DNA from: Flavobacteriales bacterium
GTDB lineage: Bacteria > Bacteroidota > Bacteroidia > Flavobacteriales_D > Parvicellaceae
Direction: 5' to 3'
Assembly (NCBI GenBank): GCA_024635865.1
Contig: JAGXIB010000117.1
Span: 1-40,730, forward strand
Length of the DNA stretch: 40,730 nt
The notes under the pieces were generated by a model, which did no database searches, was not told the origin of the DNA, and saw only the letters and a list, made by a program, of their open reading frames with translations. Shown here in pieces: positions 1 through 40,730 of this stretch. Position 1 is the first letter of the stretch; each line of letters opens with the position of its first letter. The position numbers were made by a program, and so were the translations under genes.

Positions 1-609
1 CTTTAATGCAGTAAGCGGAGTCGTTTCTGCGGGCTTCAATACAACGGTATTTCCTGCTGCTAATGCTGGAGCAATTTTCCAAGCCACCATTAACATAGGG
101 AAATTCCAAGGTGTAATTTGTGCTGCTACTCCTAAAGCTTTTGGTTTTTGATTAGGAAATGCATATTCTAATTTATCCGCCCAACCTGCATAATAAAAGA
201 AATGAGCTGCTGCTAGAGGAATATCTATGTCTCTAGACTCTCGTATTGGCTTACCCCCGTCTAGTGATTCTATTACCGAGAATTCTCTTGCTCTTTCTTG
301 AATTAATCGAGCAATTCGATAAATGTATTTTCCTCTTTCCTTACCAGAAAGTTTAGACCAAACTTCTTTATAAGCTTTTCGAGCAGACTTAACTGCTAAG
401 TCTACATCTGCTTGATTTGCTTCTGCAATTTCTGCAATCACCTCTTCGGTAGCTGGGTTAATTGTTTTGAAATATTTACCAGATGATGGTTTCACCCATT
501 TACCTCCAATAAATAAATCGTATTTCTTTTTTAATTTAATATGTGCCGTACTCTCTGGAGCTGGATCAAATTCCCAACCAGAGTTTAAATCTATTTTATT
601 TTCTTTCAT
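1..609 (-). CDS. Aldehyde dehydrogenase family protein, N-terminal part (runs off the left edge)
   Basis: The minus-strand frame opens at ATG 609 and stays open to the window edge, giving the first 203 residues. It reads as an NAD(P)-dependent aldehyde dehydrogenase: an early FIGGKWV segment, then [10 protein letters not shown] and [16 protein letters not shown], which are the standard NAD-binding blocks of the family. The catalytic Cys/Glu half lies outside the window. The gene starts 51 bases after the stop of deoC on the same strand, so the two are probably cotranscribed. DeoC releases acetaldehyde, and a neighbouring aldehyde dehydrogenase could oxidise it. That substrate is inferred from context only. 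Confidence 0.9.
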
Positions 610-660
610 TATCGTTTAGATTCAAGGCCTTTTGGCCTTAAGATTTAAGACTATTATTTT

Positions 661-1557
661 CTAATCAATTGATATATAATCTTTCGATTCGTAAACACCT
701 GTTCTTTGTTTAGATATTTGCATTACTAAATCGTTAGCCAAACTACTTGCTCCAAAACGAAACCATTCGTTCGTTAACCATTTATCTCCAAGCGTTTCTT
801 TTACCAACAATAAATATTGCAAGGCTAATTTAGCATTAGAGATTCCACCTGCCGGCTTCATCCCTACCATTTTTCCTGTTGCGTAATAATGATCTTTTAT
901 AGCTTCTAACATTACAGATGTAAACGGTAATGTTGCTGCTGGTTGAATTTTACCTGTAGATGTTTTAATAAAGTCTGCTCCTGCGTCGATAGCAATATCA
1001 CTTGCTCTACGTACCTTATCTAACGTACCTAATTCTCCTGTTTCCAAAATAACTTTTAGTCTTGCGCTTCCACAAGCTTCTTTTATTTGAGCTATTTCGT
1101 CGAAAACAAAGTTATAATCACCAGAATGAAAACGACCACGGCTAATCACCATATCGACTTCGTCCGCACCATTATCAACAGCTATTTTAGTATCTAACAA
1201 TTTAATTTCCATACTAGATTGTCCACTTGGAAAAGCAGTAGCTACTGAAGCTACTTTTACTCCTGAACCTTTCACAGCTGCTACCGCTGTTTTAACAAAG
1301 GTAGGATAAACACAAACTGCAGCTGTAGTGGGTAAATCTGGATACTCTGCATGAACATGTTGTGCTTTATAACACATCTGTTGCACTTTTCTCTCAGTAT
1401 CTGCACCTTCTAAAGTAGTTAAATCTACCATATTTAAAGCCATTAATAAGCCTTTCATTTTGGCTTCTTTCTTCAGGCTTCTTTTTGTAATTCTTTCTAT
1501 CCTATCATTGACTCCTACTTGGTCTATTCTAGGGGATAAAGTATAACCTTTACTCAT
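661..1557 (-). CDS. deoC: Deoxyribose-phosphate aldolase
   Basis: Class I aldolase of 298 residues that splits 2-deoxyribose-5-phosphate into glyceraldehyde-3-phosphate and acetaldehyde in deoxynucleoside catabolism; cytosolic. The Schiff-base region DFIKTSTGK (near residue 197) and the second active-site lysine in GMKPAGGIS (near residue 230) are both present, as is VILETGELG. It is longer than the compact E. coli type because of an N-terminal extension of about 40 residues. It sits upstream of the partial aldehyde dehydrogenase. A TATCTTTG box lies 29 bases before the start. No key residue is missing. Confidence 0.95.
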   Translation of the reverse strand: MSKGYTLSPRIDQVGVNDRIERITKRSLKKEAKMKGLLMALNMVDLTTLEGADTERKVQQMCYKAQHVHAEYPDLPTTAAVCVYPTFVKTAVAAVKGSGVKVASVATAFPSGQSSMEIKLLDTKIAVDNGADEVDMVISRGRFHSGDYNFVFDEIAQIKEACGSARLKVILETGELGTLDKVRRASDIAIDAGADFIKTSTGKIQPAATLPFTSVMLEAIKDHYYATGKMVGMKPAGGISNAKLALQYLLLVKETLGDKWLTNEWFRFGASSLANDLVMQISKQRTGVYESKDYISID

Positions 1558-1585
1558 TTATATTTAAGATTAATGATGTCTCTTT

Positions 1586-1593
1586 CAAAGATA
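1586..1593 (-). promoter_or_regulatory. Candidate -7 promoter box for deoC
   Basis: Reads TATCTTTG on the minus strand, an exact match to the Bacteroidota TAnnTTTG element, 29 bases from the deoC ATG. I see no clear TTG at the expected -33 distance, so this rests on the -7 element and its position. Confidence 0.35.
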
Positions 1594-1607
1594 GCACTTT
1601 TTTTGAA

Positions 1608-1630
1608 TTAGGAAAATATACGTTTCCTAA
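1608..1630 (-). terminator. Hairpin directly after the patatin-like gene
   Basis: TTAGGAAA (1608-1615) pairs perfectly with TTTCCTAA (1623-1630) across a 7-base loop, and begins at the base after the patatin-like stop codon. It lacks a U-run on the minus strand, so it may be an attenuating or mRNA-stabilising hairpin instead of a classical terminator. Confidence 0.4.
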
Positions 1631-2494
1631 TCAACTCTTAGAATTTAAATAATTTTCGATTTGTTCTTCTGCTACTTCTTTTCCATAAGCAATAATCTCT
1701 TCTGCTTTATAAAAGCTAAACAAGGTAGAAGCATCTTGAGAAACATTAATTAGAATATCAGGAGGATATTTAGCTAATTTTAATTTAACTACTTCTTCTA
1801 TCATTAAGTTAACCGACTTGTCAATGATATCAAAATAAGACAGTTGAGAAGAGATTCTAGTAGCTATTTTTTCTTCAAAATAACCACGGAACTCATTTAC
1901 CTTACTAGCAAATTTAGTCTCATTTACTTCTGTTTCATAAAAAGGAACATTTGCTATAACATCGACTGCCACTAAGATATCGCCAGGTGTTCTTTTCACT
2001 CGATCTAAAGGCAAGTTATTTATCATTCCTCCGTCAATAAGAATTGATGAGTTAGTTTCTACAGGTGTAAAAACAGAAGGAATAGAGATTGAAGCTCTTA
2101 CCGCATCGAAAATAGGACCTTCTGTAAAAACAATTTCTCTTTTATTTAATATATCTGTAGCAATAGCTGAATAGTTGATGTCTAAATCTTCTATATTAGC
2201 ATCCGAAATAAATTGTTTTAGTTCACTAAATATTTTATCTCCTTTAACAAACCCTTGAGAAGCGAAAGTAAAATCGACCAATTGTAACACTTGGAGTTTA
2301 CCCAAATTAATAAGCCATTCTTTTAACTCTGTTAGTTTTCCTAGCGCATAGACAGCTCCAACTAGAGATCCCATAGAAGTCCCTGAAATGGAAGTGATGT
2401 TGAATCCTTTTTCTTCTAGAACTTCTATTGCTCCAATATGAGCAATTCCTCTTGCACCTCCCCCAGATAAAACTAAAGCAATATTTTTATTCAT
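1631..2494 (-). CDS. Patatin-like phospholipase family protein
   Basis: Serine lipid hydrolase of 287 residues with the Ser-Asp dyad of the patatin family. The glycine-rich oxyanion loop GGGARG is at residues 11-16, the nucleophile elbow GTSMG has Ser40, and the catalytic Asp is in DGG at 154-156. It has no signal peptide and no C-terminal barrel, so it resembles the short cytoplasmic RssA-type forms and not PlpD-type secreted lipases. The substrate is unknown. It lies downstream of rnr on the same strand, separated by 225 bases that include a long hairpin, so it is probably transcribed separately. Confidence 0.9.
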   Translation of the reverse strand: MNKNIALVLSGGGARGIAHIGAIEVLEEKGFNITSISGTSMGSLVGAVYALGKLTELKEWLINLGKLQVLQLVDFTFASQGFVKGDKIFSELKQFISDANIEDLDINYSAIATDILNKREIVFTEGPIFDAVRASISIPSVFTPVETNSSILIDGGMINNLPLDRVKRTPGDILVAVDVIANVPFYETEVNETKFASKVNEFRGYFEEKIATRISSQLSYFDIIDKSVNLMIEEVVKLKLAKYPPDILINVSQDASTLFSFYKAEEIIAYGKEVAEEQIENYLNSKS

Positions 2495-2647
2495 GTCTTA
2501 TTTTGTTTGTGCATGTTAAACTCTTATTTCAACTATTGAGAATACGATAAGGATAGAACGGTCTGTCTGAACTCTTTTTATCTCCTAATTTAAATCAATG
2601 AAAAAGGTTCAATTATTCTAAACACTAAAAAAAGGAACCCTCTTAAT

Positions 2648-2716
2648 AAAAAAGTGAGTAGTGATAGCCTGACTATTTTAGTCTTAAAATAGGTCGCCCA
2701 AAAACTTACTCTTTTT
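2648..2716. terminator. Long two-way hairpin between rnr and the patatin-like gene
   Basis: An inner perfect stem CTATTTTA/TAAAATAG (2673-2680 with 2685-2692, loop GTCT) sits inside an outer GAGTA/TACTC pairing (2656-2660 with 2707-2711). The outer stem is followed by five T on the plus strand (2712-2716) and six T on the minus strand (2653-2648). The simplest reading is the terminator of rnr, whose stop codon is only a few bases away. The size and internal loop would also suit a small structured RNA. Confidence 0.5.
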
Positions 2717-2719
2717 AAT

Positions 2720-4894
2720 TTACTTCTCTGCTTTATCAGTCAATACCAAATCAATTTGTTTCTTTACTAAATCCACATGTTTTACTTGAACTGTAACAAG
2801 TTGTCCTAAGTGAAACTTTTTATCAGACTTAAAAGATTCCAATTGTTTAGATTTTTGATTTAAAGAGAAAGACCCGTCTTCTATTGTTCTTATATGCACT
2901 AACCCTTCACATTTATTTTCTTCTAGTTCTATAAAAATCCCCCAATCGGTTACTCCTGTAATTTTTCCGTCAAAGACTTCTCCAATCTTATCTGCCATGA
3001 ATTTTACCTGCATGTATTTAATTGAAGCTCTTTCTGCATTGGTTGCTTCTTTTTCGGTAGCTGAAATGTGTTTTGACATATCTTCCAACCCGTTAGAAGC
3101 AAACTTTTTATTGGTTAGTTTAGCTTGTAATATTCTATGCACTAACAAATCTGCATAACGTCTAATTGGTGACGTAAAGTGAGTATAATAACGAAATCCT
3201 AATCCGTAATGCCCAATATTTTCAGTCGTGTAAATCGCTTTAGACATAGAACGAATAACCATAGGCCCTATGATATGAATTTCATCTTTTTCTTTTGCTT
3301 CAACCATTACTTTGTTTAAAGCATAAGCAATTGGCTTATTTTTCACCTCTACGATTTGATATCCAAATTCTTTTAAGAAAATTCTTAAGTCAGCAATTTT
3401 CTCAGGATTTGGCTCATCATGCACTCTATAAACACAAGGGACTACTGTTTTATTATTTGTAGGCTCTCCTAAAAATGCGGCAACTCTTTTGTTTGCTAAT
3501 AGCATGTACTCCTCAATTAGTTTATTGGCATCTTTCGATACTTTTAAAACGATCCCTAAAGGATTACCGTCTTTATCTAATTCGAATCGGACTTCTTGAC
3601 TTTCTACATTTAACGCTCCATTTTCTAATCGTCTACCTCTAATTAGTTTAGCAATACGATCCATTTCTAAAATAACTGGACTGAAGGTTTCGTCTACTAC
3701 ATTCCCTTCTATTATTTCTTGTGCGTCTTCGTAAGCAAATCGTTTATCTGAATAGATAATTGTTTTTCCAAACCATTCTTTTTGGACTTTTCCGTTTTTG
3801 TCTATTTCAAAGACAGCTGAGAAAGTTAGTTTCGTTTCGTCTGGTCTTAGCGAACATAATTTATTAGAGAGCACTTCTGGTAACATTGGTATGACTCTAT
3901 CCACCAAGTAAACAGAGTTCCCTCTTGAATAAGCCTCTTCATCTAAAGTGGTGTTTGGTCTAACATAATGACTTACATCCGCAATGTGAATCCCTACTTC
4001 AATGTTTCCATTTTGTAAAACTTGATAAGAAAGTGCATCATCAAAATCTTTTGCATCAACGGGATCAATTGTAAATGTTAAGACCTCTCTAAAGTCTCTT
4101 CTATTTAAAACTTCAACATCGTAATCTGCTTCTTTTATTTCGTCCGCTTCTTTTTCTACTTGTTTTGGAAATTCGTAAGGGAAACCAAATTCAGAAAGAA
4201 TAGAGTTCATTTCCACATCTATGTTTCCAGGCATTCCCAATCGATCTACTATTGCACCTAAAGGACTTTTTGTTTTAGCTGGCCAAGACAATAATTTAAC
4301 TTTTACCTTTTCTCCATCTTTAGCTCCATGTAAATGACCTCTTTCAATGAAAAAATCGACAGGCATATTTTTATCGTCTGGTCTTACAAAAACTGCTTTA
4401 GCAGATTTTTCTACAGTTCCTATAAATTCGGTTCGATTACGCTCTATCACCTCTATTACTTTACCTTCTAACTTGCCTTTTCTTTCGGTCACAGCTACTT
4501 TCACAATATCTTTTTGAAAAGCTTTTCCTGTGTTATTAGAATGAATATAAACATCATCCTCTCTACCTTCAACAATTAGATATCCAGCTCCTCTAGCGTT
4601 AAAATCTATTCTACCTGTTAAAGTCTGATTATCTTTTGAAGAGGAAGAAGATGCATTTGCACTAATGTATTTCCCTTTTCCAACGTGCTTGATCCACTCG
4701 CTAGCTTCTAGTTCTATTAGTATCGCGTTCATCAACTTTCGTTCACTTCCGTTAGCAAGACCTAGTTCTGATGAAATTTCTTTATAATCGAAAGATTGGT
4801 CGGGGTTGTTATCAAAAACTCTTAATGATTTTTGAATTAATTTTTTCTTTAACGTTGAGGGAGTTTTTGTTTTTCTTTTATCCTTTTTACTCAT
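2720..4894 (-). CDS. rnr: Ribonuclease R
   Basis: 3'-5' processive exoribonuclease of 724 residues that degrades structured RNA; cytosolic. Domains in order: N-terminal winged-helix-like region (about 15-70), cold-shock/OB region (about 90-220) with GRIDFNARGAGYL, the RNB catalytic core with the metal-binding aspartates of IDPVDAKDFDDALSY near residue 280, and a C-terminal S1 domain (about 640-720, GVTDWGIFIELEENKCEGLV). The highly basic N terminus (KKDKRKTKTPSTLKKK) is typical. The gene has a leader of up to about 240 bases containing a hairpin. Length and motifs are normal for RNase R/VacB. Confidence 0.96.
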   Translation of the reverse strand: MSKKDKRKTKTPSTLKKKLIQKSLRVFDNNPDQSFDYKEISSELGLANGSERKLMNAILIELEASEWIKHVGKGKYISANASSSSSKDNQTLTGRIDFNARGAGYLIVEGREDDVYIHSNNTGKAFQKDIVKVAVTERKGKLEGKVIEVIERNRTEFIGTVEKSAKAVFVRPDDKNMPVDFFIERGHLHGAKDGEKVKVKLLSWPAKTKSPLGAIVDRLGMPGNIDVEMNSILSEFGFPYEFPKQVEKEADEIKEADYDVEVLNRRDFREVLTFTIDPVDAKDFDDALSYQVLQNGNIEVGIHIADVSHYVRPNTTLDEEAYSRGNSVYLVDRVIPMLPEVLSNKLCSLRPDETKLTFSAVFEIDKNGKVQKEWFGKTIIYSDKRFAYEDAQEIIEGNVVDETFSPVILEMDRIAKLIRGRRLENGALNVESQEVRFELDKDGNPLGIVLKVSKDANKLIEEYMLLANKRVAAFLGEPTNNKTVVPCVYRVHDEPNPEKIADLRIFLKEFGYQIVEVKNKPIAYALNKVMVEAKEKDEIHIIGPMVIRSMSKAIYTTENIGHYGLGFRYYTHFTSPIRRYADLLVHRILQAKLTNKKFASNGLEDMSKHISATEKEATNAERASIKYMQVKFMADKIGEVFDGKITGVTDWGIFIELEENKCEGLVHIRTIEDGSFSLNQKSKQLESFKSDKKFHLGQLVTVQVKHVDLVKKQIDLVLTDKAEK

Positions 4895-4909
4895 ATTATT
4901 ATTTTGTAA

Positions 4910-4947
4910 TCACCTATAGCAGTTTTATTTGAATAAAACTGAGGTGA
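4910..4947 (-). other. Hairpin in the rnr leader
   Basis: Within the 305-base gap 4895-5199, CAGTTTTATT (4920-4929) pairs with AATAAAACTG (4932-4941), and the flanks TCACCT (4910-4915) and AGGTGA (4942-4947) extend the stem across a four-base bulge. There is no T-run, so it is not a terminator. It lies 16 bases from the rnr start and would fold in its mRNA, a possible control or stability element. The rest of the gap is AT-rich and holds one -7-like box (5132-5139) and no ORF I can support. Confidence 0.45.
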
Positions 4948-5131
4948 TATTAATCTGGCTTGATCTTTAAACCAGTGGTTGTTAGTTTGAATTTCTCCTT
5001 TGAAATTTAATTGTATAAAATATTGAAAGTTTATTTTCAATCTCTTCTTTTAGGAGTTTTGATCTTAGTTCTTTGAAAAGATACTAAATTTTGTTTTAAT
5101 AATTTTCTGATTTCCAATTATTAATCTTAAA

Positions 5132-5139
5132 CAAATGTA
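5132..5139 (-). promoter_or_regulatory. Candidate -7 box upstream of rnr
   Basis: Reads TACATTTG on the minus strand, an exact TAnnTTTG match in the gap between the SDR gene and rnr. No good -33 TTG is visible. If used, it would give rnr a 5' leader of about 230 bases that includes the 4910-4947 hairpin. Confidence 0.3.
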
Positions 5140-5199
5140 TGTATATTATTGATATGGAGTATTAATTAATTGTTATTTTTTTAATAATAGACAGGAATG

Positions 5200-6009
5200 C
5201 TATTTTTTAGATTTATAATTTAATCTCATTATCCAAGCAGTTAACTTTGGGAATACTTTACCTTGGAACATTACCAAATTACCTAATATAGATTGGTTAA
5301 CGCTATACTTTTTTCTTTTGATTTGTTTTAACATTTTCTTGGCCGTTTGTTCTCTTGTAGCAGTAAGAAAGCTTGGCCGTTTTGGTATTGCGATTAATTC
5401 TCCATTTGGAGAATATGTTTTTTTAGTGATTTCATTTTCTGTAAATCCAACATAACAAATTCCTACAAAAACATTGGTGTTTTTAAGTTCAATTCTTAAA
5501 GCATGAGCAATAGCTCTTAAACTCATTTTAGATAAAGAATAGGCAGAATAATCAGGCAAGCCTGTTAGGCCAGCAATACTAGAAACGAACAAAACAGATC
5601 CATTTACTTTTTTTAATATAGGAATACAAGCTTTAGTAGGAAATACAGATCCATAGATATTTGTGTCAACAACAGTTTTATATACTTCAGGCTTTATGTC
5701 TTCAATTGATCCAAATGCAGAAAGTCCAGCATTATTTATTAAAACATCAATCTTACCAAATTTATCAATGCACTTCTTTACTAGTTCTTGGTTGTTTTTA
5801 TAATCAGTAACATCCCCAGCATGAATTAATATATTTTGTTCAGAAACATTAAACTCTTTTTTTACAAATTCTAATTTCGAAAGTGTTCTCCCAGTTATAG
5901 CTACTTTAGCACCATAACTTAGAGCTAGTTTAGCTAGTTCTTTACCTATGCCCATTGAGCCTCCGGTGATTAGGACTACTTTCCCATTATAAAATGTGTT
6001 CAAATTCAT
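5200..6009 (-). CDS. Classical short-chain dehydrogenase/reductase
   Basis: Rossmann-fold oxidoreductase of 269 residues. The nucleotide-binding TGGSMGIG is at residues 15-22, NNAG at 92-95, the active-site serines near 143-144, and Tyr157-Lys161 forms the YxxxK pair. Overall form recalls SDRs acting on lipids such as 3-ketodihydrosphingosine reductases, including a hydrophobic, basic C-terminal tail (LTAWIMRLNYKSKK), but the substrate cannot be read from the sequence. Its ATG overlaps the stop codon of the upstream reductase gene by one base (TAATG), so the two are translationally coupled. Confidence 0.88.
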   Translation of the reverse strand: MNLNTFYNGKVVLITGGSMGIGKELAKLALSYGAKVAITGRTLSKLEFVKKEFNVSEQNILIHAGDVTDYKNNQELVKKCIDKFGKIDVLINNAGLSAFGSIEDIKPEVYKTVVDTNIYGSVFPTKACIPILKKVNGSVLFVSSIAGLTGLPDYSAYSLSKMSLRAIAHALRIELKNTNVFVGICYVGFTENEITKKTYSPNGELIAIPKRPSFLTATREQTAKKMLKQIKRKKYSVNQSILGNLVMFQGKVFPKLTAWIMRLNYKSKK

Positions 6010-6998
6010 TATATATATCCGTTTTCTTTAAACCAATTTAGCGATTCTTTTATAGCTGACTCTATTGGTGTTTGAGGCATTTCTAATTCTTTTACAGCTT
6101 TCTTATTCGATAAAAACTGACTAACTGAAGCCATAGAAGCCATTCCATAACTTATATTCGGAGCCTTTTTAGTTATTCTAGCTATAATAGATTTTACGGC
6201 ACCAACGCTTAAAACTAAAAATTGAGGAAACTTTCTTAACTTAAATTCTCTGCCTATAATTTTTGTAGCTTTTTGGAAGAACTCTTTAAACTCAAGATTT
6301 TCATTGCCTGCTATATAGCATTCTCCTAGTTTTCCTTTTGTTAAAGCATTAACAATTGCTTGAGCTACATCGCCAGAATAAACAAAGTTTTTACCTCCCT
6401 CTGAGTAACCTGGCACTTTCTCTTTGAAAAGATTAATAAGCATAGCACCTGAAGAAGGACCAGAATCAAAAGGCCCAATCATAAATGTTGGATTAATAGT
6501 AATAACTGGAAATTGATTTTGCTTATGCTCATTAATCAAAAATTGCTGAGCTTCATACTTACTATTAATATAATCCATCCCAAATTTACCCCAAGTAAAT
6601 GGAGTTTGCTCGTCTCCTGGGTTTTCTTTAGTTCCAGGAGTAAATGAGCTAGCAGAACCAACATATACCATACGACTAACATTATTCTTCACACAAGCTT
6701 TATGAACATTTTTTGTCCCTTCGATATTGACTTTTTTAAGAATTTCTGATTTCCTTGGCCATACAGTAGTCATTGCAGCTACATGTATAACATAGTTGTG
6801 GTTTTTTAGTTCATTATTTAATAACCCAAGATCAAGGATGTTTCCTTTGATGATTTTAATATCAAGTCCTTTTAGTGTATTAGAGTTGCTTGAAGGGAGA
6901 CACATAGCTGTTACTTCATAACCTTTTAGAAGTAGCTTTCTACAAATCATACTTCCTAACATACCATCTGCACCAGTAACAAAAACTTTTTTATTCAT
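6009..6998 (-). CDS. NAD-dependent epimerase/dehydratase (extended SDR, DFR/3beta-HSD-like)
   Basis: Extended SDR of 329 residues. The nucleotide-binding TGADGMLG is at residues 8-15 and the catalytic YINSK at 143-147, with HVAAMTTVW preceding. The pattern fits the dihydroflavonol-reductase/3beta-hydroxysteroid-dehydrogenase branch, which reduces or oxidises ketone/alcohol groups on hydrophobic substrates; the actual substrate is unknown. It is the first gene of a two-gene cassette with the classical SDR. The upstream dus gene ends just 3 bases before its ATG, so all three could share one transcript. Confidence 0.87.
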   Translation of the reverse strand: MNKKVFVTGADGMLGSMICRKLLLKGYEVTAMCLPSSNSNTLKGLDIKIIKGNILDLGLLNNELKNHNYVIHVAAMTTVWPRKSEILKKVNIEGTKNVHKACVKNNVSRMVYVGSASSFTPGTKENPGDEQTPFTWGKFGMDYINSKYEAQQFLINEHKQNQFPVITINPTFMIGPFDSGPSSGAMLINLFKEKVPGYSEGGKNFVYSGDVAQAIVNALTKGKLGECYIAGNENLEFKEFFQKATKIIGREFKLRKFPQFLVLSVGAVKSIIARITKKAPNISYGMASMASVSQFLSNKKAVKELEMPQTPIESAIKESLNWFKENGYI

Positions 6999-7001
6999 CT
7001 C

Positions 7002-7949
7002 TTATCTCTCTCCATTAAATATCTCACGGACAGCCCTGTCATACTCCTGAATGTCTTTTGCTTTCTTGATTTTTTTTAACGCCTTATGCGGATTATGAAA
7101 AGTAGAAGAAAAGTACTCCCAAAAATGATACATCTTCATCACAATATGCTTTGGACCTGAAAGTTGCTTAGTGTACTCATGATATAAAGTATCGTGAAAC
7201 TTACTAAATATTTCTATTTTATTTTCTGGATATTCGGAAGTATTGTTTTTAATCATCATTGGCAAAAAAGGATCAGCTATTAACCCTCTTCCAATCATCC
7301 AATGATCGATGGAAGGGAAACGTTCTTTCAATTCATTAAACACAGCAACTGAAGTTATGTCTCCGTTATAATATAACTTATGTCTTGTATTATCTACACA
7401 AACTTGAAATGCATCTAAATCTACTCCTCCTTTGTAGAGCTGTTTTCCAGTACGAGCATGAATTGCAATATTCTTTAATGGGTATTTATCTAAAATTGGA
7501 AAAGTCCCCAATATTTCTTGACTGTTTTCATAACCCATCCTCATTTTCATGGAAACTAGAATGTCTGACTCTGAATGAACTTTATCTAAAATAGCATCGA
7601 TTTTTGCACTTTCGGAAATAAGGCCTGAACCCATACCTCTTTTAGTTACCATTGGGTATGGGCAACCCAAATTCCAATTCAATTCTTTATAACCAAATTG
7701 TTTCACATAATTGGCAACAAACAGAAACTCATCAGCATCATTGGTCATTATTTGGGGAATCACCTCATCTACCGTATTGTTTTTAGGCAGGATATCTCTT
7801 TCGTAAGCTGCCTTAACAATCAACTTACCGTTTAATCGAATGTATGGAGAATAAAAAGTGTCTATTCCACCAAAATATTGATTAAAAGCATTCCTAAACC
7901 GAAAATCGGTAAAACCTTGCAATGGAGAAGAAAGTAATGTGTAACTCAT
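7002..7949 (-). CDS. tRNA-dihydrouridine synthase (DusC-like)
   Basis: FMN-dependent enzyme of 315 residues that reduces uridines in the tRNA D-loop. It has an N-terminal TIM barrel starting LLSSPLQGFTDFRFRN and the catalytic Cys96 in NLGCPYPMVTKRGMGSGL. It also has GRGLIADPFLP and a C-terminal helical region with HIVMKMYHFWEYF. Length and C-terminal motif are closest to the U16-specific DusC group, though the exact position specificity is an inference. A candidate promoter with a repeat-containing spacer lies 37-70 bases before the start. The two downstream SDR genes follow within 3 bases. Confidence 0.9.
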   Translation of the reverse strand: MSYTLLSSPLQGFTDFRFRNAFNQYFGGIDTFYSPYIRLNGKLIVKAAYERDILPKNNTVDEVIPQIMTNDADEFLFVANYVKQFGYKELNWNLGCPYPMVTKRGMGSGLISESAKIDAILDKVHSESDILVSMKMRMGYENSQEILGTFPILDKYPLKNIAIHARTGKQLYKGGVDLDAFQVCVDNTRHKLYYNGDITSVAVFNELKERFPSIDHWMIGRGLIADPFLPMMIKNNTSEYPENKIEIFSKFHDTLYHEYTKQLSGPKHIVMKMYHFWEYFSSTFHNPHKALKKIKKAKDIQEYDRAVREIFNGER

Positions 7950-7985
7950 TAAAGGACTAAGATATTTAATAAAATAGCATTAAGC

Positions 7986-8018
7986 CAAACTTATTATTAT
8001 TATTATTATTATTGCAAA
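7986..8018 (-). promoter_or_regulatory. Candidate dus promoter with a microsatellite spacer
   Basis: On the minus strand a TTTG at 8018-8015 is followed by 21 bases and then TAAGTTTG at 7993-7986, matching the Bacteroidota -33/-7 pattern. Nearly the whole spacer is a TTA/ATT trinucleotide repeat. The predicted transcription start is near 7979, about 30 bases before the dus ATG. Confidence 0.45.
7991..8013. repeat. Trinucleotide microsatellite (TTA), about 7.7 copies
   Basis: Twenty-three consecutive bases of uninterrupted TTA repeat in the intergenic gap between dus and the divergent small broken gene. It is the only perfect microsatellite of this length that I noticed in the window. Copy-number change by polymerase slippage would move in 3-base steps. 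Confidence 0.9.
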
Positions 8019-8036
8019 GACAAAAAATCAAAAAAT

Positions 8037-8480
8037 ATGAAAAACTTAATTTGTTTATTACTCCCTATTTCAATCTTAACCTCTAGTAGCACTTTAGCGC
8101 AAGTTGATATAACAGTTGAACCTTGTTTACGGGCTAAAGATGCGATTTCAAAAGAAGAAAGATTTAGTAAAAACTATAAAAGAAAAAAAGAAGACTTTGT
8201 CGAAAGAAATGAAATTACCGAAAAACAGTTAAAAAAATGTAAAGTAGAAACTGAGATTATAGATAAATAAACTGAAATCAAAGCTGAAAAGGACACCTAC
8301 ATACTAAAGTATTATGAAAAAATTGAATACAGCCCTGCTACACATGAATCTAAGAAAACTGAGGTTTTCTAATTAGAAAATACAACCACTAAAAAGGTTT
8401 ATGCTTTTAAGTCTGGTACTGTCAGCAATAAATATGACAAATATTTAGAAAAGGTTATTAAAGAGATTAATGAACATTAA
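8037..8480 (+). pseudogene. Small exported-protein gene interrupted by two in-frame TAA codons
   Basis: ATG 8037 opens a frame with a clear signal peptide (KNLICLLLPISILTSSSTLAQ) and runs 77 codons to TAA at 8268-8270. The same frame then continues for 33 sense codons (TEIKAEKDTYILKYYEKIEY onward) to a second TAA at 8370-8372, and for 35 more (LENTTTKKVYAFKSGTVSNK onward) to a final TAA at 8478-8480. All three parts have the same Lys/Glu-rich, Tyr-containing composition, and no frameshift is needed. A strong terminator follows 20 bases later. The simplest reading is a recently inactivated gene for a secreted protein of about 147 residues. The first 77 residues could still be made. Family not recognised. 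Confidence 0.65.
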
Positions 8481-8500
8481 AAAATTAATACAAATTTTAA

Positions 8501-8536
8501 AAAGGCCATTCTTAATAATTAAGAATGGCCTTTTTT
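8501..8536 (+). terminator. Rho-independent terminator after the broken small gene
   Basis: GGCCATTCTTAAT (8504-8516) and ATTAAGAATGGCC (8518-8530) form a perfect 13-base arm pair around one base, flanked by A-run and six T (8531-8536). It ends transcription of the 8037-8480 gene, and that an intact terminator remains supports a once-working gene there. Confidence 0.9.
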
Positions 8537-8560
8537 GTTTCTAAAATAGAGGATTCGTCT

Positions 8561-8617
8561 AGTTCTCGATACAATTTTCTTACGCAAAAGCTTCAGAAAA
8601 CCACTTGAACGGACTAG
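8561..8617 (+). repeat. Palindromic repeat, copy A
   Basis: Begins AGTTCTCGATACAATTTT, ends CACTTGAACGGACTAG, with the centre TTACGCAAAAGCTT. The ends form an imperfect inverted repeat (CGATACAATTTT against AAAACCACTTGAAC). It is nearly identical to copy C. The 357-base gap 8481-8837 holds copies A-C and a terminator and no ORF I can support. Confidence 0.8.
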
Positions 8618-8660
8618 AAACATTTCATTATCTAAAATACAAAACCAAAAAAATCAAATG

Positions 8661-8727
8661 CTAGTCACTTCGAGTGAATAAATGCGGAAATTGTTGCTAA
8701 ACTATTTTTGTATCGATTTGTATCGAG
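8661..8727 (-). repeat. Palindromic repeat, copy B (inverted, different centre)
   Basis: On the minus strand it starts TCTCGATACAAA and ends TTCACTCGAAGTGACTAG, sharing the ends of copies A, C and D but in the opposite orientation and with an unrelated, longer centre in which CGATACAAA occurs twice. It lies between copies A and C. Confidence 0.7.
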
Positions 8728-8741
8728 ATGGAATACGGGGC

Positions 8742-8797
8742 TCTTTTCGATACAATTTTATTACGCAAAAGCTTAAGAAAAACACTCGAACGGACTA
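8742..8797 (+). repeat. Palindromic repeat, copy C
   Basis: Differs from copy A at only a few positions, including the identical centre TTACGCAAAAGCTT and end GAACGGACTA. It lies 40 bases upstream of the GIY-YIG gene. Confidence 0.8.
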
Positions 8798-8837
8798 AGA
8801 ATAGTTTATCTTTAGTAGATAAATAAAACTCCCCACA

Positions 8838-9131
8838 ATGAAGTATTTTTATGTTTACATTCTATTATGTTCCGACAAGACCTTTTATACTGGCTTTACA
8901 TCAAACCTTGACAAAAGAATACAAGAACATAATGATGGGAAACATAAAAATAGCTACACTTATTCCAGAAGACCATTAAGTTTAGAGTTCTTTGCAGAAT
9001 TCTCTACCGTTCAACAAGCTATTTCGTTTGAAAAGCAAATAAAAAGCTGGTCTCAAAAAAAGAAAATTGCTTTAATAAATGAAGAGTTTGATCGTTTACC
9101 AAATCTAGCAAAAAAGCAGTTTAAAAGTTGA
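8838..9131 (+). CDS. GIY-YIG nuclease family protein flanked by palindromic repeats
   Basis: A 97-residue single-domain protein of the UvrC/SLX1-type GIY-YIG fold. The first strand YVYIL is at residues 5-9, the second YTG at 17-19, the conserved arginine in LDKRIQEHN is near 27, and the metal-binding glutamate is in FEKQIKSW (Glu65). All catalytic positions look intact. There is no DNA-targeting domain. It stands alone, with palindromic repeats close on both sides (A, B, C before; D, E after), an arrangement reminiscent of RAYT transposase genes surrounded by REP palindromes. A TATCTTTA box at 8807-8814 may be its -7 element. Role in moving or trimming the repeats is inference. Confidence 0.88.
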   Translation: MKYFYVYILLCSDKTFYTGFTSNLDKRIQEHNDGKHKNSYTYSRRPLSLEFFAEFSTVQQAISFEKQIKSWSQKKKIALINEEFDRLPNLAKKQFKS

Positions 9132-9140
9132 ATTTCGTAG

Positions 9141-9198
9141 CTGTTCTCGATACAATTTTCATCCGTTATCACTCCTTAAAATCACTCGAACTGACTCA
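9141..9198 (+). repeat. Palindromic repeat, copy D
   Basis: Starts GTTCTCGATACAATTTTC and ends AAAATCACTCGAACTGACT, starting 10 bases after the GIY-YIG stop codon. Its outer arms match copies A and C, but its centre differs (ATCCGTTATCACTCC). The ATTTT/AAAAT and TCGA-containing arms can pair. Confidence 0.75.
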
Positions 9199-9223
9199 GA
9201 GTATTATACAATAATTACTTGTG

Positions 9224-9243
9224 CTAGTCAATTCGAGTGAATA
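9224..9243 (-). repeat. Palindromic repeat, partial copy E
   Basis: On the minus strand it reads TTCACTCGAATTGACTAG, the right end of copy B with one change; the CGATACAA end is absent. It lies between copy D and the promoter of the phosphatase gene. Confidence 0.55.
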
Positions 9244-9259
9244 TTTCATTAGTGCTACC

Positions 9260-9289
9260 TTGTTTAAAATAACTATTTCATTATCTTTA
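9260..9289 (+). promoter_or_regulatory. Candidate promoter of the TPR-SpoIIE phosphatase gene
   Basis: TTG at 9260-9262, a 19-base spacer, then TATCTTTA at 9282-9289, one base off TAnnTTTG. The ATG at 9298 lies where the transcript would begin, so the mRNA may be leaderless or almost so. Confidence 0.45.
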
Positions 9290-9297
9290 ATTAACGG

Positions 9298-11040
9298 ATG
9301 AGTGAAACTAAATTAAATATTGACGAAGAAATAAGCAAAGCTTGGGATACTCGATTAATAGATTTAAAGCTGGCTTTTAATTTAGGTTTATCGTTGAAAG
9401 AAAAATCTGAGCAAATTAACTCTGAGAAAGGGCTGGCTGGCGCAAATAAAATTCTTGGTTATTGTTACTGGCGATTCTCAGACTACACCACCTCCTTAAA
9501 ACACTCTTTACTAGCTCTTGACGCCTACAAGTCTTTTGGAGATAAAAGAGGAGAAGCTGATGCTCTCAATAGTATAGGGGCCGTTTATATGTTTCAGGGT
9601 GAAAATAAAAAAAGATTACAATGTAATTTAGATTGTTTAGCTATTCGAGAAGAAATTGGTGATTTAGAAGCTGTTTCAGGATCTCAAAATAACATTGGAG
9701 AAACTTATTTAGAGCTTTCAGATTTTAAAAATGCAACGTTATGGTTTGAAAAGTGTTTAAATAACCCTCATTCTGGAAAAACCAATGTTGCTTGGGTTAA
9801 CTTTAACTTAGGAAAAACAAAAGTTCTGCAAGGCTATCAAGAAGAGGCTATTTCATTTTTTGAAAAAGCATTAACTATTTGCTTATCTATTAACTACGAA
9901 ATACTAATCTCAGAAACTTATTTAGAATTAGGAAATATATTCCTTTCAATTGCGGAACTTGAAAAGGCCAAAGATTCTGCTGAAAAAGGAAAGTTTTCGG
10001 CACAAAGTATTGGAGCAAAAGAAAACATAGAAAAATCATATTTATTGCTATCTAAAATCTACGAAAAAGAAGGTTTTACAGGTGAAGCACTCGACTATTT
10101 TAAAAAATACCATGCTGCACACTCAGATTTATTCAATGAAGAAAAAGAACAACAGATTAAAGATATAAATTATCAATACGAGTTGAATAAAATAAGTAAA
10201 GAAGCAGAAATAGAACGCCTAAAATCTATAGAACTAAAAAGTGCGTATGAAAAGATTGAAACTCAAAATCATTTAATTGAAATAAAAAACAAAGAATTTA
10301 TAGAAAGTGTTACATACGCCAAAGAGATACAATTTGCAGTATTGAATGAGCGTAAAATAATTAAGAAAAATAACTTTGAATCTTTTTTGTTTTACAAACC
10401 AAAAGATATTGTTGGAGGAGACTTTTATTGGTCCGCTAGCTTCAACGACTACACCTATATTCTCGTTGCAGACTGCACAGGTCATGGCGTGCCAGGAGGG
10501 TTCCTAACAATGTTGGGTATTGCTTATTTAAATGAGTTAATTACAGAAGTTAACATAAAGACTCCTAATGAAATTCTAGATGAACTAAGAATAAAAATCA
10601 TTAAAGATCTATCTGGGAAATTTAGTAGTAGAGATGGTATGGACATTTCAGTTGTTAGAATTGAAAATGCAACTAAAAAAATTGAATGGGCTGGAGCTAA
10701 AAATCCATTATGGATAATTAGAAAAAACGCTACTGAAATAGAGGTTGTTCCTGCAAACAGACAATCAATTTGTTATGCTGAAAATTTAACTCCATTTATT
10801 AATCATGAAATACAACTAGCTAAAGGAGACATGATTTATTTATTTACAGATGGTTTTTCTGACCAATTTGGAGGCCCTAGAGGTAAAAAAGTAGGACGCA
10901 AAAATTTCAGAAATATTCTTTTAGAATGTAGAGACAAAACGATACCAGAGCAAAAAGAAACGATAAAAAGAACCTATACTGAATGGAGAGGTTCTTTAGA
11001 ACAAATAGATGACATCTGTATTATAGGCATACGTCTATAG
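9298..11040 (+). CDS. TPR-repeat SpoIIE-type protein phosphatase
   Basis: A 580-residue soluble signalling protein. Residues about 25-290 are tetratricopeptide repeats (for example GEADALNSIGAVYMFQGENK, NNIGETYLELSDFKNA). Residues about 290-345 are a Lys/Glu-rich coiled coil, and residues about 350-580 are a PP2C/SpoIIE serine phosphatase. The metal-binding motifs are intact: GGDFYW from residue 373, DCTGHGVPGG from 392, and DGFSDQFGG near the end. Such proteins usually dephosphorylate anti-sigma-factor antagonists or act in two-component networks; no partner is encoded next door. There is no signal peptide or membrane segment. Its stop codon touches the stop codon of the convergent ctlX gene with no spacer. 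Confidence 0.92.
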   Translation: MSETKLNIDEEISKAWDTRLIDLKLAFNLGLSLKEKSEQINSEKGLAGANKILGYCYWRFSDYTTSLKHSLLALDAYKSFGDKRGEADALNSIGAVYMFQGENKKRLQCNLDCLAIREEIGDLEAVSGSQNNIGETYLELSDFKNATLWFEKCLNNPHSGKTNVAWVNFNLGKTKVLQGYQEEAISFFEKALTICLSINYEILISETYLELGNIFLSIAELEKAKDSAEKGKFSAQSIGAKENIEKSYLLLSKIYEKEGFTGEALDYFKKYHAAHSDLFNEEKEQQIKDINYQYELNKISKEAEIERLKSIELKSAYEKIETQNHLIEIKNKEFIESVTYAKEIQFAVLNERKIIKKNNFESFLFYKPKDIVGGDFYWSASFNDYTYILVADCTGHGVPGGFLTMLGIAYLNELITEVNIKTPNEILDELRIKIIKDLSGKFSSRDGMDISVVRIENATKKIEWAGAKNPLWIIRKNATEIEVVPANRQSICYAENLTPFINHEIQLAKGDMIYLFTDGFSDQFGGPRGKKVGRKNFRNILLECRDKTIPEQKETIKRTYTEWRGSLEQIDDICIIGIRL

Positions 11041-11955
11041 TTAAAAAATTTCGGCAATCATACAACGTGCGCTTCCTCCTCCTATTTTTTCTATTGTAGG
11101 TATAGAAACTTGACAAATATGATCATTAAATTTCTTTAATAACTCTAATTGTCGTTCTGTTAAAGATTCATAAGCAGTCTGAGACAGAACTAAAATAGTT
11201 TCACCAACATTATTTTCTAACTGAATCATATTTCCTGCAAAAGAATTATAAATTTGCTCATTCGTTAACTCAATAACTTCTTTCCCTGATTTAGACAAGG
11301 ATTCTATTACTTGTTTTTTGTCCTCCTCTTTTATCGTTTCCAAACCGATTAGCACATAATCAATTCCTATAGACAGCATCACATTTGTATGATAAATCAA
11401 TTCTTTTTCTTTACCGAAAGCAGTAAATGAAACAGGCTTGTAATTCATATCGATAACTACTTTTTCAAAAAGGTTTTTATCTGTCCTCGGAGAAATAGCA
11501 GCATAAGCAACTTTATTAAAATGGTCAAAAATAATACTTCCTGTACCCTCTAAATAAATTTCGCTTTTTTCGTTTTCGATCGCATAATCTACATGTTTAT
11601 AATTGCGTTCAGAACAAAGATGATCGATTATATCTTGATTTCGTTCTGCTCTTCTATTAGGGATAGCCATAGGGTAAGTATATAGTGTTCCTTCTATACT
11701 CGTAGAAATCCAATTGTTGGGAAATACTGCATCAGGAGTAATGGTATCCTTCTCATCTTCATAAACAATAACATCTACTCCTAAATCGATTAGCTTTTCT
11801 GTCGCTGCTTTAAATTCACTTAATGCTTTTTCCTTTATAACTTTAGCATCATCACTACTTCGTTGTTGAAACTTATTAGACAGAAAAGCTTCTTCATTAA
11901 ACTCAAAATTGGTTGGAGAAACCATTAAGACAGTACTGGTTGTATGTTGACTCAT
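11041..11955 (-). CDS. ctlX: CtlX-like citrulline/arginine guanidino-group hydrolase
   Basis: A 304-residue member of the amidinotransferase/arginine-deiminase superfamily (pentein fold). The start TTSTVLMVSPTNFEFNEEAF matches the CtlX group, described as a citrulline-utilisation hydrolase. Catalytic elements are visible: Asp in PDAVFPNNW, His in YHTNVMLSIG, and the nucleophilic Cys298 in GGGSARCMIAEIF at the very end. It lies 22 bases downstream of the large MG2 lipoprotein gene on the same strand and may be read from its transcript, although no functional link is evident. Distinguishing citrulline hydrolysis from related deimination needs enzyme assay; the family call is firm. Confidence 0.87.
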   Translation of the reverse strand: MSQHTTSTVLMVSPTNFEFNEEAFLSNKFQQRSSDDAKVIKEKALSEFKAATEKLIDLGVDVIVYEDEKDTITPDAVFPNNWISTSIEGTLYTYPMAIPNRRAERNQDIIDHLCSERNYKHVDYAIENEKSEIYLEGTGSIIFDHFNKVAYAAISPRTDKNLFEKVVIDMNYKPVSFTAFGKEKELIYHTNVMLSIGIDYVLIGLETIKEEDKKQVIESLSKSGKEVIELTNEQIYNSFAGNMIQLENNVGETILVLSQTAYESLTERQLELLKKFNDHICQVSIPTIEKIGGGSARCMIAEIF

Positions 11956-11977
11956 TTTTTAAACGATTTTAATAATA

Positions 11978-14900
11978 CTATTTCTTTACCTCAACTCTTA
12001 TTCCTTCGCTGTGCGATGTAAACTCTGGAGCATACATACACTGTATAGAAGTAATTCCGTTAGAGAAGTTTCCTTCTTGACTAGCAATTAAATCATATTC
12101 AAAAACATAAGTTCCTTTACCTACATAATCCATAAAAAAGTTAGTCGACGCATCTTTAGTTGTCTCGTAATAACCTAAGCCATCTTGCCATTTGTATCGT
12201 GAAATTACATTGGTAGGCTCAAATGTCGAAGCTCGCATGTCTTTTAGATGGACATACTCTAAGTTACGATCTGTTTTTAAAACTACCCTCACCTTAACTT
12301 TATCTCCAATTTTTATTGGCGAACTAGCTGTAATAGGCGCTAACACTTTCCCGGTGCTAGAATTACGTTCTATGTATAGCTTTTTAGTCAATGTTAAAGG
12401 CGTCTCGTGAGGAGTTATCTTATCTAAATCTTCGAAATACTGCCAATACAAAGCTCCCCAAGCCACACTATTTTGTTTTTTTGTTATACTTACATTCCCC
12501 ATTTCTGGTTTAATGTCTGAACCACTCCAAGATGTTTTAAAGTAACCTGTCCCTGCTTCTGTTTTAGGAATAGAAACTGTTTTATTCCCTAGCTTAATAA
12601 CAGGTATGTCTGTTTCAGATAAAATGTCCGTTCCTTTTAGTAACAGAGCATAACACGCATCTGCTGTAGCTTTTGTTGTTTTCCAATCAGTTGTTTGTTT
12701 TTGTTTTAGCAACCAAACTTTCATTTCGTTTACACTATTTTGATCGTCGGTTACTTCATCAAATGCTTCTATTAACAATGCTTGAGTTTCTATAGGAGCT
12801 TGATACCAATAATATCCCCCCGATAAATCTTTCCAGTACATTCCCATTTCTTCATTATAAATTGCTCTTTCTTTAATAGAAGCCATAATACCTACTGCTA
12901 CTTCTTTATCTCCTTTTCTTTGAGCAGATAAAGCAATCATACCCTGTGTATAAAGATTAAATTCTAACCAATAAGTTTTAGATTGTTTATAGAAATAATC
13001 ATATGCTTCTTGGTGCTGAGATTTAATTTTTAAATCAAGATAAAAACTACGCGCATACAAATACTGAACAACAAAGTTAGAAATCGTTTGCTTATTCTTA
13101 TAATCAGAAACATGTGTTTTTATGTATTCATAATCCTTATGCATTTGGTTGTCTAAATAAGCAACGCCTTTTATAGCCATAGAACTTTGACTATTATCCT
13201 CAACTCCTAATTGATTTAAATGACCTAAACCAGTAACAATGTGTTGGGTAATGTATCTATTTTCTCGCATCCCATCGAACCAAGGCCAAGCTCCATTATA
13301 GAGTTGCATTTTTTCTAGTTTACGAATGGTTCTTTCTTTTTCGTTTTGCATCTTATTCAAATCAAACAATAAAGCAATTCTTTTTTTACGCTCTTGTTCG
13401 TCCTGTGCATTTAAAACCCAAGGGGTTTCTTCCAATAATAAAGCTTTTAACTCTTGATTTTTTTCTAAGTTAGACAAGAACGCTTCGGAATCATATTGTG
13501 ACCATTGGTCAAATACTCGCTTTATTTTCGGATTTGAATTTGCAATGTTTGAAGCAATTGAATTTGCATAATAACGAGAGAAAGTTTGCTCTGCACATTC
13601 ATAAGGATACTCCATTAAGTAGGGTAAAGCTTGAATTGCATACCAGGCTGGGTTAGAAGTAAACTCTAAGGTTAGCTTATGATTTTCTAATGTTTTAGAA
13701 CCATTACTCTGATTAATAAACTTCTTAAAAGTAAATTTCGTTTCTCCTGCTTTTTTTACTGGTAATGGTAATGACTCCGTCACTAACATTCTATTTGTTA
13801 ATACTGGAACAACCATTTCTTCTCCATCTGTGTGCTTCCCTGCTTCAGCTGAAACTCGATAAGTAATTGCACTGTATCCTTTTGGTATTTCAAGACTCCA
13901 ATTAGCAACAGTACTTTTACCTTTTTCAAGCACTATTTCTTTTATTTTTGAAGTGTTTTTTAATTGAGCATCGATTGGCTGCATAGACAACGCATTAAAT
14001 AACTCTAACTTGACAGTTCCTTTGATATTTTTTTCAGAAAGGTTAACAACTTTACTAGAGAAGCTAAGCCTATCTCCTTCTCTAAAGAAACGAGGAGCAT
14101 TTGGCACCACCATTAATTCTTTCTGAGTCACCAGTTCTTTCTGAGTAGTCCCAATTTTTAGGTCTTTCGTATGAGCTAATGCTAAAAACTTCCACTTTGT
14201 CAGACTTTCTGGTATAGTAAATTTAACAATTACATCTCCATTTTTATTTGTTTCTAGCTGAGGATAAAAGAAAGCCGTTTCGTTAAAATTAGTTCTTGGC
14301 TTTACTGCTTCTTTTCCTGACTTTGACTTTTCATTTAAAACCTCAACATTTTCTTCTCTCGAGTTTATTTTTTGTTCTCCTGGCATTGCATCTTTTTTAG
14401 GAGGAGCTGAAGCTTGATTCCCACCTATAACAGAAGTAACATCATCAGCTTCTTTACTCATAGACTCTTCTAACACCATATCACTGTCCGCAAAAGCAGC
14501 TGACTTAGACATCCTTCGACCTCTATAACCTCCAAACTGATAGCTACTGTATCCAAACCAATTCATACTAGAAAAATCTCGACTATAAAACGAATAATAG
14601 GTATTCCAATCTTCTTGTCTAGTAGTAGAATTCACTCTCACAAAACAAGAGTTATTAAAGCTTCTATTGGAATAAAAGCTTCTATAAATAGAAAGCCCAA
14701 GATAATTGCTAGCAAACTCATCTAAAGAAGCGTCGTACATTGTTGCTAACAATTCTGCTGCAACTTTGTCTCCTTTTGATCCTCTTATTTTAATTTTCCA
14801 CTCTTCTTTTTGTCCAGGTAGTAATTTATTTCTAAAGGACTCAAAAGTAAGGTCTAATGTCTTGTTAGTATAAGGAACACTTATCGTTTTTCTATCCTGT

Positions 14901-17900
14901 ATAAATCGACTATGCTTAGTTGTTGTAAATGAAACATTAAAGTTTCCTCTATGTTTTTCTTTAATAGGAACCTCAATTATACGTTGTTCATTCTTTAACG
15001 TCAATAACTCAGAATACACAACTTCTCCTTGGTGTTCGATTTCATAACTCACCAATAGTTCTTCTTCTGCTGTACCAATAATAAAAGTTGCTTTCTCACC
15101 TGGTTCTCCAGTTATTTTTAAATCGGTTGTCCACCAAGTTTCTTTTGTAGGAATAAACTTAGCATTTGGATCAAAAACGGTAAAGTAACGAATGTCGATG
15201 ACTTCTACCCCAAACTCATCAATTGTATTCGCTTCCAATACATAGCGTCCTATTCCAAGTTTATTTGTTTCTAAATCCAATGAGCGACTTTCTTTTGTAT
15301 CAAAGTTTAATAAAAGTACTTCCGCTCCCTTTTTTAATTTACTAATTTCATTCTCTCTGTCGAACTCATCATAAGGAAATAATTCGTGAAACTTATCCTC
15401 TTCTATTGTCTTAATATCTGGATTTGTCAGCAATGAAGTTCTGTAAATTTGAGTTGGTTCAGTTAATTTTGTTATTTTAATTGATCCTTTAGCATCAACC
15501 AATTTACCATTTAAGTTTGTAGCATTAATAGATAGCTTTTGTTCTACCTCTTTATTTACTTTATTACTAACTCCTACAGTAAAATTCATAGCATTGTAAC
15601 CAACATTAACATAGGAAGTGCTGCTTTGAGTCTCTCCATTGATATCAGTTACTGAAACTTCTACCTGGTAAGAAAAAGTAGGACTATATTTTTTATCGAC
15701 ATTTTCGTCAGCCAACGCATCAAAGTCGATTTTAAACCCTCCATTTTCGTCTGTTTTAGTAATTCCACTTGTTATTTCAATAGAAGCGCTATTTGGAGAA
15801 TACCCCCATCTATACCAACACCAATAAGGAAAACGAGCAGTTCTTGTCACGCTATAATTTACTCTTGCGTCATCTAAAAAATATCCAGCATAAGCTTTAG
15901 CTTTCCCTTCAACAGAAATAGATTGATTTAATTTATAGCTTCCCTCAATAGGCTCAAAATTAACAGTAAACTTTGGGCGCTTATATTCTTCTACCTGTAT
16001 GTACTTTCTGTTTCCATCTTGACTCACAATACTCATGGAACCATTCATTGCCCCTGTTGGAAGTGTAAAGCTCCCTGCAAATGTCCCATATTCGTTAGTT
16101 ACTACATCTAAACTTGCTATCTTTTGATAATTGACATCGTACAACGATACTTCTTGTTTTGACTTTGTAACAATCTGATGATCATTTTTAAAATGCTCTA
16201 GCACAATTCCTTTAAAATAGACCGTTTGTCCAGGTCGGTATATGCCTCTGTCGGTAAAAAAAGTAGTTTGTCTGACTTTTCTATCATTATTAGTCCCTCT
16301 ATCGTACTGGTAAATTGCATTATCCGTATAGTACTCATCATCTCCATTTTTAAAATAGTAGTAGTAATTATATGAATAGTTATTCTTTTTTTGTGGGAAA
16401 ACAGAAGCAATTCCGTTCTCGTTCGATTGATACTTACCTCTTCTTTTTAACTCATAATCTCCTCTGTTATAATCATATGTATATTGATGAATAGTTACTT
16501 TAGGCAATGCTTCTCCCGTTTCTGAGTCTACAACTTTTAAAATCGTTTCATTATCATCATTAGAAGTAACGGAAGTAAAACTAATCTTTGTCACCCAGAA
16601 ATCGGTATAAGTTACAGCGTTGTCTTTTAAAGTAAACTCGTCATTGTCGCTTGCTAAAATATAGTACTTGCCAAATGGGAGGCCTTCTGTATGAAGGTGA
16701 CTTGAATGTCTTTGATAATCATTTTTATTTTCGATGTCTTTAACCCAAGTTCTAACAGCAGGCAGCTTATTTAATGCAATCAACTCTTTGTTGTAAACAT
16801 CGTCCTTTAGTTTATATTCAAAATCCCAATCTACTTTTACAATCTTAAAGTAAACTTGATTTAAGTTCGCGTGTTCAAAAACTAATTTTATTGGCATTTC
16901 TGGACGTTGACTTTTCTCTATATTAAACCCCATTGACTTTGACTCAATTTGAAGCTTTAAAGCTTTACATTCTTTGGCGCCATAGCTTTCTGAAAACTTA
17001 AGTATTGTTGCTTCACAAATTTCTATTGCTTTTTTCTTTTCCCATTGATTTTCTCCTGTTTTAAGATTAAAGGCATCACCTTTCAAGCTATGAAAATGGG
17101 CTATTTCAGACCAAACGGTTGCTATTTCTGCATCATCAGGGTAACTTATCGTTAAATCAGTTAATGCTTTTAAATAAAGCTCTTCCTTTATAGGGTTGTT
17201 AGATTGACTTTTTACAAATCTCAACCTTCTTAAGCTCGTCTCTATAATTCCAGCAATATTTTCTCTCCTTAATTGATGGTTGGTTAACTCTTGATATATT
17301 TTTATGGCGTAGAAATGGTTGGCAGAACTATCTTTAGTCGTTATCTCTAATTTAGAAAAGGTTTTAATATCACTAAAATAACTTTCCTCATTTAACGTAA
17401 AAAAGTCTGCAGGTTTGGTAATGTTATGCTGTGTGTTTTCGAAAAAAGATATTGCCCTGTAGGCTAAAAAATCATAAAGTGTCGGTCTAAACACATCTGT
17501 TTTTTCATAATGATTTAATATGACTTTAAAATCCTGAATTTGTGTATGCTGTAAACTGTCTTTACTAGAAAGAGATGAAGAATACTCCGAAATAGTTTTA
17601 CTCGTTAATGTTTTTAAATCCCATGTTCTTATGTCATCTTCTTTAAAATCTGGCGAATAAGTTCTTCCGTTAATCTTCCATTGGTTTTGTTGATAGTAGT
17701 TCCAATAAGTTTCAGCAGTAATGGAATGAACAATTTGCTTTAAGGGAAATTTAGAAGTGCTCGATATTGTTTGTAATTCATTTAAAGCCTTAACAAAATT
17801 GTCTTCTTCTAAATAGGAATTATATTTCATTTTATGAATCAGCGCCTTTACCAACTGTACCGAATTATCATCTTTAGAAGCATTTTTATAAATCTCTTCT

Positions 17901-18121
17901 ACTGTTGTCAAAGCAGACTTGTACAGCCCTTTCTTTTCTTGTATTATAACGGTATCCCAAAGGCTTGAGTAATCATTATCATAATTGAATTTAATTGTCT
18001 CCATTTCCATTAATACTTGATTTGAACTTGTTGTACTCTTCTTATTTTTACATGAAAAAGAAAATAAGAATAAACTAATAATTATAACTAAAACTGGAAA
18101 TTGATAAATTTTTGTGCTCAT
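11978..18121 (-). CDS. Alpha-2-macroglobulin family lipoprotein with thioester motif
   Basis: A 2047-residue surface or periplasmic protein. The N terminus has a hydrophobic segment and Cys (LFSFSCKN near residue 24), read as a lipoprotein signal. A helical, TPR-like region of about 350 residues follows, then MG-type beta domains (FFTDRGIYRPGQTVYFKG is the MG2 signature near residue 630). Next come a Tyr/Ser-rich and then charged low-complexity bait-like stretch (about 1130-1270) and the A2M block ETAFFYPQLETNKNGDVIVKF. A terpenoid-cyclase-like helical domain carries the thioester CAEQ at residues 1509-1512. Bacterial homologues are thought to trap attacking proteases. No penicillin-binding protein 1C gene, the usual enterobacterial neighbour, is nearby. 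The length is typical for Bacteroidota members. Confidence 0.93.
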   Translation of the reverse strand: MSTKIYQFPVLVIIISLFLFSFSCKNKKSTTSSNQVLMEMETIKFNYDNDYSSLWDTVIIQEKKGLYKSALTTVEEIYKNASKDDNSVQLVKALIHKMKYNSYLEEDNFVKALNELQTISSTSKFPLKQIVHSITAETYWNYYQQNQWKINGRTYSPDFKEDDIRTWDLKTLTSKTISEYSSSLSSKDSLQHTQIQDFKVILNHYEKTDVFRPTLYDFLAYRAISFFENTQHNITKPADFFTLNEESYFSDIKTFSKLEITTKDSSANHFYAIKIYQELTNHQLRRENIAGIIETSLRRLRFVKSQSNNPIKEELYLKALTDLTISYPDDAEIATVWSEIAHFHSLKGDAFNLKTGENQWEKKKAIEICEATILKFSESYGAKECKALKLQIESKSMGFNIEKSQRPEMPIKLVFEHANLNQVYFKIVKVDWDFEYKLKDDVYNKELIALNKLPAVRTWVKDIENKNDYQRHSSHLHTEGLPFGKYYILASDNDEFTLKDNAVTYTDFWVTKISFTSVTSNDDNETILKVVDSETGEALPKVTIHQYTYDYNRGDYELKRRGKYQSNENGIASVFPQKKNNYSYNYYYYFKNGDDEYYTDNAIYQYDRGTNNDRKVRQTTFFTDRGIYRPGQTVYFKGIVLEHFKNDHQIVTKSKQEVSLYDVNYQKIASLDVVTNEYGTFAGSFTLPTGAMNGSMSIVSQDGNRKYIQVEEYKRPKFTVNFEPIEGSYKLNQSISVEGKAKAYAGYFLDDARVNYSVTRTARFPYWCWYRWGYSPNSASIEITSGITKTDENGGFKIDFDALADENVDKKYSPTFSYQVEVSVTDINGETQSSTSYVNVGYNAMNFTVGVSNKVNKEVEQKLSINATNLNGKLVDAKGSIKITKLTEPTQIYRTSLLTNPDIKTIEEDKFHELFPYDEFDRENEISKLKKGAEVLLLNFDTKESRSLDLETNKLGIGRYVLEANTIDEFGVEVIDIRYFTVFDPNAKFIPTKETWWTTDLKITGEPGEKATFIIGTAEEELLVSYEIEHQGEVVYSELLTLKNEQRIIEVPIKEKHRGNFNVSFTTTKHSRFIQDRKTISVPYTNKTLDLTFESFRNKLLPGQKEEWKIKIRGSKGDKVAAELLATMYDASLDEFASNYLGLSIYRSFYSNRSFNNSCFVRVNSTTRQEDWNTYYSFYSRDFSSMNWFGYSSYQFGGYRGRRMSKSAAFADSDMVLEESMSKEADDVTSVIGGNQASAPPKKDAMPGEQKINSREENVEVLNEKSKSGKEAVKPRTNFNETAFFYPQLETNKNGDVIVKFTIPESLTKWKFLALAHTKDLKIGTTQKELVTQKELMVVPNAPRFFREGDRLSFSSKVVNLSEKNIKGTVKLELFNALSMQPIDAQLKNTSKIKEIVLEKGKSTVANWSLEIPKGYSAITYRVSAEAGKHTDGEEMVVPVLTNRMLVTESLPLPVKKAGETKFTFKKFINQSNGSKTLENHKLTLEFTSNPAWYAIQALPYLMEYPYECAEQTFSRYYANSIASNIANSNPKIKRVFDQWSQYDSEAFLSNLEKNQELKALLLEETPWVLNAQDEQERKKRIALLFDLNKMQNEKERTIRKLEKMQLYNGAWPWFDGMRENRYITQHIVTGLGHLNQLGVEDNSQSSMAIKGVAYLDNQMHKDYEYIKTHVSDYKNKQTISNFVVQYLYARSFYLDLKIKSQHQEAYDYFYKQSKTYWLEFNLYTQGMIALSAQRKGDKEVAVGIMASIKERAIYNEEMGMYWKDLSGGYYWYQAPIETQALLIEAFDEVTDDQNSVNEMKVWLLKQKQTTDWKTTKATADACYALLLKGTDILSETDIPVIKLGNKTVSIPKTEAGTGYFKTSWSGSDIKPEMGNVSITKKQNSVAWGALYWQYFEDLDKITPHETPLTLTKKLYIERNSSTGKVLAPITASSPIKIGDKVKVRVVLKTDRNLEYVHLKDMRASTFEPTNVISRYKWQDGLGYYETTKDASTNFFMDYVGKGTYVFEYDLIASQEGNFSNGITSIQCMYAPEFTSHSEGIRVEVKK

Positions 18122-18141
18122 GTTCTTTTATTTTAACTAAC

Positions 18142-18149
18142 CAAATGTA
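18142..18149 (-). promoter_or_regulatory. Candidate -7 box for the alpha-2-macroglobulin gene
   Basis: Reads TACATTTG on the minus strand, 20 bases before the ATG at 18121. No convincing -33 TTG is present. It lies downstream of the ssb terminator, which fits an independent promoter here. Confidence 0.35.
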
Positions 18150-18210
18150 TGATTATTTGTATTATGTACACATAAATAATTAAAAAGTTCATTTCTGATT
18201 TGAAAAACAA

Positions 18211-18246
18211 AAAAAACGCCTTTTAGAATGAACTAGAAGGCGTTTT
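18211..18246 (-). terminator. Terminator after ssb
   Basis: ACGCCTTTTAG (18216-18226) pairs with CTAGAAGGCGT (18233-18243) with one wobble pair and a six-base loop, followed on the minus strand by a T-run. A-runs on the other side make it possibly bidirectional. It separates ssb from the alpha-2-macroglobulin gene. Confidence 0.85.
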
Positions 18247-18282
18247 AAATCAGAAGGGGCAGTCATTATTTGAAGGGAAAAT

Positions 18283-18627
18283 CTATCCTTCTTTTTTACT
18301 TCCTAGCATTAAAATATCAGTAACAACTATTTCAGTGATGTAACGTGTTTTACCTTCGTTATCTTCATAGCTTCTATTGTTTAGTTTTCCCGAAACACAA
18401 ATTTCTTTTCCTTTTTCTAAATATTTTTCGGCAATCTCAGCTTGGTTACTCCATGCAACCAAATTATGCCATTGTGTTTCTTTAATAAGCTCGCCTTTTT
18501 TATTCTTATAAGATTCATTAGTTGCTAAAGACAAACGTGCCATTTTACTTCCGTTAGCTAATTCTTTAATCTCTGGTGCGCTTCCTAGGTTACCAATTAA
18601 TTGCACATTGTTTCTTAAGTTAGTCAT
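18283..18627 (-). CDS. ssb: Single-stranded DNA-binding protein, short form
   Basis: A 114-residue protein that is essentially one OB fold: NNVQLIGNLGSAPEIKEL at the start, WHNLVAWSNQAEIAEKYLEKG in the middle, and YITEIVVTDILMLG near the end. It binds single-stranded DNA. It stops at GSKKEG and lacks both the flexible linker and the acidic DDxIPF tail that recruits partner proteins in standard SSB. It is probably therefore an accessory paralogue and not the replicative SSB, or relies on mixed oligomers. It stands alone, ended by its own hairpin. The fold call is firm; the role is inferred. Confidence 0.93.
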   Translation of the reverse strand: MTNLRNNVQLIGNLGSAPEIKELANGSKMARLSLATNESYKNKKGELIKETQWHNLVAWSNQAEIAEKYLEKGKEICVSGKLNNRSYEDNEGKTRYITEIVVTDILMLGSKKEG

Positions 18628-18980
18628 AATACTTGTTTTTTAGTTTTTAATCATTTAGAACACAACAACCTTGTTATGAACATCAATCAATTTCGATTTG
18701 ACACTGCAAAGTAAAGAGCACTTCAAAACTTTATTCGGTAGTTAAACAGTTAGCATTCGTATATAAACACTTACAACTATTTAAAAACAAATATAAAGCT
18801 GAATTACAACATCTTATAAAAAAATAAAAATGTAAAAAATACACCTGTTAATGTAAAATATTGTTAAAACAGCTTAAGATTTATAAAAAGATAACATTCA
18901 AGTGAACGTTTTGTAAAGTTTTGAGTAATACTTTTAAACCACAGAACTTAAGCGCTTTCGTTCCAATTAAAAAAAACAAA
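18628..18980. other. Intergenic gap between divergent ssb and the sigma operon
   Basis: About 350 AT-rich bases that must hold both divergent promoters. On the minus strand, TATATTTG at 18795-18788 and a TACTTTG-like box near 18706-18712 are weak -7 candidates for ssb. I see no RNA gene and no convincing inverted repeat. A TTG at 18921 would extend the next frame upstream by 20 codons, but ATG 18981 is preferred because it begins a signal peptide. Confidence 0.4.
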
Positions 18981-20138
18981 ATGAAAAAGATATTTTATAG
19001 TTTAATTATAGCATTGTGCGTCTTTAATATTAAAGCTCAAGAGTTAAAAAAGGTCTACAGCATTGTTAAAGAAATGCAAGATGAGGACTGGTATAAAAAC
19101 CAAAAAGATCTTTGGATAAAAGAAATAGATAAGGACAGCAAAAATGCAGTGGCATGGGAAAATTATTACAATGCTACAAGAGCTTTAAAAAATATTAGTT
19201 GGCAAAATACAGAACAGCAGGAAAAGTACATTAAAGAATGTAAAGCGATAAGTGAAAAAGCTTATGCCAGTGTTCCTGATTCCTATCAAGCTAATTTAAT
19301 TCTATGGAGAGAGTCTGGAAATAATTTAAAATCGATTCAATATCTAGAAAAAGCTTATGAACTGAACCCTAACAATGAAGAAGTGTTAGTAAACATGCTT
19401 ACTCAATCTAAATTAATGGGGAAAGAAAATGAATATTCAGAATATTGTAAAGAGTATTATAAAACAAATGATATTTCTTCAGGGTTACTTAATTGGGGCT
19501 ATAACCTATTGTCTGAAGTAGACGAAAGAGCTATAATTTTTACTATAGGGGATAACGATACATATCCGGTGTGGTTAATGCAAGAAAGTTTTGGCATTAG
19601 AAAAGATGTTGAAATTTTGAATTATGGATTGTTAGGTGTGGATGATTATAGAGAAAAAGTCTTTGAAAAAATAGGATTGCCAGCTTTAAGCTTCAGGTTA
19701 GATAATTCTAAAACTCCAAAAGAGCGCAAGGAAAGTCAGGAAAAAATGATGGATCATATTTTTAAATATAGCAAACGCCCAATTTATATTTGTAATACAG
19801 CAATTAGCTATTTTAAAGATAAATATGATGAAGATTTACATTTAACTGGCTTGACTTACAAGTACTCTAAAGAGAATATCGATAACATATCTTTAATAAT
19901 AAGGAATTATGAAAAAAGATATTTGTTAGATTATTTAAAAATAACTTTTCCATTTAATATTGGAAATAAAGTTGCCGATGATTCACAGGCTGTGTATCTA
20001 CCAGCTTTAACCAAGCTATATAAACACTATAAGAATACTGAGCAAAACGAAAAATTGAAAGGAGTAAAAGACCTCTTATTTCTAATAGCTGAGCGAACCA
20101 ACAATACTGAAGAAATAAATAAAATATTTGAAAAGTAA
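18981..20138 (+). CDS. Exported TPR protein with a DUF2723-C-terminus-like domain
   Basis: Starting at ATG 18981, this gives 385 residues with a signal peptide (KKIFYSLIIALCVFNIKAQ) and no other membrane segment, so it is probably periplasmic. Residues about 40-170 look like TPR helices (YLEKAYELNPNNEEVLVNML). Residues about 180-310 contain RAIIFTIGDNDTYPVWLMQE, GIRKDVEILNYGLLG and KRPIYICNTA, which resemble the soluble tail of the DUF2723 membrane proteins common in Bacteroidota. The gene ends 6 bases before the sigma-factor gene and the three genes form one operon, suggesting a signal-input protein or a target of that sigma factor. Exact function unknown. Confidence 0.8.
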   Translation: MKKIFYSLIIALCVFNIKAQELKKVYSIVKEMQDEDWYKNQKDLWIKEIDKDSKNAVAWENYYNATRALKNISWQNTEQQEKYIKECKAISEKAYASVPDSYQANLILWRESGNNLKSIQYLEKAYELNPNNEEVLVNMLTQSKLMGKENEYSEYCKEYYKTNDISSGLLNWGYNLLSEVDERAIIFTIGDNDTYPVWLMQESFGIRKDVEILNYGLLGVDDYREKVFEKIGLPALSFRLDNSKTPKERKESQEKMMDHIFKYSKRPIYICNTAISYFKDKYDEDLHLTGLTYKYSKENIDNISLIIRNYEKRYLLDYLKITFPFNIGNKVADDSQAVYLPALTKLYKHYKNTEQNEKLKGVKDLLFLIAERTNNTEEINKIFEK

Positions 20139-20144
20139 CCTAAC

Positions 20145-20744
20145 ATGGGTTTATTTTCAAAAAACATATCTGCTTTTTCTGATGAGCAACTAATGGATTT
20201 TTTTATTTCCAAAGGTCATAATAAATACATCGAAGAGTTATACAAAAGATATAGCCCTAAATTATTGGGCTATTTCTTTCGTATGCTTCAGGGAGATTCT
20301 CAAAAATCTGAAGACTTATTACAAGATTTATTTCTGAAAGTAATTGAGAGAAAACAACAATTCGATATTAATAAGAAGTTTTACACTTGGATATTTACAA
20401 TTGCGAGTAATATGTGTAAATCCGATTTCAGAAAATTAGAAAATAGAAATACAACTTATGATTACCCCATAGAAAAAATTCCTTTCGAATACGAGAGTAA
20501 CCTATTTGATAAAATAGAATTTAAAATAGCTTTAAAAAAAGGAATCAATGAATTGTCGCATGTACATAAAGTAGTTTTTATTCTAAGGTATAACGAAGGA
20601 TTTTCGGTCAAAGAAATTGCTCAAATAGCAGAAGTTTCTGAAGGAACCGTAAAGTCTAGATTGTATTATGCTACACAAAATATAAGTCAATACATTAAAG
20701 AGTTTTCGCCAATTAACGAATCTCATGTTTTTAAAATTAATTGA
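20145..20744 (+). CDS. RNA polymerase sigma-70 family (ECF-type) sigma factor
   Basis: A 199-residue sigma factor with only regions 2 and 4. Region 2 is at about 25-95 (LYKRYSPKLLGYFFRMLQGD, EDLLQDLFLKVIER, KFYTWIFTIASNMCKSDFRK). Region 4 is at about 130-190 (VHKVVFILRYNEGFSVKEIA, EVSEGTVKSRLYYATQNI). This is the extracytoplasmic-function architecture. It lies between an exported TPR protein and a one-pass membrane protein, with gaps of 6 and 2 bases, so the three products are almost certainly made together. The target promoters cannot be deduced. Confidence 0.93.
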   Translation: MGLFSKNISAFSDEQLMDFFISKGHNKYIEELYKRYSPKLLGYFFRMLQGDSQKSEDLLQDLFLKVIERKQQFDINKKFYTWIFTIASNMCKSDFRKLENRNTTYDYPIEKIPFEYESNLFDKIEFKIALKKGINELSHVHKVVFILRYNEGFSVKEIAQIAEVSEGTVKSRLYYATQNISQYIKEFSPINESHVFKIN

Positions 20745-20746
20745 AA

Positions 20747-21367
20747 ATGGAAAAAGATATTAAGTCAAACGAGTGGGAATTACAACTTCTCTTGGAGCAA
20801 AAAGAATTCAACGAATTATCTGCTTCTGAAAAGAATAAGGTCGAAAAACTAATTACTGAAGAAGAGTACTCAATCAGACGTCAATTAATAATTGCCACCG
20901 AAAAAGAAAGTGAAAAATTAGTTCCTCTACCTTTGGTTTTGCCATCTAAAAAAACAGGAATTGTTATTCCTTTATATCAAGCTCTATTAGCTATCGCTGC
21001 AACAGTTTTAGTCATGCTGTTCTTAAAGTTTCCTTATTCCAACATAGAGGCTATTAATGGTTCAGAAGAAATAAAATATGTATCGATTACAGACACTATA
21101 AAAGAAATTGAATATGTTTATGATACGGTTTATAAAGAAATTGAAAAGGCAAAAATCGTAGAAAAAAAAGTATATGTTCCTCAAACTAAAATAAAATATA
21201 TTGAGACTTATAGTAAAACTGATCTAGCATCAAAAGAAATTTTAAACGCTCCTAATAGCTATCAAAAGCCAGATTTAAAAACATTGATCAATGAAGTCGA
21301 CGGTTCAGAAAGTTTAGCAGACGAACCAGCTTCTAATTTATTTCCGATTATTATGTATAGAGATTAA
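20747..21367 (+). CDS. One-pass membrane protein, probable anti-sigma factor
   Basis: The frame has an upstream TTG at 20741, but ATG 20747, 2 bases after the sigma-factor stop, is the better start and gives 206 residues. The N-terminal 75 residues are cytoplasmic, charged and helical (WELQLLLEQKEFNELSASEK). One membrane helix is at about 76-96 (LYQALLAIAATVLVMLFLKF). The outside part is rich in Lys/Ile/Tyr with a repeated Tyr-Val/Ile pattern (EIEYVYDTVYKEIEKAKIVE). Position and topology suit an anti-sigma factor, although the zinc-binding HxxxCxxC motif of many such proteins is absent. No family recognised. Confidence 0.72.
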   Translation: MEKDIKSNEWELQLLLEQKEFNELSASEKNKVEKLITEEEYSIRRQLIIATEKESEKLVPLPLVLPSKKTGIVIPLYQALLAIAATVLVMLFLKFPYSNIEAINGSEEIKYVSITDTIKEIEYVYDTVYKEIEKAKIVEKKVYVPQTKIKYIETYSKTDLASKEILNAPNSYQKPDLKTLINEVDGSESLADEPASNLFPIIMYRD

Positions 21368-21401
21368 TGCTTACTTTTAACTAAACAATATAATCTATAA
21401 T

Positions 21402-21638
21402 ATGTGGGAGATTGATAAACTAATTAAAAAGTCTAGAGATTTTATACTAAGCCTAACAATAGACAATAAGTTAAAAAGAAACTTGATTTGGAGCTTAGAA
21501 AAAATTCCAGATAAATATAAATTTGACGCAGGCGGTTACGAGCATCTAGAGAAAGAAAAGGCTGACTCATATGAAGTATTTTCACCTTTCGAGATTGGCT
21601 TAATAATTATTCAAAATTCAGAAAAAACAATGTTTTGA
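21402..21638 (+). CDS. Hypothetical protein, first part of a possibly frameshifted gene
   Basis: ATG 21402 gives 78 residues starting MWEIDKLIKKSRDFILSLTI and ending NSEKTMF at a TGA overlapped by the next frame. No signal peptide or known motif. Adding one T to the four-T run 21633-21636 would join it without a gap to the following frame, making one acidic protein of about 155 residues. Either the gene is broken by a one-base deletion, or the two frames are coupled. It follows the sigma operon by 34 bases. Family not recognised. Confidence 0.5.
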   Translation: MWEIDKLIKKSRDFILSLTIDNKLKRNLIWSLEKIPDKYKFDAGGYEHLEKEKADSYEVFSPFEIGLIIIQNSEKTMF

Positions 21639-21865
21639 TCTACGATTGGGTAGCATTCTTATTAAATTTTTGGGAGGAGTACTTTCCAGCTGACTTAACC
21701 ACTGACTTAATCAAAGAAAAATACTTTGAAGAAATAAAAAAACAATTTAAACAATGTGAGTTTAATGATTATGAGCCTATTCATAGAACATTAACAATTT
21801 ACCCTGAAAGTAACGGTTGGTTCTCTGAACAACAAAATCAATTAATAGACTGGTTTAATGAGTAA
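21635..21865 (+). CDS. Hypothetical protein, second part of a possibly frameshifted gene
   Basis: The only start for this frame is TTG 21635, overlapping the preceding stop by four bases; there is no ATG until deep in the frame. The 76 residues (IYDWVAFLLNFWEEYFPADL and so on, ending WFSEQQNQLIDWFNE) look like real, aromatic-rich coding sequence. The lack of a good start favours the view that it is the 3' half of the gene beginning at 21402. Function unknown. Confidence 0.4.
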   Translation: MIYDWVAFLLNFWEEYFPADLTTDLIKEKYFEEIKKQFKQCEFNDYEPIHRTLTIYPESNGWFSEQQNQLIDWFNE

Positions 21866-22084
21866 AAAAGTTTTCGAAACAGAACGTATAGTGATTAAAG
21901 TCATAGAAGAAAAAGATGCCATTATTTTTTCTAGGTTGCTTTGATAGAAGGCATGAAGTCTTCAAGAAAGATTGGAATAACTAAGCTTTAGTTTTTATCT
22001 TCTCCACCTAAAGCTATACAACCTTTAGACCTTGATTCAATAGATAGAACTGAGGGATCAATTTATTCTAAATCCTATTCCTAA
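21858..22084 (+). pseudogene. Probable remnant of a GNAT acetyltransferase gene
   Basis: ATG 21858 overlaps the previous stop and encodes 28 residues, starting SKKVFETERIVIKVIEEKDA and ending in TGA at 21944. ETER(L/I)(V/I)I followed by an acidic D-A is how many GNAT N-acetyltransferases begin. Beyond it only short, frame-shifting fragments remain before the radA stop codon. I read it as a decayed gene; the identification rests on a short motif and is tentative. Confidence 0.3.
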
Positions 22085-22088
22085 ACTA

Positions 22089-23453
22089 TTATCCAAACAA
22101 ATTCTTTAAAACATCTTCTACTTTACTGACCAAAATTAATTCTATATTATACTTCTCTTGAACAATTCCCTTGTTGTGTTTAGAAATAAAAATTCGGTCA
22201 TAACCCAATTTTTCAGCTTCAAAAATACGTTGCTCTATTCTAGGCACGGGTCTAATTTCTCCAGACAAGCCAACTTCTCCTGCAAAACAAGTTTTAGAAT
22301 CAATACTTAAATCAACATTAGAAGATAAAATTGCACACACTACTGCTAAATCTATCGAAGGATCATCTACCTTAATCCCTCCAGTAATGTTTAAGAAAAC
22401 ATCTTTTGCTCCAATTCTAAAACCACACTTTTTTTCTAAAACAGCCAATAACATATTCAATCGTCGCAAATCAAAACCAGTTGCAGAACGTTGTGGCGTT
22501 CCATATGCAGCTGAACTTGCTAAAGCCTGTATTTCGATCAATAAAGGTCTAGTTCCTTCCATAGTTACAGCAATAGTAACTCCACTTAGCTCTCCATCAT
22601 GATTACTCACTAAAACAGCAGAAGGATTTTCCACTTCCATTAATCCTGTACTAGTCATTTCATATATCCCCAATTCGTTGGTGCTTCCAAATCTGTTTTT
22701 TATACTTCTCAGCAAACGATATAAATGGTTTCGATCCCCCTCAAACTGGAGCACCGTATCTACCATGTGTTCTAGCACTTTAGGTCCAGCAATAGAACCA
22801 TCTTTTGTAATGTGACCAATTAGAATAATAGGAACTCCAGTTTCTTTAGCATAACGCATCATCTCCGCAGTACATTCTCTAACTTGTGAAACACTTCCAG
22901 CACTAGACTCTAAACTAGGAGTTTGTAATGTCTGAATTGAATCTACAATGATAAAATCGGGGGCTAAATTTTTAGCGTGTTGAAAGATATTTTGAGTGTT
23001 TGTTTCTGTCAATAAAAAGCAATTAGCGTCATTGTGCTTAATACGATCAGCTCGCATTTTTATTTGTTCTTCGCTTTCCTCCCCAGAAACATAAAGGACT
23101 TTTAAATTACTATTTAAAGCTATGTCTAGCAATAATGTAGATTTACCAATCCCTGGCTCACCTCCTATTAAAGTCAATGAACCTACGACAATCCCTCCTC
23201 CTAAGACTCGATTAAATTCTTTATTCGCTAATTTATAACGTCTATTCTCCAAAGGAACAATCTCATTGATATGATGTGGCTTTGTATTTTTCTTAAAAGA
23301 GTCGCCGTGTAAAATTTTATCGGTCTTATTTTCTTTTTGTACAATTTCCTCTACCAATGTATTCCACTCGTTACATCCTGGACACTTCCCTAACCATTTT
23401 GCTGTTTCTGTTCCACAATTCTGACAGAAGTACGCAGATTTTATTTTAGCCAT
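22089..23453 (-). CDS. radA: DNA repair protein RadA (Sms)
   Basis: A 454-residue RecA-like ATPase that promotes branch migration in recombinational repair; cytosolic. The N-terminal C4 zinc finger uses Cys10, 13, 24 and 27. Walker A GGEPGIGKST is at 97-106, Walker B-like PDFIIVDSIQTL near 165-176, and the RadA-specific KNRFG near 255. The C-terminal Lon-protease-like domain (about 290-454) lacks peptidase function in this family. All landmarks are intact and the length is normal. A TACATTTG box lies only 4 bases from its start. Confidence 0.96.
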   Translation of the reverse strand: MAKIKSAYFCQNCGTETAKWLGKCPGCNEWNTLVEEIVQKENKTDKILHGDSFKKNTKPHHINEIVPLENRRYKLANKEFNRVLGGGIVVGSLTLIGGEPGIGKSTLLLDIALNSNLKVLYVSGEESEEQIKMRADRIKHNDANCFLLTETNTQNIFQHAKNLAPDFIIVDSIQTLQTPSLESSAGSVSQVRECTAEMMRYAKETGVPIILIGHITKDGSIAGPKVLEHMVDTVLQFEGDRNHLYRLLRSIKNRFGSTNELGIYEMTSTGLMEVENPSAVLVSNHDGELSGVTIAVTMEGTRPLLIEIQALASSAAYGTPQRSATGFDLRRLNMLLAVLEKKCGFRIGAKDVFLNITGGIKVDDPSIDLAVVCAILSSNVDLSIDSKTCFAGEVGLSGEIRPVPRIEQRIFEAEKLGYDRIFISKHNKGIVQEKYNIELILVSKVEDVLKNLFG

Positions 23454-23457
23454 GATA

Positions 23458-23465
23458 CAAATGTA
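23458..23465 (-). promoter_or_regulatory. Candidate -7 box at the radA start
   Basis: TACATTTG on the minus strand, ending 4 bases before the ATG at 23453, so transcription would start at or next to the initiation codon. No -33 TTG at 17-23 bases. The 269-base gap 23454-23722 otherwise holds only the hairpin at 23663-23696. Confidence 0.3.
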
Positions 23466-23662
23466 TAAGCTTACTCCGTAATTTTATTACGTTAAAGAAT
23501 TATTTTTCAGCAATCAATTCTTTTAATCAGTTAACACTTCTATCAGTTTAAACTTAACTTAATCATATCTGGCTTAGAATAATACTGAAAAATAAAGCAT
23601 TTAGAGTTTTCTATGAGTCTTTCACAGACAACAAAGGATAAACCATTTCAAAAAAAATATTC

Positions 23663-23696
23663 AAAAAAAAAGCGTGCTATAATTAAATAACACGCT
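23663..23696 (-). terminator. Terminator of the three-gene envelope operon
   Basis: On the minus strand AAGCGTG (23696-23690) pairs with CACGCTT, with an A/T-rich loop, followed by a run of T from the A-tract at 23663-23670. It closes the operon whose last gene ends at 23723. Confidence 0.85.
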
Positions 23697-23722
23697 TATA
23701 ATTATATGAAAATTAAAGAAGA

Positions 23723-24841
23723 TTATAAACTAACTAAATTCAATGTTACATTAACGTATGGCATAGGAGACAACTTATTTCTCATGGTATAAGTTTGGCT
23801 TCCCACAAAACCTCTAAAAAAGTCATTATTGCCTGTAGCGGTTAAGTCATCAACGTTAAAGGAGTAGTTTACAGCCATTCCTGCTTGAATTCCTAACCAT
23901 AAAAACCCTTTTAACTGTCTTTGGTAGTCCAATCTAAACCTTATATCACTTCTTCTTAACTCTAAATTTTGAGCTTGAAAAGGAGTGTCATATAAACGAT
24001 ATGAAGTTCCTTCCAATTCATACCCTGCAAGCAAAATATTTCTAGAATTGAACTTTCTTCTGTAATTCGCTTTTGCAGGAAATAAAATTTCAGTTCCCCA
24101 CTTTCTATTTGCAGAAGTGTAATTATACATGACTACTGGAATATAGTTTAATTCACCAGCTCTATAAGTTCTAGATAAACCGACTCCCCATTGTAATCTA
24201 TCGTGTGGCCTTCTTCCATAAATGAAAGTACCCGAAGTCTTAATCGTTTCTAGGTCTGCCTTAGATTTGGAAGGTCTAAACCCATAGTTCCCATTTAACT
24301 CTCCTAGTAATTGTAAAATTAAAAAAGACTTTTCTCCAACAGGCTTAAAGAGCGTTGTATTTAAGTTTATACTCGTTAACGTTTGTGCTATCTCTCTTGC
24401 AAATGCTCTATGTTCTCCTGGCTCTAATTCTACATCATTTCTACCCTGAATACATGCCTGATTAAAGCCTCCTCCCATTTGCCAAACAAAACTAGACAAA
24501 GAAACAACCGGAATATTAGCATTTATTCTTACGCCGCTGTAGTAAACCTTACTAGATTCATAGCTATTAATCTCTTCAGCAGGAGTATAAACCCCTTCTG
24601 GCGAAGTTTGTAAAACACCCGTCCCAGACACATCATAACCCACAGAAATAAAACGATTTGGACTTAAATCAAAAATTTTAGGACTACAATACGTTGTAAT
24701 CATTCCGACATCTACAACATTGTCGTACATGCTATAATCTTCTTCCTCTTCAACGTAATTCGAGTCTATTTGAGCATAGCTAAATAGACTCGAAAAACAA
24801 GATAATAAAGAAATTATTAAATAATTTATTTTCACATTCAT
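23723..24841 (-). CDS. Outer-membrane beta-barrel protein, DUF6268-like
   Basis: A 372-residue exported protein with a signal peptide ending near SLFSYAQ, an acidic linker (YVEEEEDYSMYDNVVDVG), and then alternating amphipathic strands rich in Tyr, Gly and Asn (for example INLNTTLFKPVGEKSFLILQ, RRSDIRFRLDYQRQLKGFLW). It ends with the aromatic/hydrophobic strand PYVNVTLNLVSL as barrels do. The pattern fits the DUF6268 barrel family of Bacteroidota, with no known substrate. It is the last gene of a three-gene operon, 10 bases behind DUF2147. Confidence 0.8.
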   Translation of the reverse strand: MNVKINYLIISLLSCFSSLFSYAQIDSNYVEEEEDYSMYDNVVDVGMITTYCSPKIFDLSPNRFISVGYDVSGTGVLQTSPEGVYTPAEEINSYESSKVYYSGVRINANIPVVSLSSFVWQMGGGFNQACIQGRNDVELEPGEHRAFAREIAQTLTSINLNTTLFKPVGEKSFLILQLLGELNGNYGFRPSKSKADLETIKTSGTFIYGRRPHDRLQWGVGLSRTYRAGELNYIPVVMYNYTSANRKWGTEILFPAKANYRRKFNSRNILLAGYELEGTSYRLYDTPFQAQNLELRRSDIRFRLDYQRQLKGFLWLGIQAGMAVNYSFNVDDLTATGNNDFFRGFVGSQTYTMRNKLSPMPYVNVTLNLVSL

Positions 24842-24851
24842 AAATTAATTA

Positions 24852-25322
24852 TTATTTCTTTTTAAGAACTACTCTTTTCCAAGTATCTGTTCTACCTAAA
24901 GCTTTAACACCTACATAACCTCTTATGTTAAGAACATCTTTATCTTTAGAAATCACACAACTATATAGACTTCCACTTTCAGGATCGTAAATTGTACCAT
25001 CTTCCCATTTATTTTTTCCTTTGTAAGTAAAGTCTTTTAGTAAACGGTAACCTCTTAACGGTACATTTCTCATTTTTTCGTCTTCATTGTTTTTGTCCGT
25101 CTTTGGCTTTTTAGTAACAGGGTCTATTGGATCTCTAAGCCACACAATTTTACCATAGTACTTTGTTCCAATTCGTTCAATTTTAATTCTTACTTTTCCG
25201 TTACTTGGCTCCCATAGTCCAACTATTTCATCTCCATCTCCACCTCCTACATTAAGTGAAGTGAAATTACTAAATGCTAATACTATTAGTATAGCTCCTA
25301 TTATTACTGCTAACTTTTTCAT
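24852..25322 (-). CDS. DUF2147 domain protein, exported
   Basis: A 156-residue protein with an N-terminal hydrophobic export segment (LAVIIGAILIVLAFSNF) and one DUF2147 domain: IVGLWEPSNGKVRIKIERIG, YGKIVWLRDPIDP, KWEDGTIYDPESGSLYSCVI and ALGRTDTWKR, a small lipocalin-like beta-barrel of unknown ligand. It is the middle gene of the operon with a lipoprotein upstream (12 bases) and an outer-membrane barrel downstream (10 bases). Probably periplasmic. The family is firm, the function is not known. Confidence 0.9.
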   Translation of the reverse strand: MKKLAVIIGAILIVLAFSNFTSLNVGGGDGDEIVGLWEPSNGKVRIKIERIGTKYYGKIVWLRDPIDPVTKKPKTDKNNEDEKMRNVPLRGYRLLKDFTYKGKNKWEDGTIYDPESGSLYSCVISKDKDVLNIRGYVGVKALGRTDTWKRVVLKKK

Positions 25323-25334
25323 GTTTTTTATCTT

Positions 25335-25856
25335 TTATTGTTTATAATAATTAATACTAAAAACCAACTTAGTATTTAACTTTAAATCATCCTCTAAATC
25401 TTCTTTTATTATTACATCAGCAACAATATAACATGTTTCTTCTTGTAAGACCGGCATGATTTGTTCTTGTATATCCGCTATTTTTAAGCTAACCTCCGAT
25501 ATATTCTCTTCAACTGGGTTTGCAACTGCTACATTTTGCATTGGAAAGTTATCTGAAAACATTTGCATATTGATAGACTCTATTAAGTTTAAGTTTTCAA
25601 ATTGATCACTAGTAATCACACAAGAGGTTAACTTTACATCAACTAACTCTTCTTTTTTTATTCCGTTCTCTTCTAAAAAAGAACTTAGTTCAGTTGTTAA
25701 TTCTGCTTGACAAGTATTACTTCCTTCAAAAAGAGGCCCTCCTGCAATCAGTGTAGTTTCAATGGTAAACTCTTTACTATTGTTTGCTTCATTTGAACAA
25801 GAAATTAGACTGACTAATAAAAGGACAAACAACGTGTAACTTAATATTTTTTTCAT
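25335..25856 (-). CDS. Putative lipoprotein of unknown family
   Basis: A 173-residue protein with a lipoprotein signal (LFVLLLVSLISCSNEANNSK; the lipid-bearing Cys is preceded by LIS). The mature part is beta-rich and has two or three further cysteines (SNTCQAEL, LTSCVITS, EETCYIVADV) that could form disulphides. First gene of the three-gene envelope operon, directly behind the strongest promoter in the window. The ATG is 56 bases from the -7 box. Not recognised as any named family. Confidence 0.8.
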   Translation of the reverse strand: MKKILSYTLFVLLLVSLISCSNEANNSKEFTIETTLIAGGPLFEGSNTCQAELTTELSSFLEENGIKKEELVDVKLTSCVITSDQFENLNLIESINMQMFSDNFPMQNVAVANPVEENISEVSLKIADIQEQIMPVLQEETCYIVADVIIKEDLEDDLKLNTKLVFSINYYKQ

Positions 25857-25911
25857 TTTTTTTACTTTAAATTCAATGGTTAACTTTTTACGTTAAAAAG
25901 TTTTCTTGTTT

Positions 25912-25942
25912 CAAATTTAATTGTTTTAACCCTTTAATTCAA
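25912..25942 (-). promoter_or_regulatory. Bacteroidota-type promoter of the envelope operon
   Basis: On the minus strand TTG (25942-25940), a 20-base spacer, and TAAATTTG (25919-25912): both elements match the -33/-7 consensus of the phylum. Predicted start of transcription is near 25905, leaving a leader of about 50 bases. Confidence 0.65.
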
Positions 25943-26026
25943 TTATTCTATATTTTTTTTTACTGAATAAGAATTAAATAAAAATAGTTGCACGAATAAA
26001 ACAAACTCTATGCCACAACTTTCAAC

Positions 26027-28378
26027 CTATCCAATCACTTGTAATTTAGCGTATTTTAGTAACAATTGCTTCTCTCCACTACTTGGAAAAATCACAGTGG
26101 CTTTTAAATTTGGTGCTTCTCCTTCAATTTTTAAAATCTTACCTTTTCCAAATCGTTCATGTTGCACAACAACACCGACTGCGAGCTTAGAAGTATCGAC
26201 AGGTTTGCTAGGAGCTACATTAGCTGTAGAAGAAACTTTTTTCAAGTTTCGATTACCAAAAGAAGGTTTTTGTGCAACTGGTTTTGATACTGCTGCTTCT
26301 TTTGTAGGAACGGTTCTTTTACTATACTGCCCTCCAAATTGTTTGCTCGAAGTCTTTCTTGAACCAAAACTACCGCCACTTCCAGAAGACTCTCCACTTA
26401 CTTCAGTTCCTCCTCCAGACTGAGACAAATCTAAAAACTGATCGTCTATCTCTTCTATAAAACGACTTGGTTCGCAGGAAATTAAATTCCCCCAGCGGTA
26501 ACGACTCATCGCATAACTAAGGGTACACTTCTTCTCTGCTCTAGTCACAGCTACATAAAACAATCGACGTTCTTCTTCTAATTCCGACCTAGAGTTTAAA
26601 GCCATTTGAGAAGGGAACAATGCCTCTTCTAACCCTACAACATAAACATAAGGAAACTCTAACCCTTTAGAAGCATGTATCGTCATTAAAGTTACTTTAT
26701 CGTTGTCTTCGTCATCATCATTATCGGCATCCGTCAATAAAGCGACATCCAATAAGAAGTCTGCAAGAAACACTTCTTCTCCTTGAGCTTTACTTTTTTC
26801 TGTAAACTCTTTTATCCCATTTTGGAGCTCCTGAATGTTTTCATAACGAGCAACTCCTTCTGGAGTTTTGTCCGAATACAAGTCTCTAGACAAACCACTA
26901 GACTGACCTATTTCGCTTGCCAAATCAAAAGCAGAGAGGGTCTCTAATTTTGTTGCAAAGCTTTTAATCATGGTGGTAAACTGACTAATTTTGTTGCTTG
27001 TTCCAGCGTTTATTCCTAAATTATACTTAGGTAAGTTACAGAGCATTTCCCACAAAGTCATGTCGTTCGCTCTAGCAGCAACCGTTGCTTTTTCTGAACT
27101 TCCTTTTCCTATTCCTCTTTTTGGGTAGTTAATGACTCTTTTTAATGCTTCTTCATCGTTATGATTGGCTGTCAGCCTAAAATAAGCTATTAAATCTTTT
27201 ATTTCTTTACGTTGGTAAAATGATAACCCACCATAAATACGGTACTTGATATTTAATTTTCTCAACGACTCCTCAAATGAACGAGACTGGGCATTGGTTC
27301 TATATAATATGGCAAAGTCTAAATTTACTGCTTGTTCGTTTTGCTTAATTTCAAAAATGTCGTTAGAGACAAACCTTCCCTCTTCATTGTCTGAATAGGT
27401 TTTAATCACACGCATTTTTTCACCTTCATCGTTAGCAGTCCATACATTTTTCTGAATTTGCTTTTTGTTATTTTTAATGATACTGTTGGCAGCATTAACA
27501 ATAACCTTAGAGGAACGATAATTTTGTTCTAGTTTAAACAAACTATAATTAGGGTAGTCTTTCTTAAAGTTTAATATATTTTGAATGTCTGCACCACGGA
27601 AAGCATAAATACTTTGTGCATCATCTCCTACTACGCATAAATTTTGATTTTTAGCAGCCAAACGTTTCACAATTAAGTACTGAGAGTAATTGGTATCTTG
27701 GTACTCATCTACTAATATATACTTAAACTTATTTTGATATTTCTCTAAAACATCTGGAAAGTTCTTCAACAAGACATTTGTCTTAAATAACAAATCATCA
27801 AAATCCATTGCTCCTGATTTGAAACAACGTTTTGCATATTCCATGTAAACTTCTCCTAACTTTTTACGTCCAGTTTCTCTATCGTCTGCCTGAATGTCTG
27901 TATTTTGTAAGTACGCTTGCGGAGAGATTAAATTATTTTTAGCAGATGAAATTCTAGAGCCTACAACGGAAGGTTTATAGAGTTTATCGTCTAACCCCAT
28001 TTCTTTTACAATGGCTTTTATTAAGCTTCTAGAATCTTGTGTGTCGTAAATTGTAAAATTACTTGGATAACCAATACGCTCACTTTCAGAACGGAGAATA
28101 CGTGCAAAAACCGAGTGAAAAGTTCCAGACCAAACATTACGTGCTTGTCCATCTCCCAACATTTTAGAGATCCGTTCTTTCATCTCTTTTGCTGCCTTAT
28201 TGGTAAAAGTTAATGATAAAATATTAAAGGCATCAACTCCTTTATCTATCATATTTGCAATTCTATAAGTAAGCACTCTTGTTTTTCCAGATCCAGCTCC
28301 GGCAATTACCATCATTGGTCCAGCTATGTTTTCTGCAGCTTCTCTTTGAGGTGCGTTTAATTCATCTAAATAATGCAT
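26027..28378 (-). CDS. pcrA: ATP-dependent DNA helicase PcrA/UvrD
   Basis: A 783-residue superfamily 1A 3'-5' helicase for repair and replication-fork maintenance. Walker A AGAGSGKT is at 26-33, with VDEYQDTN as Walker B, VVGDDAQSIYAFRGAD as motif III and LEQNYRSS as motif IV. VTLMTIHASKGLEFPYVYVV and EERRLFYVAVTRAEK are motifs V-VI. Residues about 660-725 are a Gly/Ser/Lys-rich linker, and the tail VGVVVQHERFGKGKILKIEG is the Tudor-like domain by which PcrA/UvrD contacts RNA polymerase. Choosing PcrA over other UvrD-like names is by general similarity and that tail. Confidence 0.94.
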   Translation of the reverse strand: MHYLDELNAPQREAAENIAGPMMVIAGAGSGKTRVLTYRIANMIDKGVDAFNILSLTFTNKAAKEMKERISKMLGDGQARNVWSGTFHSVFARILRSESERIGYPSNFTIYDTQDSRSLIKAIVKEMGLDDKLYKPSVVGSRISSAKNNLISPQAYLQNTDIQADDRETGRKKLGEVYMEYAKRCFKSGAMDFDDLLFKTNVLLKNFPDVLEKYQNKFKYILVDEYQDTNYSQYLIVKRLAAKNQNLCVVGDDAQSIYAFRGADIQNILNFKKDYPNYSLFKLEQNYRSSKVIVNAANSIIKNNKKQIQKNVWTANDEGEKMRVIKTYSDNEEGRFVSNDIFEIKQNEQAVNLDFAILYRTNAQSRSFEESLRKLNIKYRIYGGLSFYQRKEIKDLIAYFRLTANHNDEEALKRVINYPKRGIGKGSSEKATVAARANDMTLWEMLCNLPKYNLGINAGTSNKISQFTTMIKSFATKLETLSAFDLASEIGQSSGLSRDLYSDKTPEGVARYENIQELQNGIKEFTEKSKAQGEEVFLADFLLDVALLTDADNDDDEDNDKVTLMTIHASKGLEFPYVYVVGLEEALFPSQMALNSRSELEEERRLFYVAVTRAEKKCTLSYAMSRYRWGNLISCEPSRFIEEIDDQFLDLSQSGGGTEVSGESSGSGGSFGSRKTSSKQFGGQYSKRTVPTKEAAVSKPVAQKPSFGNRNLKKVSSTANVAPSKPVDTSKLAVGVVVQHERFGKGKILKIEGEAPNLKATVIFPSSGEKQLLLKYAKLQVIG

Positions 28379-28508
28379 AAAACAAAAATAAGAAATCTTG
28401 TTTTGAACTACACTAAAGATTTAATTTAGTAATTAACAATTATCAACATTAAGTTCTCCATAACAGATAAGAGGCTCGTTATAAAAGAGAATTAAAAACT
28501 AAAAAAAC

Positions 28509-28516
28509 TATCTTTG
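28509..28516 (+). promoter_or_regulatory. Candidate -7 box at the LytS-type kinase start
   Basis: TATCTTTG, exact consensus, ending 5 bases before ATG 28522, so the transcript would have almost no leader. No TTG at the -33 distance. Confidence 0.35.
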
Positions 28517-28521
28517 AATAA

Positions 28522-29568
28522 ATGAGTAAAAACAGAACTATTCTACCACCCAAACCTATCTTTTGGATCCTTCAATTTCTGGGTTGGGGCTTCTTAATTT
28601 TCTTAGGAGTCTCTGAAGAATTAGTTTCAAAAGGTTTTGTTAGCTACAGAACAACGGTCAGCTCTCTAATTATTGGGATTGGAAGCATTCTTTTAACTAG
28701 CCTATTTAGGTTAATCATTCTTAGGAAAAATTGGTTGCGACTTCCCTTTCCTAGAATGATCATAAAGTTCCTTATTTGGTCAGGAATATTAGCCATTCCT
28801 TTTTACCTTTACATGATTTTAGGACTCGTTATTTTCTCCTTTGAAGTGAATTTAACCCTCGCTGATATAACTAGTCAATTGCTGAGTAACTTTATTATCT
28901 TTTTTATTTGGAGTCTTTTTTATTCCACCTACTTTTTTATACAAAATAGTAGACTGCAAGAACTAAATAATTTAAGGTTATTAAGCGCTCAAAAAGACAT
29001 GGAGTTAAGTGTATTAAAAAGTCAGTTGAATCCACATTTCATGTTCAACTCTTTAAATAGTATTCGAGCATTAATTGATGAGGATCCAGTTGTTGCAAAA
29101 AATTCAATCACTCAATTGAGTAATATCTTAAGAAACACATTGGTATTGGGGCAGGAAAAATTCATTTATTTAGAAGATGAGTTAAAAATTGTAACTGACT
29201 ACCTTAACATAGAAAAAGTAAGGTTTGAAGAACGTTTAGAAACAGAATTTAATATTGACGAAAAGACGAAGCGAATTAAAATACCTCCTTTCCTCATTCA
29301 AACTTTTGTTGAAAACGGAATTAAACATGGAATTAGTAAATTAACAAAAGGAGGTACCATTATAATCAATACGAAGAAAGTTGAAGGAAGTTTAATCATC
29401 AAAGTAATAAATGACGGAATTTATGACAAAGATAAACCGTCAGTTACTGGAATTGGACTAACCAACTTAAAAAAAAGGTTAGCTTTAATTTACCCTAATT
29501 ATAGTCTTTCAATAGAAAATAAAGCACATAAAGTAGTAACAACATTAAGTATCCCTGCAAGCAATTAA
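28522..29568 (+). CDS. LytS-type sensor histidine kinase
   Basis: A 348-residue inner-membrane kinase. Four predicted membrane helices lie in residues about 10-145 (for example IFWILQFLGWGFLIFLG, IPFYLYMILGLVIFSFEV, IIFFIWSLFYSTYFF). A short coiled coil leads to the His_kinase domain with the phosphorylated His172 in LNPHFMFNSLNSIRALI. The ATP-binding N box is FVENGIKHGI, with GIGLTNLKKRL after it. It has no periplasmic sensor domain, as is usual for this Bacteroidota group. It is followed two bases later by its LytTR regulator and is clearly cotranscribed with it. Confidence 0.93.
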   Translation: MSKNRTILPPKPIFWILQFLGWGFLIFLGVSEELVSKGFVSYRTTVSSLIIGIGSILLTSLFRLIILRKNWLRLPFPRMIIKFLIWSGILAIPFYLYMILGLVIFSFEVNLTLADITSQLLSNFIIFFIWSLFYSTYFFIQNSRLQELNNLRLLSAQKDMELSVLKSQLNPHFMFNSLNSIRALIDEDPVVAKNSITQLSNILRNTLVLGQEKFIYLEDELKIVTDYLNIEKVRFEERLETEFNIDEKTKRIKIPPFLIQTFVENGIKHGISKLTKGGTIIINTKKVEGSLIIKVINDGIYDKDKPSVTGIGLTNLKKRLALIYPNYSLSIENKAHKVVTTLSIPASN

Positions 29569-29570
29569 TT

Positions 29571-30293
29571 ATGAATATAATTTTAATAGACGACGAAAGG
29601 TTAGCTAGAAAAGAGATGAGTTCTTTACTAAGCAATTACTCTGAATTGAACATTATTGACGAATGTAGCAATGTTGACGAGGCAAAAGTCAGCATTCAAA
29701 AAAACAATCCTGATTTAATTTTTTTAGACATAGAGATGCCTGAAAAAAACGGATTTGACTTATTAGCTGAACTAGATTTTGTACCAAAAGTAATTTTTGT
29801 AACCGCCTACAATGATTATGCTTTAAAAGCTTTTGATGTAAACGCCATTGGCTACTTAACAAAACCTGTAGACCCTGAGCGACTAAAAAATGTGATTGCT
29901 CCTCTAATCGAGAATCATGCTACTAAAAAGCAGGAAGACTCTAGGCAAGATAGTAAACTAGGTTTAGAACATCAAATCTTTTTAAAAGACGGAGACAAAT
30001 GTTGGTTTGTGACTTTAAAAGATGTTCGCTATTTTGAGTCTGAAGGTAATTATATCCGTGTCTTTTTTAACCATGAGAAACCTCTAATCCTTAAATCATT
30101 AAATATATTAGAAGAAAAGCTGGATGAATCTATTTTTTTTAGAGCAAATAGAAAGCACATTATCAATTTAAAACACATTACCAACATCGAAAATTGGTTT
30201 AGCGGAACCTTAAGAATCACCCTAAACAAAAATGAACACATCGAAGTTTCAAGAAGGCAATCTTCAAAATTTAAAACCTTAATGAGTCTTTAA
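29571..30293 (+). CDS. LytTR-family response regulator
   Basis: A 240-residue regulator: receiver domain (1-120) with the acidic pocket DDE at 7-9, phosphoacceptor Asp53 in LIFLDIEMPEKNG, Thr in VTAYND and Lys in LTKPVD; then a LytTR DNA-binding domain (about 140-240; DVRYFESEGNYIRVFF, FFRANRKHIINLKHI). It partners the kinase two bases upstream. The next gene, 101 bases downstream, encodes a T9SS-exported protein and might be a target. Confidence 0.94.
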   Translation: MNIILIDDERLARKEMSSLLSNYSELNIIDECSNVDEAKVSIQKNNPDLIFLDIEMPEKNGFDLLAELDFVPKVIFVTAYNDYALKAFDVNAIGYLTKPVDPERLKNVIAPLIENHATKKQEDSRQDSKLGLEHQIFLKDGDKCWFVTLKDVRYFESEGNYIRVFFNHEKPLILKSLNILEEKLDESIFFRANRKHIINLKHITNIENWFSGTLRITLNKNEHIEVSRRQSSKFKTLMSL

Positions 30294-30361
30294 CCTCTAA
30301 AAAAATCAATAAAACAGGAGAAATCATCCTAAAGGATGACAAGAAAAAAGGCTTAATCAGT

Positions 30362-30369
30362 TAGTTTTG
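30362..30369 (+). promoter_or_regulatory. Candidate -7 box for the T9SS propeller gene
   Basis: TAGTTTTG, exact TAnnTTTG match, 25 bases before the ATG at 30395. No -33 TTG is evident. A short CATCC/GGATG hairpin (30329-30340) precedes it but has no T-run. Confidence 0.3.
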
Positions 30370-30394
30370 AGTCAAAATCAAAAAACTAAAAATT

Positions 30395-32551
30395 ATGAAA
30401 AAAATATTTACCTTTTTTTTAATACTATTCTTAGGACTTACCACTTTTGGACAATGGGTTCAGCAAGGGGTAGATATAAATGGAGACAACAACTTTCATT
30501 CATTAGGGAGATCTGTAAGCCTGAGTTCAGGTGGGTTAATAATGGCTGTTGCATCAACTGGCTATCAAAGTAGAGGTTTAGTCCGTGTGTTTAAATTAAC
30601 TGGAGGAACATGGGTTCAGCAAGGTGCTGATATTAACGGGGAGACTAATGGAGACTTGTCAGGTAGTTCAATCAGTTTAAGTGACGATGGTTTAACCATT
30701 GCTATTGGAGCAACCTCAAACGATGACGCAGCAAATAATGCTGGTCATGTTCGTGTTTTTGAATACAATGGTACAAATTGGATTCAAAAAGGAGCTGATA
30801 TTGACGGTGAAGCAATTTCTGATGCTTCTGGAGGTTCAGTAAGTCTGAGCTCTGACGGATTAATAGTTGCAATCGGCGCACGAGTAAATGATGCAGGAGG
30901 AACTAATAGAGGTCATGTCCGTGTTTACAAGTACAACGGAACTAGTTGGATTCAACAAGGAATAGATATAGACGGTGAAGCTGATAGTGATAATTTTGGA
31001 TGTTCAGTAAGCCTTAGTTCAAATGGTTTAATCGTTGCTATTGGGGCATATACTAATGACGGCAATGGAGCTAACGCTGGACATGTTCGTATTTTTGAAT
31101 ACAATGGAACAAATTGGATTCAACAAGGAATTGATATTGATGGTGAAAATGCTGGAGACTTTTCTGGTATATCAGTAAGCCTTAACAATGACGGATTAAC
31201 TGTAGCTATTGGAGGACAAGGCAATGATGATTCAGGTTCTTTTGCAGGTCATGTTCGTGTTTATGATTACAATGGGACTAGCTGGATTCAAAAAGGATTA
31301 GATATAGATGGAGAAGCTGCTGATGACAGGTCAGGCGGCTCAGTTAGTTTAAGTGCCGACGGATTAACTGTATCAATTGGCGCTAGATACAATGATGGAA
31401 CAGGTGTTGATGCTGGACATGTAAGAGTTTACAATTATGACGGTTCAAACTGGAACCAACTAGGATTAGACATAGATGGAGAATATGCTGGCGATGATTC
31501 AGGAACATCAGTAAATATTAGCGATGATGGTTCAACAGTTGCTATTGGAGCTACTGGAAATGGAGAAACATGGACTAGCTCTGTGCAAGTAAGAGTTTAT
31601 TCTTTTTGTGCTCCAGGAACAAGCACAGATGCTCAAACAGCTTGCGATTCTTTAGTATGGCTAGATGGAAACACTTATAACATGAGCACAAACACACCTA
31701 CTTTTAGCATAACAGGGGGAGCAGCAAATGGTTGTGACAGTATAATAACTCTTAATTTAACCATTAAGAACTCTTCGACGGGAACAGACATACAATCAGC
31801 ATGTGAAAGTTACACTTGGATTAATGGAATCACCTATAATACCTCTAATTTCACAGCAACTGACACTCTTGTAAATTCAGTAGGGTGTGACTCTATTGTT
31901 ACTTTAAATCTAACTATTAATAACAAGACAGGAACAGATGTACAATCAGCATGTGAAAGTTATACTTGGATAGATGGAAACACTTATACTTCTAGTACAA
32001 ATGCACCAACATTCAACATTGTAGGCGGAGCCTCAAACGGTTGTGACAGTATAGTCACGCTAAACTTAACAATAAATACATTGCCCGACAATACAACAAC
32101 AACTGCAAGCTTAACCATAACAGCAAATCAAGTAGGAGCAACTTACCAATGGATAGATTGTAATAATGGAAATAGTATTATTTCTGGAGAAACTAATGCA
32201 ACCTATACTGCAAATACTAATGGTGACTATGGAGTAATCGTTGAAACAAATGGATGTTCAGACACCTCTGCTTGCATAAACATTTCTACAGTTGGACTAA
32301 ATGAAAGCTTTATTCTTAATGAAATAGAAATTTATCCCAACCCAGCTCAAAACAACTTAACCATTCAAGGGAATTTGGAGAATGTTAGTTTAAAATTAAC
32401 AGACTTAACTGGGAAAAAGCAAGAGGTCTCTATTATAGAAAAAAACACAAACAGCAAGACTATTTCTTTAAAGGATTTACCTTCAGGAATATATTTTGTA
32501 ACACTATCATCTGAGACGAATGTTATTACCAAAAAAATTATCAAGCAATAG
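30395..32551 (+). CDS. T9SS-exported seven-repeat beta-propeller protein
   Basis: A 718-residue protein with a signal peptide (KKIFTFFLILFLGLTTFGQ). Seven tandem repeats of about 56 residues run from residue 21 to about 405. Each begins W(V/I)Q(Q/K)G.DI.GE, then SVSLS.DGL.(I/V)AIGA, then GHVRV..YNG. Seven such FG-GAP-like units are what a closed seven-bladed propeller needs. Three repeats of about 45-50 residues follow (QSACESYTW..G.TY to GCDSIVTLNLTIN), then an Ig-like segment. Last comes a type A sorting domain (IYPNPAQNNLTIQG to LPSGIYFVTLSSETNVITKK), which directs export by the type IX system. Possible adhesin or surface binding protein; ligand unknown. Confidence 0.9.
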   Translation: MKKIFTFFLILFLGLTTFGQWVQQGVDINGDNNFHSLGRSVSLSSGGLIMAVASTGYQSRGLVRVFKLTGGTWVQQGADINGETNGDLSGSSISLSDDGLTIAIGATSNDDAANNAGHVRVFEYNGTNWIQKGADIDGEAISDASGGSVSLSSDGLIVAIGARVNDAGGTNRGHVRVYKYNGTSWIQQGIDIDGEADSDNFGCSVSLSSNGLIVAIGAYTNDGNGANAGHVRIFEYNGTNWIQQGIDIDGENAGDFSGISVSLNNDGLTVAIGGQGNDDSGSFAGHVRVYDYNGTSWIQKGLDIDGEAADDRSGGSVSLSADGLTVSIGARYNDGTGVDAGHVRVYNYDGSNWNQLGLDIDGEYAGDDSGTSVNISDDGSTVAIGATGNGETWTSSVQVRVYSFCAPGTSTDAQTACDSLVWLDGNTYNMSTNTPTFSITGGAANGCDSIITLNLTIKNSSTGTDIQSACESYTWINGITYNTSNFTATDTLVNSVGCDSIVTLNLTINNKTGTDVQSACESYTWIDGNTYTSSTNAPTFNIVGGASNGCDSIVTLNLTINTLPDNTTTTASLTITANQVGATYQWIDCNNGNSIISGETNATYTANTNGDYGVIVETNGCSDTSACINISTVGLNESFILNEIEIYPNPAQNNLTIQGNLENVSLKLTDLTGKKQEVSIIEKNTNSKTISLKDLPSGIYFVTLSSETNVITKKIIKQ

Positions 32552-32577
32552 CTATTAATTTATACCCCTTAACTCTT

Positions 32578-32613
32578 AAAAGCACTTTTAATTCATTTTA
32601 AAAGTGCTTTTTT
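32578..32613 (+). terminator. Terminator after the T9SS propeller gene
   Basis: AAAAGCACTTTTAA and TTTTAAAAGTGCTTTT form a long perfect-core hairpin with a short loop, followed by a T-run. Lies 27 bases after the stop codon. Confidence 0.88.
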
Positions 32614-32695
32614 TATAAGCTGAATTATTCTAGATTATTAAAGTAGGATAGTCGCTAAAGATTTTTGTAAATTCGCGCAAGATAAAAAACAAAGA

Positions 32696-35600
32696 ATGAG
32701 CGAATACAATCATAATTCAATTGAACAGAAGTGGCAAAAATATTGGTCTGAAAACAAAACCTATAAAGCCACAGAAGATACAACCAAAAAGAAATTTTAT
32801 GCCTTAGATATGTTTCCTTATCCTTCGGGAGCAGGTTTACATGTTGGACATCCTCTAGGTTATATTGCTTCTGACATTATGGCTCGTTACAAAAAGAACA
32901 AAGGTTTTAATGTTTTGCACCCCTCTGGATACGATTCTTTTGGTTTACCTGCAGAACAATATGCGATACAAACAGGACAACATCCTGCTATTACTACAGA
33001 CGCCAACATAAAAAGATACAGACAACAACTAGATAAAATTGGATTCGCTTTTGATTGGGAAAGAGAAGTGCGTACTTCTAACCCTGATTACTACAAATGG
33101 ACGCAATGGATTTTTAAACAAATCTTTCAGTCTTGGTATAATAACGACACCGATAAAGCTGAAGCAATTGATGAGTTGATTGCCACTTTCGCTAAAGAAG
33201 GAAACGCTAACGTTAATGCAGCTTGTGAAGAGACTCCTGTTTTTACAGCAGAAGAATGGAATAATTGGGACGAAAAAACACAACGACAAACGTTAATGAA
33301 TTATCGTTTGACCTACTTAGCTGATTCTTGGGTAAACTGGTGTCCCGAATTGGGAACGGTGTTAGCCAATGACGAAATTAAAGATGGTGTTTCTGAACGA
33401 GGAGGACATCCTGTGGAGCAAAAATTAATGCGTCAGTGGAGCATGCGAATTACTGCTTATGCAGAACGCCTATTGCAAGGATTAGACAAAGTCGATTTTT
33501 CTGACTCACTAAAAGAACAACAACGCAACTGGATTGGAAAATCGAAAGGAGCAAGTGTCTTTTTTGATGTAGCTGGGTTTGATGATAAAATTGAGGTTTT
33601 TACCACCAGACCAGACACTATTTTTGGTGTTACATTTATGGTGTTAGCTCCAGAACATGATTTGGTTGCTAAAATTACTACAGACGAATACAAAGCAAAA
33701 GTAGCTGCTTACAAAAAAACAGCTGCTGCTAAAACGGAGAGAGATAGACAAGCAGATGTAAAAAATATTACTGGAGAATTTACAGGAGCTTATGCTATTC
33801 ACCCTTTTTCTGGAGAAAAAGTTCAGATTTGGATTGGAGATTATGTATTAGCTACCTACGGAACGGGAGCAGTTATGGCTGTGCCAGCAGGAGACCAAAG
33901 AGATTGGGATTTCGCTAACCATTTTAACATTCCTATTCCAAATATATTTGAGGGAGCAGATATTTCTGAAGGAGCGTATACTGAAAAAGGAGCTAAACTT
34001 ATGAACTCTGATTTCTTGAATGGTTTAACCGCTAAAAAAGGAATGAGTTTAGCCACTTACGAAATAGAAAAACGTGGACTTGGAAAAGGAAAGACCAATT
34101 ACCGTTTAAGAGAAGCTATATTTAGTCGTCAACGTTATTGGGGAGAGCCTTTCCCTGTTTATTATAAAAATGATATTCCTTACGTTTTAGAAGACAACCA
34201 ATTACCGGTAACTTTACCAGAAGTAGATGCTTATTTACCTACCGAAGATGGTGAACCACCTTTGGCTAGAGCGAAAAAAGAAGCTTGGAATGTTTTTGAA
34301 GGAGACCGTATGGAGTACAACACGATGCCAGGTTGGGCAGGTAGTTCTTGGTATTTCTTACGTTACATGGACCCTAAAAATGAAAAGGAATTTGTCAATA
34401 AAGAAAAAGCAGACTATTGGAACCAAGTAGATTTATACATCGGAGGTTCTGAACATGCAACAGGACACTTATTATATTCTCGTTTTTGGACGAAGTTTTT
34501 ATGCGATAGAGGATTCATAAATTTTGATGAACCTTTTAAAAAACTGATTAACCAAGGAATGATTTTGGGGAGGAGTAGTTTGATAAACAAAATTAGTATT
34601 CAATTTAGTGGACTAACCAAACTTGATGGAAAAGATGAAGGAGCGACTAATTTACACATACCAAACTTACTAATTTCAAAAAGAAAACTAGAAGTAATTA
34701 CTAATCACATCAAAATTCTAAAAAAAGAGAAAAATATAAATAATGAATTAAAAAATGAATTTCTTAAAATAAAAGGGGAAATGATCTTTTTAAGAGCTAA
34801 GGTTGCTAAAGTTAGCAATCTAAAAACACCAACAGATGAACTTGATATAGAAGCTGATATCCTAGACCTCCAAACTTCATCTCTACATATTGACATTAAT
34901 TGTGTTGAAAATGATATTTTAAATATTGAGAAAGCCATAAAAGATCCAATGTTTAGTTTCTTGAAAGGTTCACATATCATTAAAGAAGAAAATGGCGATT
35001 TCATCTGCGGACATGAAGTAGAAAAAATGTCTAAGTCAAAATACAACGTTCAAACACCGGATGATTTATGCGATCAATACGGAGCAGATTCTTTACGTTG
35101 TTACGAAATGTTTTTAGGACCATTGGAACAAGCTAAACCTTGGGATACGCAAGGAATAAGTGGGGTTCATAATTTCTTAAAGAAGCTTTGGCGTTTATTT
35201 CCAGAAGACAACCAATTTGATGAAGGAGCACCAACAAAAGATGCTTTAAAAACATTGCATAAAACAATAAAGAAAGTTACTGAAGACATCGAACGTTATT
35301 CGTTCAATACAGTAATTAGTACTTGTATGATTGCTGTAAACGAGTTAGGCGCTCAAAAATGCAAGAACAAACAAATTTTAAGCGATTTAGCGGTTATCAT
35401 ATCACCATTTGCTCCACATATAACAGAAGAACTTTGGGAACGTTTAGGAAACACCGAAAGCATTACTAAAGCCACTTGGCCAGCATTTAACGAAAAACAT
35501 TTAATAGAAAGTAATTTCTCTTACCCTGTTTCGTTTAATGGAAAAATGCGTTTTATGTTAGAACTTCCAATCGACATGGGCAAAGACGACATAGAAAAAG

Positions 35601-35698
35601 CTTTGTTTGCACATGAAAAAACTGCTGGTTACTTAGATGGAAAAGACCCTAAAAAAGTAATTGTTGTTCCGAAGAGAATTATAAATGTAGTGGTATAA
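32696..35698 (+). CDS. leuS: Leucyl-tRNA synthetase with an enlarged insertion before KMSKS
   Basis: Class I synthetase that charges tRNA-Leu; 1000 residues. HIGH-type motif HVGH is at residues 49-52 (PYPSGAGLHVGHPLGY), with an insertion typical of Bacteroidota at about 155-200. The CP1 editing domain is at about 245-430 (VFTTRPDTIFGVTF, GTGAVMAVPAGDQRDWDFA), and GSEHATGHLLYSRFW and EKMSKSKYN at 776-784 complete the catalytic core. Between NQGMI (ending at 622) and EVEKMSKS lie about 150 residues, by my recollection roughly twice the usual length. The extra part is largely a Lys/Glu-rich coiled coil (about 650-700). All catalytic motifs are intact. Confidence 0.96.
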   Translation: MSEYNHNSIEQKWQKYWSENKTYKATEDTTKKKFYALDMFPYPSGAGLHVGHPLGYIASDIMARYKKNKGFNVLHPSGYDSFGLPAEQYAIQTGQHPAITTDANIKRYRQQLDKIGFAFDWEREVRTSNPDYYKWTQWIFKQIFQSWYNNDTDKAEAIDELIATFAKEGNANVNAACEETPVFTAEEWNNWDEKTQRQTLMNYRLTYLADSWVNWCPELGTVLANDEIKDGVSERGGHPVEQKLMRQWSMRITAYAERLLQGLDKVDFSDSLKEQQRNWIGKSKGASVFFDVAGFDDKIEVFTTRPDTIFGVTFMVLAPEHDLVAKITTDEYKAKVAAYKKTAAAKTERDRQADVKNITGEFTGAYAIHPFSGEKVQIWIGDYVLATYGTGAVMAVPAGDQRDWDFANHFNIPIPNIFEGADISEGAYTEKGAKLMNSDFLNGLTAKKGMSLATYEIEKRGLGKGKTNYRLREAIFSRQRYWGEPFPVYYKNDIPYVLEDNQLPVTLPEVDAYLPTEDGEPPLARAKKEAWNVFEGDRMEYNTMPGWAGSSWYFLRYMDPKNEKEFVNKEKADYWNQVDLYIGGSEHATGHLLYSRFWTKFLCDRGFINFDEPFKKLINQGMILGRSSLINKISIQFSGLTKLDGKDEGATNLHIPNLLISKRKLEVITNHIKILKKEKNINNELKNEFLKIKGEMIFLRAKVAKVSNLKTPTDELDIEADILDLQTSSLHIDINCVENDILNIEKAIKDPMFSFLKGSHIIKEENGDFICGHEVEKMSKSKYNVQTPDDLCDQYGADSLRCYEMFLGPLEQAKPWDTQGISGVHNFLKKLWRLFPEDNQFDEGAPTKDALKTLHKTIKKVTEDIERYSFNTVISTCMIAVNELGAQKCKNKQILSDLAVIISPFAPHITEELWERLGNTESITKATWPAFNEKHLIESNFSYPVSFNGKMRFMLELPIDMGKDDIEKALFAHEKTAGYLDGKDPKKVIVVPKRIINVVV

Positions 35699-35723
35699 TA
35701 TAAAATAAACGAGTAATAAAAAC

Positions 35724-35759
35724 AAACGCCACATTTACAGTTTGTAAATGTGGCGTTTT
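35724..35759. terminator. Bidirectional terminator between leuS and groEL
   Basis: A perfect 16-base stem (35724-35739 with 35743-35758; AAACGCCACATTTACA and its complement) around the loop GTT. T-rich on the plus side and A-rich before it, so it can end leuS transcription and block readthrough from groEL. Confidence 0.9.
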
Positions 35760-35805
35760 ATATATAGACGTTCCGCTCTATCTGTAAATACAGGAAGAGC
35801 AGACC

Positions 35806-35835
35806 GAAAAAACAAGTTAGCAAAGCTAACCTGTT
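35806..35835 (-). terminator. Terminator of groESL
   Basis: On the minus strand AACAGGTTAGC, a TTT loop, GCTAACTTGTT (one mismatch), followed by a six-T run, 8 bases after the groEL stop. A further weak hairpin (GCTCT with AGAGC, 35775-35800) lies next to it. Confidence 0.8.
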
Positions 35836-35842
35836 ATTCATT

Positions 35843-37474
<1,632 letters not shown>

Positions 37475-37535
37475 TTAATTTTAGGTTTGAAGACTTAAGA
37501 CGATAAGACTCAAAACTTATTATGTCTATTAATTC

Positions 37536-37814
37536 TTAACCAACAATAGCGTAAATATCGCTTTCTTTCATTATTAAATAATCTACCCCATCTACTTTTA
37601 AATCTGTACCACTGTACTGACCATAAAGAACGTTATCCCCTACTTTAACAACTAAAGGCTCGTCTTTTTTACCATCACCAACAGCAACTACAACACCTTT
37701 TCTAGGTTTCTCTTTAGCTGCATCTGGAATAATAATTCCGCCAGCTGTTTTTTCTTCTGCAGCAGCTGGTTCTACTAGAACTCTATCTGCTAAAGGTTTT
37801 ACATTTAATCCCAT
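37536..37814 (-). CDS. groES: Co-chaperonin GroES (Hsp10)
   Basis: A 92-residue lid subunit for Gro[22 protein letters not shown] start, the mobile loop with [13 protein letters not shown], and [34 protein letters not shown] at the end. First gene of the groES-groEL operon. Upstream (37859-37958) lie TGACA boxes and a TTGGCAC element that may control it; I see no CIRCE operator. Confidence 0.97.
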
Positions 37815-37858
37815 TGTTTATTACTTAAATATTATTTATAATTGATTGATAACTTCAC

Positions 37859-37958
37859 TTGGCTAGTCAGATTTTGTGCCAAAGAATTTCGTAGTCATAT
37901 TGACTTAAAAGACATCAAAATCAGGATGAAAAAGTGACAGCAAACTGACAGAGTGTCA
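37859..37958 (-). promoter_or_regulatory. Candidate control region of groESL: TGACA boxes and TTGGCAC element
   Basis: TTGGCAC lies at 37882-37876 on the minus strand, 61 bases before groES, inside a TTGGC...GCCAA inverted repeat (37859-37882). About 55-75 bases further upstream are three TGACA/TGTCA boxes: TGACAG at 37935-37940 and 37946-37951, and TGTCA at 37954-37958. The layout recalls a sigma-54 promoter (GG of -24) with activator sites, but the -12 GC is not matched, so the assignment is weak. CIRCE is absent. Confidence 0.35.
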
Positions 37959-37988
37959 AAAAGTAATTACTAACAAAATTAATCTAAA

Positions 37989-38558
37989 TTAATGGTAGGT
38001 ATAAATAAGGATTTCAGTTGCTCCATAACCATACTTGCGGTAATTCGCATCATGGTGTTCTATGGTGGGATAGCATTCGTATAACTCTCTTCTAATTTCA
38101 GATTTGAGGACTCCTTCTCCTACACCATGAATAATAACTAGGCGCTTAACTTTTTTACGAATCGCAACATTTAATTCTCTTTTAAAATTAGCCATTTGAA
38201 CTGCTAAAATTTGGGCATTAGCCATTCCATTGTGAGAATCAATTAATTCTTCGATATGCAAATCGACTTCAATTTCTTCTGGGGTCTCAATACGATTTAA
38301 ACTTTTTGTTTTCCTGTAAAAATCTTCTAATTTATTTTCTTTTGATTCTGATGATAATTTTTCTTGAACAGATAAATTATGTTCGATTCCATCCAACTTA
38401 TAATCTTTAGCTGAACTTTCCTCAACAAGATTTTTAATTAGGTGTACTTCATCGAAACCATCTTCATTTTCAACGACAACTTTATGGGCCGATAAAACAT
38501 TAACAACTACTCCTCCTCCTATTTCATTTAAAAACCGAACTTTACTTCCTAATTTCAT
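37989..38558 (-). CDS. Short Smr-domain protein
   Basis: A 189-residue protein with an N-terminal small beta domain (KLGSKVRFLNEIGGGVVVNV, DGFDEVHLI), a short charged linker, and a C-terminal Smr domain, a nuclease fold also found at the end of MutS2 (EVDLHIEELI about 100-110, KKVKRLVIIHGVGEGVLKSE about 140-160, YRKYGYGATEILIYTYH). The DLH and HGVGEG motifs are intact. As I recall, homologues in this phylum are commonly about twice as long, with a central DUF2027 domain that is missing here. It is 12 bases downstream of the large repeat protein and upstream of groES on the same strand. Confidence 0.82.
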   Translation of the reverse strand: MKLGSKVRFLNEIGGGVVVNVLSAHKVVVENEDGFDEVHLIKNLVEESSAKDYKLDGIEHNLSVQEKLSSESKENKLEDFYRKTKSLNRIETPEEIEVDLHIEELIDSHNGMANAQILAVQMANFKRELNVAIRKKVKRLVIIHGVGEGVLKSEIRRELYECYPTIEHHDANYRKYGYGATEILIYTYH

Positions 38559-38570
38559 TATTAAATAACT

Positions 38571-40730
38571 TTAATTAGTATCGGTATCCCAAACTTGAGC
38601 AGAAGTTGGCCGACCATTTTTAAAGAAGTTTGTTGCCCATCTTGTTGCTACTTTTTTATACTCATCTCCTTTGTTTCCTTTTACAACAATTCGAATTGTT
38701 GTCACCTCGATCACATTATCATTTTTATCTTTTCTTTGAAATGTTTTTTCAGTAACTCCTTCTGAGAATTGGCTAGCTAAATAATTTTCATTTGCATCAC
38801 TAAACTTAGTAGACTTCTGGCTTTTAATCACTTCTATATCCTTCATCCCCTCGTCTATTTTATTCTGAGCAGATTGACCTTTATCTAAATCAGCGTTTAA
38901 TTTTTCCTCTTTATATGCCGTTAGTTCTTTAGTCACATTTTCGTTTACTTTTTTTATTTCCTCATTAAAATCATCTTGTTTTTGAGAAAACTTCTCGTTC
39001 GCTTCATTGATTTCATCTGTCTTATTTTGAGCCTTTTCTGACTCTGACACATTCAAATCACTTACGACCTCTTTATATTTAGCAACCTCAGGAGCATTAT
39101 CTATTTGCATTTGGGCATCTTCTCTAGTCTTATTATTTCTAGAGGTATTAAAATCAACCGTTGCTTCAGAACTAGAAGAAGTGACTTCTTTTGCTTCTTC
39201 ATACTCCCCAAAGTCTTTAAAGTTTAATTCTGTCTGAAAATCACTTAATTCAGCCGAATTTCTCTCTCTAGGGTTATCAGCTTTTTCATAAACCTCCTCA
39301 AAGCGATCAATTAGCTTTTCTTTCTCAGAATAGTTATTATAGGTACTTTCTTTTCCTTGCTCATTCTCTTGAAACTGTTGATTAGCTCTTTCGTTTTTAT
39401 ACCCTGAAACTTCTGGAACATTCTATCTCGATTTTTTGTCACTTTCAACTGCTCCCAAAGTTCTTTCCGTTTGATAATCATCACTAGCTTCAAAACTCTC
39501 ATAAGTCCTATCTCTTGCTACCTCACCTGATTCAAACTGTCCATTTTCTCTTTCGTTTATATAGGAAGAAACTTCTGGCACATTCTCTCTACTCTTCTCA
39601 TCATATTCTATGCTTTTTAAGTTCCTTTCCGTTTCAAAGTTCTCCTGTGCTGAATTTATATCAAAAGTTAACTCTTTAGCCACTTCTTGTTTATCATAAA
39701 AAACTTCATCATTCTTAATTTTGTATTGCTCTACTTCAGGAGTGTTCTCTTTGCTTTTTTCTTCTAAAGCTAACTTTTCATCCGTTCTCTTATTTTCATA
39801 TTCATTAAACTCACTGTTTAACTCATCCGAATTCTTTTGTTGTTCTTGTTGAATATCGTACTTAACCTCTGACTCATTTTCTTTTCTAATAACCATTTGT
39901 TTTTGTCGGTTATCATCTTTATCTATTTGAGCATTTTGCAACATATTATCTACAGAAGACTCATCTAGGTCAGAAACTTCTTCACCATAATTTCCAAACA
40001 CATACTCTGGAGCTTCCCCAGAATTAGTAATAATAGGTTCTTCTTTCTTATTTAGCAGTTTTTTTAATTCTTCAATACGTTTTTTAGGATAAGCTTCCGA
40101 AGGTTTAAGGCTCAATGCAGATTGATAGTTGTTTAAAGACGCTGCATACTGTTCACTATCAAAACCATCATCTGCTTTTGTTATAAACTCTTTGTACTTT
40201 CTATCTAACTCTTCTTGATTAGCCATCAAAGCTAAGATATCATCAATCTTAGATATTTGAGCTGGAGGATAACTATCCGATGGCTTTAAGCCTTTTGCTC
40301 TTTCATATAAAGATTTTGATTTTTCATAATTTTTAGAAGTAAATAATTCATCTGCTTTGTCAATGATTTTTCTATATTGTTCTTCTACCATTCCATTTTC
40401 AAGACTTTTTAAGATCTCATTTATTTTATCTATCTCTATTTGTGGTCGAGGCTCAGATAAGATAACGGCATTAGCAGCTTTATAAACTTCTTTGGCTTCT
40501 TGATAAACTTTTACATCTTTTGAAACATCTGCTTTTGATTTTAATCCGTCTGCCTTAGCCATTAACCCATCAAACTTGTCTTGCAATGCTTTCTTGGCTG
40601 CCGCATCTGAATTTGCTGCCGCTATATCTGCTAATATTTTGTCGATTTCAGTAATCTTTTCTGGTGGATAAGCATCATCTGGGTTCAATCCTTTTGCTCG
40701 CTCAAACAATCCTTTTGACTTCTCGTACTC
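38571..40730 (-). CDS. Large repeat protein, C-terminal part, with one in-frame TAG
   Basis: One minus-strand frame runs in from the right edge and ends at 38571, interrupted only by a TAG at 39425-39423. Before the TAG are TPR-like units of about 70 residues (YEKSKSLYERAKGLKPSDSY and relatives). A charged region contains 54-residue repeats beginning KSKENTPEV (39758), KSRENVPEV (39596) and KSR-stop-NVPEV (39434). After the TAG the frame continues without a gap (NVPEVSGYKNERANQQFQEN onward) through a Glu/Lys coiled coil. The end is a compact domain (TTIRIVVKGNKGDEYKKVAT, WATNFFKNGRPTSAQVWDTD). The expected third-repeat codon is Glu, so one G-to-T change (GAG to TAG) explains it. It is a nonsense allele, readthrough or a sequencing error. 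The 5' end is outside the window; function unknown. Confidence 0.7.

Follow-up and report, generated by a model that had tools for sequence, protein, structure and literature searches.

What is a small, stand-alone GIY-YIG nuclease gene doing in the midst of a cluster of palindromic repeats? The question is raised by a 40,730-nucleotide stretch of a Flavobacteriales bacterium (hereafter the window, meaning the whole stretch that was analysed), in which a preliminary description had noted four palindromes and a part-copy around such a gene. This arrangement is confirmed here. The gene (8838..9131, + strand) encodes an intact COG2827/UPF0213-like protein of 97 aa (Pfam PF01541, E 1.3e-17). Ahead of it lie repeat copy E1 (8562..8615, + strand, GTTCTCGATAC...CACTTGAACGGACT, with a degenerate 3' end), copy E2 (8664..8729, - strand, ATCTCGATAC...CACTCGAAGTGAC), which is inverted to E1 and forms a head-to-head pair with it across a 48-nt spacer, and copy E3 (8743..8796, + strand, TTTTCGATAC...CACTCGAACGGACT), which is 85% identical to E1 over 66 nt and is followed 41 bp on by the start codon. 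Behind it, copy E4 (9143..9196, + strand, GTTCTCGATAC...CACTCGAACTGACT, both ends canonical) begins 11 bp past the stop codon and makes a second head-to-head pair, with a 29-nt spacer, with the inverted part-copy E5 (9226..9243, - strand), which consists of the tag end only (AGTCAATTCGAGTGAATA on the + strand). The 3' end motif CACTCGAASTGAC, with up to two mismatches, has five matches in the 40.7-kb window (0.60 expected), a number reached by no shuffle, and all five are at the GIY-YIG locus, so that the earlier statement that the window holds no further copies stands. The exact two-ended pattern matches once in the window and not at all in 100 shuffles; the short 5' end by itself, with two mismatches, is not above chance (15 matches, 12.7 expected).

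The palindromes are real, with one correction to how they were first seen: folded as single-stranded DNA, the window copies are mediocre hairpins (z = -0.6, -2.9, -2.1, +1.1). They are partly decayed and fold weakly, and the palindrome is convincing from a family of 381 elements, discussed below, rather than from these copies, which have no Rfam match at the gathering cut-off. The surroundings of the locus include a perfect 18-bp inverted repeat with a T-run just ahead of E1 (8499-8535), likely a terminator; a frame upstream of the repeats (8037-8483), probably a pseudogene, that begins like a signal peptide and contains two TAA stops in frame; and an adjoining gene for a protein with TPR and SpoIIE phosphatase domains (9298-11040), one of a large family with 53 matches in the genome.

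In an alignment of 29 homologous sequences, residues Y7, Y17, R27, H31 and E65 are invariant, and these match the usual GIY-YIG active site. The AlphaFold2 model of the window protein has a GIY-YIG fold (pLDDT 89.8), the best PDB matches to this model in Foldseek are 1zg2 (UPF0213) and Slx1, and 1zg2 is also the closest PDB sequence (E 7.5e-13). The GIY-YIG fold hydrolyses, its chemistry being that of cleavage, and we know of no GIY-YIG enzyme that performs transposition. The genome has three GIY-YIG domains, namely the window gene, one in a 611-aa frame that is probably UvrC, and one in a 470-aa frame. At two homologous loci (L028 and L030), GIY-YIG frames of 375 and 247 aa end in long, repetitive C-terminal extensions, as though the reading frame had taken in repeats. 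A homing intron or intein was rejected, as the gene is free-standing between intergenic repeats, and so was viral carriage, the 24 viral contigs concerned having only distant relatives (36-47% identity).

The gathering of repeats at the gene extends well beyond this locus. A search of genome contigs yielded 80 homologous loci, mostly of Flavobacteriaceae, and in 72 of these a repeat with the same ends lies within 1 kb of the gene, bearing out the expectation that copies cluster there. Repeat density falls from 6.39 per kb within 250 bp of the gene to 2.06 at 250-500 bp, 0.63 at 500-1000 bp, 0.11 at 1-2 kb and 0.05 at 2-5 kb. The other eight loci have different palindromes on both sides (for example, GTCAGTTCGAGCGGAGTCGAGAAC at L095, TGTCACACTGAGCCTGTCGAAGTG at L122 and TGTCATGGTGAGCCCCGCCGAACCATGAC at L113), and around more distant Bacteroidota homologues the palindromes are mostly of further kinds, again on both sides. 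Similarly, 12-mers common to the upstream and downstream 400-bp flanks occur at 74 of 78 loci versus 24 of 422 control windows. Four loci with KYLKSGSG-type or tRNA-linked homologues (L038-L040 and L044) showed no clear repeats, and therefore the rule is not valid for every GIY-YIG gene. A distinct small GIY-YIG group (L038, L039, L042, L044) adjoins tRNA-like sequence, mostly without clear tagged palindromes.

The consensus of the 381 elements near genes is 5'-GTCA-STTC-GAG-TG-[variable stem-loop]-GTAT-CGA-GAAS-3' (S = G or C). At the outer S positions, 340 of the 381 have a compensated pair (G/C or C/G), and the inner stem is 85% paired versus 53% when arms are shuffled between elements. As read from the sequence, GAG opposite CGA would give two G·A mismatches closed by G:C, a putative tandem G·A motif. 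A stem-agnostic motif (GTC..w-GAG-N-CGA-w'), which requires a GTC tag, a 4-bp stem of whatever sequence and GAG...CGA, and nothing else, has 383 matches within 500 bp of the genes (46 short and 337 long) and 59 beyond 1 kb (19 short and 40 long) in several-fold more sequence, and eight scrambled cores of it yield 0-3 matches each. The common architecture is a GTC tag, a freely covarying stem and GAG...CGA, followed by a loop or a second stem. Both the examined elements and the window copies have (A/T/C)GTCA as their tag, with AGTC in the best window copies; relatives have TGTC, and L021, near the window's clade, combines a window-type core with CGTC. Pairing is selected while the stem sequence is free, and therefore a folded single strand (DNA or RNA) is the likely functional form; we consider it likely, with good confidence, that the folded single strand of the repeat is also the substrate.

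In the genome of this bacterium (3.1 Mb, about 91% complete, in 232 contigs), the exact two-ended pattern has 13 matches, one in the window and 12 elsewhere, and the reversed control pattern has none. Most of the dispersed copies differ in stem sequence from the copies at the gene, and are therefore not recent daughters of those. With relaxed Rfam cut-offs, Flavo-1 (RF01705) appeared, with 21 matches in this genome. Judged by eye, the terminal loop of Flavo-1 holds a clear type A repeat in about nine of the 21 places, in both orientations (L234, L240-L242, L244-L246, L248, L250), and a decayed type A repeat in about seven more, while two have short loops (L235, L236). Hairpin loops may be landing sites for repeats. 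Flavo-1 matches have been described as indistinctly sense or antisense to transcripts (PMC9723704), and other tagged REPs are nested in palindromes, including some tagged dimers of the CGTC class, like the type A repeats in Flavo-1 (PMC3733652).

Gene and repeat also co-occur across genomes. The two-ended pattern has 901 copies in the 249 genomes of the family of Seonamhaeicola aphaedonensis (G100); of the 51 genomes that possess a close gene (E <= 1e-30), 49 contain one copy or more and 44 contain two or more, versus 11 of 55 and 6 of 55, respectively, among genomes without any homologue. For at least two copies, the odds ratio between close-gene genomes and all others is 21 (p = 6e-17, relatedness being ignored in this p value). 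The repeats are thus neither equally dense without the gene nor, given the 12 copies elsewhere in this genome, confined to the locus. The expectation that genomes lacking the gene also lack the repeats holds for most of them, but some keep many copies without a close gene (45 in G361, 36 in G287 and 43 in G002, a member of the window's own genus); the gene is therefore not needed to retain the repeats, which outlive it. Many of the copies in G002 (L158-L162), whose assembly has no close GIY-YIG gene, form tandem arrays with a spacing of about 150-210 bp. In G215 the gene sits between direct ~150-bp units, and its relative G361 keeps the repeats there with another small gene instead. At L164 (2047-2469), a 140-aa gene stands between repeats where a related genome (L169) has the GIY-YIG gene; it may be a further passenger of the array.

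A host-wide repeat or a hot spot is opposed most strongly by the comparison of paralogues. In all nine genomes examined that have two to four paralogues, every gene has a repeat type of its own beside it (in G290 A, C, B and a second C; A, C and B in G240; A, B, with one additional A, and C in G258), and in Flavobacterium profundi type B occurs at one paralogue and type A at the other. Such paralogue-specific types exclude a host-wide repeat hot spot. Repeat type also follows protein clade: on the protein tree, which has few columns and many open forks, it needs 10 changes versus a shuffled mean of 19.7, and 0 of 200 shuffles are as low. Types C and D overlap by the loose regex (L034, L081), making their labels less sure than A, B and F, and the label A of L041 rests on a single weak match.

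The repeat-gene-repeat unit carries signatures of mobility, as the preliminary description had thought possible. The suf operon of Azospirillum lipoferum contains a [REP dimer-GIY-REP dimer] block, inserted between sufB and sufC; in A. ramasamyi, A. oryzae, Azospirillum sp. B510 and A. argentinense, sufB and sufC lack the block, and the flanks in these relatives are 95-96% identical. At the osmC-recJ site of Maribacter, three species have repeat-gene-repeat, two of them with the repeats in opposite orientation; two further species have a solo repeat there, another has nothing, and in two more an unrelated gene occupies the site. Gene and repeats are therefore gained or lost together, as a cassette, and a solo repeat can stay behind. 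As comparisons of sequence, these presences and absences would fit transposition, homologous recombination or transfer alike.

We interpret the locus as a REP-like nuclease/repeat element, consisting of a stand-alone GIY-YIG nuclease and the hairpin repeats that it recognizes, and put the probability that it works as proposed here at about two in three. That nuclease and repeat form a cognate pair is well supported, and we regard it as nearly certain; that the nuclease drives dispersal is plausible, in our view at even or slightly better odds. One strand of the repeat would become single-stranded, as lagging strand at the fork or in the course of transformation or conjugation, and would fold into the GTC tag, the covarying outer stem, the tandem G·A mismatches and the loop or second stem. 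The nuclease would then read tag and mismatch and cut the folded strand at or near the tag, recognition and single-strand cutting both being putative. Repair or copying of the cut hairpins would spread solo repeats and build head-to-head pairs and tandem arrays, and might in the same way move or delete the repeat-gene-repeat cassette. Weighing against this proposal are the hydrolytic nature of the fold, the many repeats kept by several genomes without the gene, the different stems of most dispersed copies in this genome, and the partial decay of the window hairpins.

Alternatively, the nuclease may act as a gatekeeper only, cutting repeat-bearing single-stranded DNA in natural transformation or conjugation, with the repeats shaping uptake and recombination and spreading by ordinary recombination and horizontal transfer rather than by the nuclease. 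Cutting of this kind is reportedly known from the Neisseria nuclease Ssn, and CGTC repeats form a dense array around the N. gonorrhoeae homologue. The persistence of repeats in genomes without the gene and the hydrolytic chemistry of the fold are also in keeping with such a role, and recombination could produce tandem arrays and the direct repeats seen around genes. This account by itself, however, leaves unexplained the cassettes inserted in operons, the private repeat type of each paralogue and the copies nested in Flavo-1 loops in both orientations, and we consider it unlikely, if worth serious attention.

Considerably less credible is that the repeats are host elements, such as bidirectional terminators or mRNA-stabilizing hairpins, that occupy intergenic gaps and are unrelated to the nuclease. 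The copies are indeed intergenic, AT-rich hairpins, several of them near gene ends, but 1-3 kb away from the nuclease gene their density is already about 100-fold lower, control windows are almost without flank-to-flank repeats, and genomes without the gene are mostly without repeats, all of which largely refutes this reading. A still poorer candidate, largely refuted as well, is that the CTCGATAC...CACTCGAAC repeats are REPs of the ordinary sort, mobilized by a RAYT or other IS200/IS605 transposase, with the GIY-YIG gene as a bystander in a repeat-rich spot: the layout is RAYT-like and the genome has one Y1 transposase-like gene, but for that gene a 3.3-kb stretch contains a single end-motif match and neither border has a repeat, no Y1 transposase was found in six of 12 repeat-bearing genomes (G361 with its 45 copies included), and a bystander gene would not give one repeat type per paralogue. 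RAYTs are not needed for these repeats.

The tag, covarying stem and GAG/CGA amount to a structural code from which substrates can be predicted, the homologues form a large natural set of candidate sequence-specific single-strand cutters, and matched enzyme/repeat pairs from one genome make the question directly testable in vitro. The enzyme of CGTC-tagged REPs, a widespread bacterial class, was left open by a 2013 survey, according to which they 'apparently lack a dedicated transposase' (Di Nocera et al. 2013, PMC3733652), and our data tie such repeats to a specific nuclease gene. Tentatively, and at somewhat less than even odds, small COG2827-type GIY-YIG nucleases might supply the dedicated enzyme that is missing for xGTC-tagged REPs as a class, across phyla. 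Each nuclease would mobilize its own tagged hairpins and the gene cassette between them, and a hydrolytic nuclease fold would then run a life cycle like that of REP transposons, in parallel to the RAYTs.

Among known systems, the UPF0213/COG2827 proteins of PDB 1zg2 and 1ywl share sequence and predicted fold with the window protein, but these structures have no assigned function or repeat. The RAYT/REP/REPIN systems (PMC2817692, PMC3116915) resemble the kind described here in the short tagged palindromes on either side of the gene, in the copies dispersed elsewhere, in the head-to-head pairs and arrays, and in cassettes that come and go. They differ in enzyme, the RAYT being a Y1 HUH tyrosine transposase (PF01797) and the window enzyme a GIY-YIG protein (PF01541), and in tag, GTAG versus GTC. 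The original comparison of the locus to RAYT/REP with a nuclease of another fold is thus supported by the clustering, the co-occurrence, the paralogue types and the empty sites.

The CGTC-tagged REPs (PMC3733652), like the window type, have an xGTC tag at one end; they are mostly head-to-head dimers and are reported from Bacteroidetes too. Their tag is an unpaired terminal CGTC (or TGTC or CCTC), to be compared with the AGTC, TGTC and CGTC given above for the window copies, relatives and L021, respectively. They have an 8-9 bp stem starting with AT, a 4-5 nt loop and a CCA tail, whereas the window type has a 4-bp outer stem (STTC), a GAG/CGA internal mismatch, a variable second stem and no CCA tail. 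Outside Bacteroidota, in plasmid-collection records of which some are apparently chromosomes filed as plasmids, homologues sit among CGTC- or TGTC-tagged palindromes in N. gonorrhoeae (CGTCATTCCCGCGCAGGCGGGAAT), Azospirillum lipoferum (CGTCATCCCCGCGAAGGCGGGGAT) and Sinorhizobium meliloti (CGTCATCCTCGGGCTTGACCCGAGGAT), as well as in Rhizobium, Aeromonas and the cyanobacterium Planktothrix (TGTCATTCTGAGTGAAACGAAGAAT). The repeats that flank the proteobacterial GIY-YIG genes, Neisseria included, have the form of CGTC-tagged REPs, and in Neisseria the latter have been equated with dRS3 (PMC3733652).

The window protein is of the same superfamily as the Neisseria candidate but appears to belong to another clade, the candidate falling in a set apart on a protein tree of 96 columns, the deep branching of which is poorly resolved. 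The small GIY-YIG gene of N. gonorrhoeae among CGTC repeats is probably its ssn. Ssn is said to be a family of site-specific single-stranded nucleases of the GIY-YIG superfamily, associated with NTS repeats in Neisseria and reportedly presented by Chenal et al. in Nat Commun in 2025. Its members are small stand-alone GIY-YIG proteins with a matching repeat near the gene and dispersed in the genome, and reportedly cut single-stranded but not double-stranded DNA at specific sequences. The window protein, with its catalytic residues intact, is likewise small and stand-alone and has such a repeat; the window repeat is a longer, two-part hairpin with a GAG/CGA mismatch and not a perfect 8-9 bp stem. 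To our knowledge, evidence for a mobile cassette is not part of the Ssn work. Ssn is probably the closest known kind, and the kind found in the window is widespread and probably represented by Ssn already.
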